Source of the DNA: Leptotrichia hongkongensis
Lineage (GTDB): Bacteria; Fusobacteriota; Fusobacteriia; Fusobacteriales; Leptotrichiaceae
DNA length: 64,000 bases
Direction: 5' to 3'
Assembly: GCF_007990635.1 (NCBI RefSeq)
Contig: NZ_AP019846.1
Coordinates: 1,240,001-1,304,000, forward strand
Below the pieces are notes generated by a model. The model did not search any database and was not told the origin of the DNA. It saw only the letters and a list, made by a program, of their open reading frames with translations. The position numbers and the translations under genes are program-made. Numbering within the stretch: position 1 is the stretch's first letter; each line of letters starts with the position of its first letter. Below, in pieces: positions 1 through 64,000 of this stretch.

Positions 1-548
1 AAGATAATGAAAAAATTTATCCTTTTTTACGAAAAAACTTATTTAAATATCATTCAATACTAGGTTTTGGAAAATTCATTCTTCTCTTTGGAAAAATTAT
101 ACTAACAACACTCTATTTAATTTTGTCAATTGCAGCACTAGAAATTTTTACACTATTTCTTTTTGATATTTCCTTTACAAAGTCTGTATTTCCAATTACA
201 AAAAACAATCTTTTAGTTTTAACAATTTTTCTAGGAATTTTTACATTTTTTCTAAGAACAGCAATAAAAAACAATGAATTTTACTATTCATTGCGTGATA
301 ATTTTAATATTCATATTTTAAGCAAGAACTACGATCTTCACAGCAAAATCTACATAATCGACAATAAAATTGCATTTTTAGGCTCCTTAAATTTTACCGA
401 CACAGGATTTATGCTAAATCACGAAACTTGCATAAAAACAACCGACAAAACTGCAATTAAGCACTTAAATAACGTTTATAAAGATTTGCTAAAAGTAAAC
501 TCAATATCACTAAAAGAATTGAAATATAAAATTAGCAAAAAAAATTAG
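1..548 (+). CDS. PLD-like (HKD) membrane protein, 5' partial
   Basis: The frame is open from position 3, so the start lies before the window; the internal TTG at 123 is not needed as a start. Two hydrophobic stretches (about codons 20-50 and 60-85) precede a classic HKD motif, HSKIYIIDNKIAFLGSLN, i.e. HxK(x)4D(x)6GSxN, of the phospholipase D superfamily. This is the C-terminal part; whether a second HKD lies upstream (as in cardiolipin synthase) cannot be seen. Likely a membrane-bound phosphodiesterase or phosphatidyltransferase. Confidence 0.8.
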   Translation, partial: DNEKIYPFLRKNLFKYHSILGFGKFILLFGKIILTTLYLILSIAALEIFTLFLFDISFTKSVFPITKNNLLVLTIFLGIFTFFLRTAIKNNEFYYSLRDNFNIHILSKNYDLHSKIYIIDNKIAFLGSLNFTDTGFMLNHETCIKTTDKTAIKHLNNVYKDLLKVNSISLKELKYKISKKN

Positions 549-585
549 AGTTGCCTAGTTTAACAATTTAGACAACTCTTTTTTT
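548..585 (+). terminator. intrinsic terminator after PLD-like gene
   Basis: GAGTTG-C-CTA (548-557) pairs with TAG-A-CAACTC (569-578) with one mismatch, an 11-nt loop, then a run of seven T. It starts inside the stop codon of the upstream gene. Confidence 0.85.
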
Positions 586-599
586 AAATACAATTACAA

Positions 600-968
600 T
601 TAATCTATCGGATTATAGCTTCCGTCCCATTCCAACCCTAAACTGTTAGCATAACTAATGTTATCTGTTGCAAGTTTACCAGTTCTCTTATTTACACTAT
701 AACTGAACAAACGTGGCTCAACATTTGGATCTCCACCACATTTCATATTATTGCTTCGCACATCAATTTCAAATTCCTCATCAGTTTCATCAATATAAAA
801 TCTCATGCATTCTGTCCCTTGACTACCACCAAATTTATGCTTAGCTATTGAATTTTGCACAAGTCTCAAAGCTTCATTCTCACTTCTTACAGGTGCAGCA
901 TTTGCCAATCCCGCACATACCAAAGAAAAAATCAAAACACCAATCTTTTTATTAAAAATTTTTTTCAT
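600..968 (-). CDS. small secreted PepSY-like protein with two Cys
   Basis: The ATG at 966-968 has an AAGGTGG ribosome site 6 nt upstream and gives 122 aa; the longer TTG start at 989 is less likely. A signal peptide (MKKIFNKKIGVLIFSLVCAG..ANA) is followed by a mature domain with conserved CMRFYIDET, a second Cys in KCGGDP, and EPRLFSYSVNKRTGKL. The last block resembles the strand pattern of PepSY-type domains, but this is weak. It is clearly paralogous to the gene at 25348-25716, which also has 122 codons. Probably periplasmic or exported, with a disulfide. Function unknown. Confidence 0.75.
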   Translation of the reverse strand: MKKIFNKKIGVLIFSLVCAGLANAAPVRSENEALRLVQNSIAKHKFGGSQGTECMRFYIDETDEEFEIDVRSNNMKCGGDPNVEPRLFSYSVNKRTGKLATDNISYANSLGLEWDGSYNPID

Positions 969-1182
969 CAAAACCACCTTCTCTTTCAATCTTTTTCATA
1001 ATAATTATACCATATTTTTTTATAATACAAAACTCGATTTTTAAAATAGAAATAAAATTCTATAAATCAATTTGATAGTTTTGCTAAAATTCTTAATTAT
1101 TCATCTTAAAGACTTTTATAGTTTTATTTATAAATATTATTATTAATAAATGTTTTTTCTTATTTTATTTATATATTTTTTA

Positions 1183-1311
1183 ACGTAAGGGCATCAAACG
1201 CCATGCCTTCTTTCGCAATAACAGTTATTTTAACATCTTTAACTGACTGCTACTTAGAGATACTGGCGAAACGTTCTACGAACTACCCCGCTTTACGCAA
1301 AACTTTCTTAT
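1183..1311. repeat. dispersed repeat family 1, copy A
   Basis: 129 bp that recur at 2106-2234 with a single difference, and partly at 37227-37281. It begins with a hairpin AGGGCAT-CAAACGCC-ATGCCTT and ends with CCCGCTTTACGCAAAACTTTCTT. A further piece (ACGAAATTTTGCTTATT, near 1449) is shared with the third locus at 37386. Copies A and B are direct repeats around the RelB/YafQ operon. No coding sequence seen in 969-1490. Confidence 0.9.
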
Positions 1312-1490
1312 AAAGAAAAAATAAAACTCGCTTCGTAGAAACTACACTCACTTTCGCAAACAAAAGTTATTTTTGCATAAATAAGTTTTATCATTATAAA
1401 ACTTATGGCGAAAGAAATACATTCGTATTTAGTTATTTTTCCTTTAACGAAATTTTGCTTATTTAATGTTTTTCAAATTTCAGAACCATA

Positions 1491-1763
1491 CTAAAACAGT
1501 TCTGAGTGTGAACCTAATCTATACAATACAAGTACCAGCACATTATCTATTATTTCATAAACTAACAACCAATCAGGCTCAATATGGCATTCTCTTGTTC
1601 CTTTATATTTTCCAGATAAACTATGGTCTCTATATTTATCATCAAGTTTTTCACCTTTTTCCAAGACTTTTATCACGTTAAATAATGTATCAAGGTTTTT
1701 TCCTTGTTTTTTTGCCAATTTCAAATCTTTTTTAAATTGTCCTGTAAATTTAACTTTATACAC
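1491..1763 (-). CDS. yafQ: YafQ-family mRNA interferase toxin (type II TA)
   Basis: About 90 aa of the RelE/YafQ superfamily, ribosome-dependent endoribonucleases. The residues known to matter in E. coli YafQ are all present: RDHSL, then HIEPDW (His and Asp), and a C-terminal GSHSELF. The start is probably GTG at 1763, with GAGAGG 6 nt upstream; a TTG one codon earlier (1766) is the alternative. It overlaps the 3' end of the antitoxin gene, as usual in relBE-type operons, and shares its promoter. It lies between two direct repeats. Apparently intact. Confidence 0.92.
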   Translation of the reverse strand: MYKVKFTGQFKKDLKLAKKQGKNLDTLFNVIKVLEKGEKLDDKYRDHSLSGKYKGTRECHIEPDWLLVYEIIDNVLVLVLYRLGSHSELF

Positions 1764-2031
1764 CAAGTGCCTCTCTCAACTCCTCTATACTGTCATATCC
1801 CTTTACACTATCGTCTTTTGCAATCCGTCTTCCTTCTTCAATTGCTTTCATTGTTACTTCATTTGGCTCTTCTTCCAATTTCAATTCAAAAGGGATTCTA
1901 TTTTCCCTAATTGCAGTTTTTAAGAACATATTTACTGCGGTTGTCATTGTCAAGCCAAATTTGTTAAATAATTCATTCGCTTTTTCTTTTGTTTCTTTAT
2001 CAACTCTAATACTTAAATTTGCATTTGCCAT
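1756..2031 (-). CDS. relB: RelB/DinJ-family antitoxin
   Basis: 91 aa. The N-terminal ribbon-helix-helix segment (NANLSIRVDKETKEKANELF, then GLTMTTAVNMFLK) is the DinJ/RelB DNA-binding domain, and the acidic C-terminal tail (SIEELREALG) would wrap the toxin. ATG with AAAGGAGG 8 nt upstream. First gene of the operon with YafQ. Expected to repress its own promoter, where an inverted repeat overlaps the -35 box. Confidence 0.92.
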   Translation of the reverse strand: MANANLSIRVDKETKEKANELFNKFGLTMTTAVNMFLKTAIRENRIPFELKLEEEPNEVTMKAIEEGRRIAKDDSVKGYDSIEELREALGV

Positions 2032-2054
2032 AACAAATACCTCCTTTTTTCTTC

Positions 2055-2089
2055 ATTGTATCAATTTTTAATTACATTGTCAATACAAT
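2055..2089 (-). promoter_or_regulatory. promoter and putative operator of relB-yafQ
   Basis: On the minus strand TTGACA (2078-2083) and TACAAT (2055-2060) are separated by 17 nt. ATTGT(ATTG)ACAAT at 2076-2089 is an inverted repeat over the -35 box, a plausible RelB operator. Confidence 0.8.
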
Positions 2090-2105
2090 AAGCCAATGTT
2101 TTTTT

Positions 2106-2234
2106 ACGTAAGGGCATCAAACGCCATGCCCTCTTTCGCAATAACAGTTATTTTAACATCTTTAACTGACTGCTACTTAGAGATACTGGCGAAACGTTCT
2201 ACGAACTACCCCGCTTTACGCAAAACTTTCTTAT
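2106..2234. repeat. dispersed repeat family 1, copy B
   Basis: Near-identical to 1183-1311 (offset 923). The one difference, ATGCCCT instead of ATGCCTT, turns a G-U into a G-C pair in the hairpin stem. The stretch that follows (2235-2570) has no convincing gene. It contains an inverted repeat GAAAACGA (2312-2319) / TCGTTTTC (2341-2348) with unknown role. Confidence 0.9.
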
Positions 2235-2570
2235 TTGAAATTTTTCAAATTTAAGAACTTAAATATATAATCTTTATAACTTAATGTAGAATGTAGTGAT
2301 TTTTTTGGAATGAAAACGATTGTCTGAGCGTCAGCGAGTTTCGTTTTCGTAGTAATTCAGGTTTATCCAAATAATAAATGTTTTGACTACTTTCCCAAAT
2401 AAAATTTGGGAATATTTCAAAAAAATGCTTAGACGAGCTAGGGTTAGTGCGTAGCACTTTCGCCATTCTCTTTAATGTGCTATTATTTAAATATGTTAGA
2501 ATAACTATTATTGCGAAATGAAGGGAAATGGCGAATGATTTCCTTTGCTTTAAAACATTAATTATTTAAC

Positions 2571-2622
2571 TAAAAGAAAAAGAGCAAGATACATCCTCCC
2601 CAAACAAGAAGTATCTGCCCTT
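2571..2622 (-). terminator. terminator of lipoprotein copy 3
   Basis: In transcript sense GGGCA-GATAC (2611-2620 side) pairs with GTATC-TTGCTC, followed by TTTTTC. The same hairpin design follows the other two copies of this lipoprotein gene. Confidence 0.75.
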
Positions 2623-2669
2623 CCTAATATAAATTCATAATTTCTTATTTTGTACCTTTGCAGTATACA

Positions 2670-2846
2670 TTAGTATTCCCTATTTCCGTATCTATCCTCA
2701 CATCGAACGTGCCCGTCATATCTTTCGTAACATCTTACCCCTCTTTCAGCTCTATCCCTTTTCATTTCCTGATATGCTTCATTATCAAGCAGACTACAAC
2801 TGAACGTAGTCATAGCCAATATAGCCAACATAATAATTTTTTTCAT
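2670..2846 (-). CDS. tiny lipoprotein, copy 3 of a paralogous trio
   Basis: 58 aa, too short for usual ORF cut-offs. MKKIIMLAILAMTTFSC is a lipoprotein signal with Cys17 as the lipidated residue. The mature part is only about 41 aa, highly charged, with RAERGVRCYERYDG and CEDRYGNREY. Its leader (AAAGGAGATGGTATATTT-ATG) matches those of the copies at 7016 and 8131 almost base for base. Two mature Cys are conserved in all copies, so a disulfide is possible. Function unknown; outer-membrane or inner-leaflet location not decided. Confidence 0.8.
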   Translation of the reverse strand: MKKIIMLAILAMTTFSCSLLDNEAYQEMKRDRAERGVRCYERYDGHVRCEDRYGNREY

Positions 2847-2991
2847 AAATATACCATCTCCTTTTGTATTGTTTTTTTCTATATCAAATTATCATTCCAT
2901 TTTATGTATTAACTATTTATGTGTTTTTTTATATTTTTATTATACAATATTTTAAGTTTGGGTGCAAGCTATTTTATATTTTAATATTTTT

Positions 2992-4791
2992 CTACAACTT
3001 TCCAATCTCCACTTCCAATTTATCTAACAGCAAATCAAACTGTTTTGCCACAGCCTCGATTGTTTCAATTTTTGATAAGTCAACTCCTGCTTTTTTAAGC
3101 TGTTCCATTGGGAAGTCATTTCCTCCTGAGCTTAATAATTGGATGTATTTGTCTAGTGTTTGTTTTTTCTCGCTTTCATCGCTTGAATTTATCATTTTTT
3201 CATATAAAATTGCTGACGAGGCAAAGCAAGTGGCGTATTGATACACGTAAAATGGCGAGTTGAAAAAGTGTGGAACTCTTGCCCAGAAAATATAGATCAA
3301 ATCATCTTTTTCTATTATGTCGCCGTAATATTTGTCAAATAAGTCTTCCATAATTTTGCTCAAAACTTCCGCTGTAATTGGCTCTCCAGCTTCTGCCAGC
3401 TTGTGTGCCTGATATTCATAATCTGCCAGCAATGCCTGAAAATAGAATGTTCCAACAATATTTCCAATTTCCTGCTCCAGCAGTGCGATTCTTTCTTTTG
3501 GATCATTGGTATTTTCTAGCATGTAGTCAAGCAGTAATCTTTCGTTGAATGTGGAAGCCACTTCTGCTACGAAAATTGTGTAGTCTACCATCGAGAAAGG
3601 CTGATTTTCGTCTGAATAAAGAGTGTGTAAGGTATGTCCCAGTTCGTGTGCCAATGTGAATACGCTGTCTAAAGTCTTGTTGTAATTTAGAAGCATATAT
3701 GGGTGAACTCCGTAAACTCCTGCAGAATACGCTCCCGTTCTTTTCCCTTTCGCCTCAAATACATCCAGCCAGCCTTCTGAAATCGCTTTTTTCATTTTTT
3801 CTACATAATCTTCTCCAAGCGGAGCAACTGAATTTAACACTATTTCCTTCGCTTCATCATACTCATATTCCTTGTCAAATTCTATTAGATTAATTGAGCC
3901 GTCAAAATTATAGTATTTTTCAAGTCCTAAAATTTTCTTTCTCAATTTTAAGTATCTTTGCAATGGTTTTGTATTATTTTTTGCTGTATTTACAAGATTT
4001 AAGTAAATTTCTTCTGGAATATTGTCACTCTCCAGATGGCTTAACAAAAATGAATCGTAATTGTAGGCTTTCTTTGAAGCAATCCCTTTTTGCAAAATTG
4101 AGTTATAAATTGCAGCAATTGTATTTTTTTTCTTTTCATAAATTGTGTAAAATGTCTGAAACATCAGTTTTCTATCTTCCTGATTTCTATTTGTAGACAA
4201 AATTTTAGAATAATTAGCAGGCGTTACATCGACTTTTTCTCCAGAACTAAGCGTAACTTGAGGCCATTCCACATCCGTAACCGTAACTTCCGAATAAATG
4301 CTTCTCGGTGCTGAAAAGAATGAGCTGTAGTACGACAGCAGTTTGCTTTCCTTTTCTTCCAGAATATGCTTCTGCAACCTAAATAAATTTTTCAGTCCAA
4401 ATCTATAATCATCAAATTCTTTTTTTTCAATCCATTTTTCAATATTCTCACGATTATCAACCAGTTCCGAATTTACCCACGACAATTCAGTAGAAATCTC
4501 TGCAAACAAAAACTGCACCTTCTGCAAATGCTCCACAGCCTTTTTATCCGACGAGTTCAAATCCCTCGCAAGCTGAGGATAACGATACAATTTATAAGAA
4601 ATCTTGTCCATCTCCTCCTGCTTCTGAAAAAACTCCAACAACTTCCCTTCATTCCCAAATTGCCCTTTAAACCCAGCCAATTCTTTTTTCAGCTCACTAA
4701 CTTTCTCAAAATCCTTCTCCCAAGCTGAATAATTTTCATAAATATCCGATAAATTCCATTTATATTCCTGTTTTATTTCACTTCTTTCCAT
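2992..4791 (-). CDS. pepF: oligoendopeptidase F, M3B metallopeptidase
   Basis: 599 aa, the usual length for the family. The zinc motif HELGHTLH (HExxH) is present, followed about 25 residues later by the EVAST.NE segment that carries the third ligand. N-terminal helical PepF domain about residues 1-190. No signal peptide, so cytoplasmic, cutting peptides of roughly 7-17 residues taken up from the medium. Single gene, divergent from argH. Confidence 0.95.
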   Translation of the reverse strand: MERSEIKQEYKWNLSDIYENYSAWEKDFEKVSELKKELAGFKGQFGNEGKLLEFFQKQEEMDKISYKLYRYPQLARDLNSSDKKAVEHLQKVQFLFAEISTELSWVNSELVDNRENIEKWIEKKEFDDYRFGLKNLFRLQKHILEEKESKLLSYYSSFFSAPRSIYSEVTVTDVEWPQVTLSSGEKVDVTPANYSKILSTNRNQEDRKLMFQTFYTIYEKKKNTIAAIYNSILQKGIASKKAYNYDSFLLSHLESDNIPEEIYLNLVNTAKNNTKPLQRYLKLRKKILGLEKYYNFDGSINLIEFDKEYEYDEAKEIVLNSVAPLGEDYVEKMKKAISEGWLDVFEAKGKRTGAYSAGVYGVHPYMLLNYNKTLDSVFTLAHELGHTLHTLYSDENQPFSMVDYTIFVAEVASTFNERLLLDYMLENTNDPKERIALLEQEIGNIVGTFYFQALLADYEYQAHKLAEAGEPITAEVLSKIMEDLFDKYYGDIIEKDDLIYIFWARVPHFFNSPFYVYQYATCFASSAILYEKMINSSDESEKKQTLDKYIQLLSSGGNDFPMEQLKKAGVDLSKIETIEAVAKQFDLLLDKLEVEIGKL

Positions 4792-4870
4792 TTTATTTTT
4801 TCCTTTCTAAAATTAACTAAAGTATAGTAAAACTTATTTAAAATCAAACTCAAAAGCTATAACTATTTTA

Positions 4871-4923
4871 CTCAAACCTTAAATTTATATAATTTTAGCA
4901 GTTTAATTTAAAATAGGTTTGAG
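4871..4923. repeat. long inverted repeat between pepF and argH
   Basis: CTCAAACCT (4871-4879) and AGGTTTGAG (4915-4923) pair perfectly, and flanking TAAATT/AATTTA extends the stem. No T-run follows on either strand, so it is not an obvious terminator. A similar TCAAACTCT/AGAGTTTGA pair lies at 8555-8597. The rest of 4792-5210 shows no gene. Confidence 0.55.
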
Positions 4924-5210
4924 CATATAATCAAAAAATTCATATACAGTTATGATATTATACCTTTTTTAGCAAATTTTTAAAAGATATTTTTTATAAT
5001 TTATGCAAATTCCAAGTTTATTTAATTTTTATTTCCTTTAAAAATTGGATTTTATTTGATATAATGATTATAAAAAAGGATTATTGCTTTAAATATAGCA
5101 ATTCTATTTAAAATATGAGTAAAGAGTTAGACTACATCTATAGTCATTTTTACTGCTTTTTAAATAGATTGACTATAAAATCCAATATATACAGGAAAGG
5201 GCTGAGAAAT

Positions 5211-6590
5211 ATGAAAAAAATGTGGGAAGGTCGATTCCATAAGGAAACTAATAAATTGTTAGAAAAATTTAATGCATCAATTACATTTGATAAAAGAATG
5301 TATGAAGAGGATATTGCTGGAAGTATTGCACACAGCAGAATGCTTGCTAAGCAAGCGATTATTGCGGAAAATGAACAAAAAGATATTGAAAATGGGTTGC
5401 TTCAGATAAAGGATGAAATTGAAAAGGGAGAATTTGAGTTTAGAATTGAAGATGAAGATATTCATATGTCGATTGAGAAAAGGCTGACACAGATTATTGG
5501 GCCTGTGGCTGGGAAATTGCATACTGCCAGAAGCCGAAACGATCAGGTGGCTCTTGATGTACGAATGTATGTACGAAAAGAAGCCCGTGAAATTTCAAAT
5601 TTGCTTGTAAAAATGGAAAATGTACTGCTAGGGCTTGCTGAAAAATATAAAAATGTTATTATTCCTGGATATACTCATTTACAAAGGGCTCAACCGATTT
5701 TATTCTCTCATCACCTGATGGCTTACTTTCAAATGTTTAAAAGGGATATTTCGAGAATTGAGGACTTTCTCAAAAGAAGTGATGAAATGCCACTTGGAGC
5801 AGGAGCATTGGCTGGAACTACATTTAATCTTGACAGACATTTTGTGGCAGAAGAACTTGGATTTTCAAAGCCTACGGAAAATAGCCTTGATTCTGTAAGC
5901 GACAGAGATTTTATAATTGAGCTTGCAATGATTATTTCAGTAATTTCAATGCACTTGTCAAGATTTTCAGAAGAAATTATTATCTGGTGCACATCTGAAT
6001 TTTCATTTATAAATCTTGACGATGCCTTTGCAACTGGCTCTTCAATTATGCCACAGAAAAAAAATCCCGACATTGCCGAACTTGTAAGAGGAAAAACTGG
6101 CAGAATCTACGGAAATCTTATGGGAATCTTAACAACAATGAAAGCACTTCCGCTAGCTTACAACAAGGATATGCAGGAAGACAAGGAAGGAATTTTTGAC
6201 TCTATTGACAATATCAAATTATCCATCGAAATTTTCTACCTAATGCTTGATACAATAACAGTAAATAATGAAAAAATCTATGCTTCAATGCGAGCAGGAT
6301 TCCTAAACGCAACAGATGTAGCCGATTACCTTGCAAAACACAACGTTCCATTCAGACAGGCACATAAAATCGTTGGAGAAATCGTATCCTACTGCGAAGA
6401 TAAGAAAATCGCAATTGACGACATGAAACTCGAAGAATTTCATAAATTTTCTGATGTTTTCAAAGATGACATTCTTTCAGAAATCACAATCGAAAACTGC
6501 GTAAACAAACGAAATTCATTTGGTGGAACTTCCATAAAAAATGTTGAAATGCAAATTGAAAATGGAAGGAAATTTTTAGAAACTTTATAA
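5211..6590 (+). CDS. argH: argininosuccinate lyase
   Basis: Cleaves argininosuccinate to arginine and fumarate. The start at 5211 (MKKMWEGRFHKETN) matches the conserved N-terminus and gives 459 aa; a longer frame from 5115 adds 32 residues without similarity. AGGAAAGG lies 10 nt upstream. The fumarase/aspartase signature GSSIMPQKKNPD and TARSRNDQVALD are intact. No argG or other arginine gene is in the window, so partner genes must be elsewhere. Terminated region downstream is taken over by a dispersed repeat. Confidence 0.95.
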   Translation: MKKMWEGRFHKETNKLLEKFNASITFDKRMYEEDIAGSIAHSRMLAKQAIIAENEQKDIENGLLQIKDEIEKGEFEFRIEDEDIHMSIEKRLTQIIGPVAGKLHTARSRNDQVALDVRMYVRKEAREISNLLVKMENVLLGLAEKYKNVIIPGYTHLQRAQPILFSHHLMAYFQMFKRDISRIEDFLKRSDEMPLGAGALAGTTFNLDRHFVAEELGFSKPTENSLDSVSDRDFIIELAMIISVISMHLSRFSEEIIIWCTSEFSFINLDDAFATGSSIMPQKKNPDIAELVRGKTGRIYGNLMGILTTMKALPLAYNKDMQEDKEGIFDSIDNIKLSIEIFYLMLDTITVNNEKIYASMRAGFLNATDVADYLAKHNVPFRQAHKIVGEIVSYCEDKKIAIDDMKLEEFHKFSDVFKDDILSEITIENCVNKRNSFGGTSIKNVEMQIENGRKFLETL

Positions 6591-6600
6591 CAGAGTTTTT

Positions 6601-6762
6601 CTTTTTTATTTTCGTAGGATTGCTCATTGCCGCAAATCCTACAACCTATGGCTAGTCTCCGACATTTTTCTGCACTGACAAAAAACTCGCTATGCTCAAA
6701 CAGTTTTGCCAGCACAGAAAAATGCTCCGACGGATTAGTTTATATTATGCTCTGTTTAAAAA
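6601..6762. repeat. dispersed repeat family 2, copy A
   Basis: Shares long blocks with 59731-59942. It holds two hairpins: GTAGGATT...AATCCTAC, and a larger one closed by CATTTTTCTG...CAGAAAAATG with inner AAAACT/AGTTTT. Weaker similarity to the second locus continues to about 6850 (TTTAGTATTA). Short ORFs across it are repeat sequence, not genes. Confidence 0.85.
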
Positions 6763-7015
6763 ATGAAAATTATATCTTAAATTACTTGAAAATATTAGAT
6801 TTAGAAAAATTTGTAATAATTTCGTTATTTAAATAGAATTTAGTATTAGATATAATTTTATTTTCTATTAAATTTTTGGAAGAAATATAAAAAAATTGCA
6901 TTTTAACTAGAAATATTGTATAATTAAAATATAAAAAGAACACAAGTAATTAATACATAAAATGGAATACATATTCGACTTAGATAATAACAATATAAAA
7001 GGAGATGGTATATTT

Positions 7016-7192
7016 ATGAAAAAGATTATTATGCTGGTTATATTAGCTATGACTTTGTTCAGCTGTGAACTGCTTGATCCAAGTGGTTGGGAAAGAGCTC
7101 ATCAAAAAGCAGCTGAAAGAGGAAGGAAATGTTATGAAAAACGTAGTGGATACATATACTGTGAGGATAGATACGGAAATAGGGAATTCTAA
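7016..7192 (+). CDS. tiny lipoprotein, copy 1
   Basis: The ATG at 7016 has AAAGGAGATGG upstream; an in-frame ATG at 6962 would bury the signal peptide. 58 aa: MKKIIMLVILAMTLFSC gives a lipobox LFSC. The mature part has RAHQKAAERGRKCYEK, then YCEDRYGNREF. The whole cassette from 6866 is repeated without gaps 1115 bp downstream (7981), with the GNAT gene caught between the two. Unknown function. Confidence 0.8.
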   Translation: MKKIIMLVILAMTLFSCELLDPSGWERAHQKAAERGRKCYEKRSGYIYCEDRYGNREF

Positions 7193-7240
7193 TGTATACT
7201 GCAAAGGTACAAAATAAGAAATGATGAATTTATAATAAGA

Positions 7241-7286
7241 AGGGTAAGGCTTCTCGTTTAGGAGAATGTATTCTTGCTCTTTTTTT
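7241..7286 (+). terminator. terminator of lipoprotein copy 1
   Basis: AGGGTAAG pairs with CTTGCTCT allowing G-U, with an inner TTCTC/GGAGAA hairpin, then a run of T. Confidence 0.7.
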
Positions 7287-7350
7287 GCTTGAATAATTAT
7301 AAAAATTAGATATAATTTTTAAATTTTAACAAACTGATTGAGTTTTCATT

Positions 7351-7474
7351 ATTAAACCCTATTTAAAAAATAGAAACTATTTTAAGAACAAGAAGTTTTA
7401 ATTCCTTGATAAGACTACATAATTCAAAATTTATTAAACATTCACTATTTAAATAGGAAATGATATTAAAAAAA
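7351..7474. repeat. dispersed repeat family 3, copy A
   Basis: Aligns with 41912-42040. Shared blocks include TAGAAACTAT, TTTTAATTC and TAATTCAAAATTTATTAAACAT. The ends here carry CCTATTT and AAATAGG, an inverted-repeat pair, which would fit a small MITE-like element. The N-terminal extension of the following ORF lies in this repeat. Confidence 0.7.
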
Positions 7475-7501
7475 ATGCAAATGAAAGGAAAAATTACTAC
7501 A

Positions 7502-7975
7502 ATGAAAGAGATTAGACTAGCACAAGAAAAAGATATTCCAAAAATAGAAAATTTACTGGAACAAATTTTATTAGTTCATCACGAAGGGCGTCCAGATATT
7601 TTCAAGGTAAATGGAAAAAAATACACAGCAAAAGAATTAGCAGAAATGTTAAATGATTCAAATAAGCCAATATTCGTAGCAACTGATGAAAATGATAACG
7701 TAATCGGCTATATTTTCTGCATTTTTGAACAACAAACAAATCACAATGTCCTAACTGATATAAAAACATTGTTTATTGATGATCTTTGCGTTGATGAAAG
7801 CACTCGTGGGCAGAACATCGGAAAGAAATTATATGATTTTGCCTTAGATTTTGCAAAAAAAGAAGGCTGTTACAATTTAACATTGGATGCTTGGGCTGAT
7901 AATGCTGGAGCTGTTAAATTTTATGAAAGGTTGGGAATGAAAGTTCAGAAGTATGTTTTTGAAGAGATTTTGTAA
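7502..7975 (+). CDS. GNAT-family N-acetyltransferase
   Basis: 157 aa from ATG 7502 (MKEIRLAQEKDIPKIE), the standard GNAT opening; an earlier ATG at 7460 falls in the repeat. Residues about 95-130 hold the acetyl-CoA loop: LFIDDLCVDESTRGQNIGKK (RGQNIGK = Q/RxxGxG/A), then YNLTLDAWADNAGAVKFYERLG, typical of RimI-like enzymes. Substrate unknown; small molecule or protein N-terminus both possible. It sits between the duplicated lipoprotein cassettes. Confidence 0.85.
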   Translation: MKEIRLAQEKDIPKIENLLEQILLVHHEGRPDIFKVNGKKYTAKELAEMLNDSNKPIFVATDENDNVIGYIFCIFEQQTNHNVLTDIKTLFIDDLCVDESTRGQNIGKKLYDFALDFAKKEGCYNLTLDAWADNAGAVKFYERLGMKVQKYVFEEIL

Positions 7976-8130
7976 TTTTTTATTAAATTTTTGGAAGAAA
8001 TATAAAAAAATTGCATTTTAACTTGAAATATTGTATAATTAAAATATAAAAAGAACACAAATAATTAATACATAAAATAGAATACATATTCGACTTAGAT
8101 AAGAACAATATAAAAGGAGATGATATATTT

Positions 8131-8304
8131 ATGAAAAAAATTATTATGCTGGTTATATTGGCTATGACCACGTTCAGTTGTAGTTTATTTGACGTAGATG
8201 AATGGAATGAAGCACGTGAAAGAAGAGCTGAAAGAGGAGTGGAGTGTTATGAAAAATATAATGGAAATGTATACTGTAAGGATAGAGACGGAAACAGATA
8301 CTAA
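8131..8304 (+). CDS. tiny lipoprotein, copy 2
   Basis: 57 aa. MKKIIMLVILAMTTFSC signal with lipobox TFSC, then a charged mature part with RRAERGVECYEKYNG and VYCKDRDGNRY. AAAGGAGATGA lies upstream in the same leader as copy 1 (offset 1115, no indels). The conserved family pattern is AERG(x)2CYE(x)3-4G(x)2-3C(x)DR(x)GNR. Function unknown. Confidence 0.8.
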   Translation: MKKIIMLVILAMTTFSCSLFDVDEWNEARERRAERGVECYEKYNGNVYCKDRDGNRY

Positions 8305-8361
8305 TTAGAATGTGAAAGTTGAAATACCATAATGTAAAGGAAATTATGAATTTATATAGGA

Positions 8362-8409
8362 AGGGCAGAGATTTCTCATTTAGGAGAATGTATTCTTGCT
8401 CTTTTCTTT
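8362..8409 (+). terminator. terminator of lipoprotein copy 2
   Basis: GGGCAGAGA... folds back on TCTTGCTC, with inner TCTC/GGAGA, then TTTTCTTTT. Third example of the conserved gene-terminator cassette. Confidence 0.7.
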
Positions 8410-8544
8410 TGCTTAATTAATTATAAAATTATATCTAATTTTTAAATTTTAATAAACTGATGGAGCTTTTATTTGTTTAGCTACGGCTGTTTAACGATTG
8501 GAAGATAATTTTAAAATCAATTTTTAAATTTTTTAAAAATATGC

Positions 8545-8597
8545 TATAATATGCTCAAACTCTTTAAATTAATACAAAATAAAAAGTTAGAGTTTGA
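8545..8597 (+). promoter_or_regulatory. -10 box and leader stem-loop before the CorC-type gene
   Basis: TATAAT at 8545-8550 is followed at once by TCAAACTCT (8555-8563) and AGAGTTTGA (8589-8597). The hairpin would therefore form at the 5' end of the transcript. No good -35 is seen. Role unknown. Confidence 0.45.
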
Positions 8598-8685
8598 ATA
8601 AATATAGTTACATTTTTTAAGTTTAGTTTTAAAATTTGTTACTATAAAAGTTGGTAAATTTAAAAAATTTAGGAGGAAAAATAAA

Positions 8686-10038
8686 ATGTCTGAGGGCAGT
8701 TTATTATTACAGATTGTAATAATAATAATTTTAACGGGAATTAACGCTTTCTTTTCCAGTGCGGAAATGGCGATTGTTTCGTTAAACAAAAATAAATTAA
8801 AAATATTAATTGAAGATGGAAATAAAAAAGCAATTTTACTTGATAATTTGTTGCAGGAACCTAGTAAATTCCTGTCTACTATTCAAGTTGGGATTACTTT
8901 GGCAGGTTTTTTTGCATCAGCATCGGCAGCGACTGGTTTATCCCAATATTTATCTGGTGCATTGCAACCTTTGAATATTCCGTACAGTAATCAAATTTCG
9001 ATGATTTTAATAACTTTTCTATTATCATATATCACTCTTGTGTTTGGGGAACTGATTCCAAAGAGAATTGCACTTAGAAACTCAGAAAAGATCGCTTTAT
9101 CATCAATTGGAGTTGTTGTATTTATTTCAAGGTTATTTTCTCCATTTGTAAAATTTTTGACATTTTCTACAAATTTGGTACTTACAATTTTGAAAATGAA
9201 AGAAGACAATATTGAAGAAAAAGTTTCTAAGGAAGAACTGCGTTCGCTTGTGGAAGTTGGTAAGGAACACGGTGTTATAAATGAAGCTGAACAGGAAATG
9301 ATTGAAAATATTATTGAATTTGATGAAAAAATTGCAAGAGAAATAATGATTCCGAGGACAAAAGTATTTTTGATTGATAAAAATATCTCAATTCATGAGC
9401 TTTTTGAAAATAAGGAAATTGGAAAATATTCACGTATTCCAGTTTATGAAAATGAAGCTGACAATATTGTCGGAGTATTGTTAACCAAGGACTTGATGAT
9501 GGAAGCCTACAAAAAAGGGTTTGATAACATAAAAGTTGCTGATTTGCTGCAAGAAGCGTATTTTGTTCCTGAAACAAAAAATGTAAATGAACTATTTAAC
9601 GAAATGCAGCTGGAGAAAAAGCATATTACTATACTGATTGATGAATACGGAGGTTTTTCGGGAATTGTTACACTTGAAGATTTGATCGAGGAAGTTATGG
9701 GAAATATTGCCGATGAATTTGATGATGAAGACTTGTCAATCCGTCAATTGTCACGAAATAAATATTTAATTAACGGAGAAGTTTCGCTAAATGACTTAAA
9801 TGATAACTTTAACTTTGAACTTGAATCAAAATATTATGACACTTTAAGCGGAATTTTAATTGAAAATTTAGGATATATTCCCGAAGATAATGAAAATATT
9901 GAGCCAATTACTATTAACGGTGTTGTATTCAAGCCACAGAGAGTTAAAAATAAAAAAATCGAAAAAGTTATTATGACTTTTGACAAAGATCAGCAAGATG
10001 ATGAAAAGTCTAAAAACAAATCGAATGAAGATGAATAA
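8686..10038 (+). CDS. CorC/HlyC (CNNM-CBS) membrane protein
   Basis: 450 aa. An N-terminal DUF21/CNNM domain with about four membrane segments (residues 5-180, including FFSSAEMAIVSLN and FGELIPKRIAL) is followed by two CBS domains (about 200-325: EIMIPRTKVFLID, DEYGGFSGIVTLEDLIEEVMG) and a CorC_HlyC domain (about 345-425). Family members are linked to Mg2+/Co2+ export or resistance; the old name hemolysin is misleading. Strong AGGAGG site. The NCS2 permease follows after 49 bp and may be co-transcribed. Confidence 0.93.
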   Translation: MSEGSLLLQIVIIIILTGINAFFSSAEMAIVSLNKNKLKILIEDGNKKAILLDNLLQEPSKFLSTIQVGITLAGFFASASAATGLSQYLSGALQPLNIPYSNQISMILITFLLSYITLVFGELIPKRIALRNSEKIALSSIGVVVFISRLFSPFVKFLTFSTNLVLTILKMKEDNIEEKVSKEELRSLVEVGKEHGVINEAEQEMIENIIEFDEKIAREIMIPRTKVFLIDKNISIHELFENKEIGKYSRIPVYENEADNIVGVLLTKDLMMEAYKKGFDNIKVADLLQEAYFVPETKNVNELFNEMQLEKKHITILIDEYGGFSGIVTLEDLIEEVMGNIADEFDDEDLSIRQLSRNKYLINGEVSLNDLNDNFNFELESKYYDTLSGILIENLGYIPEDNENIEPITINGVVFKPQRVKNKKIEKVIMTFDKDQQDDEKSKNKSNEDE

Positions 10039-10087
10039 TATTTGTAACAACATAAATAATACATAGAAATGGAGTTGATTAATCAAA

Positions 10088-11470
10088 ATGGGCATCACTA
10101 ATGTTCAACAAACAAGCGGACTTAAACGACTTTTCCCGCTCCTAGCAAATGAAAATGTCAATATGAAAAAGGAAATTGTGGCAGGGATTACAACATTTCT
10201 TACAATGGCGTACATAATTGCTGTAAATCCAAATATTTTGTCAAAAACTGGTATGGATGCAGGGGCATTAGTTACAGCAACTTGTTTTTCAGCCGCAATT
10301 GGCTGTTTTCTTATGGGCCTTATTGCAAATCTGCCTTTCGCTCTTGCCTCGGGTATGGGATTAAACGCATTTTTTGCATTTACAGTTGTATTAAAAGGCG
10401 GTATCAGCTGGCAAACTGCTTTGACTGCTGTCTTCTGTGAAGGAATTATATTTATCTTCTTAACCCTTTTTAAAGTGCGTGAAGCCGTAGTAAATTCCAT
10501 TCCAGAAAATATGAAACACGCTGTTACTGGTGGAATTGGAGTATTTATCGCATTTGTCGGTTTTTCAGGAAGCGGGCTGGTTGTTTTAAATGAATCTACC
10601 AAAGTTAGTATGGGACATTTTTCTCCAGCAGTTATTATTTCATTTATCGGATTATTCTTAATAGCTATTTTAGATAAAAAAAATGTACGTGGATCAATCC
10701 TTTATGGAATAGTATTAAGTTCTCTTCTAGCCTGGGGATATGCACTTATAAATCCTGCACATGCAAAAGAATTAGGAATTTATTTACCATCTGGTATCTT
10801 TAAATACGAGTCAATGATGCCTGTTATGGGAAAATTGGACTTTAGGCTATTTACTGATTTTAAAATGTTTGGAAATTTATTTGTCATAGTTTGTACATTC
10901 CTGTTTGTAGACTTTTTTGATACTGTCGGAACATTAGTAGGAGTATGTTCAAAAGCTGATATGCTAGATGAAAATGGAAACGTACCAAATGTAGGACGAG
11001 CTTTAATGGCTGACGCAATTGCAACTACAGCTGGTGCCGCACTTGGAGTTTCAACAGTTACAACGTATGTAGAAAGCTCAACAGGAGTTATCGCAGGGGG
11101 AAGAACAGGATGGACTGCCATCACAACAGGATTCCTGTTCCTAATATCAATGTTTTTCTCACCAATATTCATTTCAATACCAGGATGTGCCACAGCTCCA
11201 GCCCTAATTTACGTTGGTTACCTAATGCTAAGTTCAGTTAAAAATATAGACTTGCACGATATTCTGGAAGGAGTTCCATCTTTCATCACAATTACAACAA
11301 TGGCTCTAACTTACAGTATCGGAGATGGTTTGACATTAGGAATATTATCTTACGTATTAATAAATCTATTTTACAATTTATTCTCGAAAAAAGAAGACAG
11401 AAGACACGTTTCATGGGTAATGGTTATTTTAGGAGCATTATTTATAGTTAAATTATTATTTATGTCATAA
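10088..11470 (+). CDS. NCS2 purine permease, AzgA/PbuG type
   Basis: 460 aa polytopic protein. The opening EIVAGITTFLTMAYIIAVNP and the segment DFFDTVGTLVGV are hallmarks of the guanine/hypoxanthine/adenine group of NCS2 proton symporters (AzgA, GhxP, PbuG). The TTYVESSTGVIAGGRTGWTA block is the substrate-site motif. No purine riboswitch fits in the 49 bp upstream. The downstream terminator closes the unit. Confidence 0.93.
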   Translation: MGITNVQQTSGLKRLFPLLANENVNMKKEIVAGITTFLTMAYIIAVNPNILSKTGMDAGALVTATCFSAAIGCFLMGLIANLPFALASGMGLNAFFAFTVVLKGGISWQTALTAVFCEGIIFIFLTLFKVREAVVNSIPENMKHAVTGGIGVFIAFVGFSGSGLVVLNESTKVSMGHFSPAVIISFIGLFLIAILDKKNVRGSILYGIVLSSLLAWGYALINPAHAKELGIYLPSGIFKYESMMPVMGKLDFRLFTDFKMFGNLFVIVCTFLFVDFFDTVGTLVGVCSKADMLDENGNVPNVGRALMADAIATTAGAALGVSTVTTYVESSTGVIAGGRTGWTAITTGFLFLISMFFSPIFISIPGCATAPALIYVGYLMLSSVKNIDLHDILEGVPSFITITTMALTYSIGDGLTLGILSYVLINLFYNLFSKKEDRRHVSWVMVILGALFIVKLLFMS

Positions 11471-11494
11471 TCAAATTTATAAATTCTTATAGAC

Positions 11495-11544
11495 AAAAAA
11501 TATGATTTCTTATACATTAATCTGTATTTGAAATCATATTTTTT
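11495..11544. terminator. bidirectional terminator
   Basis: AAAAAATATGATTTC (11495-11509) and GAAATCATATTTTTT (11530-11544) pair perfectly over 15 bp, with A and T runs on both sides. It serves the permease and the convergent yefM-yoeB operon. Confidence 0.95.
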
Positions 11545-11573
11545 ATTACTTTTTCATAAAATAATTTAAAAAG

Positions 11574-11831
11574 TTATTTGTAATGATTAGCACAAGCTAT
11601 TATTATAACTTCATTTTCAGTCAATTTATAAATAAATCTGTGCTTATCAGTTATTCTTCTACTCCAATACCCACTTAATTCATGCTTTAAAGCCTCTGCT
11701 TTACCTATTCCTTCATTTCCATTTCTCTGAATATCCTTTATAATTTCATTTATCTTTTTTATAACTTTTTTATCTTTTGATTGCCAATCTACATATTCCT
11801 TCCATGCTTCACTATTCCAATTTATGTTCAT
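11574..11831 (-). CDS. yoeB: YoeB-family mRNA interferase toxin
   Basis: 85 aa from ATG 11831, preceded by GAGGTGG. It follows E. coli YoeB closely: WQSKDKKVIKKINEIIKDI, ALKHELSGYWSRRITDKHRF and the C-terminal CANHYK. The catalytic Glu (in GKAEALKH), Arg (SRRI) and near-terminal His are kept. Ribosome-dependent RNase that cleaves at start codons. Four bp behind the antitoxin gene. Intact. Confidence 0.94.
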   Translation of the reverse strand: MNINWNSEAWKEYVDWQSKDKKVIKKINEIIKDIQRNGNEGIGKAEALKHELSGYWSRRITDKHRFIYKLTENEVIIIACANHYK

Positions 11832-11835
11832 GTTA

Positions 11836-12093
11836 TTATTCCACCTCAATTAAATCATGTTTCTCAACTTTCCCTTTTTCAACCTCATCTTTTCTTTTCA
11901 ACAATTCATTATAATAATCTTTATTAGACATAATATACAAATTTTCTATAAGATTATTGTATTCTTCTTCACTCATTAATACCACATTTTCATCATTTTT
12001 TCTAGTTACAATTATTGTTTCATAATCTCTTGTTGCCTTATCACAATACTTTTTAAAATTATTTCTAATATTAGAATAATTTGTAGCTATCAT
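11836..12093 (-). CDS. yefM: YefM/Phd-family antitoxin
   Basis: 85 aa from ATG 12093 (MIATNYSNIRNNFKKYCDKA), with AAAGGAGTGAG upstream; the 14 extra codons of the longer frame are not needed. The IIVTRKNDENVVLMSEEEYN block is the YefM/Phd DNA-binding fold, and the tail binds YoeB. Self-repression is expected through the TGTACA palindrome at its promoter. Confidence 0.93.
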   Translation of the reverse strand: MIATNYSNIRNNFKKYCDKATRDYETIIVTRKNDENVVLMSEEEYNNLIENLYIMSNKDYYNELLKRKDEVEKGKVEKHDLIEVE

Positions 12094-12126
12094 ATTTCTC
12101 ACTCCTTTTAAAATTTTGTTCAATTT

Positions 12127-12155
12127 ATTGTACAATATATAGTGAAAATTGTCAA
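12127..12155 (-). promoter_or_regulatory. yefM-yoeB promoter with TGTACA operator
   Basis: Minus strand TTGACA (12150-12155), 17-nt spacer, TACAAT (12127-12132). The -10 box sits inside the palindrome ATTGTACAAT (12127-12136). TGTACA-centred palindromes are the known YefM-YoeB operators in E. coli, so the operator is conserved here. Confidence 0.85.
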
Positions 12156-12237
12156 TTATATTTACAAAAAAATAGAGAACTAATTTTTAATTCTCTATCT
12201 TTTGTAGTTTCAAATATTAAATTTTTATAACAAAATT

Positions 12238-14283
12238 TTAGAAAGTAATCCCATTCCTAAACTTACCTTCCGACTCAACTGGCTCTGTTCCAGTCTTAAA
12301 CAGTGCTGTTCGTTTATTTACTCCATCTCTGTCAAGAAGTCCAATTTGCAAGTCAATATCTCTTGTTGTTAAATCTTTTCTTGTAATATAATCGTCTATA
12401 AATTCAAAGACTCCAACGTTGTAATTTGGCAAGTCAACTACTGTCTGCATGTAAGTTTTCCAAATTGGTGCAGCTGCAGCTCCCCCAGTCATTCCAGGCC
12501 CCATTGACTTGTTGTCGTCATTTCCGACATAAACTACTGTTGCAAGAGTAGGTGTGTAACCTGTAAACCATGCTGAAACGTAATCAGAAGTTGTTCCCGT
12601 TTTTCCAGCCATTGGAATAAGCTGTCCATTTTTTAAGACTTTTGCAGATTGCCCAGTTCCATAATTTACAGCATTTTCAAGCATGTAAGTTAATATTGCA
12701 ACATCTTTTGAATCATAAACTTTTTTCATTTTTGGTTTTGCTTCATAAACAACTTCACCATATTTATTCTCGATTTTGTAAATATATTGAGGCTGAACTT
12801 GATATCCTCCATTTGCAAGTGCCGCATAAAACATTGCCATATCTATTGGTCTTGTCGAAATTGAACCAAGTGCCAACGTATAGTTCTTAGGAAAATCTCC
12901 TCCTACAACTCCCGCATCACGCCATACTTTTTCAGCCGAATTGATTCCAACACGTTGCAATAGTTTTACTGGTATTATATTGTTGGAAATTTCCAATGCT
13001 TTAGCAAGTGTCATGCTGTCTCTGAATACTCCGTCATAGTTCTTTGGACTCCAGTTTCCAATTTTTACTGGTGAATCTTCCATAACGGTATTCATTGCCA
13101 TGTTTTTTTGCAATGCTGCAAGGTAAACTACTGGTTTGTAAGATGAACCTGGCTGTCTTAATGAACTTAATGCACGATTAAAGTTACCTTTTTTATAATT
13201 TTTTCCTCCAACCATTGCTTTTACAAACCCATTGCTTGGATCAATAGAGAGCAATGCACCATTTAAGTTCGCTCGACTCTTCAAGTTATAGTTATTGTTA
13301 AATGCCGAATAAGCTGCCCTTTGTAAATCTAAATCAACTGTTGCATAAATTTTATAACCGTCAAATAAGAATTTTTGGTCTTCTTCAGGTATTTTCAATA
13401 TTTTTCTTACTTCACTTAATACAACTGTTGTAAATTCAGGTGCCACATTTGAAGTCGAAATCTGTTCCTCTTCATTACGGCTTTTAATATTACCATTTAC
13501 AAACGTAATTTTTTCTTTAACCGCTTTCTCATATTCTTCCTCTGTTATAAATCCAAAATTCCTCATTTGATGAAGCACAATCTTTTGTCTTTCCAACGCA
13601 TGTTCTATTTTTGAATATTTTGTTGGAGATTTTGGAAGACTCGCTAAAATTGCCGCTTGTGCAATAGAAAGCTGTTTTGGCTGTTTATTAAAATATTTTA
13701 TAGCCGCATTTTTTATTCCGTAAGCTCCTTGCCCAAAATAGATTGTATTCAAGTAATTTTCCAGAATTTCATCTTTTGTATACTTTCTTTCAATTTCTAT
13801 CGCTAAAATCGCTTCTTTAATTTTTCTAGTCATTGTCTGTTCTGGTGACAAAAAAGCATTTTTTGCAAGCTGCTGAGTAAGTGTACTTCCCCCTTCACGC
13901 CGTCTCCCTGTAATTGTCAAAAAAGCCGCTCTTGCCGTTCTTACAAAGTCAAATCCGTGATGAGTCCTAAATTTTCTATCCTCAATTGCCAAAAACGCAT
14001 TCTGCACATGCAAAGGAATTTCTCCAATTCCAATTGGAGCTCTATTTTGAACCATTATCGTATCTATTTGATTTCCATTGATGTCATAAATTACCGATGG
14101 CGATACAGGTGCATACCCATCAATCAAATCAACTGGCGTTTCCTTGCTTACCGTATAAACAAGATAAGCTCCCGCTCCCGCTCCGATTATAAACAAAAAC
14201 ACAAAAACTTTGAAAAAAAATGACAATAAACTAAATTTTTTTCTAGGTTTTGCAATTTTTTCTTCTTTATTATTCTTTTTCAT
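12238..14283 (-). CDS. class A penicillin-binding protein (PBP1A family)
   Basis: 681 aa bifunctional peptidoglycan synthase. A basic cytoplasmic tail and one membrane anchor (about 25-45) precede a GT51 glycosyltransferase domain (EDRKFRTHHGFD with the catalytic Glu, GGSTLTQQLAKN, about 95-230). The transpeptidase follows with PGSSYKP (SxxK), ISNN (SxN) and AGKTGTT (KTG). Acts in the periplasm polymerising and cross-linking lipid II products. rlmN ends 34 bp upstream and may share its transcript. Confidence 0.95.
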   Translation of the reverse strand: MKKNNKEEKIAKPRKKFSLLSFFFKVFVFLFIIGAGAGAYLVYTVSKETPVDLIDGYAPVSPSVIYDINGNQIDTIMVQNRAPIGIGEIPLHVQNAFLAIEDRKFRTHHGFDFVRTARAAFLTITGRRREGGSTLTQQLAKNAFLSPEQTMTRKIKEAILAIEIERKYTKDEILENYLNTIYFGQGAYGIKNAAIKYFNKQPKQLSIAQAAILASLPKSPTKYSKIEHALERQKIVLHQMRNFGFITEEEYEKAVKEKITFVNGNIKSRNEEEQISTSNVAPEFTTVVLSEVRKILKIPEEDQKFLFDGYKIYATVDLDLQRAAYSAFNNNYNLKSRANLNGALLSIDPSNGFVKAMVGGKNYKKGNFNRALSSLRQPGSSYKPVVYLAALQKNMAMNTVMEDSPVKIGNWSPKNYDGVFRDSMTLAKALEISNNIIPVKLLQRVGINSAEKVWRDAGVVGGDFPKNYTLALGSISTRPIDMAMFYAALANGGYQVQPQYIYKIENKYGEVVYEAKPKMKKVYDSKDVAILTYMLENAVNYGTGQSAKVLKNGQLIPMAGKTGTTSDYVSAWFTGYTPTLATVVYVGNDDNKSMGPGMTGGAAAAPIWKTYMQTVVDLPNYNVGVFEFIDDYITRKDLTTRDIDLQIGLLDRDGVNKRTALFKTGTEPVESEGKFRNGITF

Positions 14284-14317
14284 TACTACCTCTTTTCGTA
14301 ACTATTTCAATATCTAT

Positions 14318-15433
14318 TTAAATATTTTTAGCAGAATCCATCTGTTTTTTTGCCTTCAACTGTCCGCAGGCCGCTGCAATGTCCTGACCTTTAGTTTCTC
14401 GCAACGTTACATTAACATTTTTGTCTTTTAATAATTTATAAAATTCTCTTTGTTTTTGTTTTGATGGTGTTTTATAAGGCTTTCCACCGACAGGGTTATA
14501 AGGAATCAAGTTTACTAGACACGAAAATGAATTTAAGAATCCAGCTAGTTCCCTTGCATCTTCAGGTTCGCAGTTCAAATCATCAATCAAGATATATTCA
14601 AATGTAATACGATTTTTAGTTTGTTTATGATACTCCAAAAGTGATTCTTTTAACTGTTTTACTCCCCATGTTTTATTTATCGGCATAATTTCACTTCTCA
14701 CATCATCTCTCACTGAATGTAATGAGATTGCTAAGTTCACTTGATTTTCATTTTCTGTAAATCTTTTTATCCCATTTACAATTCCGCTTGTAGAAATCGT
14801 AAAATTCCTTTTTGAAAAATTTTGCCCCTTAGGAGAATTTAACATATTAATTGAACCAAGAACCGCATCATAATTTAAAAATGGTTCTCCCATCCCCATA
14901 TAAACTACATTTCCTAATTTTTCTCCACGTTTAAGTAAATATTTCTGAACATAGTAATATTGTAGTAAAATCTCAGAAATTGATAAATTTCTTTCATAAG
15001 TCATTGTAGCTGTGGCACAGAAATCACATCCGATAAGACATCCAATTTGCGAAGAAACACAAAGCGTATGCCGATTTTTATGAGAAATAAGCACACTTTC
15101 AATCAGCCTTCTGTCCTTCAGTTCAAACAAAAATTTCTCAGTATCCCCATCTTCCGAAACTTGATGTGTCTTAAACTCCAATTTTGCCACATAAAATCTC
15201 TCTTTCAAAATCTCTCTGTCTTTTTTGGAAATATTAGAAAACTCATCAAAATCAAATATCAGTTTATTATGTAGCCAGTCAAAAACTTGACTCGCATTAA
15301 ACTTTTTAAGACCAATCTCAACAAATTTCTCTTGTAAACTCTCTAAATCCATCCCCAAAATATCAATTTTCTCAACTGTATTTATATTCGTCATTTCATT
15401 ATTATTTATCTCCATTATTTTATTTTTTTTCAA
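14318..15433 (-). CDS. rlmN: 23S rRNA/tRNA adenine-C2 methyltransferase RlmN
   Basis: Radical-SAM enzyme that methylates A2503 of 23S rRNA and A37 of some tRNAs. The cluster motif CLIGCDFCATAT (CxxxCxxC), MGMGEPFLNYD, and the C-terminal RETKGQDIAAACGQL with the catalytic Cys are present. The frame opens with TTG at 15433, 3 nt after GGAGG; an ATG at 15415 is an alternative but 21 nt from that site, so the start is unsettled. 371 aa on the longer reading. Confidence 0.93.
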   Translation of the reverse strand: MKKNKIMEINNNEMTNINTVEKIDILGMDLESLQEKFVEIGLKKFNASQVFDWLHNKLIFDFDEFSNISKKDREILKERFYVAKLEFKTHQVSEDGDTEKFLFELKDRRLIESVLISHKNRHTLCVSSQIGCLIGCDFCATATMTYERNLSISEILLQYYYVQKYLLKRGEKLGNVVYMGMGEPFLNYDAVLGSINMLNSPKGQNFSKRNFTISTSGIVNGIKRFTENENQVNLAISLHSVRDDVRSEIMPINKTWGVKQLKESLLEYHKQTKNRITFEYILIDDLNCEPEDARELAGFLNSFSCLVNLIPYNPVGGKPYKTPSKQKQREFYKLLKDKNVNVTLRETKGQDIAAACGQLKAKKQMDSAKNI

Positions 15434-15522
15434 TTTCCTCCTTTTATTTTTACAATTTTCATTGCCTATATCATACCATATTTTACGAAAATATTACAGT
15501 ATAAAAAATAGAATTTTCAAAA

Positions 15523-15570
15523 TAAAAAAAATGCTCAAAATTTAATTTTACTTAATCTATTTCTGAACAT
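15523..15570 (-). terminator. terminator of hicAB
   Basis: In transcript sense TGTTCAGAA (15561-15569) pairs with TTTTGAGCA (15532-15540), with G-U pairs, followed by eight T. Confidence 0.75.
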
Positions 15571-15589
15571 TTTTCTTAATTTTTAATTT

Positions 15590-15982
15590 TTATATTCCCA
15601 AAGCCTCTTTTAATGCCGTTTGCAATATATTAGAAAAGTTTAATGACTGTTTTTCAGCCTCATCATTTAACCATTTTGGAATTGTCAATGTCTTTTTTAC
15701 AGCCTGATTTCGTGTTTTTTCTAAAATTGGAGAAATCCAGACATCAACATATATCAAAAATTCTCCATTTTCCAGTTTTATCTCACTATTTTCAGATTTT
15801 GGAAACGGAATATTATTTTTTGCCATTGTAAAAAGCATTCCTGATAAAACATCTTTTGCATTTCTTACAACTTCCTCAAGCGTCTCTCCATCAGTAAAAC
15901 ATCCTTCAAAATTTACAAAATTTGCATAAAAAACACCATCTTTTTCTTTTACAACACACGGATATAACAATCTATTTTTCAT
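15590..15982 (-). CDS. hicB: HicB-family antitoxin
   Basis: 130 aa. The N-terminal HicB fold (YPCVVKEKDGVFYANFVNFE, then GCFTDGETLEEVVRNAKDVL) is a degenerate RNase-H-like partner for HicA. The C-terminal segment (KKTLTIPKWLNDEAEKQSLN) looks like a ribbon-helix-helix DNA-binding domain. Second gene of the operon, 30 bp after hicA, with its own AGGAGAG site. Confidence 0.93.
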   Translation of the reverse strand: MKNRLLYPCVVKEKDGVFYANFVNFEGCFTDGETLEEVVRNAKDVLSGMLFTMAKNNIPFPKSENSEIKLENGEFLIYVDVWISPILEKTRNQAVKKTLTIPKWLNDEAEKQSLNFSNILQTALKEALGI

Positions 15983-16012
15983 AAAACTACTCTCCTATAA
16001 AATATTACAAGG

Positions 16013-16204
16013 CTAAAATTTAAGCCCTGTAATACGTTCTATATTTGTTAAAGTTCCAGATGGTATATCTTTTTTTGTACATTTTACAGGACATATTTTA
16101 CCATCTTTTATATAAATTTCATGTGAACCAGTTGTATGATCAAGTACCCATCCATTCTTTTTTAAAACTTTAACAACACTTCTGTAAGGTTTAGTTCTTG
16201 ACAT
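16013..16204 (-). CDS. hicA: HicA-family mRNA interferase toxin
   Basis: 63 aa, standard size. Double-stranded-RNA-binding-like fold with the catalytic His in TGSHEIYIKDG and a VVKVLKKNGWVL start. Toxin-first gene order is typical for hicAB. Strong GGAGG ribosome site and consensus promoter immediately upstream. Confidence 0.93.
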   Translation of the reverse strand: MSRTKPYRSVVKVLKKNGWVLDHTTGSHEIYIKDGKICPVKCTKKDIPSGTLTNIERITGLKF

Positions 16205-16223
16205 TATTCCTCCTTACAATATC

Positions 16224-16252
16224 ATTATACGTATTTTTTACACGTGTGTCAA
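16224..16252 (-). promoter_or_regulatory. hicAB promoter
   Basis: Minus strand TTGACA (16247-16252), 17-nt spacer, TATAAT (16224-16229): a full consensus promoter. The 8-bp palindrome ACACGTGT next to the -35 box is a candidate HicB operator. Confidence 0.85.
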
Positions 16253-16293
16253 TATGTTTTAGAAATTTTATAAAATTTAAAAAATATTAGGAT

Positions 16294-16851
16294 TCAAACA
16301 TATTTTTCTTCTATTGGAAGATCACTATCCAAAAAACTCCCATTCTCAATCTTCTCTCTCATTTCTATAACTTTATCAGTTATATCCGTTATATTTACAA
16401 TCCACTCATTTACATATTTTTTTACAGTTTCTCCTTTTATACCTAGCTGTATCGCCCTTCTTCCTATTGGATTGCCATAAATATCCCTATCAGGATCCCA
16501 TTGACATCTTACTTCTGAATTTTCCAGTTTTTCTTTCCATTCTTCCTTAGATAAACCAGAAACTTCTCTAAAAGATGAAAGTACAGCATTTTTCACTATT
16601 TCATCAAATCCTTCCCTTTTCAAGTCAATTGCCAATATTCTTTCCTGTCCTTGCTTACTAGCCCAGCCACTTCGGAACATCATCCAGAGAAACGACGGCT
16701 TTATCCAAGTCATTCTTGTAAGGCTGAATTTACTTCCAAACCTTCCTAACTTCAAAGCCTCATCTGCTATTTCATCGTTATACGCCTGATAAACTCTTAT
16801 TGTTTTATCATCAAATACAGCATAAATATTTCTTTCTTCTTCTTTTTTCAT
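16294..16851 (-). CDS. DUF4291 protein
   Basis: 185 aa from ATG 16851, which has AAAGGA 7 nt upstream; an ATG at 16866 overlaps the previous stop. RNIYAVFDDKTIRVYQAYND, RMTWIKPSFLWMMFRSGWAS and QERILAIDLKREGF are the conserved blocks I associate with DUF4291. No biochemical role is established. It ends a run of toxin/immunity-like genes and could be cargo of that region. No signal peptide or membrane segment. Confidence 0.85.
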   Translation of the reverse strand: MKKEEERNIYAVFDDKTIRVYQAYNDEIADEALKLGRFGSKFSLTRMTWIKPSFLWMMFRSGWASKQGQERILAIDLKREGFDEIVKNAVLSSFREVSGLSKEEWKEKLENSEVRCQWDPDRDIYGNPIGRRAIQLGIKGETVKKYVNEWIVNITDITDKVIEMREKIENGSFLDSDLPIEEKYV

Positions 16852-16862
16852 AATTAATCCTT

Positions 16863-17390
16863 TCATTCGACATCCTTATTTGTAAAATCACATCTCTTCA
16901 ACTGCTCCATTGCATGTTCTCTTATAGTCTCTTCTTCACTTTGTAATAATAATTTCAATTTTTCTTTCGCCTTAGGAGTATTTATGTCTCCTAAAGCAAA
17001 ACAACATTTTCTTACTAATACAAAATTATCATCCCAACGGTATTTTTCAAAATTCGAAGTTGCTAGTTCGTATATGCAGTCTATTATTTGGGGTAAATGT
17101 ATCGCTATTGTTTCATGTTCGTTATGCCATTCTTCTTTTGATAATTTACATAAAATATCAGCAAATTCTACTTCTAATTTAAAAAATATAACTGTACTAA
17201 CTAAATCATCTATTTTATCTTCAGACTTTTGAAAAAATGCTTGTTCAAAACTTTTTTTTAATAATTCAATTTTCTTTTCCTTTGTAAAGGAAAATTTATT
17301 AAGAAACTCTTTTTTTGTTATTCTTTTATTCCAATAATCATTTATTAATTCAAATACTTCGCTAATTGTAATTTCACTTTTTAAATCCAT
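16863..17390 (-). CDS. helical-repeat protein, candidate immunity protein
   Basis: 175 aa, all-alpha in appearance. Residues about 115-170 (LVRKCCFALGDINTPKAKEK, then a second helix pair) look like HEAT-type repeats. It begins 1 bp after the end of the toxin-like fragment, the position of an immunity gene behind a polymorphic-toxin C-terminus. HEAT-like immunity proteins are known in such loci. Exact family not recognised. Confidence 0.6.
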   Translation of the reverse strand: MDLKSEITISEVFELINDYWNKRITKKEFLNKFSFTKEKKIELLKKSFEQAFFQKSEDKIDDLVSTVIFFKLEVEFADILCKLSKEEWHNEHETIAIHLPQIIDCIYELATSNFEKYRWDDNFVLVRKCCFALGDINTPKAKEKLKLLLQSEEETIREHAMEQLKRCDFTNKDVE

Positions 17391-17391
17391 T

Positions 17392-18080
17392 TTATTTATT
17401 CTCCTTTATTACTTCGTATTCTTTAAGATTTTGATTAAATATTTCTAACCCTTTTCCTTTTTCTTTTCCAAGTTGAATATTTATTTGTTTTTCTCCTGTT
17501 ATTTTATTTTTTTCTTCTTTAAAACACACAAATTTATATCCCCAGCCAGGACTTTTTTCAGGCATTGGCATATCAGGGTATTTATCTTTAACAACATTAC
17601 CTTCTGATCTTATTCCTATTTTTTCCATTTCATTTATAGTTCCTTGCTTTGTATAAAATTTCAGTTGAATACCATCATAACTATCTGTAAATCCTAAATT
17701 AGGTGATGTTGACGTTTCTCCTGTTCCTTTTAAATTACCTGTACTTTTTAAAATTCCATAGTCTTCTTTTGAAATTGTACGATAAAAAACATCATAATTT
17801 CTGCTATAATCATTCGTTACAGCATTATAAGTTGGAACAGAAACTAATCCTTGACCTTTGTTTCTAGTTTCAGTATACGGAATATTATATTTAGTATCAA
17901 AATTCCATTCATTATTTCTACCTAATGTATCAGTACCTTCAGAATTTTTTACTGCTGTTTTTGGAATTTCTGATTTGAAATTCCAATTCGATTTTCATGA
18001 ATTTAGTGTATAAGTTTTTTCTGAAGGCTCGATTACAGTATTTCATTAAAATTTCCTGCTTTATTCATTTTAAACTGTTT
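17392..18080 (-). pseudogene. decayed polymorphic-toxin C-terminal domain
   Basis: The frame ending at 17392 is open back to a TGA at 17995-17997. Beyond it the same reading (EPSEKTYTLNS-stop-KSNWNFKSEIP) continues, so the stop looks like a Trp-to-stop change. A frameshift near 18030 joins a further piece. The domain contains DVFYRTISKEDYGIL and TGETSTSPNLGF; an Arg plus STS pattern is reminiscent of ADP-ribosyltransferase folds, but no clear ExE is seen. No start codon with a ribosome site precedes it. Confidence 0.6.
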
Positions 18081-18136
18081 TAATACAAAGCCATTGACCG
18101 CCCTGCTGAGCAATATATACGTTGGCAGCTTTACTG

Positions 18137-18464
18137 CTAAATTTTCAGTCTTTTAGCGTCGGTTAACTGCTTCTGATGTACCATACTGTAACTCTCCATC
18201 AGTTTATGAAATAATTTAATGTTGCTTGGCATTATTGACTGAAGTTTACCATCTTCAACAACTTCGATACCTTTTTTTATTTTGTCAGCACCATCAATAT
18301 AGTAAAATGATTTACCATTTACATTTCTTACATTCTTATTTTTCTTAGCTTCTTTAATTACTCTTTCTGCTTATTCAGTAAAGTTCGTAAATCCTTCCAG
18401 TGAGTTTTCAAATGTTCCCTTAGAAACACCCAATCTTTTTTCTAAAGGAAAAGAGATTATTACA
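18137..18464 (-). pseudogene. second decayed toxin C-terminal fragment
   Basis: One reading frame runs from the end of the upstream gene through SFPLEKRLGVSKGTFENSL, an in-frame TAA (18371-18373), then AERVIKEAKKNKNVRNVNGK, FYYIDGADKIKKGI and LQSIMPSNIKLFHKL, to TAG at 18137. Such short C-terminal domains are found at the ends of FhaB/RHS-type toxins (my recollection of the pattern, not a search). A separate frame at 18070-18135 (SSKAANVYIAQQGGQWLC) is another shard. No N-terminal delivery module is present. Confidence 0.5.
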
Positions 18465-18926
18465 TTATCTTTTCCAATCTTCCAATAATCCAAGTCTTTC
18501 CTTGTATTCTTCAAGTTCTATCTGTAAACTTCCTTCTATATAGATCCTATCTCCTTTTTTTAAATCCATATCTTTTTCCATATCCAAAATTATATCTCTG
18601 TCTACAATGGAATTTTTTGCATAATAAGTAAATTCATTTATGACTTCTGTTATTTCTACTACTGCATCTATTCCAGAATATTCATTTTTTTGTACATACA
18701 TTAATTCTTCATCTGTTCTTTCAAATTCTGTTATCCAAGATATAAATAGATTTCCTTCTATTATGTCTCCTACCTTTCTTTTCATACTTATATTGTTCAT
18801 CATAAAAACATCTTCTGAAAATTCCATGAAATATATACCAAATTCTTTTCCATCATCTATTTTTTTTACCCTTAACCACCTTTCATCAAAATCCGCTTCT
18901 ATTTTCTTTATTATAAATTTTTCCAT
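18465..18926 (-). CDS. unknown small acidic protein, possible immunity protein
   Basis: 153 aa from ATG 18926, which has GGGAG about 7 nt upstream; the longer frame to 18947 has no better site. Two similar beta-rich halves can be seen: KRKVGDIIEGNLFISW and MDLKKGDRIYIEGSLQIELE. No signal peptide. Family not recognised. It is the third gene of a tight run (18465-19471) ahead of toxin fragments, hence the immunity suggestion. Confidence 0.5.
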   Translation of the reverse strand: MEKFIIKKIEADFDERWLRVKKIDDGKEFGIYFMEFSEDVFMMNNISMKRKVGDIIEGNLFISWITEFERTDEELMYVQKNEYSGIDAVVEITEVINEFTYYAKNSIVDRDIILDMEKDMDLKKGDRIYIEGSLQIELEEYKERLGLLEDWKR

Positions 18927-18948
18927 TTTTATACTCCCATCTTTCAAT

Positions 18949-19146
18949 TTATTTTATTGGAACCATAGATTGTATAATATTTTTAAAATAATCAATTTCA
19001 ATATCTTCAACTTCAAAAATCTTTTCTTTATTGTCAGAATAAAAAAATGAAACTGAGTAAAATCCTTCTTTTTTTACTTTTTTTGAATTATTAAAATAAA
19101 GAAATATAACTAATATAATTAATAATAATACAATGATTTTTTTCAT
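18949..19146 (-). CDS. small membrane-anchored protein
   Basis: 65 aa. One N-terminal membrane segment (MKKIIVLLLIILVIFLYF) and a short charged tail with FYSVSFFYSDNKEKIFEVED. It begins 1 bp after the previous gene's stop. Not recognised; could be a membrane immunity protein or a fragment. Confidence 0.5.
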   Translation of the reverse strand: MKKIIVLLLIILVIFLYFNNSKKVKKEGFYSVSFFYSDNKEKIFEVEDIEIDYFKNIIQSMVPIK

Positions 19147-19147
19147 T

Positions 19148-19471
19148 TTATTTTCTCAAACTTTCTATCCAACTTTCATAAAATTCCTCTTGCTCTTTAA
19201 CACTACCAATTTTTAGTTCGCTATCATAATCAAAGATATCTACTACATCAGTTAAAGTTGTTTGTTTTCCCATTTGTAATTTATACGCCTTTGTCCCTCC
19301 AAATTCTTTTTGCATTCCAGAAGGATAAACATTAATAGCTGAAGCATTACAAAGTAAATAAATGTTATTTAATTCTAATTTTTTTCGTAATTCTACAACA
19401 GAATCAAAGATATTATCACTTTTTGAAAAATATATTGCTCTTTCAATTTCTATTTTTAAATTAATTTTCAT
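19148..19471 (-). CDS. unknown 107-aa protein, possible immunity protein
   Basis: Soluble alpha/beta protein with NIYLLCNASAINVYPSGMQK, EFGGTKAYKLQMGKQTT and a C-terminal VKEQEEFYESWI. I recall this block from small orphan genes beside polymorphic toxins but cannot name a family. Its start overlaps the end of a pseudogene remnant by 11 bp. Confidence 0.55.
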   Translation of the reverse strand: MKINLKIEIERAIYFSKSDNIFDSVVELRKKLELNNIYLLCNASAINVYPSGMQKEFGGTKAYKLQMGKQTTLTDVVDIFDYDSELKIGSVKEQEEFYESWIESLRK

Positions 19472-19715
19472 CTTGAATTTCTGATAAAAATAGTTTATTT
19501 TTTTCTATTTTTCCATTATTAATAATGTTAATCTCAAATATTTCCATATTATTTTCATCTTTCACATTTACCAATCCTTCTTTCATTTTCAATTTCTATA
19601 TATTTCTCCAAAAACACCATTTTAATTTTACGATATTCTTAATTCCAGTATTTTCCAATACCAAAACATATTCTTTTTCTCCAGTTCATTTTAATACAAT
19701 TTTGTAATCTTTTTT
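19461..19715 (-). pseudogene. remnant with two in-frame stops
   Basis: A single minus-strand frame reads KKDYKIVLK-stop-TGEKEYVLVLENTGIKN, then WCFWRNI-stop, then MEIFEINIINNGKIEKNKLF to its end at 19461. The stops are TGA at 19686-19688 and a TAG before 19586. The coding character on both sides of each stop suggests a decayed gene, probably part of the same toxin/immunity run. 19716-19956 holds no gene. Confidence 0.5.
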
Positions 19716-19878
19716 CAATATTTTTATATTTTTTTAATTTATAAATTTATAACAAAAAAATACAAATCAATTTTTTTTCTCTTCTTTTGAAAAAAGTAAA
19801 AAAACACTATATCATTCTTAATAAAATTATTATATTGTACCATTCACGATTTGTCAATATTTGGGATTCAAGCTCTGA

Positions 19879-22065
<2,187 letters not shown>

Positions 22066-22133
22066 TTTTTAACACATCACCGAACACTTTCAATGTTAAA
22101 TAAATTCAATAGATTTAATAAATTTTATTTATA

Positions 22134-22174
22134 AAAAATAGGGATTTCCTTAAATTACAGTAATCCCTATTTTT
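22134..22174. terminator. bidirectional terminator between ligA and the secreted island
   Basis: AAAAATAGGGATT (22134-22146) pairs perfectly with AATCCCTATTTTT (22162-22174). It lies between convergent genes. Confidence 0.93.
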
Positions 22175-22222
22175 ATTTCAATGAATTGTTATTTCACTAT
22201 ATCATTTGTTTCTTTGTCCAAT

Positions 22223-22804
22223 TTATTTTGAGTCATCAATTAACCATTTTCCATTTTGTTTTACAAGTTTTAATGTTATTTCTGTTCCACCTTGATGACC
22301 TTTTCTACCATCAACAACAAAATCTTCTTCGTATTTATCTTTTAAATAAACTGTTTTAGACTTAGAATCATATTTTTTCAATTGAAATCCACTTTCTTCT
22401 CTTATATCCATTATTCCTGATCCTAATAAAGGGTCATAGTCATAATCAATATCATCATTTTCTTTTAAAAATTTCTCATCAGCAGGAGTTAATTTCCCTT
22501 CAAGTGCCTTTTCACCTAATTCTATATGTTTTTCTCTTCTTCTGTATTCTTTTCTGAATTTTTCTGTAATTGGAGCTTTTGCAAGCCATTTATCAAGTTC
22601 ATCAGGATCTCTAATTTCTATATATTCATTCATAAAGTTTATTGCTGTATTTATCGCTTCTTTATCCTCACTACTTAATTTTGTATTTGCCTGATTACTT
22701 TCTTTAACTGTTTTTTGAACTTTACCTACTTTTGATTTATTTCTTGTAACTGACATTCCTAAACTTGCTACGATTAACATAGCTATTCCTATTTTTTTTA
22801 ACAT
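22223..22804 (-). CDS. secreted protein, paralogue 1 of 3
   Basis: 193 aa from ATG 22804; an upstream GTG (22813) is less likely. Signal-peptide-like start MLKKIGIAMLIVASLGM. The mature part is helical and charged (LSSEDKEAINTAINFMNEYI) and ends in a beta-rich region, YLKDKYEEDFVVDG, then TLKLVKQNGKWLIDDSK. That closing is typical of SnoaL/NTF2-like or DUF4878-type domains. Exported. Nearly identical to the next copy. Function unknown. Confidence 0.7.
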   Translation of the reverse strand: MLKKIGIAMLIVASLGMSVTRNKSKVGKVQKTVKESNQANTKLSSEDKEAINTAINFMNEYIEIRDPDELDKWLAKAPITEKFRKEYRRREKHIELGEKALEGKLTPADEKFLKENDDIDYDYDPLLGSGIMDIREESGFQLKKYDSKSKTVYLKDKYEEDFVVDGRKGHQGGTEITLKLVKQNGKWLIDDSK

Positions 22805-22831
22805 TTTTATCACTCGCTTTTATTTTTTATA

Positions 22832-22915
22832 TTTATCATAATTTTTCAAACTATTATTTAATTTTCCAGCACTATAAAGAGAAACATTTATAAATGTATG
22901 GTCTACTGCTCTATA
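22832..22915 (-). pseudogene. 3' remnant of the 160-aa secreted-protein gene
   Basis: Reads EIYRAVDHTFINVSLYSAGK and LNNSLKNYD, the C-terminus of the gene at 23576-24058, left behind by the 743-bp tandem duplication. No start codon. Confidence 0.8.
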
Positions 22916-22965
22916 TATTTCAATGAATATATTACTTGACTATCTCATTTGTTTCTTTGTACAAT

Positions 22966-23547
22966 TTATTTTGAGTCATCAATTAACCATTTTCCATTTT
23001 GTTTTACAAGTTTTAATGTTATCTCTGTTCCACCTTGATGACCTTTTCTACCATCAACAACAAAATCTTCTTCGTATTTATCTTTTAAATAAACTGTTTT
23101 AGACTTAGAATCATATTTTTTCAATTGAAATCGACTTTCTTCTCTTATATCTATTATTCCTGCTCCTAATAAGGCATCATACTCATAATGAATATCGTCA
23201 TTTTCTTTTAAAAATTTCTCATCAGCAGGAGATAATTTTCCTTCAAGTGATTTTTGACTTAATTCTATATATTTTTCTCTTCTTCGGTATTCTTTTCTGA
23301 ATTTTTCTGTAATTGGAGCTTTTGCAAGCCATTTATCAAGCTCATCAGAATCTCTAATTTCTATATATTCATTCATAAAGTTTATTGCTGTATTTATCGC
23401 TTCTTTATCCTCACTACTTAATTTTGTATTTACCTGATTACTTTCTTTAACTGTTTTTTGAACTTTACCTACTTTTGATTTATTTCTTGTAACCGCCATT
23501 CCTAAACTTGCTACTATTAACATAGCTATTCCTACTTTTTTTAACAT
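22966..23547 (-). CDS. secreted protein, paralogue 2 of 3
   Basis: 193 aa from ATG 23547. Differs from the copy at 22223-22804 by a modest number of substitutions, concentrated in the middle (for example IELSQKSLEGKLSPADEK against IELGEKALEGKLTPADEK); the N- and C-termini are almost identical. Same predicted export signal and NTF2-like ending. The differences are spread over codons, so both copies may be under selection or diverging freely. Confidence 0.7.
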   Translation of the reverse strand: MLKKVGIAMLIVASLGMAVTRNKSKVGKVQKTVKESNQVNTKLSSEDKEAINTAINFMNEYIEIRDSDELDKWLAKAPITEKFRKEYRRREKYIELSQKSLEGKLSPADEKFLKENDDIHYEYDALLGAGIIDIREESRFQLKKYDSKSKTVYLKDKYEEDFVVDGRKGHQGGTEITLKLVKQNGKWLIDDSK

Positions 23548-23575
23548 TTTTACCACTCGCTTTCATTTTTTATAT

Positions 23576-24058
23576 TTATTCATAATTTTTCAAACTATTG
23601 TTTAATTTTCCAGCACTATAAAGAGCAACATTTATAAATGTATGGTCTACTACTCTATATATTTCAATTATTTTTTTTGAATTATATAATAATAAAGCTC
23701 CTTTACGCTCTTTTATATTCATTTTTTCTTTAGAAATCTTATTTATATTTTTTTTATAAGCTTCAATTATTTTTGCATGTTCCTCATCTGTTGTTACTGA
23801 ATCAAAAATTGTCGAATACAGCTTATTTTCAGAAAAAGCAAAACTGTTAAATTGTCTTTTCACACCTAACGGATCTTCTACATTTGCATAATAATAAACA
23901 GCATAACTTCCATCATCATGTGAATTTGATAACGGTTCACTTTTCACAATATTTCTCAATTCTTTTGGAGAAATTTCAAAATTAATTTTATTCGTAACTT
24001 TTTCTCCAAATACTATTGCTGATAATAGCAACATCATAAATAATAACATTTTTTTCAT
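23576..24058 (-). CDS. secreted protein of unknown function
   Basis: 160 aa, AAAGGAGAA ribosome site. Signal peptide MKKMLLFMMLLLSAIVFGEK. The mature domain has DDGSYAVYYYANVEDPLGVK and IIEIYRVVDHTFINVALYS, apparently alternating strands. No Cys in the mature part. A truncated copy of its 3' end lies at 22832-22915. Not recognised. Confidence 0.65.
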   Translation of the reverse strand: MKKMLLFMMLLLSAIVFGEKVTNKINFEISPKELRNIVKSEPLSNSHDDGSYAVYYYANVEDPLGVKRQFNSFAFSENKLYSTIFDSVTTDEEHAKIIEAYKKNINKISKEKMNIKERKGALLLYNSKKIIEIYRVVDHTFINVALYSAGKLNNSLKNYE

Positions 24059-24085
24059 AATTAGTTCTCCTTTATTTTTTTAAAA

Positions 24086-24703
24086 TTATTTTATTTTTGA
24101 TTCATCAATTAACCATTTTCCATTTTGTTTTACAAGTTTTAATATTATTTCTGTTCCACCTTGATAATTTTTTCTACCATCAATAACAAATTCTTCCTCA
24201 TACTTATCTTTTAAATAAACTGTTTTAGATTTGGGATCATATTCTTTCAATAAAAATTCACTTTCCTGTGCTAAATCTTCTATTCCTAATCCCAATAAAG
24301 GATCGTATTGATAATAGGAATATATATCGTTATTTTCTTTTAAAAATTTCTTTTCAGCAGGAGTTAATTTTTCTTTAGGTGATTCACTTGTTACTGCATA
24401 CAATTCTTTTTCCTTTAAATCTATATATTTTTCTTTTCTAAAATATTCCTTTCTAAATTTTTCTGTAATTGGAGCTTTTGCAAACCATTTATCGAACTCA
24501 TCAGGGTTTTTTAATTGTATATATTCATTTGCAAAGTTTATTGCTATATTTATTATTTCTTTATCTTCATTGCTTAAATTTTTATTTACCTGATTACTTT
24601 CTTTAAATGTTTTATGGAATTTAATTTGTTTTGATTCTTTTGTTGTAGCTGCAATTCCTAAACTTGCTATAATTAACATTGCTATTCCTATTTTTTTTAG
24701 CAT
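24086..24703 (-). CDS. secreted protein, paralogue 3 of 3
   Basis: 205 aa. Same family as the genes at 22223 and 22966 but clearly older: it has a short insertion (LYAVTSESPKEKLTPAEKKF) and YYQYDPLLGLGIEDLAQESE in place of the corresponding block. Ends with the shared TEIILKLVKQNGKWLIDESK. Exported. It is probably the ancestor-like member from which the tandem pair arose. Confidence 0.7.
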   Translation of the reverse strand: MLKKIGIAMLIIASLGIAATTKESKQIKFHKTFKESNQVNKNLSNEDKEIINIAINFANEYIQLKNPDEFDKWFAKAPITEKFRKEYFRKEKYIDLKEKELYAVTSESPKEKLTPAEKKFLKENNDIYSYYQYDPLLGLGIEDLAQESEFLLKEYDPKSKTVYLKDKYEEEFVIDGRKNYQGGTEIILKLVKQNGKWLIDESKIK

Positions 24704-24753
24704 TTTTTATCCCTTGCTTTCATTTATATTTTTTTTAAATATTAATTTTATAA

Positions 24754-25299
24754 TTAACCTGCTGGATAATATTCCAATACATTCTTTATATTACCATTTT
24801 TATCAGTAATTACAACCTTTTTAGATTTTTCATCAAATCCAAAGTATAATTTAGGATGTTTTTTCCCATCTTGACCAATATAGTTGTCTATATAATAAAT
24901 TCCTTTTACAGCTGTTTTTCTTATTTTATAATATGAAACATAAGCTTCAGAATTTTCATCAAGACTTTCTTTAATGGTAAAACCATTTAAATTTTTGATA
25001 TTATTAAAATCTGATACTAACGGAAGACCATTTTCAGGTTTTTCATCATAATATGATGATAAATAAAAGTCATTATTTTTATCAGATTCCAATTTTCCTA
25101 TTTTAAAACTATATACATTATATACACCCTCTATACCATCTTTTTTATCCAACCAGCTAAAATTCATTATGCTGATTTCCTGTTCGGGAACTTTATTTTC
25201 TTTTTCAATTTTCTCCCAGCTTTTTCCTGTTGTAGTAATTTTTTCTGCAAATACCATTGTACTTAATACAAGCAATCCTGTTAAAACCAATTTTTTCAT
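24754..25299 (-). CDS. secreted protein of unknown function
   Basis: 181 aa from ATG 25299, 11 nt after AAAGGAGAG; an ATG three codons earlier is too close to that site. Signal peptide MKKLVLTGLLVLSTMVFAEK. The mature part is beta-rich with many Tyr (YLSSYYDEKPENG, YVSYYKIRK, YYIDNYIGQDGKKHPKLYFG). Its leader (CTTAAAGGAGAGATGATTTT) is the same as that of the gene upstream at 25716, a sign of local duplication. Confidence 0.65.
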   Translation of the reverse strand: MKKLVLTGLLVLSTMVFAEKITTTGKSWEKIEKENKVPEQEISIMNFSWLDKKDGIEGVYNVYSFKIGKLESDKNNDFYLSSYYDEKPENGLPLVSDFNNIKNLNGFTIKESLDENSEAYVSYYKIRKTAVKGIYYIDNYIGQDGKKHPKLYFGFDEKSKKVVITDKNGNIKNVLEYYPAG

Positions 25300-25347
25300 A
25301 AAAATCATCTCTCCTTTAAGTTTTAATTAACCATATTTTCTGCATCA

Positions 25348-25716
25348 CTAATCTATAGACAGATAATCTCCTTCCCAGTCAATTCCTTTTTCCTTTGCAT
25401 ATTCAAAACTGTCTGTTTTAAGTTGACCAGTTTTTTTATTTACAGTGTAACTGAAGATACGAGGTTCAACTCTAGGATCTCCACCACATTTTTCATTATC
25501 ACTACGTACATCAACCTGAAAATCTTCCGCAGTTTCATCAATGTAAAATTTCATACACTTTGTTCCTAATTTACCACCAAGGTTATGCTTAATTATAGAT
25601 TTTTTCACAGTTTTTACTGCTTCTTCCTCACTTTTTACAGGCACAGCACTTAAAAAACTAGCACATAATAGCAAAAGAATAAAAGTTTCAATCTTTCTAT
25701 TAAAAAACTTTTTCAT
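25348..25716 (-). CDS. small secreted PepSY-like protein, paralogue of 600-968
   Basis: 122 aa with export signal MKKFFNRKIETFILLLLCAS. Shares the pattern KCMKFYIDET, VDVRSDNEKCGGDP and VEPRIFSYTVNKKTGQLKTD with the distant gene at 600-968. Two mature Cys are conserved. PepSY-like by its final strand-turn block, weakly supported. Placed in the island downstream of a PepSY protein and two-component system. Confidence 0.7.
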   Translation of the reverse strand: MKKFFNRKIETFILLLLCASFLSAVPVKSEEEAVKTVKKSIIKHNLGGKLGTKCMKFYIDETAEDFQVDVRSDNEKCGGDPRVEPRIFSYTVNKKTGQLKTDSFEYAKEKGIDWEGDYLSID

Positions 25717-25837
25717 AAAAAATCATCTCTCCTTTAAGTTTTAATTTTATAATTTTTTGTTAAACTAATACATAATTCGACCTGGAATATATTGGCTTAC
25801 GCTGTTATCCTTTTTTTCAATTAATTCTTTAATTTTT

Positions 25838-26977
25838 TCAAAATGCACTATTAAAGGCAGTATTTTTTATATCTGCTACATCTATTTTACTCAAAGTTTT
25901 TAATGCTTCTCCAAATTTTCCTAAACGACGTTCAGCTTCAGCTTTCAAAAATGCAGCTTCAAGATAATTATTTCTTTTAATATTTTTCATTTCCACGTTA
26001 ATATTCTCTTTAAATGAATTATAGGTCATCTTTTCTAATTTGTCAGCATAACTTAGAGCTTTTTTCAAATCAGCTTCTGTTGATAAATTATTTTTATCAT
26101 AAACTTCGCCAATAATTCCTCCGTGTTCATCCAAATAATGTAAAATAATCAACTTCCAATGTTTTGGCTGTGCTTTAAGAAATACTTCATCTATAGCTTT
26201 TTTATTACCTAAAGAACTATACAATTCTGTTTTCCTTAAAAGCTCCTGTCCCGAATACTGTCCATTATTTTTTCTAATTACTTCCTGCAAATAATTCAAT
26301 GCCTTTTCTCTAAAAATTTTCTTTGCTTTCTCATCAATACTGATTTCATTATAATATTTATAACTATAACTACTTTCAGCCTTCTGCAAGCTGGAAACAC
26401 TATAATAAAAATCAGCTATCTTTTCTAAATAAATATTCTTATCCTGCTTTTCTATAAGAGCATTCGCTTTATCATATTCTTTGTTACTGATATATAAGTA
26501 AGCTAAACTCGATGGAAAACCTTCTTTTTTTCCTGAAGATAAAGATTTTTCAAGATAATCTATCCCTTTTATCAGACTCTCCTTTAAAGTATCATTATTC
26601 TGAACATTTCTATTAATGTGTTCAATATATGATTTATAATATGCTTCCCCTATTTCTTTATCTGAAAATCCTCCTGCCATTTCATAAAATCTCCCTAAAT
26701 AATATTCTTTAGGAGAATTTTGAGGAATAACTTTATATTCTTTTGAACTTATTATCTTTTCATATTTCTTCAATTCCTCTTTTGTAAAATTTTCTTTAAA
26801 CATTACAAATTTATTTTCTGGACATTGCTGTGGCAAACTTATACCAGCTGTAAACTTTTCATTTCCTAGTGGACAAGTATACTCTTTAGTTACTATTCTT
26901 ATGGAAAAAGAATTTGAAGCACACATTACCAATCCTGCTGTAATTAGTGCAGATAAATTTCTTTTTTTCCTTTTCAT
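25838..26977 (-). CDS. secreted helical-repeat protein, 3' frameshifted
   Basis: 379 aa. Signal peptide (MKRKKRNLSALITAGLVMCA), then a Cys pair (YTCPLGNEKF...PQQCPENKFVMF) and a long helical repeat part resembling Sel1/TPR units (GRFYEMAGGFSDKEIGEAYY, YLYISNKEYDKANALI, EAERRLGKFGEALKTLSKI). It stops at NTAFNSAF. Removing one T from the TTTT run near 25840 lets it continue with EKIKELIEKKDNSVSQYIPG to a TAG at 25765, matching the paralogue's C-terminus. Confidence 0.75.
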   Translation of the reverse strand: MKRKKRNLSALITAGLVMCASNSFSIRIVTKEYTCPLGNEKFTAGISLPQQCPENKFVMFKENFTKEELKKYEKIISSKEYKVIPQNSPKEYYLGRFYEMAGGFSDKEIGEAYYKSYIEHINRNVQNNDTLKESLIKGIDYLEKSLSSGKKEGFPSSLAYLYISNKEYDKANALIEKQDKNIYLEKIADFYYSVSSLQKAESSYSYKYYNEISIDEKAKKIFREKALNYLQEVIRKNNGQYSGQELLRKTELYSSLGNKKAIDEVFLKAQPKHWKLIILHYLDEHGGIIGEVYDKNNLSTEADLKKALSYADKLEKMTYNSFKENINVEMKNIKRNNYLEAAFLKAEAERRLGKFGEALKTLSKIDVADIKNTAFNSAF

Positions 26978-27092
26978 ATCAACTCCTTTCCCTTTGATAA
27001 ATGTATTTTATCAAACGAACCTTAAAATTAACTGAAAATTTTTAAGAAATTTACAATATAATGAAAAATTATAAATGAAAAAATTTCTAATA

Positions 27093-28283
27093 TTAATACC
27101 TAATTGGTTCTGGAATATATTGCCTTACACTAATGTCTTTCTTATTTATTCTTTCTTTAAGAATTTTAAAATCATAATCATAAAGCGTATCTTTAACATC
27201 TACTAAATTTATTTTACTTAAAGTTTTTGATGCTTCTTCAAATTTTCCTAAACGACGTTCAGCTTCAGCTTTTAAAATTATAGATAGATTATATTGAATT
27301 TTATCAGCATTATTATTTTTAGAAATCATTTTTTCTAATTTGTCAGCATAGCTTAGTGCTTTTTTCAAATTATCTTCTGTTGCTAATTTTTTTTCATCAT
27401 AGACATCACCAATACTTTCTATAGGCTCGTCTAAATAATATGACACAATCAGACTCCAGTATTCTGATGGTGCTTTAGAAAATACTTCGTCAATTGCCTT
27501 TTCATTTCCTAAAGATTTGTATAAATTTACCAGTCTGAAAAGTTCTTTCTCTGAATAACGTCCTTTATTTTTCTTAATTACATCCTGTAAGTAATACAAC
27601 GCTTTTTCTCTAAATTCTTTTTCTGTTTTTTTATCAATACTTTCCTTATTAAAATCCATATAGTCATAACCATAATAGTCTATTTGAGATTTTTCTATAT
27701 CAGAGAGAGTGTAGTAAAAATTTGCTATTCTTTCCAAATGAACATTCTTATCCTGTTTTTCCACTAAGGCATTTGCTTTATCAAATTCTTTGTTACTAAT
27801 ATATAAATAAGCTAACTTCCAAGGAAAGTCGCTTTTATTTTCCATAGGCAAAGATTTTTCAAGATAACTTATCCCTTTTGCCAAACTTTCCTTTAAAGTA
27901 TTAGCATTTTCAAAATTCTCATTAATTTGTGCTATATATGCTTTGTAATATGTTTCGCCTATTTCCTTGTCTGAAAATCCTCCTGCCATTTCATAAAATC
28001 TCCCTAAATAATATTCTTTAGGCAAATTTTGGGGAATAGCCTTATATTCTTTTGAATTTATTATTTTTTCATATTTTTTCAATTCTTCTTTTGTAAATTC
28101 ATTCTTGAACATTACAAATTTGTTAGTCGGACATTGTGGCGAATCATCAATGCTACTAAACTTTTCTTTTCCTATCGGACAAGTATAATCTTTTTTTATT
28201 GCTGGTATAGAAAATCCATTTGCAGCATAAAGTGTTAATCCTGTCATAACTAATACAGATAATTTTCTTGATTTCTTTTTCAT
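27093..28283 (-). CDS. secreted helical-repeat protein, intact paralogue
   Basis: 396 aa, GGAG ribosome site. Export signal MKKKSRKLSVLVMTGLTLYA, then YTCPIGKEKF and PQCPTNKFVMF with two Cys likely joined, and TPR/Sel1-like helical pairs to the end. The C-terminus VRQYIPEPIRY shows what the frameshifted neighbour lost. Such repeats usually bind proteins; a periplasmic or surface scaffold is plausible. Family not recognised. Confidence 0.75.
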   Translation of the reverse strand: MKKKSRKLSVLVMTGLTLYAANGFSIPAIKKDYTCPIGKEKFSSIDDSPQCPTNKFVMFKNEFTKEELKKYEKIINSKEYKAIPQNLPKEYYLGRFYEMAGGFSDKEIGETYYKAYIAQINENFENANTLKESLAKGISYLEKSLPMENKSDFPWKLAYLYISNKEFDKANALVEKQDKNVHLERIANFYYTLSDIEKSQIDYYGYDYMDFNKESIDKKTEKEFREKALYYLQDVIKKNKGRYSEKELFRLVNLYKSLGNEKAIDEVFSKAPSEYWSLIVSYYLDEPIESIGDVYDEKKLATEDNLKKALSYADKLEKMISKNNNADKIQYNLSIILKAEAERRLGKFEEASKTLSKINLVDVKDTLYDYDFKILKERINKKDISVRQYIPEPIRY

Positions 28284-28423
28284 AATTCTCCTACTTTCTT
28301 ATCATAACAATACTATTTTAAAATTTGTATCAAAAGTTATGATATATTTAAGTTTAAAAAGATTCAAGTGTATTTTAGCAAATTAACCTTAAATTTAACT
28401 GAAAATTTTTACTTTTTTAGATT

Positions 28424-29155
28424 CTATTTTTTTAATTTCCATTTTAAAATTTCACGTGTTGATAAATTAATTTTAAAATCATATTCTATATAATTGGCTT
28501 TTATTGTACCCTTATAGATTGATTTTTCAGCATTTACAAGAATAATTTCTTCAAAGGAAGCATAATTCAGATCATCATAAACATTTTTCTTCAATTGCTC
28601 TAAAATGATATTTTCTACATTTTTTTCTTTCCTACTAAAGTTGTATTTAGCTCTATCATAACTTTCTTCCTCAGTTCTTCTTTTACTATATTCCATCATA
28701 CTTTGCATATCAGCATATCCATCACGTTCAGTCTTTTGTTCTATTGGTGATGGTGACGGTGCTACTGCTGGTGCATTTTTCGCTTGGAATGTTATATCTT
28801 TTCCAACGCCCCAACGAGAATCAGATATAAGTCTTTCAGTAGAACTATATGTGATTACTTTTCCTGTATTTGCATCGACATTATATCTATATCTTTTATT
28901 TTTATAATAAAATTCAATTGCATAAACATATTTTTTATTTTCTTTTTCTAAAATAAGTTTTGTCAATTTTGCATTATTTGAATGTATTTTAGAATGTTCA
29001 AAAACAATTTTTTTAGCTCTTTCCAAATTTATTTTCACTCTATTGTTTCTTATTGTTACAGTTGTTATTTCTGCAGAATACAAATTTATGTCAGCTGAAG
29101 CAGATAACATTGCTAAAATTAAAAATGGTGTCATTCTTTTTTCTAGTATTTTCAT
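28424..29155 (-). CDS. PepSY-domain exported protein
   Basis: 243 aa. Signal-like N-terminus followed by a PepSY domain (about 45-110: INLERAKKIVFEHSKIHSNN, YAIEFYYKNKRYRYNVDANT, GKVITYSS). A Pro-rich linker (APAVAPSPSPIE) leads to a second, weaker PepSY-like domain ending YDFKINLSTREILKWKLK. It is 56 bp downstream of the histidine kinase gene and probably in the same operon, so it may modulate the kinase sensor. That role is inference. Confidence 0.8.
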   Translation of the reverse strand: MKILEKRMTPFLILAMLSASADINLYSAEITTVTIRNNRVKINLERAKKIVFEHSKIHSNNAKLTKLILEKENKKYVYAIEFYYKNKRYRYNVDANTGKVITYSSTERLISDSRWGVGKDITFQAKNAPAVAPSPSPIEQKTERDGYADMQSMMEYSKRRTEEESYDRAKYNFSRKEKNVENIILEQLKKNVYDDLNYASFEEIILVNAEKSIYKGTIKANYIEYDFKINLSTREILKWKLKK

Positions 29156-29211
29156 TTTTTTCCCTTTCTATAAATAAAAATATATTAATCAAAATAATCT
29201 ATTTAGTTAAA

Positions 29212-30651
29212 TTACAAAATTTTTTCAGGTAAGTAAAAAGTAAAAACAGTTCCTTTCCCTAACTCACTTTCTACCATAATTGTCCCTTTATGCTCTTCAA
29301 TTATCCATTTTACAATAGAAAGCCCAAGTCCTGAATTATCAGTGGAACGAGAAGATTCAACCTGATAAAAACGATTCCAGATTTTATTAATATGTTCACT
29401 TGAAATTCCTATTCCATCATCAATAATTTGACATTTTATTTTTGATTTTTGTACATCAGTGTTTTCAGATTCATTTTCTATTTTATTTAAAGTTATTTTT
29501 ATTGTTCCGTTTTCATTTCCATAAGTAATCGCATTTGAAATAAGATTTATAAAAACCCGTGTAAGCATATCTTTATCAACATCTGCAAAAATATCATTTT
29601 TCTCATCGTAAATAATTTTAATATTTTTTTCTTTAGCATAATTGCTTTCAACTTCAATAACTAACTGAATAATTTCATTCAAATTCTCATTCTTGATATT
29701 AAGTTTTTGATTTTTTTTATCCATTCTTGCAAGCATAAGCAATTCAGAAATTAAACTTGACATCTTTTTGGATTTTTCTAAAATATTTTTTAATATATCT
29801 TTTGATTCTTCATTTAAGTTCAAATATTTCAAACTATATTCACTTTGCATACGAATTGCTGAAAGTGGAGTCCTTAATTCATGAGCAACATCCGATGTAA
29901 ACTGAGCTTCTCTATCAAATGCCTCCTGCAAACGATTAAACATCTGGTCAAAAGTTTCTGCTAAATCATAAATTTCTCTTTCCCCATTTTTCAAATTAAT
30001 CCTTTGAGACAAATCATCTCCCTTTGAAATCTTATTAACTGTTTTTACTATTTGCTCAATTGGACTAAAGGATTTTTTTGTTATAAATTTTCCACTTAAA
30101 ACTGAAACAAATATTAAAAATGGAAATATAACAATGAATATCAAGATAATAAGTTCTATATTTTTTTCAAGGCTAGAAAAAGGTGTAATTCCTCTAATCA
30201 ATATTTCACCATACCCATCAAGATTCTTTCTTATATCATAAACATACCATTTCGAATTTGAGTTTTCCTGCTTTATTATCTTTAACTTATTACTTTCAGC
30301 AGAATTTTTTGAAACTTCTAAATCAATATTTGTATTTCCGTATATAAAATCATAATTTTTATCATAAATCGAAATAAAAATATCATTAGTTATAACGCTA
30401 AGATTATTGTCAATCATTAATTCACCATCTTCAAACTCAATATTCTGGTTTATTTTTTCTACTGTTGTTTTAAGCCTTTTATAAACCGAATTTTTTACTG
30501 CGATAGAACTTATATAAAACATTGTTCCTAAAAAACACAGTACAATTATAATTATCATACTTGTATACCATAATGCAATTTTTGTTTTTATTGAAATTCT
30601 TTTTTTATTGTTTAGCTTATTAACAAAATTATTACTAGTATTCTTATTCAT
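29212..30651 (-). CDS. sensor histidine kinase
   Basis: 479 aa. Two membrane segments (about 24-46 and 163-187) enclose an extracytoplasmic sensor. HAMP region (FSPIEQIVKTVNKISKGDDL), HisKA with the phospho-accepting His in DVAHELRTPLSA, and HATPase with N, G1 (IDDGIGIS) and G2 (NSGLGLSIVKWI) boxes follow. Its ATG overlaps the regulator stop by 8 bp, so the two are translationally coupled. Confidence 0.95.
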   Translation of the reverse strand: MNKNTSNNFVNKLNNKKRISIKTKIALWYTSMIIIIVLCFLGTMFYISSIAVKNSVYKRLKTTVEKINQNIEFEDGELMIDNNLSVITNDIFISIYDKNYDFIYGNTNIDLEVSKNSAESNKLKIIKQENSNSKWYVYDIRKNLDGYGEILIRGITPFSSLEKNIELIILIFIVIFPFLIFVSVLSGKFITKKSFSPIEQIVKTVNKISKGDDLSQRINLKNGEREIYDLAETFDQMFNRLQEAFDREAQFTSDVAHELRTPLSAIRMQSEYSLKYLNLNEESKDILKNILEKSKKMSSLISELLMLARMDKKNQKLNIKNENLNEIIQLVIEVESNYAKEKNIKIIYDEKNDIFADVDKDMLTRVFINLISNAITYGNENGTIKITLNKIENESENTDVQKSKIKCQIIDDGIGISSEHINKIWNRFYQVESSRSTDNSGLGLSIVKWIIEEHKGTIMVESELGKGTVFTFYLPEKIL

Positions 30652-31330
30652 TTTCTTCCTTTAAGACATATCCTACACCTCTTATTGTATGAATCAATTT
30701 AGGCGTAAAATCTGTATCAATTTTTTTTCTCAATAGCCTTATATGTACTTCAATCACATTACTATTTCTTTCAGAGTCAAAATCATAAATATGCTGCTCA
30801 ATTTTTTCTTTGGAAATAACTCTTTTTTTGTTTCTTATCATATATTCCAGCACTGAAAATTCTTTTGGAGATAATTTTATCTTCTTTTCATCCCTATATA
30901 CAGTGTGTGTATTACAGTCAACTGTAAGATTTGCTAATTTAAAAACATTTCCTACTGAATCAGATTTTATACTATTTTTTCTAAGAATTACACGAATACG
31001 TGCAAGCAATTCTTCAAAATCAAACGGCTTTACTAAATAATCATCAGCTCCATAATCCAGCCCTTTTACTCTATCCTGAACACTTTCTCTCGCAGTCAAA
31101 AATAAAACTGGTGTCTGTATACCTTTATTCCGTATTCTCTTCAATACTTCAAACCCATCAAGTTTAGGCAACATTATATCTAATATCAGCACATCATATT
31201 CTGTAGAAAAAATATAATCTAACGCTTCTTCTCCATCAAAACAGCTATCAACACTGTAATTTTCCTTTTTTAATGTTCTAGATATAATATCGTTTATCAT
31301 TCTCTCATCTTCTACAATTAAAATTCTCAT
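30644..31330 (-). CDS. OmpR-family response regulator
   Basis: 228 aa. Receiver domain with the acidic pair, phospho-Asp in DVLILDIMLPKLDG (about residue 51) and the Lys in YLVKPF; C-terminal winged helix (LSPKEFSVLEYMIRNKKRVI, RLLRKKIDTDFTPKLIHTIR). First gene of the RR-HK-PepSY unit. Its targets may include the secreted genes immediately downstream on the same strand; no binding repeat was identified. Confidence 0.95.
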   Translation of the reverse strand: MRILIVEDERMINDIISRTLKKENYSVDSCFDGEEALDYIFSTEYDVLILDIMLPKLDGFEVLKRIRNKGIQTPVLFLTARESVQDRVKGLDYGADDYLVKPFDFEELLARIRVILRKNSIKSDSVGNVFKLANLTVDCNTHTVYRDEKKIKLSPKEFSVLEYMIRNKKRVISKEKIEQHIYDFDSERNSNVIEVHIRLLRKKIDTDFTPKLIHTIRGVGYVLKEENE

Positions 31331-31442
31331 CTTCTAAATCCTCATTCTTGTTATTTTATTTCTATTTTCTATTTAATCTCTTATATATACTCAAATCCGT
31401 TTAATATCATTCTATTAAATTAAATCACTTCTAATTTCAATT

Positions 31443-31970
31443 TTAAAGTAATTCTGTTATGTATTCCTTTTCAAATTCTTTTGAAGCATACTCCAACACC
31501 TTAAAGTTATTTACTCTTCTATACATTTTTTTCTGTGATTCACTCAATTCTTCAAAATTTTTTATAAAAATATTATATATTTTTTCAGCTTTTGCAAATA
31601 TAATATTTTTATTCTTTTCACAATATTCCAATTGATTTTTTAATAGTCTAAAATATTTTATATCCTCTGTATTTAAACTTTTACTTAACATTTTTAAATC
31701 CAATTTTTTTCTACATAAATCATTATTAATAACTGGAATCATATTGTTAAAATTAATAATTCCTAAGCTACCTTTATCTATTTTGAAAAATCTATATTAG
31801 TTTTCATTTTTTTATGTTTTTATTTTGGAGAAGATAATGGTGCAAAATACTCCTTATTATTTATCTTAAAAACTATTCCTATAAATGGCCTCTTTACTTT
31901 TAGCGAAGCTTTATTTTCATAGATTCCTAAATACTTTAAATAACTTGATGTTAATGTTATAAAATATCAT
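31443..31970 (-). pseudogene. decayed type III TA toxin, ToxN/AbiQ/CptN family
   Basis: ATG at 31970 (AAAGGAAAAG upstream) starts MIFYNINIKLFK. After a frameshift the reading continues YENKASLKVKRPFIGIVFKI and NNKEYFAPLSSPK, then an in-frame TAA, KHKKMKTNIDFSK, and after a second frameshift IDKGSLGIINFNNMIPV to the end at 31443. The joined product is about 170 aa, the ToxN size. The blocks PFIGIVF, YFAPLSSPK.KH..M and INFNNMIPV are those of the ToxN/AbiQ endoribonucleases. The 99-aa open frame at 31443-31742 is only its C-terminal half. Confidence 0.85.
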
Positions 31971-32008
31971 TTACTTTTCCTTTCGTTCGTTTAATCCCCT
32001 TTTTATTT

Positions 32009-32036
32009 AAAAAGGCGATACATAATAATATCGCCT
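32009..32036 (-). terminator. terminator between type III antitoxin repeats and toxin
   Basis: AGGCGATA and TATCGCCT (32013-32020 and 32029-32036) form a perfect 8-bp stem followed in transcript sense by five T. Type III TA loci have such an attenuator between the RNA repeats and the toxin gene. Confidence 0.85.
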
Positions 32037-32063
32037 AAAAATACCTTAAATATAATGATTAAT

Positions 32064-32180
32064 AAATCAGGAAGACTTAGACTGCTCGCTCCTTTATGGT
32101 CTAACTTTTTAATACCTGACTGAACCAGGAAGACTTAGACTTGCTCGCTTCTATTATGACCTAACTTTTTAATACCTAAC
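32064..32180 (-). ncRNA. type III TA antitoxin RNA repeats (ToxI-like)
   Basis: Two tandem units of 58-60 bp sharing CAGGAAGACTTAGAC (32068-32082 and 32126-32140) and CTAACTTTTTAATACCT (32101-32117 and 32161-32177). In transcript sense each reads AGGTATTAAAAAGTTAG... then GAAGCGAGCAAGTCTAAGTC. They lie between a consensus promoter and the attenuator in front of the ToxN-like pseudogene, as in known loci. The unit is longer than most described (about 35-50 nt). Not CRISPR: only two copies, no unique spacers. Confidence 0.75.
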
Positions 32181-32203
32181 TTTTATTAATCCTTTTCAAG
32201 TAC

Positions 32204-32232
32204 ATTATATCTTATTCTTATTTATTTTTCAA
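32204..32232 (-). promoter_or_regulatory. promoter of the type III TA RNA
   Basis: Minus strand TTGAAA (32227-32232), 17-nt spacer, TATAAT (32204-32209). Transcription would start near 32197, just before the repeats. Confidence 0.8.
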
Positions 32233-32293
32233 GGCAAATTTTTAATTTTTTTATAATTTTCTAACAAATCAGTTTTTTAATATCTTCTAACTT

Positions 32294-33037
32294 CTATTTA
32301 TACTCGTTTAAATCAATTCCTTGATCCATGGCTGCAAATATACATCCACAATAACATTGCCTATACACGTCATATTCTGCACACATATCGACAGAGCGTT
32401 TATATCCATTATTTTTCTTGAAATCGGATGGAAGATATTTCACATCAAAAATTTCCTGAATTTCCAGCCCTAATGTATTTATTAATTGACTATTCTTATG
32501 CGGACTCAATGTCAAGGCACTTCCAAAATAGTCAAATCCTAATTCCTGAGCTTTTTTTGCCACAATATCAAGTCTCATCTGAAAACAGACTGTACATCTT
32601 GCTCCACCTTCTTTTTCCTTTTCCAGCCCTTTCACAGCCTTATAAAAATCCATCGGCTTGTACTCATCCTCAATAAATCCAACATTATTTCCAGTACGTT
32701 CGTTAAACTTCTTAATAAATTCTTCCTGTGCTAAGGCTCTTTTTACATATTCTGCTTTTGGATGAATGTTATTGTTTGCAAAAAGAACTGTAACATCTGC
32801 ATACTGTGTTAAAAATTCCAAGGTATATGTACTACATGGAGCACAGCAGCTGTGAATTAATATTTTGGGACGAATATCTTTGTTTTCCCAATCTGAAATA
32901 AGTTTTGTTAAAATTGTATGATAATTAATTTTCTGATTAGGATTCATTCTCTCCAGAATTTCTTTTGCGTTTTTTATATCTCTTTCGATATGACTTTCTC
33001 CATTTTCTATCTGTTCAATATTTTCATTATTTTTCAT
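32294..33037 (-). CDS. queH: epoxyqueuosine reductase QueH
   Basis: 247 aa from ATG 33037 (a TTG one codon earlier is possible). DUF208/QueH family: ILIHSCCAPCSTYTLEFL, GGARCTVCFQMRLDIVAKKA, YFGSALTLSPHKN and YRQCYCGCIFA. The paired Cys bind the iron-sulfur cluster and extra iron used to reduce epoxyqueuosine in tRNA, the last step of queuosine synthesis. Replaces QueG. Single gene. Confidence 0.93.
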   Translation of the reverse strand: MKNNENIEQIENGESHIERDIKNAKEILERMNPNQKINYHTILTKLISDWENKDIRPKILIHSCCAPCSTYTLEFLTQYADVTVLFANNNIHPKAEYVKRALAQEEFIKKFNERTGNNVGFIEDEYKPMDFYKAVKGLEKEKEGGARCTVCFQMRLDIVAKKAQELGFDYFGSALTLSPHKNSQLINTLGLEIQEIFDVKYLPSDFKKNNGYKRSVDMCAEYDVYRQCYCGCIFAAMDQGIDLNEYK

Positions 33038-33106
33038 CAAATTAATTTCTCTCCTATTTTTTATTTTTATAAATATGCTCTTTTTCTTTAATAGTTTTAC
33101 TACAAT

Positions 33107-33151
33107 ATAAAAAGCGATATTTAGAAATTATTACTCTAATTATCACTTTTT
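33107..33151 (-). terminator. terminator of the ABC/OmpA unit
   Basis: In transcript sense AAAAGTGATA (33141-33150) pairs with TATCGCTTTT (33110-33119), one G-U, followed by T-rich sequence. Confidence 0.7.
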
Positions 33152-33172
33152 TCTAAAAGAGATTCTATAATT

Positions 33173-33976
33173 CTATACTTGTCCTCTTTTTACAAATCTA
33201 AATTCTACTCTACGGTTTTCTTCTCTTCCTTCTTTTGTATCATTAGTTTTGATTGGATTACTGTCTCCACGTCCTACTAAATCTACTATCCTGTCTTTAG
33301 AAAGTCCAAATTCTATTAATTTTGAACCAACCTTTTCAGCTCTTCTAAGCGACAAACGTTTATTATAAGAAGAAGCACCGCTTTTATCAGTATATCCAAT
33401 AATTGATACAACATAATCATTTTTTTCGACATAATCCTTTATATCACGTAGTACAGAATATGCTTCTTTCTTTAAATCAGTACTATTTTTATGAAAACTT
33501 AATTCATTTGATTTAAGAGATATAATCTCTGATTTTGAAATCTGTACTCTTTGTGGATTATTTATTGATTTTTCTTGAATTTCAGAAACAGTTTCAGTCT
33601 GATTAGTTTGTGCTTGAACTACTGGCTGTACTGTTTCTGTTTGCTGTTTTGGTTGTGCTTGTTGTGGATTAATTGCATTTTTATCAGAATTTTGGTATGG
33701 TAATGAAGATTTATTATTAACAATTCTTGTTCCAGTACCGTCCTGTGTCAATGCAACTGTTATCAAATCAGGATTATCCGTTGCTTTAGCTGAGGCTATT
33801 TTTTCAGGATTTGGTGTATCCAATGTTGGTATATCATTTTTTACATCCTGTTGAATATCCGCCACATTTGGACGAATTATGTCTTTTCGCATAGCAGAAG
33901 TTGTCATTTTTTCAGATACTGTGGGCACCGCCATTGCGACCAGTGAAGAAACTGCAACTAATGTAGGCTTTTTCAT
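33173..33976 (-). CDS. OmpA-family C-terminal domain protein
   Basis: 267 aa. N-terminal signal-like segment (MKKPTLVAVSSLVAMAVPTV), a Gln/Pro-rich linker (about 95-140), then an OmpA/MotB peptidoglycan-binding domain (about 150-265) with VSIIGYTDKSGASSYNKRLS, RRAEKVGSKLIEFG and ENRRVEFRF. No beta-barrel part, so it probably tethers to peptidoglycan from the periplasm. 33 bp after the ABC substrate-binding gene and likely co-transcribed. Confidence 0.88.
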   Translation of the reverse strand: MKKPTLVAVSSLVAMAVPTVSEKMTTSAMRKDIIRPNVADIQQDVKNDIPTLDTPNPEKIASAKATDNPDLITVALTQDGTGTRIVNNKSSLPYQNSDKNAINPQQAQPKQQTETVQPVVQAQTNQTETVSEIQEKSINNPQRVQISKSEIISLKSNELSFHKNSTDLKKEAYSVLRDIKDYVEKNDYVVSIIGYTDKSGASSYNKRLSLRRAEKVGSKLIEFGLSKDRIVDLVGRGDSNPIKTNDTKEGREENRRVEFRFVKRGQV

Positions 33977-34009
33977 GATTTGTTCTTCCTCCTATTTTAA
34001 TAAAGTATT

Positions 34010-34753
34010 TTATTTTTGGCTGTTTTCAAGGCCATATTTTTTAATTAATTCATTATATTTCCCATTTTCTTTCATTTTTTTCAATTCATCATTTATTTGT
34101 TTTACCAACTCTTGATTTTTTCCTTTGTTAAGAGCCATTGCCATTCCAATTTTAGCTGGTTTTTCATCAAAAATTTCCATTTCAGGATTTTTCTTCATGT
34201 ATTCTTCAGCTACTGCTTTTTCAAGAATAATTACATCAATTTTTCCTGCTTTTAAATCTAAAATAGTATTTACTGTACTTTCATTTGGCACAACAGTTGC
34301 TCCATTAATCTCTTTTGCTTCTATTTCTTGAATTGTTCCAAGCTGAACTCCAATTTTCTTACCACTTAATGTAGCTGGTGTAACTGCAGTATTACCTTTT
34401 TTTCTTATGTAAGTTTCTTTTGAAACAAAATAATCATCTGTAAAATCTACTGATTTTTTTCTTTCTTCAGTTGAACTCATACCAGATACAATAATATCAA
34501 TTTTTCCCGCTTTCAATGCTGGAATCAATCCATCAAATGACTGATCAATAATTTCAACTTTATATCCAAGATTTTTTCCAATTTCATTTATAAGATCAAC
34601 ATCAAATCCAGTAACTTGTCCATTTTCAACATATTCGAACGGAGCAAAAACTGCATTCAGTCCTACTCTTAATTTTTTCTCCCCATTATCTTTTTTTCCA
34701 CACGATATAATTCCAAAAATTACTAATGTTATCATCAAAAATATTTTTTTCAT
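34010..34753 (-). CDS. polar amino-acid ABC substrate-binding lipoprotein
   Basis: 247 aa. Lipoprotein signal with lipobox IISC (Cys18). Family-3 solute-binding protein: RVGLNAVFAPFEYVENGQVT, GFDVDLINEIGKNLGYKVEI, DGLIPALKAGKIDIIVSGMS and TEERKKSVDFTDDY. Binds a polar amino acid; glutamine/arginine/histidine type cannot be told. Third gene of the transporter operon. Confidence 0.93.
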   Translation of the reverse strand: MKKIFLMITLVIFGIISCGKKDNGEKKLRVGLNAVFAPFEYVENGQVTGFDVDLINEIGKNLGYKVEIIDQSFDGLIPALKAGKIDIIVSGMSSTEERKKSVDFTDDYFVSKETYIRKKGNTAVTPATLSGKKIGVQLGTIQEIEAKEINGATVVPNESTVNTILDLKAGKIDVIILEKAVAEEYMKKNPEMEIFDEKPAKIGMAMALNKGKNQELVKQINDELKKMKENGKYNELIKKYGLENSQK

Positions 34754-34811
34754 ATTTTTTCCTCTCTTTCTCTATTTAATTTTATTTAAAACTGTTTTAA
34801 CTAATAATCTT

Positions 34812-35540
34812 TTAGTGATTTAACACTTTTTCTAAAAACTCTCTTGCTCTTTCTGTTTTTGGATTATCAAATAAATCCTGCGGTTTTGCATCTTCCAGAA
34901 TATATCCTCCATCCATAAAAAATACTCTATTTGCAACATTTCTAGCAAATCCCATTTCATGTGTTACCACAATCATTGTCATTCCCGCATTTGCAAGCTC
35001 CTTCATAACTTCCAGAACCTCACCTATCATTTCAGGATCAAGTGCCGATGTTGGTTCATCAAACAGAATTACTTTAGGATTCATTGCTAATGCCCTTGCA
35101 ATTGCAACCCTTTGTTTCTGCCCACCAGATAGCTTGTTTGGATAAACATCCTTCTTATCAGCAAGTCCCACTTTTTCCAATAATTCTATTGCCAGTTTTT
35201 CTGCCTCTGCTTTTGGCATTTTTTTTAATCTAATTGGTCCCAAAGTAATGTTTTCCAGTACAGTTTTATGAGGATACAAATTAAAGTGCTGGAATACCAT
35301 TCCGACTTCCTCACGAATTTTGTTTATATCCGCCTTCCGTTCCAAAATATTTTTATTATTTATTTTAATCTCTCCTGATGTAGGTTCTTCAAGCCTATTT
35401 ATACAACGTAAGAATGTTGATTTCCCACTTCCAGAAGGTCCTATAATCGAAATTACTTCCCCTTCCTTTATTTCTGTACTAATTCCTTTTAAAACTTCTA
35501 ATTCTCCATATTTTTTCTTCAAATCTTTTATTTTTATCAT
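34812..35540 (-). CDS. polar amino-acid ABC transporter ATPase
   Basis: 242 aa from ATG 35540 ([20 protein letters not shown]). Walker [11 protein letters not shown]-loop [12 protein letters not shown], signature [15 protein letters not shown], Walker [13 protein letters not shown], switch [11 protein letters not shown] longer frame begins at ATG 35612, overlapping the permease stop by 8 bp and having AAAGG upstream; it would add 24 non-conserved residues, so the true start is open. Confidence 0.94.
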
Positions 35541-35604
35541 CTCAACTTCTTTTAATTCAGTAATACCTTGAAATGAAGCTGATTCTCTATATTTTTTATT
35601 AAAA

Positions 35605-36342
35605 CTAATCATTTTCCTTTAATCTCATCTCCAATCGTTTCCCAATAAATGAGAATAATTTCACGCTGATATAATAAACCAAACCAGTAAACAATATTGG
35701 TTTTACACTATAGTATACAGCTTGTAAACTTTTACTGTTCATTGTAATGTCAACAACACTAATATATCCCACAACGGCTGTTTCCTTAAATAAATTTATA
35801 AATTCATTTAAAAGTGCTGGCAAAATATTTTTTATTGCCTGTGGCATTATAATTTCATTCATTGCCATTCTATAAGGCATCCCAGTTGCTCTTGCAGCTT
35901 CCATTTGCCCCTTGTCTATACTTTCAATTCCAGAACGGATTGTCTCTTCTACATAAGCTGCACTATTAAGTCCTAAAGCAATTAATGCAATCCAGTAATT
36001 GTTAAGTATTACAACTACAAAAGATAATGTCAAAAGCTGTAAAACCATGGGAGTTCCTCGCATTATATCAACATATTCATCGATAATAACATCTTTTATC
36101 ATATCTAAAATTTCTATATTGGTTTTCTGAAATTTTAAGAATGCTAAAAGCATTCCCAAAAGAATACCAATAGCAGCTCCACCCGCTGTAAGCCCCAATG
36201 TAGTTATAAAGTAACTGTTCGCATAAATTTGCCACTCTTTTGGTTTCATATCATATGGAAACACAAGAAGCACAGCAATAGTTACAACTGCTATAAAAAA
36301 TGATGTTTTTACTATTTTTCGTGTTTTTTCCAATTCTTCCAT
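35605..36342 (-). CDS. polar amino-acid ABC transporter permease
   Basis: 245 aa HisM/GlnP-type permease with about five membrane segments. The EAA loop reads [20 protein letters not shown], then [29 protein letters not shown] is the usual preceding block. First gene of the operon. Its ATG lies 30 nt after an AAGGAGG site that is followed by an 8-codon open frame, an odd arrangement. Confidence 0.93.
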
Positions 36343-36402
36343 TATATTTAATGAACTTTAATTTTGTTCATATCCTCCTTATATTCTAGTTATTATAGTA
36401 TT

Positions 36403-36431
36403 ATTATACCTAATATTTATAGGTTTTTCAA
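36403..36431 (-). promoter_or_regulatory. promoter of the amino-acid ABC operon
   Basis: Minus strand TTGAAA (36426-36431), 17 nt, TATAAT (36403-36408). The spacer contains ACCTA(TAAATAT)TAGGT, an inverted repeat placed where a repressor could act. Confidence 0.8.
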
Positions 36432-36620
36432 TAAAAAGTTTTTATTTTAATACCTAACTTTGTTACTTTTATTCTATTTAGCAGTCTTCAAAGACTATTA
36501 AATATTTTTTCAAAATATTTTTACATAATTAAGTGATATAGTTACTTGATTTTGGAAATGAAGTTTATAAATTCAGTAAAATTTCCAAAACGGAACTTAA
36601 TTTAAAAAGGAGTTATAACT

Positions 36621-37130
36621 ATGAAATTATTTAAATTTTTATTTTTTTCAGTTATTGTATTAGTTGCGGGCTTAGGTTATTATATTTACACTCAAAATCA
36701 GTTAAAAATTCCAGATTCTATGGTAAAAAGTGCTGTTGCTTCTAAGTTTCCAATAGAAAAATCCTACCCTCTTGGAAAAATAAAGCTATTTAATCCAAAA
36801 GTACATTTTGAAAATGATAAGCTAGTTATTGAAGCAGAATACCTAAATGACGCACTAAATGATCAGATTAACGGAACGATGACCTTTGCAACTGATATTC
36901 ATTATGACCCAATGAAATCAAACCTTTATCTTGATGATTTTCAAATTGTAAGACTGACAAAAGAAAACAAAGAAATTGATCTTGATAAAAAACCCATCAT
37001 CAGAACAGGGTTAAATTATGCTTTTAGTCAGCTTGAAAAAAAAGAAATTTTGAATTTATCAGGCGTTGAAAAATTTCAAATGATAAAGGATATAAAAATT
37101 GAAAATAATAAATTGACTGTTGTTAAATAA
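36621..37130 (+). CDS. DUF1439 (YceB-like) membrane-anchored protein
   Basis: 169 aa, AAAGGAG site. One N-terminal membrane segment (LFFSVIVLVAGLGYYIYT), then a DUF1439-type beta domain: SKFPIEKSYPLGKIKLFNPK, GTMTFATDIHYDPMKSNLYL, DDFQIVRL. E. coli YceB is a lipoprotein of this family; here there is an uncleaved-looking anchor and no lipobox Cys. Lipid-binding TULIP-like folds are proposed for relatives. Function unknown. Confidence 0.8.
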   Translation: MKLFKFLFFSVIVLVAGLGYYIYTQNQLKIPDSMVKSAVASKFPIEKSYPLGKIKLFNPKVHFENDKLVIEAEYLNDALNDQINGTMTFATDIHYDPMKSNLYLDDFQIVRLTKENKEIDLDKKPIIRTGLNYAFSQLEKKEILNLSGVEKFQMIKDIKIENNKLTVVK

Positions 37131-37226
37131 AATTTTTTCTTTTTATTTGATTTATAAATAAATTTTGTAAAATCTCAATGAACATTTGTTTTTTCTATTA
37201 TTTTTTATTTACTTCAGTTTATCTAA

Positions 37227-37281
37227 GCAGAGGTATCAAACGCCATACCTCTGCACTCCCGCTTTACGCAAAACTTTCTTT
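37227..37281. repeat. dispersed repeat family 1, partial copy C
   Basis: GCAGAGGTAT-CAAACGCC-ATACCTCTGC is a perfect 10-bp hairpin with the same loop as copies A and B, followed by CCCGCTTTACGCAAAACTTTCTT. The middle 75 bp of the long copies is absent. A second shared block, ACGAAATTTTGCTTATT, lies at 37387-37403. Nothing else is seen in 37131-37427. Confidence 0.88.
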
Positions 37282-37427
37282 TAGAACAAAAATAGAACTC
37301 GCTTTTGAATATAGATTATTTTAATTATGAATAAACATTCGTAATTTTAAATAAATTCCAAAAGCTCAGACAGCTATTTTTCTTCTAACGAAATTTTGCT
37401 TATTGAAAATACATAATTTAATTCTCA

Positions 37428-37769
37428 TCATTTCAAATAAATTTTCAAAGTCCCTAAAAAATATATCACTGCAATAGAAACAATTATTATTATTCCCAGA
37501 TTTGTCTTCCTAAAAGTTAAATATGCCACGATTACCATTCCAATCAGAACTCTTATTATATCAAAATTTGTACTTCCAGTAGAAGTGAAAATATCTGGAA
37601 ATACTAATACTGTCAGTACTGTATAAGGAAGTGCTTCAAAGAACTTATTAACTTTTAAGTTGTTTTCTGGAATTTTTACAAATATTGGCAATGTCCTCAG
37701 TATTACCGTCATGATTATGAGTGTCATCAAAATCATTGTTAAAATCCCTAAATTTTCGTTATAATTCAA
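37428..37769 (-). CDS. azlD: AzlD-type branched-chain amino-acid exporter subunit
   Basis: 113 aa from a TTG at 37769, which has AAAGGAAGTG upstream and overlaps the azlC end; the longer frame is antisense-free but non-conserved. Four membrane segments including TMILMTLIIMTVILRTLPIF and KFFEALPYTVLTVLVFPDIF, the AzlD hallmark. Works with AzlC as the small subunit of a branched-chain amino-acid exporter. Confidence 0.9.
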   Translation of the reverse strand: MNYNENLGILTMILMTLIIMTVILRTLPIFVKIPENNLKVNKFFEALPYTVLTVLVFPDIFTSTGSTNFDIIRVLIGMVIVAYLTFRKTNLGIIIIVSIAVIYFLGTLKIYLK

Positions 37770-38529
37770 TCTTATCACTTCCTTTCCCTTTATTAATTTC
37801 ATTGTTTTCCTGCTTTTCAGGATTTTCATTATAATAAAGCTGTGCGTATATAAAACTTGCCAAAAACATCGTTAAAATCATAACCCATCCTGAACTTACC
37901 TTATTTAAAATAGGCAAAAATGAAAATGCCATTTTTATAATAAGTGCCAGCAAAACAATTCTTATATATTTAAAATTTTGACTCAAAGCCATTATTAACA
38001 TACTGAAAAACATTGAATAAAGCACAAAATTCATACTTGTCATAAGTGATTCTGGCAATTTTTCACCAAATATTGTTCCAAAAATTGTACCAAAACAGTA
38101 GCAAAAATATGGAATTGTATTTACTCCCATCATATACCATGCATTTTTGGCCTTTTTCAATGTTAGATATGTTATAGTTTCATCAGTAAGCCCCACGCCT
38201 ACCAGAAACTTCTGAAAAATAGGAGTTTTTTCACCAAGCTGTCTAAAAATAACAATATTTAACAATAAATATCTTAAATTGATAAGAACAATAGATAAAA
38301 TCACTTCAATTGGAGGCGACTTCATCACATAAAGCACCTTTAACAGTAATGAATGAGCCCCACCTGCATACATTCCAAACGATGTAAGCCCAATCATTGG
38401 CAAAATTTGAGAAAAACTTTTAGCTGAAATCAGTCCAATTGCAACTCCAAAGGGAATGTAGGCAATTCCGATTCCAGTACCGTCTTTTAATCCCTTTAAA
38501 TAATTTTCCAGTTTTCTTATTTGTACCAT
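37759..38529 (-). CDS. azlC: AzlC-type branched-chain amino-acid exporter subunit
   Basis: 256 aa polytopic protein. IGIAYIPFGVAIGLISAKSF, MYAGGAHSLLLKVLYV, NLRYLLLNIVIFRQLGEKTP and FLVGVGLTDETITYLTLKKA are the AzlC/YgaZ blocks. Translationally coupled to azlD by an 11-bp overlap. A short acidic tail rich in Asn/Glu/Lys follows the last membrane segment. Confidence 0.92.
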   Translation of the reverse strand: MVQIRKLENYLKGLKDGTGIGIAYIPFGVAIGLISAKSFSQILPMIGLTSFGMYAGGAHSLLLKVLYVMKSPPIEVILSIVLINLRYLLLNIVIFRQLGEKTPIFQKFLVGVGLTDETITYLTLKKAKNAWYMMGVNTIPYFCYCFGTIFGTIFGEKLPESLMTSMNFVLYSMFFSMLIMALSQNFKYIRIVLLALIIKMAFSFLPILNKVSSGWVMILTMFLASFIYAQLYYNENPEKQENNEINKGKGSDKIEL

Positions 38530-38629
38530 TTTTTGTTCTGATTCCTTCCTTATATAGTATTATTCTAACAATTCCAAAACAATTAGTCAAATATATAATA
38601 TATATTTCTATCATATATAAAATATATAA

Positions 38630-41600
38630 TTACTTTAATAATCCCCAATTTTTAGCCACACTTCCATTAGCTTTTAACGGAACTTTCTTAAATTTAACCG
38701 TATTTTCCATAATGTTTTCTATTTTTTTCATATATTCCTTAGCAAATTCATCTCGAACTTCAAAAATCAGCTCATCATGAACTTGAAGAAGCATTTTTAT
38801 ATTTTCATCATTTTTAAATTCCTCATGAAGTTCAATCATAACTTTTTTTATAATATTTGCCGCTGTTCCCTGAACGACAGTATTTATCGCCATTCTTACA
38901 GCCTGTGCCTGTACATTTTTATTTGTTGAATTAATTCCGCTAATGTATCTTCTCGTACCGTAAAAAGTTTCTACAAAACCGTGAAGTTTAGCCGTTTCTG
39001 TTACAATATCCAAAAATTTTCTAACTCTCGGATATTCCTCGAAATATGTCGTAATATATTGCGAAGCCTCCTGAACTGTAATTCCCAGTTCCTTTGACAA
39101 TCCAAACGGCGTTTTTCCATACAGGATACTAAAATTAATTACTTTTGCAATACTTCTCTCATGCCGTGAAATCTCATCTTCTTCGGTTTTGAAAAATATC
39201 TTTCTTGCCGTTAAGTCATGCAAATCCTGATTATCCTGATACGCCTTTACTAAATGCCTGTCTTTTGACAATTCAGCCAGAACTCTCAATTCAATTTGTG
39301 AATAGTCAAATGAAATCAAGCTATGCCCTTCCTTTGCGACAAAACCAGTACGAATCCTTATTCCATCATCTGTTCTCACAGGAATATTCTGTAAATTTGG
39401 ATTTGCTGACGAAAGCCGTCCAGTAGATGTACCATTTTGATTAAAAGTCGTATGGATTCTCTCCTCTTTATCTGCCAGTTTTGGAATTGGCTCAATGTAT
39501 GTTGACAATAATTTCTTATAAGCCCTGTATTCCAGCAACTTTTTCCCAATCATCCGTTTATCTTCTGTCAATTCTCCATTATTTGCAATCATTTCCAGAA
39601 CTTCCACATTTGTTGAATATCCAGTTTTTGTCTTTTTACCTGATGGAATCTGTAATTTTTCAAACAAAACTTCTCCTAATTGTTGTGGTGAATCAATATT
39701 AAATTCCCTATCAGCAAGTTTATAAATATCGCTTTGGAGCATATTTATCTTTTCTTCCAGCTCATTCTGGAATTCACTGAAATATTTTTTATCAATTTTT
39801 ATTCCAGTTTCTTCCATTTGTGCCAATACTGGTATTAATCGACTTTCTAGCTTGTCAAATATATTTAAGAACTGCTCATTTTGTAATCTATTTCTAAAAA
39901 TTGTTTCCAATTTATAAATAAAAAACGTTCTCTTTGATAAAAACTCACAAATCGCATCATCAGAAACATCGCTAAAATCCTTCTTTCTTCGTTCCTTTTT
40001 AAATTGCTCCTCAAAAGTTGCAATCTCAACACCGAACTCATCTAGAATTATTTCCTCAATTTCTTGTAAACTTTCCGTTCCAAGTACATATCTTGCAAGC
40101 AAAACATCAAAGTATTCCGTGCATTTTATCCCGAATCTCTCTTCATTTACCCCATAAGTTTTTCCACCAACAGAATATCCAAAATACTCACTTTCCCCAC
40201 TTTTCATATACTCTTTCACATTATAGGCAATAATTTCTTTCTCACGTAATAATTTATAAATATCCTCAATATTTTTTTTATTATCTTCCTTTTCATCAGT
40301 ATTCTCACCTAAACTGAACAAGTTAATTTGAACTCCAGCTCCTGATTTTTCGTGATTTTCATTTTGTAAGATATTTTTCAATTCACTATCCAAAAGCACA
40401 ATATTCGTTTTTTCATCACAAATAGAAAGTCCAAGCATATTCTCAAAAATTGCTACTTTTTTATCCATTTTCTCAATCACAGAATAAGCATCATTCCAGC
40501 TCACAACTTTTCCATAATTTTTCTTAAAATACACTTTTTCATCTTTAATTTTCTTGGTTTTTTCAGTTTTCTGATTTTCTAGTGCGGTCTCTTCCTGCTT
40601 TTTCTTCTGAGCCTCGTATTCCATTGCCAATTTTTCTTTTAAAACTTGAATTTCATCAATTTTTTTGTCTATTTCTGAATTATGCTCATACTCTACATGC
40701 TCATAAAAATGTGAAATTCCATCAAAAATCGGATTTTCATTATCATACTCCAATTCCTGCTTTTCAATTTTTTCTCTTTCAAGTCTCTCTTTTTCCAATT
40801 TTTCTTCAGTAATTTTTTTATTTTTTTCTAAAACTAACTTCTCTTCTTCAGTAAGTTCCTTCTGATTACCATTTTGCAAGAATCTTTCCTTTTCTTCTTC
40901 CACAGCTTTAGAAAATCTTTTAAAATCAAGTTCTTCATAAAGTTCCAAAAGGCTGTCAAAATCCTTTTCCTCAAATTTCAATTTCTTTTTATCATATTCA
41001 ATATCAAGTTCTCGCTTCACAGTTGCAAGTTCCCGACTTATAAAGGCATTTTCCTTATCACTCAGTAATTTTTCCTTCTGTTTTCCCTTTATTTCGTCAA
41101 TATTTTCGTAAATTCCTTCCAAATTTCCATAAGTCGTAATAAGTTTCACTCCATTTTTAGGCCCAATCCCAGCAACTCCTGGAATTCCGTCCGACTTATC
41201 TCCCATAAGTCCAAACAAATCAGGAATCTTATCAGGCGTAACTCCCAAATATTCAACTACATCTTCATTAGTCTTTATATGTTTAAATGCAGAATTTTTA
41301 TCCCCTTTTCCAAGCAAGGCAATGTTAATTTTTCCATCTACAAGCTGTGCCAAATCCTTATCCCCAGTTATTACAAAAACCTCAATCTGCTCATCTTCAT
41401 CATTAGAAAATTTAGTGGCAAAAGTGGCAATAACATCATCCGCTTCCTGCCCATCCTTCTTATATTTCGGAATTCTATACCCATCCAATACCTTCATAAT
41501 AGTATTAATCTGCATAACCAGTTCTTCAGGCATACTTTCCCTATGTGCCTTATACGTTTCCAGCTCCCCAGTTCTATCCAGCTCACTTCTTTTCACATCT

Positions 41601-41770
41601 AGACAAGCCACTAAATAATCAGGCCTAAACTCCCTAATCACACTTTCCAGCGTATTAATAAACCCAAATGTTGCTCCAGTAGACATTCCGTTACTATTTC
41701 TCATTCCCATTAGTGCAAAATGACTTCTATACATAATCGCACTCGTATCCAATATAACCGCTCTTTTCAA
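38630..41770 (-). CDS. polA: DNA polymerase I with long charged linker
   Basis: 1046 aa, about 100-150 longer than usual. TTG start with GAGGA upstream. 5'-3' exonuclease domain (about 1-290: ILDTSAIMYRSHFAL, VFVITGDKDLAQLVDG, GLMGDKSDGIPGV). Then a charged coiled-coil-like insert rich in Glu/Lys (about 290-420). The 3'-5' exonuclease domain lacks the DxE motif (KVAIFENMLGLSICD in its place), so no proofreading. Polymerase motifs A (DYSQIELR), B (RSIAKVINFSILYG) and C (QVHDELIFEV) are intact. Confidence 0.96.
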   Translation of the reverse strand: MKRAVILDTSAIMYRSHFALMGMRNSNGMSTGATFGFINTLESVIREFRPDYLVACLDVKRSELDRTGELETYKAHRESMPEELVMQINTIMKVLDGYRIPKYKKDGQEADDVIATFATKFSNDEDEQIEVFVITGDKDLAQLVDGKINIALLGKGDKNSAFKHIKTNEDVVEYLGVTPDKIPDLFGLMGDKSDGIPGVAGIGPKNGVKLITTYGNLEGIYENIDEIKGKQKEKLLSDKENAFISRELATVKRELDIEYDKKKLKFEEKDFDSLLELYEELDFKRFSKAVEEEKERFLQNGNQKELTEEEKLVLEKNKKITEEKLEKERLEREKIEKQELEYDNENPIFDGISHFYEHVEYEHNSEIDKKIDEIQVLKEKLAMEYEAQKKKQEETALENQKTEKTKKIKDEKVYFKKNYGKVVSWNDAYSVIEKMDKKVAIFENMLGLSICDEKTNIVLLDSELKNILQNENHEKSGAGVQINLFSLGENTDEKEDNKKNIEDIYKLLREKEIIAYNVKEYMKSGESEYFGYSVGGKTYGVNEERFGIKCTEYFDVLLARYVLGTESLQEIEEIILDEFGVEIATFEEQFKKERRKKDFSDVSDDAICEFLSKRTFFIYKLETIFRNRLQNEQFLNIFDKLESRLIPVLAQMEETGIKIDKKYFSEFQNELEEKINMLQSDIYKLADREFNIDSPQQLGEVLFEKLQIPSGKKTKTGYSTNVEVLEMIANNGELTEDKRMIGKKLLEYRAYKKLLSTYIEPIPKLADKEERIHTTFNQNGTSTGRLSSANPNLQNIPVRTDDGIRIRTGFVAKEGHSLISFDYSQIELRVLAELSKDRHLVKAYQDNQDLHDLTARKIFFKTEEDEISRHERSIAKVINFSILYGKTPFGLSKELGITVQEASQYITTYFEEYPRVRKFLDIVTETAKLHGFVETFYGTRRYISGINSTNKNVQAQAVRMAINTVVQGTAANIIKKVMIELHEEFKNDENIKMLLQVHDELIFEVRDEFAKEYMKKIENIMENTVKFKKVPLKANGSVAKNWGLLK

Positions 41771-41911
41771 CTTAATTATTCCTCATTTCTTTTTTTAATT
41801 TTAACAATATTTATATTTATATATTTTACCATTTTTTACATTTTTTCTCAAATTTAATATGCATTCAATCTCTCTTATATTTATCCCTATTTAAATGGAA
41901 AATAATCTAAT

Positions 41912-42040
41912 ATTAAATCTCATTATAAAATAGAAACTATCATTAAGGACAAAACATTTTAATTCTTTACTACTATAGTATGTAATTCAAAATTTATTAA
42001 ACATCAGCTATTTAAAAGGGAATAGCATTAATAAAAAAAT
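41912..42040. repeat. dispersed repeat family 3, copy B
   Basis: Aligns with 7351-7474: TAGAAACTAT, TTTTAATTCTT, TAATTCAAAATTTATTAAACAT and GCTATTTAAAAGGGAA correspond in order. About 70-80 percent alike by eye. Lies in the 410-bp gap upstream of polA, which has no gene. Confidence 0.65.
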
Positions 42041-42087
42041 AACCTCTAATCCTAGATAAAATTTAGGAAAAAAGAGATTATTTTTAC
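42035..42087. terminator. terminator after the 145-aa gene
   Basis: AATAACCTCT (42038-42047) with AGAGATTATT (42073-42082) and inner TCCTA/TAGGA form a two-part stem, with T-runs on both strands. Confidence 0.8.
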
Positions 42088-42183
42088 TTTTATATAATTT
42101 TACTTACAAAAATTTTCCAAAGTTCAAAAATGCTTTTATATTTTTGATATATTTTAGAATTTTCAAAATTCTAATTCACTAAA

Positions 42184-42621
42184 CTAGGCTTCCTGTGTTG
42201 CATATCCGCCTTCGATTGCCACTTCCTTCACCTTTTCCTTCTTCTGTTTTATTTTTAGTGAAAAAGTTCCAGTTCCAGCTTGATTTCCATATTCCTCAAT
42301 ATAATCAACTACAAATACGTTTGTCATATCGATTTTTCTTACCATCTGTCCTGCTGAAATTATTTCAAGACTGGCTTGTCTGTAGGCATCGCTTGCTTCT
42401 GATGGTACTAACGACCATTGTGCTACTTTTCTTGTGTCGTCTTCTGTATCGCCATTTGCTGCTGCCAGTATTTTCCCACGAATTTCCAAGATTACTCCCA
42501 AGTCCGTTGCTCTCGCATTCGAGTCATCGGGCGTTTCAGAAATGTATTTTACATCCAGAATGCTTTCCTTATCAAGTAAAATTTCATTTTCTTGCCCTTT
42601 TACACTCAATCTGAATCCCAT
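42184..42621 (-). CDS. unknown 145-aa soluble protein
   Basis: No signal peptide or membrane segment. Strand-rich, with LSVKGQENEILLDKESILDV, SNARATDLGVILEIRGKI, and a final GTGTFSLKIKQKKEKVKEV. The overall strand pattern is loosely like tail-tube/Hcp-type barrels, but no motif proves it and no other phage or secretion gene is nearby. Good GGGGGAAT-type ribosome site. Single gene with its own terminator, so probably a real, independently expressed protein. Confidence 0.6.
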   Translation of the reverse strand: MGFRLSVKGQENEILLDKESILDVKYISETPDDSNARATDLGVILEIRGKILAAANGDTEDDTRKVAQWSLVPSEASDAYRQASLEIISAGQMVRKIDMTNVFVVDYIEEYGNQAGTGTFSLKIKQKKEKVKEVAIEGGYATQEA

Positions 42622-42755
42622 AATTATTCCCCCTCTTTTATTTTTGACAATTAAATAATAGTACTATTTTTTAAATTAATTTAATTTTAATTATCTAGTA
42701 TTATTTTACATCAAAAACATTTATTTGTCAATATTATTTTTTAATTTTTTATTAA

Positions 42756-43400
42756 TTAATCTACAAGGTAAATTTTAAGAGCTATCTCCTCATCATAAGG
42801 AATCGGTACTGCGATAAACTTTTTCCCAGCATCAATCATTCTTGCAATAATTTCACTTTGGTTTTTCGGCAAATATCCAACTTTTTCCTTTTTGGAATTA
42901 TACATAGCGACTGCATTTAGCGAAATGCCGTTAAATTCACGAAATAAATCCAATTGAACTTCATCTTTAATTTTAATTGCAAAATTTCTGATATATTTAG
43001 CTCCTTCCAAATAAGTATCCAGTAAAAAGAGCCTTTTTGATTTTTTTGTATATTTATCAATTAATGTTTTGGCATATTCAAACATCATTTCCTTGCCAAG
43101 CCTAATTTTTTCCTCACGTCCATTATTTTTCTGAATAACAAGCACTCCATTCCCGAAATTAAACTCATTTATCATATAATTACTTTGATTTTTCAAAAGT
43201 TCAAAATAATCCATCATTTCTTCAAAAATCATAATTTCCTTCTGATTAATCTGGAAAGATCCTTTTTTTAGCTCAACTGAAGTATTTTCAATATATGAAT
43301 AATAAAATCTCCCATCTGGAAAAATTTCAATTTCATAATTTCCTCCATAATAAAGTCCATCAAACTCAAGTTTTATCCCGCTAAAATTATTTATTAACAT
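42756..43400 (-). CDS. HIRAN-domain protein
   Basis: 214 aa. The N-terminal 135 residues are unrecognised, with a glycine/tyrosine-rich strand region (FDGLYYGGNYEIEIFPDGRF). The C-terminal segment (about 150-212) fits the HIRAN fold: LFREFNGISLNAVAMYNSKK, EKVGYLPKNQSEIIARMIDA. HIRAN domains bind DNA ends or stalled forks and occur in SNF2 helicases and small stand-alone bacterial proteins. Possible repair role, inferred. Confidence 0.75.
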   Translation of the reverse strand: MLINNFSGIKLEFDGLYYGGNYEIEIFPDGRFYYSYIENTSVELKKGSFQINQKEIMIFEEMMDYFELLKNQSNYMINEFNFGNGVLVIQKNNGREEKIRLGKEMMFEYAKTLIDKYTKKSKRLFLLDTYLEGAKYIRNFAIKIKDEVQLDLFREFNGISLNAVAMYNSKKEKVGYLPKNQSEIIARMIDAGKKFIAVPIPYDEEIALKIYLVD

Positions 43401-43507
43401 TTATCTTTCACCTCTTTCACCTTTCTAGTAAAATTTTTTTGTAAAAAGCATTTCTTAAAATATTAGTCTAGTACAGAATTTTCTGTAATATTTTTGAAAA
43501 GCTTTCC

Positions 43508-44497
43508 CTATTTTAAGCCTTCCAGTCTTCCTTCAAGAAACAATTTTAAATTTTTCTCAACATCGTCCATCAGTTTTATCATACTTTTTTCAGATTTCCA
43601 AGCAATATGCGGTGTAATTAAAATATTATCCAGCTGAAATAATTTAGAATTTTTTTCAATTGGCTCAACACTTGTAACATCAATGGCCGCTGATTTTATT
43701 GTTTTATTTTTTAGTGCAAAATACAAATCTTCCTGATTTATTACAGGCCCTCTTGCAAGATTCAAAATTACCGCACTTTTCTTCATTTTTTTCATTTTTT
43801 CAAGATTTATAAGATTTCGTGTTGAATCAGTCAGCGGGACATGAAGTGTCAAAATATCGCATTTTTCAAGCACTTCATCCAAATCATAACGTAAAAATCC
43901 ATCTTTTTCAATTACAGAGCCAGTTTTTGCATTATCTTTTTCAGTATTCTTCGCAACCATCACTTCCATTCCCAATATCTCTGCGACTTGAGCGACTCTC
44001 TTACCAATATTTCCAAATCCTACAATTCCTAATATTTTTCCATTCACATCGTCTATCGGATATTTCTGATAATCAGGAACAGTAATATCCATCCATTTTC
44101 CATCCTTAACTTCATCATAATATCTATTAACAGGTGTCAATCCGTTCAATAAAAAAGTAATCGCAAGCTGTGCCACAGAATTAGTCGAATACCCCGAAAC
44201 ATTTGCCACTTTTATCCCAAACTCATTTGCGCTTTTCACATCAATATGGTTAAATCCTGTCGCTGTAACAAGTATCAATTTAAGTTTTTCAGCCTTCTCA
44301 AATTGCTTTTTCCGCAATTTTATCCGGGTCGTTATTACAACATCCACATCCTTTATTCTTTCGTCAATTTCGCTAGAATCAGTATCTCCATACTCAATAT
44401 ATTCACCATATTTAGAAAATCTTTCTTTCAAATTAATCGGCCCAGCTGTAACTCTGTCTAAATAAACTATCTTTAAATTTTTATCCATGATTATCAT
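43508..44497 (-). CDS. D-2-hydroxyacid dehydrogenase
   Basis: 329 aa NAD(P)-dependent oxidoreductase. NAD-binding GFGNIGKRVAQVAEILGMEV, LNLARGPVINQEDL with the catalytic Arg nearby, and NILITPHIAW with the catalytic His. The SVAQLAITFLLNG block is shared with glycerate/hydroxypyruvate reductases, the likely substrate class; lactate cannot be excluded. An ATG three codons in (44488) is an alternative start. Confidence 0.9.
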   Translation of the reverse strand: MIIMDKNLKIVYLDRVTAGPINLKERFSKYGEYIEYGDTDSSEIDERIKDVDVVITTRIKLRKKQFEKAEKLKLILVTATGFNHIDVKSANEFGIKVANVSGYSTNSVAQLAITFLLNGLTPVNRYYDEVKDGKWMDITVPDYQKYPIDDVNGKILGIVGFGNIGKRVAQVAEILGMEVMVAKNTEKDNAKTGSVIEKDGFLRYDLDEVLEKCDILTLHVPLTDSTRNLINLEKMKKMKKSAVILNLARGPVINQEDLYFALKNKTIKSAAIDVTSVEPIEKNSKLFQLDNILITPHIAWKSEKSMIKLMDDVEKNLKLFLEGRLEGLK

Positions 44498-44591
44498 CTT
44501 TTCTTTAATTAATTTAATTTTTAGATATTTACAAAAAGTTATTTTATCAAATTATATTTCTGATTGAAAAATATATTCGTTTAACGTCAAT

Positions 44592-45320
44592 TTATATAAT
44601 ATCCACATCTGCTTTTAATTTATAGATAACATCTTTTCTTTCTACAACTATCATTACTTTTTCCTTCAATTCTTTATCTCTTTTTATTTTTTGAAGTAAT
44701 TTTTTAGCAGGATTTATAGCAATGGCGTTTCCTACGTTTTTAAACATTGTCAGATCACCAGTTGTATCCCCATAAGCATATGATTTTGTCAAATCTATTT
44801 CGTACATTTTACAAAAATCTGCTATTGCTTTTTGTTTACTTTTGGCATCCCACATTGGAGTTACTTTTCCTGTAAAAATACCATTTTCATTAACTTCATA
44901 AATAGAGGCCTTATAATCTTTAACTCCATACCTTTCAGCCATTTTGCTTACAAGAAAGTCTGGACTCCCAGAAATAATTATAACTTTATGATTTCTTTCT
45001 TTGTGATACTTTAATCTTTCACGTGTATAGCGATAAACCTTGTCACCTTTTAGCTCCATTACCCTTTTAGCAATAAAATCCATATCCTCCTTGCTAAAAT
45101 TCTTTAGAGCTTCCATATAAGTCTGTACAAGTTCATCAAGATAATCGTCATAATCCCCAGTTCTATTTTCCCATTTAGAAAATTTTTCTTTAACTTTCCC
45201 TTCCCAAGTCATCATATCAATATATTCATACTGCACAAGCATCTTAAAATGCTCAATTAGCAAAGAATCTCTATAAATTGTTCCATCTATGTCAAAAAAG
45301 GCCGCTACATTTTTATTCAT
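44592..45320 (-). CDS. HAD-IB family phosphatase (SerB-like)
   Basis: 242 aa from ATG 45320, 7 nt after GGGGG. Motif I FFDIDGTIYRD, motif II IISGSPDFLV, Lys region and motif III YAYGDTTGDLTMFKNVGNAI. The helical cap (about 20-110) and GKVTPMWDAKSKQKAI match the HAD-IB group that includes phosphoserine phosphatase and lipid/glycerol phosphatases. Substrate not determinable. Confidence 0.9.
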   Translation of the reverse strand: MNKNVAAFFDIDGTIYRDSLLIEHFKMLVQYEYIDMMTWEGKVKEKFSKWENRTGDYDDYLDELVQTYMEALKNFSKEDMDFIAKRVMELKGDKVYRYTRERLKYHKERNHKVIIISGSPDFLVSKMAERYGVKDYKASIYEVNENGIFTGKVTPMWDAKSKQKAIADFCKMYEIDLTKSYAYGDTTGDLTMFKNVGNAIAINPAKKLLQKIKRDKELKEKVMIVVERKDVIYKLKADVDII

Positions 45321-45417
45321 CCGCATTCCCCCTTATTTAGTTTCAATATTTTTTATTATTGTTATATTTTAACCTATTTTTCTTAGAATTTCAAATAAAA
45401 TAATAATTATATAAATA

Positions 45418-45454
45418 AAAAATATGGTATAAATTTTCTTAATACCATATTTTT
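45418..45454 (-). terminator. terminator of secA
   Basis: AAAAATATGGTAT (45418-45430) pairs with ATACCATATTTTT (45442-45454), 13 bp, with T-runs on both strands. Confidence 0.92.
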
Positions 45455-45475
45455 AGTTTATCAGATCAAAAAGTA

Positions 45476-48136
45476 TTATACATTTCTTCTTTCACGTTCT
45501 CTTCTTTCTCTTCTTGAAAGTGGACGTTGTGAGTCATTTGATGTTCTATCTGAAACATCATCTCCTAACATTTCATTTTCCTCATGCTCATATCTTACAT
45601 TTGAAACTTCTTCATGTGTCAAGTTATTTGTATCTTCCTCGCCACGAACTCTTAGTTTTAATATAAATGAACTTGTCTCACGTTTTATTGCATCAATCAT
45701 TTCATTATAAATATCAAAAGCGACAATTTTATAGTCATGAATAGGATTTCTCTGTCCATAAGAACGTAATCTTATTCCTTCACGCAATTCTGTCAAATCT
45801 TTCAAATGCTGTCTCCATTTAGTGTCCAATACTTCCAGCATAATATATTTTTCAATTCTTCTAAAGACTTCCTGTCCTATTGCTTCTTCTTTTTCATCAT
45901 AAATTTTTATCAAGTCATCATAGACTTTATTTGAAATTTCATCTGCACTAGCATTTTGTAAATCTTCTGAAATTTCATATTCAAATGTTTCATAAAGCTT
46001 ATCAGACAATAAATTAAAGTCTTTTTCACCATTTCCTTCACCCACATAAGCTGAATTTACAATGTCATCTACAGTATCTGAAATCATATTTGTAATTAAT
46101 TCTTTCAAATTCTCATTTTTCAAAATAGCGTCTCTTTGTTCATAGACAACTTCTCTTTGAGTATTATTTACATCATCATATTCAATAAGACTTTTTCTTG
46201 ATGAAAAGTTTCTGCTTTCAATACGTTTTTGTGCATTTTCTACAGCTTTACTGATTTGTTTATGACGAATTTCTTCATCTTCGTCAATTTTTAACATTTT
46301 CATCATGGCTTTTAGTCTATCTCCACCAAACAATCTCATTAAATCGTCATCTAATGAAAGATAAAACTCTGATGTCCCTGGATCTCCTTGACGTCCAGCA
46401 CGCCCTCTCAACTGATTATCTATACGTCTGCTTTCATGTCTTTCTGTTCCTAAAATAAACAATCCTCCAGCTTCGATAACACGTTTTTTGTCTTCTTCAC
46501 ATTCTTTTACATAAGTTTTGTATACATCTTCATATTCAGGTGTTCCTTTAACAGCAACTTTTGTTGCGAAAGATTCTGCATCTCCACCAAGTTTTATGTC
46601 TGTTCCACGACCAGCCATATTTGTAGCGATTGTTACTGTTTTGAAACGTCCAGCCTGTGCAATAATTTCAGCTTCTCTTTCATGATGTTTTGCATTTAAT
46701 ATTTCATGCGGTATTCTTGCTTTTTTTAGTAAAGCTGATACTTCTTCTGAATGCTGAATTGAAGCTGTCCCGACAAGGACTGGCTGCCCTTTTTCATAAA
46801 GTTCTTCTATTTTTCTTGCTATTGCTTTATATTTAGCTTTTTTATTCATATAGATAACATCTGGCAGATCAACTCTGGCAACAGGTCTATTTGTAGGTAC
46901 TACAATAACTTTTAGATTATAAATTTGTTTAAATTCATCTTCTTCTGTTTTTGCAGTCCCCGTCATTCCTGACAGTTTTTCATACATTCTAAAATAATTT
47001 TGTAATGTAATTGTTGCAAGAGTCTGATTTTCTCCAGCAACTTCCAGTTTTTCTTTTGCTTCAATCGCTTGATGCAGCCCATCTGAATAACGTCTTCCTT
47101 CCATAAGACGTCCTGTAAATTCATCAACTATGATAACTTCATTATCATCATTAATAATATAATCCCTATCTAGCTTAAATAACTCTTTTGCTTTCAAAGC
47201 CTGTGTCAAGAAATGCGTAAGTTCAACATACTCTGGTGAATACAAGTTATCAATTTTTAATATTCTTTCAACATTTTTTATTCCTTTATCAGTAATTGTA
47301 ACTGTGTGCGATTTTTCGTCAACTTCATAATCTTCCCAGTCTTCATCAGGAATTACAGTATTTTTTTTGTCTTTAATTTCTTCTGTCTTGTAACTTCTCT
47401 TAAGCACTTTTGCTACTTCAGCAAAAGTATTGTACCATTCTGTAGTTTCTTCAGCAGCTCCTGAAATAATAAGTGGCGTTCTTGCCTCATCAATTAAGAT
47501 TGAGTCAATCTCATCGACAATAACATAATTATGTCCACGCTGAACTTTTTCTTCAAGTTCTCCAACCATGTTGTCTCTCAAATAATCAAATCCAAATTCA
47601 TTATTTGTTCCATAAGTAATATCACAGTTATATGCCTCTTTTCTTTGCTCTGGGGTAATATTTCCAACAACTACTCCCGAAGTCAATCCTAGAAACTCAA
47701 AAAGTCCTGCCATAATATCTCTATCCCGTTTAGCAAGATAGTCATTAACTGTTACGACATGCACTCCTTTACCAGTCAAAGCATTTAAATAGATTGGAAG
47801 TGTAGCCATCAAAGTCTTACCTTCCCCTGTCTTCATTTCTGCAATGCTTCCTTTGTGAAGAATCATTCCACCGATGAGCTGAACATCATAGTGACGCATT
47901 CCCATAAGTCTTTTTGAAGCTTCTCTAACTGTTGCAAATGCTTCCACTAATATGTCATCTAATGTTTCCTTTTCTAATCTTTTTTTAAATTCTGTTGTTT
48001 TATGGCTCAATTGTTCATCTGTCAATTTCGCAAAAAGTGGTTCAACTTCATTGATTTTATTTACCAATTTTTGCATTTTCTTTATTTCTCTATCATCTGA
48101 TGTTCCAAATATCTTTTCTCCTATTTTCTTTAACAT
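45476..48136 (-). CDS. secA: preprotein translocase ATPase SecA
   Basis: 886 aa. Walker [19 protein letters not shown]-like [18 protein letters not shown], helicase motifs [20 protein letters not shown] and [28 protein letters not shown]. Drives Sec-dependent export with SecYEG. The C-terminus ends in an Arg/Glu-rich tail ([12 protein letters not shown]) and lacks the CxCx8C(H/C) zinc motif used to bind SecB, consistent with a lineage without SecB. Confidence 0.97.
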
Positions 48137-48222
48137 TTTATCTTTCCTTTCTTTATTTATTTTTATAGTTTATAAAATATTTGGCATTTATTCCCGTATT
48201 CTCAAGTTATTTTCATTTCTTT

Positions 48223-48600
48223 TCATAAAAAAACATAAATATTCTGATTATTTTTAGAAATTTTATCTATTTTTTGCCAATTTCCATCCCTAGAAAATAT
48301 AATATCCTGATTTTTTTCTAATGATAAAAATAAATCATTGTTTTGTTTCTCTTTTTCTTTTCTTTTTCCAATTTTTTTCAATTCCTGTGCCAACTGCTTA
48401 TTATCTCTGCTCTTGAATTGATTGATTTTCACAATTAAATCGTAAATGTCCTCATGGCTTAAATTATTTTCATCTACAAAAATACTTAGTTTACGACTAA
48501 AAGTAGGGGTTCCCGCTAAACTTGAATAAGTCATCATAAAAATAATACAAGTCATTACAAGCATTACACTTTTTCTTTTATCTATAACTATTTTTCTCAC
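48223..48600 (-). CDS. membrane-anchored or exported protein, unknown
   Basis: 125 aa. GTG start at 48600 with AGGA directly before it; ATG 48564 is an alternative. One hydrophobic segment (VMLVMTCIIFMMTYSSLAG) then a basic, helical part (KINQFKSRDNKQLAQELKKI) and a C-terminal WQKIDKISKNNQNIYVFL, which could be a short strand-turn like a SH3/LysM edge. Lies 86 bp upstream of secA on the same strand. Not recognised. Confidence 0.6.
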   Translation of the reverse strand: MRKIVIDKRKSVMLVMTCIIFMMTYSSLAGTPTFSRKLSIFVDENNLSHEDIYDLIVKINQFKSRDNKQLAQELKKIGKRKEKEKQNNDLFLSLEKNQDIIFSRDGNWQKIDKISKNNQNIYVFL

Positions 48601-48674
48601 TCCTAAAAATTTTAATATTTTAAATTTATTAAAAATCTATTTATTATATCATTTATTATGTTTTTGTCTATTAC

Positions 48675-48742
48675 AAAAAGTGCTTTTGACAGAACAAAAA
48701 AATTAAAAATTTAATCTTAAAAATTCTATCAAATGCACTTAA
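48675..48742 (-). terminator. terminator of the nucleoside phosphorylase gene
   Basis: In transcript sense AAGTGCATTTGATAGA folds on TCTGTCAAAAGCACTT with one mismatch, followed by TTTTTG. Confidence 0.7.
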
Positions 48743-48751
48743 ACTTTAATA

Positions 48752-50056
48752 TTATTCTATTATTTCAAAAATTGCCTTTGGCTCTTCAACTTTTTCTGAT
48801 GTTATTACAAATGCATCTATAACCATATTTTTAGATTCGTTCACATTTTTATCATCATTATAGTAAATTTCAGCAATTTTTTCATTTTTTCCTATTTTTT
48901 CTCCAACTTTTCTAAAGATATTTATTCCAACTGCATGGTCAACTTCATCTTCTTTTTTAGCACGACCTGCACCAATAATCATTGCTGCTTTTCCAATTTC
49001 TTCTGTTTTTATTTTTTTTATATATCCTTCATTTTTAGAAAAAATTTCCATTACATAGCTGGCTTTTGGAAGTAGTCCATAGTCATTTATAAGATCTTTG
49101 TTTCCACCGCTTTCTCCGATAAATTCTGATAATATCTGTAATGCGCTTCCATTTTTTATTACTTCATCAATTTTTTCCTTCGCTTTGCTAAGTTCTGCTA
49201 CTTCACCTTTTTCTTTCAAGGCAAGTCCTGCAATTGTATAAACGACTTCTTTTACGTCAGAAGCACCATTTCCCTTTAAAAATTCAATTGCTTCTATAAT
49301 TTCGTTTGCATTTCCAATTGCATGCCCAAGCGGTTCATCCATATTGCTAAGTACAACCTTAACTTTTCTTCCAGCACCTTTTCCAATTTCAATCATTCTT
49401 TCAGCCAATTTTTTAGCTTGCCCCAAATCTTTCATAAAGGCTCCATCCCCAACTTTTACATCAAGAATTATAACATCTGAATAAATTGCTAATTTCTTAC
49501 TCATAATACTGCTGGCAATTAACGGAATACTTGGAACAGTTGCAGTCACATCACGTAAAGAATACAGCTTCTTGTCAAGAGGGACTATCTTGTCGCTGTA
49601 TCCCATCAGCCCAACTCCAGTTTTATTAGCAATTTTTACAAGCTCCTCTTTTGTCGTTGAAAACTTGAATCCTTTAATTGACTCAAACTTGTCAATTGTT
49701 CCTCCAGTATGCCCAAGTCCTTTTCCAGATAACTTTACATTTCCCATCCCAAGTGCTGATAAAATAGGGGAAAGTATTACTGTAACCTTATCTCCAACAC
49801 CTCCTGTACTATGCTTATCCACAAGAAATCTATCTATCTCATCAAATTTTATCACATCTCCAGAGTCTCTCATTACCATTGTAAATTTCAACAGTTCTTC
49901 CTGTGTCATATCATTAAAGTAAACTCCCATAAGAAATGCTGACATCTGATAATCAGGAATATTTCCAGTCAAATATTCATTTAATAAAAACTCTATCTCT
50001 GTATCAGATAGTTTAAGGTTGTCACGTTTTTTCTCAATTATATCAACTGCTCTCAT
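48752..50056 (-). CDS. pdp: pyrimidine-nucleoside (thymidine) phosphorylase
   Basis: 434 aa. VDKHSTGGVGDKVTVILSPI is the family signature with the phosphate-binding Ser/Lys; GLGHTGGTIDKFES follows. Cleaves pyrimidine nucleosides with phosphate to base and (deoxy)ribose-1-phosphate. The length and sequence fit Pdp/DeoA; uridine acceptance cannot be read. Downstream of a BMP-type nucleoside-binding lipoprotein, so it likely acts on imported nucleosides. Confidence 0.94.
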   Translation of the reverse strand: MRAVDIIEKKRDNLKLSDTEIEFLLNEYLTGNIPDYQMSAFLMGVYFNDMTQEELLKFTMVMRDSGDVIKFDEIDRFLVDKHSTGGVGDKVTVILSPILSALGMGNVKLSGKGLGHTGGTIDKFESIKGFKFSTTKEELVKIANKTGVGLMGYSDKIVPLDKKLYSLRDVTATVPSIPLIASSIMSKKLAIYSDVIILDVKVGDGAFMKDLGQAKKLAERMIEIGKGAGRKVKVVLSNMDEPLGHAIGNANEIIEAIEFLKGNGASDVKEVVYTIAGLALKEKGEVAELSKAKEKIDEVIKNGSALQILSEFIGESGGNKDLINDYGLLPKASYVMEIFSKNEGYIKKIKTEEIGKAAMIIGAGRAKKEDEVDHAVGINIFRKVGEKIGKNEKIAEIYYNDDKNVNESKNMVIDAFVITSEKVEEPKAIFEIIE

Positions 50057-50312
50057 AAAATCATCTCCTAAATATATTGATATTATTAAATTCCATTTTA
50101 AAAATTAAAATCTTTTTATTCCAATTTCAGATTAATAGTTTAATAAAAATTTTAAGGTAAAGAATAAAGAAAAGATAAAAAGGTTGCAAAAGAATGGCAA
50201 TCAATCAATTTCCACTCTCAAACAACCATTTATTATTGTACTGAGTATTCAAATAACTTATTTTAGTAAATTTTTACACTTTAATTTTTATGTTTTATTT
50301 TTTGAAAAATAA

Positions 50313-51353
50313 TTATAATGCAGGTTTTACTTGAATTTTACCATCTTTAATGTCTTGTTTAATTTGTTCAAGACGTTTGATGTTTTCTTCTCCAATTTTA
50401 TCTTTTGTAAATTCAAAGTTAGTTGTTCCTACTCCATTTTCCTTGATTCCAAAAACTTGTAATTTTGCTTCAAATTTTCCATCTATAGTAGATTTTACAA
50501 CATCAAATACTGCGTTATCAACATATTTCATCATAGATGTCAAAATTATTCCTGGATACAAATTATCTTGGTTAGAATCCACACCAATTCCATAAACATT
50601 TTTTTCTTTAACTGCTTGGAATACTCCTAGTCCACTTGCTCCAGCAGCATGATAAATAACATCTGCACCTTGTTGAATTAATGTTTCAGTTTTAGCTTTT
50701 GCTGATGCTTGATCGTTAAATGAGTTAGTTCCACCAATATATACAGGTAAAACTTTGATATCTGGTTTTACATATTTTGCACCTTGTGTATACCCTGCAT
50801 AGAATCTCTTAATTAGTTCAGATTCGTTCGCACCCACAAATCCAATACTTCCTGTTTTGTCCATCATTCCAGCCAATGCTCCTACTAAGAATGATCCTTC
50901 TTGTTCTTTAAACAAAATAGAAGCAACATTTGGTAGTCCATTTACAGTTTCATCAATTATTGCAAATTTTTGATCAGGGAAAGCCTGAGCTACTGCAACT
51001 AATGAATCTTTCATGCTGTATCCAACTGCTATAATCAAGTCAAATTCTCCAGATTCTGCAAATTGTGTTAAAGCATTTTTTGCTTCTGTTGACGGGTCTT
51101 TTGGCTCATATTCTTTAAACGTGATTCCTAATTCTTTTTGTGCTTTCTCTAATCCTCTGAAAGTTGCATCATTAAATGATTTGTCACCTTTACCTCCAGT
51201 AGAATACACTACTGCAACCGCTTTTTTAGAATTTGTCGCATCTGCAGATGTTTTACCATCTTTTACCTGCTCTCCTGTAGCTGGCTTATTTCCACAAGCT
51301 ACGACTAACATTAATGCAAAAATTACACTAAAAATTGTAACAATTTTTTTCAT
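50313..51353 (-). CDS. BMP-family nucleoside-binding lipoprotein
   Basis: 346 aa. Signal with lipobox VVAC (Cys20). BMP/PnrA-like domain: VAVVYSTGGKGDKSFNDATF, GLEKAQKELGITFKEYEPKD, FAIIDETVNGLPNVASILFK, GADVIYHAAGASGLGVFQAV. Family members bind purine or pyrimidine nucleosides for ABC uptake. The ATPase and permeases are not in the window. 256 bp before pdp on the same strand. Confidence 0.93.
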   Translation of the reverse strand: MKKIVTIFSVIFALMLVVACGNKPATGEQVKDGKTSADATNSKKAVAVVYSTGGKGDKSFNDATFRGLEKAQKELGITFKEYEPKDPSTEAKNALTQFAESGEFDLIIAVGYSMKDSLVAVAQAFPDQKFAIIDETVNGLPNVASILFKEQEGSFLVGALAGMMDKTGSIGFVGANESELIKRFYAGYTQGAKYVKPDIKVLPVYIGGTNSFNDQASAKAKTETLIQQGADVIYHAAGASGLGVFQAVKEKNVYGIGVDSNQDNLYPGIILTSMMKYVDNAVFDVVKSTIDGKFEAKLQVFGIKENGVGTTNFEFTKDKIGEENIKRLEQIKQDIKDGKIQVKPAL

Positions 51354-51539
51354 TTTCTCCTCCTATAAAATTTATATTTTTTTCATACTTAATTATACCC
51401 TATTTTTTTAAATTTTAAAATACTATCTTCACAAATTTTTTAAAAATTTTTATAAAAAAAATCAAATTGCTAAAAAATATAAGATCTAACATCTTTCAGC
51501 AGTCTGATTTTTAAAAATTTATTTTACTGTAATATTTTT

Positions 51540-52754
51540 TTAATCAACCAATGTCGGGTTAAAATCTTCAAGCCAAGGTAGTCCAAATTTATTTAATGCT
51601 TCCATAAATGGATCTGGATTCATTTCTTCTACATTAAACACTCCTGGCTTTTTCCATTCACCAGTAAGTACCATTGCAGCTCCAATCATCGCAGGCACTC
51701 CTGTCGTGTAAGAAATCGCTTGTGAGCTAACTTCCTTGTAACATTCCTGATGATCGCATACATTGTATACATAATAAGTTTTTTCTACGCCATCTTTTTT
51801 ACCTCTAAAAATATTTCCAATGTTTGTCTTACCTTTTGTTCTAGGCCCAAGCGAAGCTGGATCAGGTAATACTGCTGTTAAAAATTGCAATGGAACAATT
51901 TTCTTTCCTTCAAATTCTATTGGCTCAATTGAAGTCATTCCAACATTTTCAAGCACTTTTAAGTGAGTCAGGTAACTTTGTCCAAAAGTCATAAAGAATC
52001 TAATTCTTTTAATACCTTTAATATTAACTGCAAGCGATTCTAATTCTTCATGGTGCAGTAAGTACATATCCTTTTCACCAATTTGTGGGAAATTGTATAC
52101 TCTTTTAATTTCCATCGGTTCTGTTTCTACCCATTTTCCATCTTCCCAGTAACTTCCATTAGCTGTCACTTCTCTAATATTAATTTCTGGATTAAAGTTT
52201 GTTGCAAACGGGTAACCGTGATCTCCTGCATTTGCATCAAGAATGTCAATGTAATTTATTTCATCAAAATAATGCTTTTGTGCATATGCTGAAAACACTC
52301 CAGTAACACCTGGATCAAATCCACTTCCTAAAATGGCAGTAATCCCAGCCTTTTCAAATTTTTCCTTATACGCCCATTGCCATTTATACTCAAATTTGGC
52401 TGTGTCCAAAGGCTCATAGTTTGCTGTATCCAAATAATCAGTCTTAGTTTCAAGACAAGCATCCATAATTGTCAAATCTTGATATGGCAAAGCCACATTT
52501 ATCACAATATCAGGCTTATATTCATTAATCAATGCCACTAACTCAGACACATTATTTGCATCCACCTTTGCAGTTTGAATCTTAATTCTTCCAGCATATT
52601 TACTTTTTTCAATTCTTTCCTTGATTTCATCGCATTTTGCCTTTGTACGGCTAGCTATCATAATTGAACTAAATACTTCCGAATTTTGTGCACATTTGTG
52701 ACATACTACATTTGACACTCCTCCAGCCCCGATTACTAATGCTTTTTTTCCCAT
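51540..52754 (-). CDS. carboxynorspermidine synthase (saccharopine-dehydrogenase fold)
   Basis: 404 aa. KKALVIGAGGVSNVVCHKCA is the Rossmann loop; YLDTANYEPLDTAKFEYKWQ, ILGSGFDPGVTGVFSAYAQK and DHQECYKEVSSQAISYTTGV match carboxynorspermidine dehydrogenase (CASDH). It condenses aspartate semialdehyde with putrescine or diaminopropane to give carboxy(nor)spermidine. The decarboxylase NspC, its usual partner, is not in the window. Indicates an alternative spermidine route. Confidence 0.92.
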   Translation of the reverse strand: MGKKALVIGAGGVSNVVCHKCAQNSEVFSSIMIASRTKAKCDEIKERIEKSKYAGRIKIQTAKVDANNVSELVALINEYKPDIVINVALPYQDLTIMDACLETKTDYLDTANYEPLDTAKFEYKWQWAYKEKFEKAGITAILGSGFDPGVTGVFSAYAQKHYFDEINYIDILDANAGDHGYPFATNFNPEINIREVTANGSYWEDGKWVETEPMEIKRVYNFPQIGEKDMYLLHHEELESLAVNIKGIKRIRFFMTFGQSYLTHLKVLENVGMTSIEPIEFEGKKIVPLQFLTAVLPDPASLGPRTKGKTNIGNIFRGKKDGVEKTYYVYNVCDHQECYKEVSSQAISYTTGVPAMIGAAMVLTGEWKKPGVFNVEEMNPDPFMEALNKFGLPWLEDFNPTLVD

Positions 52755-52916
52755 TAATTTTCCTCCTCAATATAAATTTATTCTTCTAAATATTATTTCA
52801 AAATTTTTCTAACCAGTTATTTTCAATAATATCACTCTATTTTCCTTTGTTCATATTATACTGTAAAATCTTTATTCTGTAAATTACTTTTTTTTACTTT
52901 TTTCTATTCTGTATAC

Positions 52917-52957
52917 AAAAAATACCCAGGCAATATCACACTACTGTCTGAGTATCT
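52917..52957 (-). terminator. terminator of the DUF3290-DUF421 pair
   Basis: In transcript sense ATACTCAGACA pairs with TGCCTGGGTAT (G-U and one mismatch), then TTTTTT. Confidence 0.75.
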
Positions 52958-52968
52958 TTTATTTAAAA

Positions 52969-53601
52969 TTATTTTCTCACAATAAAAAGTTTATCATCGC
53001 CATCATATTCAACTAAAAAAATATCATTAATATCAGAAACATTATACTTTGCAAGTTCTTCCAAAAGCCATTTGTCATCTTTTCCAATATGTTCAAGATT
53101 TTCTTGCAGAATTTTTCCTTCCGAAATTAGTAAACTTGAATAATTTTCATCATTTTTTTGTATAACAATTAATTGTCCATTTGATTCCATAAATGCATCT
53201 TCAATCTCCGATACTTTGAAAATCCCTTTTGTTCTTAATTTCGTATAGAAATCAGGAATAGAAAGAGTTGCCTGAGCAAAATTTTCCGTTATCATTTTTC
53301 CGCCTTTTATTAAGTATACAATTTGCCCGTCTATCATTTTTTTTACATTTTTGTTTGAATTTTTTAGAAAATCTATTGTTGTCATTAACAGTCCCCATAT
53401 TAACAGTACTATTAAAAACTGAACTATTGTTATGCTCGGATTGTAAATTACACCACCAATGATTCCCCCAAGAACATAGTTTCCTATCTGATCTTCTGTT
53501 GAAGTCGGTGCCAGCTGGCTTCGTCCGTTTAAATTCATAAATACTACTAAAGCAATAAATCCAATTGTAAGTTTTATCGCTACAGGAATTATAAAATCCA
53601 A
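52969..53601 (-). CDS. DUF421 (YetF-like) membrane protein
   Basis: 210 aa. TTG start. Two to three membrane segments in the first 85 residues, then the DUF421 cytoplasmic domain: MIDGQIVYLIKGGKMITENF, a LRTKGIFKVSEIEDAFMES stretch and LIVIQKND. YetF/YdfR/YrbG-type proteins form sporulation- or envelope-related complexes with unclear function. Paired with DUF3290, a known companion, 55 bp upstream. Confidence 0.85.
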   Translation of the reverse strand: MDFIIPVAIKLTIGFIALVVFMNLNGRSQLAPTSTEDQIGNYVLGGIIGGVIYNPSITIVQFLIVLLIWGLLMTTIDFLKNSNKNVKKMIDGQIVYLIKGGKMITENFAQATLSIPDFYTKLRTKGIFKVSEIEDAFMESNGQLIVIQKNDENYSSLLISEGKILQENLEHIGKDDKWLLEELAKYNVSDINDIFLVEYDGDDKLFIVRK

Positions 53602-53656
53602 ATTACATCATCTCACTTTCTTTATTATCTTTCCTTTTAAAAAATAAGAAATTTCG

Positions 53657-54100
53657 CTATTCTTTAAATGTTTTAATTTCATCTACGTAAGGAACTGTCA
53701 TTTGTTCAACCAGAATATTATTGTCTACCCAATGAATCTGATAAAACTTATCCCTTATTTTATAAACTGTATGTTCTGTTATTTCGGGAGTATTTATAAA
53801 AATCTCATTTTCTCCAACTTTAAATTTTTCCGCCAGTTTTTTTATAACGCTTGCTGAATTTTTATAAACTTTTTCTCGATTATTATTAGCTCTGTAATTT
53901 TCAAAATGATATAATCCAAATAAAAAAATAATCATTAAACCAAGCATGCTAAGCTGCTTATCTCTCAAAGAAATGCTCCCTTTAAACCATTTCCAGAATG
54001 CAAATAACACAAATGCAATTACAAAAATAATCATAATAAGAAAAAACTTGTCAATTACAATCTTTTTATTTTCCAAATAAATAAAATTATAAAATTCCAT
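53657..54100 (-). CDS. DUF3290 membrane protein
   Basis: 147 aa, AAAGGAG site. A short N-terminal strand (MEFYNFIYLENKK), two membrane segments (about 18-40 and 52-66), then a soluble domain with FKVGENEIFINTPEITEHTV and FYQIHWVDNNILVEQM. DUF3290 genes regularly sit before DUF421 genes; the two likely form one membrane complex. Confidence 0.85.
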   Translation of the reverse strand: MEFYNFIYLENKKIVIDKFFLIMIIFVIAFVLFAFWKWFKGSISLRDKQLSMLGLMIIFLFGLYHFENYRANNNREKVYKNSASVIKKLAEKFKVGENEIFINTPEITEHTVYKIRDKFYQIHWVDNNILVEQMTVPYVDEIKTFKE

Positions 54101-54292
54101 ATTTCTATCATTTTCTCCTTTCCAAACAATTAAAATAATAGGAATTATATCATTTTTTTTTTGAAAAGTGAATATTTTTTTAAAGTTTAACTTAAAATAT
54201 TTGTGCTCTTAATATTTAATCGCAGGCAATTTTTTTATAACTGTTCTTCTCATGTTCTAAGCTTTCGTTCGATTTCAAAAGAAATGTGCATA

Positions 54293-54321
54293 TTTACAAA
54301 TAAGTTTAATGAGGTTATAAT
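54293..54321 (+). promoter_or_regulatory. promoter of the lipid-like gene cluster
   Basis: TTTACA (54293-54298), 17-nt spacer, TATAAT (54316-54321), 42 bp before the first gene. 54122-54292 shows no gene. Confidence 0.8.
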
Positions 54322-54362
54322 ATAATGAAAAATATAATTTTTTAGAAAAGGAAATAAAGGTT

Positions 54363-57080
54363 ATGAAATATATTTATAATATTAGTACATTAAAAAATCA
54401 CAATGATAACAATGTGCTTGAAGAAAAAATAGGGAAAAAAGCCCAGAATTTATTTGAACTGGCAATTCAGGGATTTAATGTGCCAAATTTTTCAATAATT
54501 ACAAATAAATATTTTAAAGAAGTTATATTAAACGAAATAAAGGAAAATGGAAGAAATACAGAAAACTATTATGAAATAAATGACTGGAACAGCATTTTTA
54601 ACGAAAATGCAGAACAAAAAATAGAAAATATAATAAAAGTTATAACAGACCACAAAATCAGCAAAGACTTTCAGGAAGAAATAGAAAGTACAGTAAAAGA
54701 TAGAAAATATTATGCCGTAAGATCATCTTCAATAGAGGAAGACAGCAGCAGCTTTTCTTTTGCAGGACAATTCGAGACTTTTCTTTATATCAAAAAGGAA
54801 AATATGATTGAAAAAATAAAAGATGTGTGGATTTCATCATTTTCTTCACATGTCATGAAATATAGAAAAGAAGGAAGCATAAATAATGAAATAAATGTCC
54901 CTGCCGTAATAATTCAGGAAATGATAAATTCTGACAAGGCTGGAGTTGGATTCAGCGTAAATCCCGTAAATGGAAATTATGATGAAGCTGTTATTTCTGG
55001 CACTTATGGACTAGGAACAAGTATTGTTGACGGAGACGAAAATGGAGATTTGTTTATTTATGACAAAAAAACGAAAAAAATTAAAAAGGAAATAAGAACA
55101 AAAAAGATAAGACAGGTTTTAGATTTTGAAAATCAGAAAATAAAAACAGAAGAAATAAATATTGAAGAGGAAGTTTTAACTAACGATGAAATACATGAAC
55201 TTGGTGAAAACATAATAAATATTGAAAAATATTATGGAAAGCCTCAGGATATGGAATGGGCGTTTGAAAAAGGAAAACTGTATATATTGCAGGCAAGGCC
55301 CATAACTACATTGGAAAAAACAAATGAAAAAACGTCCAATACAATAATATGGGATAACAGCAACATCGTAGAAAGCTATCCCGAAATTACATTGCCACTC
55401 ACATTCAGCTTTATAAGAAAGGCATATTCCGATGTCTATAAAAGATTCTCTGAAATAACAGGAGTGCCTGCCAAAGTTGTAGAAAGTTATCAGGTTGTAT
55501 ATGACAATATGCTGGGCCTGCTAAAAGGAAGAGTCTACTATAACCTTATAAACTGGTACAAGCTTCTAATGTTATTTCCAAATTCCAAAGGCAACAGCAA
55601 GTTTATGGAACAAATGATGGGAGTAAAAAAGGAACTGTCAGAAGAAAATCTTAACGAAAACCTTCTGGAAGCAGAAGAGAAAATGACAGGCTGGGAAAAA
55701 TTTAGGAATAGGCTGGAAAAATATAAGGCAGGATTTACACTATTTATGAATATGTTTCTCATAGAAAAAAAAGCAGACAAATTTTATAAGATTATAGATG
55801 AAAATCTCAATGGAAAAAATAGTAACCTTGACAACAAAAATATAAAAGAACTGAAAAAATACTACAAGTTTCTTGAGAATAAATTTCTAAAAAATTGGGA
55901 AATCCCTATTATAAATGACTTTCTTGTGATGGTATGGTTTGGACTTTCAAAAAAGATGGCAGAAAAATATATAAAAGAAAATTTTGAAGAAAAACATAAT
56001 ATTCTTATCGCTCAGGAAGGAAATGATATGATAAGCGTTGAACCTTCAAGATATATAAAAAAAATGAGCAATATGCTAAGGCAGGATAACTCTTTACAGA
56101 ATGAAATAAAAACTATAATAAAAAATAATGACGAATCAAGGATTAATGTGCTAAAATTAACTGAAAATACAAAGTTTAATTTTCTTTTTAATGAATATAT
56201 GGAAAAGTTTGGTGACAGAACCGTCCACGAACTGAAACTGGAAGCACCTACATTAAAGGAAGAACCAATATTTCTGATAAAAATGATATTTTCTCTTTCA
56301 ATGACAGAAAATATTCAGGAACACACTAAAAGAAACATATCAGAAGAACAGAAAAAAATATATGACAATCTAAAAATAAGTCCTGTAAAGAAATATTTAT
56401 TGAAAAAAACTGTATTTTATGCAAAAAAATTTATAAAATTGAGAGAAAATCTAAGATATGAACGGACAAAGGTTTTTGGAACAGTAAGAAAAATTATGAA
56501 AAAAATGGGAACTCATCTGAAAAACGATAACCTTATAAATAATGAAAAAGATGTATTCTACCTTACTGTCGATGAAATTTTTGGACTTGTTGACGGCTCA
56601 ATAATTGATGTTGATTTAAAAAAACTTATAGAACTGCGAAAAGAGCAATACAAGAAATACGAAACAGAGGCAATTCTCCCTGACAGATTTTTAACGAAAG
56701 GATTTCTAGGAGAAAATTTTTATTATGAAGATTTGGCAGAAAATTCACAACTGGATGAAAATACTTTAATGGGAACAGGATGCAGCAAAGGAATTGTCAA
56801 AGGAAAGGTAAAAGTTGTATTAAATCCGATGAATACGGAAGTTGAAGATGGAGATATAGTTGTAACAAAATCCACAGATCCAAGCTGGGTTATGGTTTTT
56901 CCTTTATTAAAGGGGCTTATAGTGGAAAAGGGGAGTCTTTTGTCTCATAGTGCAATTATTTCACGTGAAATGAATATACCTGCCATAGTTGGAGTGCAGG
57001 GAGTGACAACAGCTTTAAAAACAGGAGATATAGTTCAATTTGACGGAAGTACGGGAATAATAAAAAAATTAGACGACTGA
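54363..57080 (+). CDS. rifampicin-phosphotransferase-like dikinase
   Basis: 905 aa. N-terminal PEP-synthase-type ATP-grasp domain (about 15-315: AVRSSSIEEDSSSFSFAGQF, PVNGNYDEAVISGTYGLGTS, KLYILQARPITTLE). A large helical middle domain (about 330-780) follows, then a swivelling phospho-His domain with the catalytic His near residue 862 (EKGSLLSHSAIISREMNIPA). The PEP-binding TIM barrel of true PEP synthase is missing, so the architecture is that of rifampicin phosphotransferase: it would move the beta-phosphate of ATP to an acceptor bound by the middle domain. The acceptor is unknown; the neighbours suggest a lipid. Confidence 0.85.
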   Translation: MKYIYNISTLKNHNDNNVLEEKIGKKAQNLFELAIQGFNVPNFSIITNKYFKEVILNEIKENGRNTENYYEINDWNSIFNENAEQKIENIIKVITDHKISKDFQEEIESTVKDRKYYAVRSSSIEEDSSSFSFAGQFETFLYIKKENMIEKIKDVWISSFSSHVMKYRKEGSINNEINVPAVIIQEMINSDKAGVGFSVNPVNGNYDEAVISGTYGLGTSIVDGDENGDLFIYDKKTKKIKKEIRTKKIRQVLDFENQKIKTEEINIEEEVLTNDEIHELGENIINIEKYYGKPQDMEWAFEKGKLYILQARPITTLEKTNEKTSNTIIWDNSNIVESYPEITLPLTFSFIRKAYSDVYKRFSEITGVPAKVVESYQVVYDNMLGLLKGRVYYNLINWYKLLMLFPNSKGNSKFMEQMMGVKKELSEENLNENLLEAEEKMTGWEKFRNRLEKYKAGFTLFMNMFLIEKKADKFYKIIDENLNGKNSNLDNKNIKELKKYYKFLENKFLKNWEIPIINDFLVMVWFGLSKKMAEKYIKENFEEKHNILIAQEGNDMISVEPSRYIKKMSNMLRQDNSLQNEIKTIIKNNDESRINVLKLTENTKFNFLFNEYMEKFGDRTVHELKLEAPTLKEEPIFLIKMIFSLSMTENIQEHTKRNISEEQKKIYDNLKISPVKKYLLKKTVFYAKKFIKLRENLRYERTKVFGTVRKIMKKMGTHLKNDNLINNEKDVFYLTVDEIFGLVDGSIIDVDLKKLIELRKEQYKKYETEAILPDRFLTKGFLGENFYYEDLAENSQLDENTLMGTGCSKGIVKGKVKVVLNPMNTEVEDGDIVVTKSTDPSWVMVFPLLKGLIVEKGSLLSHSAIISREMNIPAIVGVQGVTTALKTGDIVQFDGSTGIIKKLDD

Positions 57081-57126
57081 TTTTTATTAAAAATTTAAAA
57101 TTACAAACAAATTAGGAGGAACATAA

Positions 57127-58266
57127 TTGAAAAGTGAAGTAAAAGAAAATAAAGTTGATTTTTCTTTGATAAGGTATTCCCAATGCTGGGAAGATACAGA
57201 AATATTGCTTGAAAGCCTTGATATAAATGAAAAAGATATATGCTTTGGAATTTTGTCGGCGGGAGATAATGTATTTTCGATGCTTACTAAAAATCCTCAA
57301 AAAATAGTGGCTCTTGATATAAGTTTTCCACAGATAGCTCTTGCTAAACTTAAAAGAGAAGTATTTAAAAGTTTTTCGTATGAGGAAATGTTAAAGTTTA
57401 TGGGGATAAAAAGTTCATCTGAAAGAATTGGGATGTATGAAAAGATAAGGTCAAATCTTGAAGAAAGTGTGAAAAATTACTGGGATTTTAATAAGGAAGC
57501 GATTGAAAATGGTATAATTCATATTGGAAAATTTGAAAAATTTTTTAAGATTTTCAGGAAAAGGATACTTCCTTTTGTGCATAATAAAAAAAGAATTGTA
57601 AAACTGCTTGAAAAAAAATCAAGGCAGGAAAGAACTGAGTATTATAACAGTCATTGGAATAATTTTAGATGGAAACTGATGTTTAAACTGTTTTTTTCCA
57701 GATATGTGGTCGGAAAACTTGGAAGAGACAAGGAATTTTTTAGATATGCAGAAAAAAATATTTCTGAAGAAATGAAGGAAAGAAGCAGATACGCCCTTTG
57801 TGAATTGGATAGTTATGAAAATCCTTATATTTACTACATTATGACAGGAAATTACCGTTTGGACTGCCTGCCTTACTTTTTGCGAGAAGAAAATTTTGAA
57901 AATATCAAGAAAAATCTTCATAAATTGGAAATTGTCCAGAATTCTGTTGAGGAATATCTTGATGGAATAGATTTTAAAATAAACAAATTTAATTTAAGTG
58001 ATATATTTGAGTATATGTCTTTGGAAAATTACAAAAAATTAATGAAAAAAATTTATGATAATGCTGATAATAATGCAATCTTGGCATACTGGAACTTAAT
58101 TGTGGAGAGAAATTCATCAAAATTAGAATCTGTAGAAGGAGAAGAAGATATAAAAAACAAATTTCATAGGTTGAAAGAATTTGATAAAAGCCTTCACGAA
58201 AAGGACAAGACATTTTTTTATACTGATTTTGTAGTTGAAAAGGTGATAAAATATGGAAATAGTTAA
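57127..58266 (+). CDS. DUF3419 / BtaA-like SAM-dependent aminocarboxypropyltransferase
   Basis: 379 aa from a TTG with AGGAGG 8 nt upstream. FSLIRYSQCWEDTEILLESL, GILSAGDNVFSMLTKNP (SAM loop SAGDN, about 44-48) and VALDISFPQIALAKLKR are the DUF3419 hallmarks. The founding member BtaA moves 3-amino-3-carboxypropyl from S-adenosylmethionine to diacylglycerol in betaine-lipid synthesis. No BtaB N-methyltransferase is visible here, so the product could stop at a homoserine-ether lipid or the acceptor could differ. 46 bp after the dikinase; its end overlaps the next gene by 14 bp. Confidence 0.88.
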   Translation: MKSEVKENKVDFSLIRYSQCWEDTEILLESLDINEKDICFGILSAGDNVFSMLTKNPQKIVALDISFPQIALAKLKREVFKSFSYEEMLKFMGIKSSSERIGMYEKIRSNLEESVKNYWDFNKEAIENGIIHIGKFEKFFKIFRKRILPFVHNKKRIVKLLEKKSRQERTEYYNSHWNNFRWKLMFKLFFSRYVVGKLGRDKEFFRYAEKNISEEMKERSRYALCELDSYENPYIYYIMTGNYRLDCLPYFLREENFENIKKNLHKLEIVQNSVEEYLDGIDFKINKFNLSDIFEYMSLENYKKLMKKIYDNADNNAILAYWNLIVERNSSKLESVEGEEDIKNKFHRLKEFDKSLHEKDKTFFYTDFVVEKVIKYGNS

Positions 58267-59584
58267 AATGATAGTTGTTCTAGCAGCTTTTATCCTGTTT
58301 TTCCTTTTGTTGAATCAACTTGAAAAAAGTGAAAAGCTAAATTCAGAACTTATACGAAAAATTCTGCACATAGGCTCAGGAATCGGAGGGCTGGCACTTC
58401 CCTTTATATTTGAAAAAAAAAGTTCAGTTATAATGCTTGGAGCAGTTTTTCTTATGTTACTTATTTCCATTAGGATAGTAAAGCATAAAATAACAGGATT
58501 TAAAAAAGTGCTGGAAACAAAAAACAGGAAAACTTTCGGAGATATATACTTTATTATAAGTATTCTTGGATTGTGGATTGTATCAAATGAAGATAAGGTA
58601 ATGTACGCTCTTCCGCTTATAATTCTTATGTTTTCCGATGCCTTTGCGGCTCTCATAGGGGAATTTTACAGCAAGTATAAATTTAATACAGGATTTGGAA
58701 CAAAATCGATAGAAGGCTCGGCAACATTCTTTCTGACAACATACTTCATATGTATAAACTTCTTTCTGTTTTTCAGTGATATCGGAAGTATAAACATTGT
58801 ACTTGTTTCTCTTCTGCTAAGTATCCTTACAATGATTCTTGAAGTTATTTCATGGAACGGACTGGATAATCTTTTTGTGCCGCTTTTTGTGTATCTATTT
58901 CTAAGATTAAATTTATATTTGACAGCACAGGAGCTGATGTATAAATTTTGGGTAATAATGATACTTTTTATAATTATAATATTGAATAGAAAAAAGACTA
59001 CGCTTACAAGAGTTGCACAAACTGCAAGTTTATTTTTTCTTTACATCGTTATGATAATTGGAGGAATAAAATGGCTTATTCCACCACTAATAATGTATCT
59101 TGGCTATTATCATTTCACGCCAAAGGTAAGAGGGCAAGTAAAAGATTCTCTCAGAGGACTTTTGACAATAGCATTTACAACAGCAATCTGGCTTGCTATG
59201 AGCATCATACTTGATAAAAATAAAATGTATCTTATTTATATATTCACCTTTTCACTGCATTTTGGAATTATAAATTTAATAAGAGATAACGCTGGAAATA
59301 TAAAACGGGAAACATTTAGAATGAATTTTTTGATGGGAAGCATTGGAAAGGCATTTGCTTTCTTTATAATAAATTATCTTGCCTTGTCAAGAATTTGGGA
59401 TTTTAAAATGCTAATTGGAATAGTAATTTTTATATTTGGCGGAATATTTATTTACGAAACAAGTATGAAGATTTTTTATATTATTGAAAAGGAAAAGGAA
59501 CTTAGTGGAGAAACAAAGGTATTTATAGCTTCTGGAATAGTTTTTGCCTGTTCTATATTATTACTAGGATTAGGAATGTTATAA
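58253..59584 (+). CDS. SEC59/phytol-kinase-like membrane protein (CTP-dependent lipid kinase)
   Basis: 443 aa, about twelve membrane segments. The first 225 residues hold the family motifs: SELIRKILHIGSG, SDAFAALIGEFYSKYKF and GFGTKSIEGSATFF, as in dolichol kinase, phytol kinase VTE5 and yeast CTP-dependent diacylglycerol kinase. The C-terminal half is a second hydrophobic domain (from about 240) with LGYYHFTPKVRGQVKDSLRG, not part of the minimal enzyme. Probably phosphorylates a prenol or diglyceride at the membrane. Coupled to the BtaA-like gene by overlap. Confidence 0.82.
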   Translation: MEIVKMIVVLAAFILFFLLLNQLEKSEKLNSELIRKILHIGSGIGGLALPFIFEKKSSVIMLGAVFLMLLISIRIVKHKITGFKKVLETKNRKTFGDIYFIISILGLWIVSNEDKVMYALPLIILMFSDAFAALIGEFYSKYKFNTGFGTKSIEGSATFFLTTYFICINFFLFFSDIGSINIVLVSLLLSILTMILEVISWNGLDNLFVPLFVYLFLRLNLYLTAQELMYKFWVIMILFIIIILNRKKTTLTRVAQTASLFFLYIVMIIGGIKWLIPPLIMYLGYYHFTPKVRGQVKDSLRGLLTIAFTTAIWLAMSIILDKNKMYLIYIFTFSLHFGIINLIRDNAGNIKRETFRMNFLMGSIGKAFAFFIINYLALSRIWDFKMLIGIVIFIFGGIFIYETSMKIFYIIEKEKELSGETKVFIASGIVFACSILLLGLGML

Positions 59585-59730
59585 AAACTTATTATTTAAA
59601 ATCGAATATTTAATAAATCAATTTATTTTTAGACATATTAGAGTTTAATACTAAACTTCGTTTAAAAGCAAGAATAAATTTTTATATCAGGGTTATTTGA
59701 TAAATAATTCATATTCATTTAACTTTTTTT

Positions 59731-59942
59731 CTTTTTTATTTCCGTAGGATTGCTCATTGCCACAAATCCTTATCTTGCAGTAAAGACTTTTTCAGATAAT
59801 CAAAATATTTGGCAAGATTGCTACGCAATAACCTATGGCTAGTCTACGACATTTTTCTGCACTGACAAAAAACTCGCTATGCTCAAACAGTTTTGTCATC
59901 ACAAAAAAATGCTCCGACAGATTAATTTATACCATACTCTGT
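59731..59942. repeat. dispersed repeat family 2, copy B
   Basis: Matches 6601-6762 but carries an extra segment of about 57-60 bp (roughly 59771-59828) after CAAATCCT. Both flanks and the large CATTTTTCTG/CAAAAAAATG hairpin are kept, the latter with one mismatch. It separates the two halves of the gene cluster; 59585-60080 has no gene. Confidence 0.85.
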
Positions 59943-60080
59943 AAAAAAATACATCTTGAATTATTTGAAAATACTAGATTTATATCCTTTAATTAAAAAA
60001 GTTTGTAATAAATTTATTGTTTAAACGGGATTTAGTATAATATAAATAAAATAAATTATCAAAAAGGAGAAAATTTAAAA

Positions 60081-61111
60081 ATGAAAATCAAGCGATACAC
60101 AATAACAGAAAATAATCGAATAAATAAAAACTATTTAGAAAAATATATTAGGGAAAATAAGATTTCACAAAATGAAATTCCAAAAATACAAATAGAACGT
60201 CCATCTGAAATTATTGCTTTTTATAATGAAAACGAAGAAATGGCTGGAAGCCTTAATTTATGGCACAATCGTCCAAATTGCAATGAAAAGGCAACATCAT
60301 ATATTGGAAATGTAAATATTTTGGAAAAATATCGAAAAAATGGAACAGAAATATTTAATGAAATTTTTGAAAGTCTTAAAAAGATGGTATAGAAACAATA
60401 ATAGGTCCTTTAAATGGAACTACTTGGAATACATATCGTTATGTTACTGACAAAGGACATCGTTCGCCATTTCTTATGGAACCTTGGAATGAAGACTATT
60501 ATGTGGAACTCTTTGAAAAAATTGGTTTTAAGCCACTTACCTACTATATTTCAACAATAATGGAAAATATGAATCCTGTTCAAAGGGGGCATTTATCTAA
60601 AAAAATTGAAAAGTTGAAAAAATTTGACTATTATAAGGATATAACAGTAAAATCTGCAGAAAATGAGGATTTAATCACTATACTGAATAAAGTTTACGAC
60701 TTGACAATTGAGGCATTTAAAAATAATTTTCTTTATTCTGAATTGGATAGAGAAATATTTTTGAAAATGTATATGAGCTATGAAGATAAAATTGTAAAAA
60801 AATTCTTTAAAATGCTTTATCTAAAAGAAGATGAACTAATTGGATATGTATTTGGAATACCTGATTATGCCGAACTTCAATACAAAGAAAAAGTAGAAAC
60901 TATGATTCTTAAAACGATTGCAATTTCTCCCAAATATAATGGAAAAGGGATGGGATATATTCTGATAGATGAACTTGTAAAGGAAGCAGAACATTCAGGC
61001 TATAAAAATGTGATTTATGCCTTGATGCACGAAAAAAATATATCAAAAAATATCGGCTCACTTCTAGGAGATGAGTTAAGAAGATATGCCCTGTTTATAA
61101 AGGAACTTTAA
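60081..61111 (+). pseudogene. GNAT-family protein split by a -1 frameshift in an A-run
   Basis: A first frame (60081-60392) ends in EIFNEIFESLKKMV-stop. Adding one A to the AAAAA run near 60376 gives SLKKDGIETIIGPLNGTTWN and continues through GHRSPFLMEPWNEDYYVELF into the frame that ends at 61111. The joined protein is about 343 aa with two GNAT-like parts; the C-terminal one has AISPKYNGKGMGYILIDELV (acetyl-CoA loop). Could be a dead gene or a slippage-switched (phase-variable) one. AAGGAG site upstream. 17 bp before the ligase. Confidence 0.8.
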
Positions 61112-61128
61112 ATAAAAGGCGGTGTAGA

Positions 61129-62682
61129 ATGACAATAATTGACAAAATTAAAGATTTGAGAAAACAATATCCAGACAATACAGCATTATTTGATTTAAAA
61201 ACAGGAAATAAGATTACTTTTACTCAAATTGATACAAAATCAGATGAAATTTGCAGTTACTTGACACAAAAAGGATTTAAAAAAAGAAATAAAATCGTTG
61301 TTTTTGTCCCCATTGGCATAGAATTTTATCTTATTCTGACTGCAATATTTAAAATGGGACTGCAGGCTGTGTTTATTGATCCGTATGCTGGTATTGAGCA
61401 TATAAATAAATGTTGCGAAATGATTTCCCCTGACGGAATAATTGGAAGCGGAAAAATACTTTTAAAAGGATTCTTTTTAAAAGGAATCAGAAAAATTGGC
61501 AAAAAAATTAATTATATTAAAATGATGGAACATTCTGAAAAACTTTCGATATATGAAAAAAATAAAAATCAGAAAAAAATTCAAAACGAAAAAATTGACG
61601 GAAGTACACCTGCTCTTATCAGTTTTACGAGCGGGAGTACAGGCTTTCCAAAAATTATTATGAGAACGCATGAATTTTTACTTGGACAGCACAATGTGCT
61701 TGAAAAAAATCTAAAATTTGAAAAAGAAACAGCTGTTTATTCTTCATTCCCGATATTTCTTCTTTCACATATGGCAACAGGAACAACTACCTTTATTCCT
61801 GATTTGAACTGGCGAAAACCTGTCGAGTCAAATTTTGGGAATATTGTTAAGCAAATAACAGAAAATAATATACAAAACATCATCTTGCCTCCTGCCATAT
61901 TTGAAAACATCGTGAAATTTTGCAAAGATGAAAAAATAATGCTTGAAAATGTTCAAAAGGTATACACAGGTGGAGCTCCTGTCTTTTACAGCCTTATGAA
62001 AAAGATTAAAGATGTTTTCGCAAATGCTAAAATTATAGCCTTGTATGGAGCGTCAGAGGCTGAACCCATATCAGTATTAAATTTTGAATACATAACAGAA
62101 GAAGATATTGAAAATATGAAAAATGGTGATGGACTTCTCGCTGGAAAAATAGTTAATGAAATAGAACTTAAAATAGAAGAATTAGAAAAAACGTCTGAAA
62201 AAAATAAAATTTTAAAAGATAACAATGTTGAAGATTTTTCAGCATTAAAAGGTGAAATACTTGTAAAAGGAGAAAATGTAGTAAACGGATATTTAAATGT
62301 TGAGAAAAAACCAAATGAAAAATGGCATAGAACAGGAGATATGGGATATATTAACAAAAAAGGTCAACTTATACTGCTAGGAAGAGTTAAAGGGCGAATA
62401 CAGATTGAAGAAAACATTTATTATCCTTTTACTGTAGAAACTGCCTTTTCATTTTGTAAAAACTTAAAAAAATCAGTCCTTACTTCCAAGAATAATAAAT
62501 TATATCTCTTTGCCGAAAGAAACCCTGGATTTAAAGGAAATTTATCTGAGGATAGTGAAATTAAAGAACTAAAAGAAAAATTTGGAATATTTAAAATAAT
62601 CGAAATTGAAATTCCAATGGATAAAAGGCATAACAGCAAGACGGATTATAAAAGGCTGGAAGAAATAGTTGAAAAAATTTAA
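61129..62682 (+). CDS. AMP-forming acyl-acid ligase
   Basis: 517 aa ANL superfamily enzyme. FTSGSTGFPKIIMRTHEFL (phosphate loop), YGASEAEPIS (A5 core), WHRTGDMGYINKKGQLILLG (A7/A8) and a C-terminal Lys in HNSKTDYKRLEEIV (A10). The overall shape is that of fatty-acid/peptide-type or OleC-like ligases. It activates a carboxylate with ATP, as acyl-AMP, for transfer to CoA or another acceptor. Substrate unknown; no carrier-protein gene is visible. Confidence 0.88.
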   Translation: MTIIDKIKDLRKQYPDNTALFDLKTGNKITFTQIDTKSDEICSYLTQKGFKKRNKIVVFVPIGIEFYLILTAIFKMGLQAVFIDPYAGIEHINKCCEMISPDGIIGSGKILLKGFFLKGIRKIGKKINYIKMMEHSEKLSIYEKNKNQKKIQNEKIDGSTPALISFTSGSTGFPKIIMRTHEFLLGQHNVLEKNLKFEKETAVYSSFPIFLLSHMATGTTTFIPDLNWRKPVESNFGNIVKQITENNIQNIILPPAIFENIVKFCKDEKIMLENVQKVYTGGAPVFYSLMKKIKDVFANAKIIALYGASEAEPISVLNFEYITEEDIENMKNGDGLLAGKIVNEIELKIEELEKTSEKNKILKDNNVEDFSALKGEILVKGENVVNGYLNVEKKPNEKWHRTGDMGYINKKGQLILLGRVKGRIQIEENIYYPFTVETAFSFCKNLKKSVLTSKNNKLYLFAERNPGFKGNLSEDSEIKELKEKFGIFKIIEIEIPMDKRHNSKTDYKRLEEIVEKI

Positions 62683-62708
62683 AAATTTAAATTCAGAAAG
62701 GAAATTTT

Positions 62709-63092
62709 ATGAAAACAGAAGCAAAAGAATTAATTCAGGAAGGATTAAAATTATTTTCATTATATGACAGGAGAGCTTTGAAAAGATTTTATCTTTCAGC
62801 AGAAAAAAGCGAGGCAGATTTATCATATCTCGATGAAAAGTATCAGACTCATATGCGTTCTAAAGCAAGAGGACTGTTTTTTGATTTTTTAGGGGGAATT
62901 ATAGAAGGCATTGCAAGTTCAGGAAGTCCGTTTAGTCATTCTCTGGATAGAGCAATGACCATTGAAAAGCGTGAACAATATAATGAAAAAAAATTAATAT
63001 TAAGGTATAAAATTAAAGATTTTATTGAAAGTACACCAGTAGACAGTAATACAGGATATTTACTTTCCATGATTGACTTCTATTGTCAGTAA
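62709..63092 (+). CDS. unknown 127-aa protein
   Basis: Good AAAGGAAA site. Mostly helical and basic: KELIQEGLKLFSLYDRRALK, KSEADLSYLDEKYQTHMRSK. A Gly-rich amphipathic stretch (ARGLFFDFLGGIIEGIASSG) could touch a membrane. No signal peptide. Sits between the ligase (26 bp) and the UbiA-like gene (37 bp), so it belongs to the same unit. Not recognised. Confidence 0.6.
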   Translation: MKTEAKELIQEGLKLFSLYDRRALKRFYLSAEKSEADLSYLDEKYQTHMRSKARGLFFDFLGGIIEGIASSGSPFSHSLDRAMTIEKREQYNEKKLILRYKIKDFIESTPVDSNTGYLLSMIDFYCQ

Positions 63093-63129
63093 AATCTATT
63101 TATATATAATATTGTAAGAGGAGAAATAA

Positions 63130-64000
63130 ATGAGCCAAAGTAATATAAATTCAAAAAAATCAATAATCCAAAATATAAAAAATTTCAAAATATATTTGAA
63201 TGAACGGTTTCCATTGGGAAAAAACTCTTTTTTCGTATTGATTTTTACTTTGTCAGGATACATTTATACAAGTTTGTTATACAATTCAAAAATTATGTAT
63301 CTTTTTACAAACGGAGTTAAAATAGGGATATTTCAATATAAAATAATCGCTCTATTTATCATAGTTTTTATGTTTTTCTTTCAATTAAGAATTACAGATG
63401 AATTTAAGGATTATGAGGAAGACTTAAAATACAGGGCTTACCGTCCTGTTCAAAGAGGTATAATTTCCTTAAAAACATTAGGAAAAACAGGAATTGTAAC
63501 TGTTATAATACAAATAATGCTTGCACACGTTATAGATCCTGAAATTATTTATTTTATGATATTTGTATGGATTTATATGTTCTTAATGGCAAAAGAATTT
63601 TTTATAAAAAAATGGCTTACAAAAAGAATTTTGATTTATGCTCTCTCCCACGTTGTAATAATGGTATTCATTACTCTTGTTATTGTAGAAGCTACACAAT
63701 ACATTGTACCAAAAAATATTTTTGACGTTTTTATATTACAACGGTACAGACATAATATTGATTTTGCATTAATTCCTCTTTTTGCATTAAATTATTTAAA
63801 CGGAATCGTATTGGAAATTGGAAGAAAAACAAGAAGAACTGATGAAGAAGAGTATGGAGTACAGACATATAGCAAACTTTGGGGGAGAAAAAAGGCTGTG
63901 GTTGTTTTAAGCCTACTTTTTGTTATTGAATATCTTCTTGTTATTCTTGGGCTTACCCATACCTATAAAGAATACTTTTTCTTTGGTGGATTAACATTGC
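63130..64000 (+). CDS. UbiA-like prenyltransferase, 3' partial
   Basis: Starts at ATG 63130 with GAGGAG 6 nt upstream; open to the window edge (290 codons). Polytopic. QLRITDEFKDYEEDLKYRAY, then RPVQRGIISLKTLGK is the first Asp-rich motif region of UbiA proteins (DxxxD with the RPV.RG that follows). A second region, NGIVLEIGRKTRRTDEEEYG, then VQTYSKLWGRKKA, would be the second Asp-rich loop. Predicted to join a prenyl chain to an acceptor in the membrane; acceptor unknown. Confidence 0.82.
   Translation, partial: MSQSNINSKKSIIQNIKNFKIYLNERFPLGKNSFFVLIFTLSGYIYTSLLYNSKIMYLFTNGVKIGIFQYKIIALFIIVFMFFFQLRITDEFKDYEEDLKYRAYRPVQRGIISLKTLGKTGIVTVIIQIMLAHVIDPEIIYFMIFVWIYMFLMAKEFFIKKWLTKRILIYALSHVVIMVFITLVIVEATQYIVPKNIFDVFILQRYRHNIDFALIPLFALNYLNGIVLEIGRKTRRTDEEEYGVQTYSKLWGRKKAVVVLSLLFVIEYLLVILGLTHTYKEYFFFGGLTL

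Follow-up and report, generated by a model that had tools for sequence, protein, structure and literature searches.

A rifampicin-phosphotransferase-like dikinase, probably with a substrate other than rifampicin, in a conserved cross-phylum gene cassette

The window analysed here is a stretch of 64,000 nucleotides of Leptotrichia hongkongensis DNA (G000:C1 1240001-1304000). Towards its end, an open reading frame preceded by an AAGG-type ribosome site encodes a protein of 905 amino acids from an ATG start without an internal stop, and is therefore intact. The protein is 92% identical to the dikinase of Leptotrichia sp. oral taxon 879, and it is kept in 12 other Leptotrichiaceae genomes at 58-92% identity and in two more at about 47%, so the reading frame is not a chance one. 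The features of the locus, with window coordinates unless stated otherwise, are as follows.

54293..54321, + strand: promoter-like site ahead of the operon (TTTACA-17-TATAAT, 11/12 consensus match; weak)
54363..57080, + strand: RPH-superfamily three-domain dikinase (ATP-grasp 21-326, middle domain about 326-797, His swivel 828-898, catalytic His862)
55338..56753, + strand: middle, putative acceptor-binding domain of the dikinase, with a predicted RIF-BD fold and a diverged pocket (AF2 model and PDB matches)
57127..58266, + strand: DUF3419/BtaA-like protein (PF11899, 7.3e-63), homologue of SAM:diacylglycerol 3-amino-3-carboxypropyl transferase
58253..59584, + strand: 443-aa membrane protein whose N-terminal half carries invariant residues and is VTE5/dolichol-kinase-like
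60081..61111, + strand: GNAT-type acyltransferase gene (PF00583), frameshifted at about 60378
61129..62682, + strand: OleC-like AMP-binding ligase (PF00501, 1.1e-39)
62709..63092, + strand: 127-aa protein with no Pfam match, in Leptotrichia-group cassettes only
G000:C1 1303130-1304155 (L088 9631-10653), past the window end: UbiA prenyltransferase (PF01040, 2.1e-10)

The promoter-like site is weak because the whole promoter scan gives no more matches than shuffled sequences. The GC skew flips from negative to positive at about 52000-56000 in the window, along with a switch in gene direction. A dispersed repeat of ~210 bp occupies 59740-59960, between the membrane-kinase and GNAT genes, and has a second copy in the window at about 6610-6762; the 54 matching pieces listed fall in roughly 40 places in the genome, the longer matches at 71-96% identity. 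Compared with L003 and L102, where the GNAT gene is intact, one base is missing here from an A-run, which leaves open reading frames of 103 and 211 amino acids. The frameshift could be genuine or a sequencing artefact, and because of it the pathway may be incomplete in this genome.

In the dikinase, Pfam assigned PPDK_N to residues 21-326 (1.8e-66) and PEP-utilizers to residues 828-898 (2.9e-23). There was no Pfam match for a PEP-binding barrel, and the phospho-His swivel is C-terminal, not central, which rules out a PEP synthase or PPDK. An earlier note on this DNA had read the protein as ATP-grasp and phospho-His domains without a PEP barrel, and both the Pfam domains and a whole-length fold match to the rifampicin phosphotransferase RPH-Lm (PDB 5HV1, 5FBS, 5FBT and 5FBU) bear this out. 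In a whole-protein AlphaFold2 model built from 37 homologues (mean pLDDT 82.6), the six best PDB matches were all RPH-Lm, the best with an E value of 1.4e-39 over 949 columns. The whole-protein TM scores were low (0.35-0.47), probably owing to a different domain orientation in the model, and for this reason the middle domain (residues 326-797) was modelled separately (pLDDT 83.8, pTM 0.83). In the PDB, significance was reached by the six RPH-Lm entries alone, with E values between 1.5e-7 and 3.3e-6, TM scores on the query of 0.53-0.62 and sequence identities of 12-14%; the next match had an E value of 0.2. Because only RPH-Lm matched with E below 1e-3, a new fold is ruled out; judged by the model, the middle domain has the RIF-binding fold in diverged form. 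The same note had taken this domain to be unlike the rifampicin-binding one, which holds for its sequence but not for its fold, predicted to be that of the RIF-binding domain of RPH-Lm.

We then compared the substrate pocket across an alignment of 29 cassette proteins, RPH-Lm and eight other RPH proteins, using the rifampicin and phosphate contacts of RPH-Lm as listed in PMC4844700. K26, R120, E298, Q310, R312, R694, E695 and H862 (window numbering), which correspond to K22, R117, E297, Q309, R311, R666, E667 and H825 of RPH-Lm, were invariant in all 29 cassette proteins. By contrast, most of the rifampicin and phosphate contacts were replaced across the family: Q336 of RPH-Lm became V or A, Q337 became E in 29/29 proteins, Y351 became I or A, T354 mostly A or V, M359 mostly L, V368 mostly Y and F479 mostly L, whereas T523 was always S and K670 and M673 were always R. 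In most members L387 was M and L478 was L or F, and P356 and A357 were variable. The window dikinase itself is changed at Q336, Q337, Y351, T354, M359, V368, F479, K670 and M673. By domain, identity to RPH-Lm was 29% (ATP-grasp), 14% (middle) and 44% (swivel). Thus, the protein resembles RPH-Lm in domain order, three-domain fold, ATP-grasp residues, the Arg-Glu pair and the catalytic His, and differs in its RIF contacts, middle-domain identity and clade, and in being part of a biosynthetic operon.

Two of the substituted positions, R698 and E337, are also found in PigC (Arg at RPH-Lm position 670 and Glu at 337). As the acceptor of PigC is not a phosphate ester, these residues do not establish that the substrate is anionic. 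R701 and K625 are invariant in the cassette proteins and absent from RPH and PigC; among the outgroup rows examined, they occurred only in two Streptomyces proteins encoded beside AfsA-type genes.

Profile scores and phylogeny both placed the dikinase outside the named families. The best NCBIfam model, NF004881 (PRK06241.2-2, labelled phosphoenolpyruvate synthase), matched over the full length at 719 bits, under its cut-off of 883, and the other cassette dikinases scored 699-786 bits, also under the cut-off. Because the PEP/pyruvate barrel is absent, this label is misleading, even though NF004881 is the best full-length family model. The rifamycin phosphotransferase model NF041857 gave 301 bits against a cut-off of 999 and aligned in two stretches, whereas the models for the prodigiosin ligases PigC (314 bits, cut-off 1300) and RedH (309 bits, cut-off 1350) each aligned the whole dikinase in one stretch. 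In a maximum-likelihood tree built quickly from 56 proteins (short search without bootstraps), from which PPDK and PEP synthase were left out on grounds of architecture, 30 cassette proteins formed one group (SH-aLRT 99), ten RPH proteins a separate group (SH-aLRT 100) and two PigC-type proteins a third, distant clade; the two Streptomyces AfsA-neighbour proteins were sister to the cassette group, and one row (X_Rhodoc) sat on a long branch. Rifamycin-inactivating RPH proteins (clade A) were defined by conserved RIF contacts, over 42% identity to RPH-Lm and a position inside its clade. With its contacts changed, its domain identities as given above and a clade of its own, the dikinase does not belong to clade A; nor, with such scores and no prodiginine-cluster genes nearby, is it a PigC/RedH protein. 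The earlier note had proposed a phylogeny against RPH, PEP synthase and PPDK, and had named placement within RPH with conserved RIF contacts as the result that would overturn its reading; the RPH part of that comparison found the opposite. These comparisons suggest that the dikinase, a member of the RPH superfamily, probably has a substrate other than rifampicin.

The greater result concerns the surroundings of the gene. We surveyed 66 genome contigs and 16 further regions and found 64 loci with a cassette-type dikinase. In 56 of these, all six genes of a cassette (UbiA, dikinase, DUF3419/BtaA-like, membrane prenol-kinase-like, GNAT and OleC-like AMP-ligase) were present, co-directional in 56/56 and in only three orders (25, 19 and 12 loci), which are cyclic permutations of one order. 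Some of the eight incomplete loci end at contig edges. By contig title, the carriers include Leptotrichia, Clostridia, Bacillales, Gamma- and Alphaproteobacteria, Verrucomicrobia, Planctomycetes, Elusimicrobia, Tannerella, Trueperaceae and Melainabacteria-type bins, and in an annotated isolate, Roseinatronobacter sp. S2, plasmid NZ_CP121116 carries precisely this set of six. The lipid-type neighbourhood recognized in the earlier note is thus real, very strongly conserved, and extends past the window end. Of 33 Leptotrichiaceae genomes, 15 encode the full-length dikinase, and 14 of these also have a DUF3419 match over the cut-off; no such match occurs in the other 18. The remaining dikinase genome, G022, lacks DUF3419 and the membrane kinase alike, and its orphan cassette-type enzyme (L099 12807-15515) may work by itself. 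Additional proteins were seen at a locus from Verrucomicrobia, with a shorter kinase-like membrane protein next to the usual one (L015 6801-7628), and at one from Planctomyces, where the DUF3419 gene adjoins a second PPDK_N/PEP-utilizers gene (L028 2342-5636). We found no description of the cassette in the literature searched, which took in few subscription papers or bioRxiv preprints and for that reason gives weak evidence of novelty.

Among the partner proteins, the DUF3419 proteins keep the WED and SAGDN motifs, and the PDB search gave no match for the window's copy. The 443-aa membrane protein had neither a Pfam nor a PDB match; in 33 homologues, RK36..H39, D129, K151-S152..G155, E197, D205-N206 and P210 were invariant, residues that we take to be those of CTP-using phytol, dolichol and diacylglycerol kinases. 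The AMP-ligase matched NF006754 (4.7e-95) and two OleC models (6e-59 and 2e-49), all under their cut-offs. UbiA keeps the first Asp motif as DExKDxxxD and has E..RK..E in place of the second; it scored weakly, far under the cut-offs, with prenyltransferase models including those for GGGP geranylgeranyltransferases. The 127-aa protein was present in 10 of the 66 loci clustered.

Thirteen cassette loci, all outside Leptotrichia proper, contain one more gene.

L100 5756-7027, L038 1297-2568, L015 7689-8972 and ten other loci: divergent class I HMG-CoA reductase

One cassette reductase that was scored reached 302 bits with the class I model, under the cut-off of 442, and the enzyme may therefore use another acyl-CoA; it keeps E, K, D and H positions that are presumably catalytic. 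In nine genomes with the MEP enzyme Dxr (G020, G027, G060, G061, G067, G068, G069, G071 and G073), no mevalonate-pathway enzyme other than the cassette reductase was found, neither HMG-CoA synthase nor mevalonate-diphosphate decarboxylase being present; this absence is firmer for G020 and G027, which are 99% complete, than for the other seven, where it is weak because these are draft bins. Leptotrichia encodes HMG-CoA synthase, reductase and decarboxylase elsewhere in the genome and is without Dxr.

A conserved operon of this kind points to a conserved pathway, whose product is probably a lipid-like or isoprenoid metabolite. We consider it fairly likely that the dikinase is a small-molecule enzyme of the RPH superfamily that passes phosphate through His862 to an intermediate of the cassette pathway other than rifampicin. 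The ATP-grasp domain would bind ATP, and the swivel His862 would take its beta-phosphate, releasing AMP and Pi, by analogy with RPH, whose mechanism is given in PMC4844700, and in keeping with the conservation of these residues. His862 would then carry the phosphate to an acceptor in the RIF-BD-type middle domain, beside Arg694, Glu695, Arg698 and Arg701; judging by the cassette, the acceptor would be a cassette-specific prenyl- or glycerol-type intermediate, which would agree with the lipid or lipid precursor suggested as acceptor in the earlier note. In this scheme, the membrane kinase would make the monophosphate of a prenol or similar lipid alcohol, the dikinase would add a second phosphate or phosphorylate a glycerol-type acceptor, UbiA would couple the prenyl group with the acceptor, and the BtaA-like protein, AMP-ligase and GNAT would build an N-acylated aminocarboxypropyl (homoserine-ether) head group. 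Against this proposal, the prenol-kinase assignment comes from motifs, in a protein that matches nothing in Pfam or the PDB; genome G022 encodes an orphan dikinase but neither a DUF3419 protein nor the membrane kinase; and the nearest outgroup dikinases (L140 4669-9423 and L141 5466-9863, from Streptomyces) adjoin AfsA-type and isoprenylcysteine methyltransferase-like genes, neighbourhoods that suggest, from gene content, a dikinase step in a butyrolactone-type pathway and hence different chemistry.

The candidate acceptors, each of them doubtful by itself, are in order a prenyl monophosphate, a glycerol-type hydroxyl and a carbonyl activated for ligation. The first would be a narrower form of the main explanation, in which the CTP-using membrane kinase makes prenyl-P, the dikinase converts it to prenyl-PP and UbiA uses the product. 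By analogy, the set would be a bacterial counterpart of plant VTE5-VTE6-VTE2, with the dikinase in the place of VTE6. VTE2 is the prenylation step that follows VTE5 and VTE6. Both sets bring together a prenol-kinase-like protein, a second kinase and UbiA, although VTE6 is not a dikinase and the cassette adds BtaA-like, GNAT and AMP-ligase genes that this reading leaves unexplained. The shared operon of the kinase-like and UbiA genes argues for it, as does the invariance of R701 and K625 in the cassette and their absence from RPH and PigC, although the Streptomyces AfsA-neighbour proteins have both residues too. Cells, moreover, produce prenyl-PP anyway, and to our knowledge a phosphate instead of a hydroxyl as acceptor would be a first for the superfamily. 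VTE5 and VTE6 carry out plant and cyanobacterial phytol salvage, and the need of prenol salvage for two kinases, with few prenyl-P kinases known (PMC9782597), fits a role of this kind, which we regard as possible but rather improbable.

Also a narrower form of the main explanation, and an unlikely one, is phosphorylation of a hydroxyl on a glycerol- or dihydroxyacetone-type backbone that a DGGGP-synthase-like UbiA would later prenylate; the result would be an isoprenoid ether lipid whose head is of the homoserine type. In diacylglycerol, it is the glycerol on which BtaA acts, and AfsA uses a C3 ketone phosphate; the presence of a BtaA-family protein in the cassette and of AfsA beside the sister dikinases therefore fits a glycerol-type acceptor, as do the UbiA matches to GGGP geranylgeranyltransferase models. 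These matches, however, are far under the family cut-offs, and we noticed no G1P dehydrogenase or GGGP synthase within the cassette. The betaine-lipid pathway itself is a partial parallel: its BtaA has a counterpart in the DUF3419 protein next door to the dikinase, but the cassette has no BtaB-like gene and has five other conserved genes instead.

It is distinctly unlikely that the dikinase works as a ligase in the manner of PigC and RedH, phosphorylation serving to activate a carbonyl or enol for the coupling of two cassette intermediates, with no phosphate kept in the product. The three-domain architecture, the whole-length profile matches, which exceed that of the RPH model, and the shared E337 and R698 favour such chemistry, whereas PigC forms a distant clade of its own, the scores are far below the cut-offs, and the cassette has no prodigiosin genes and no evident pyrrole or aldehyde chemistry. 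A merely diverged rifamycin-inactivating phosphotransferase is very improbable, despite a three-domain fold and catalytic core identical in kind to RPH, given the low NF041857 score, the family-wide replacement of RIF contacts, the separate clade, the fixed biosynthetic operon and the finding that a protein of the distant clade N conferred no resistance (PMC4844700).

To return to the dikinase itself, its known relatives include the two-component RPH relatives HpeHI, CreHI and PpsAB, which act on phenols (Dexter et al., PMC12167813); the HpeI structure 9GOJ matched the ATP-grasp domain of the dikinase in the PDB search. They share its ATP-grasp and swivel logic but are split in two proteins and belong to aromatic catabolism. 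More broadly, and tentatively, the cross-phylum cassette of six or seven genes might make an isoprenoid or prenyl lipid, as yet undescribed, whose head is an N-acylated aminocarboxypropyl group; the RPH-type dikinase would supply an activated prenyl diphosphate or a phosphorylated backbone for it, and a repurposed HMG-CoA-reductase-like enzyme a mevalonate-type block.

The cassette is a more interesting object than the dikinase alone. Its carriers include Leptotrichia of the human mouth, Clostridia of the gut and many phyla from the environment. Standard annotation misses its product, since it gives the genes labels such as PEP synthase, DUF3419 and hypothetical. RPH relatives have been described as a large family of dikinases whose substrates are little explored (Stogios et al., PMC4844700), and the cassette subfamily gives one such group a fixed, testable pathway context.
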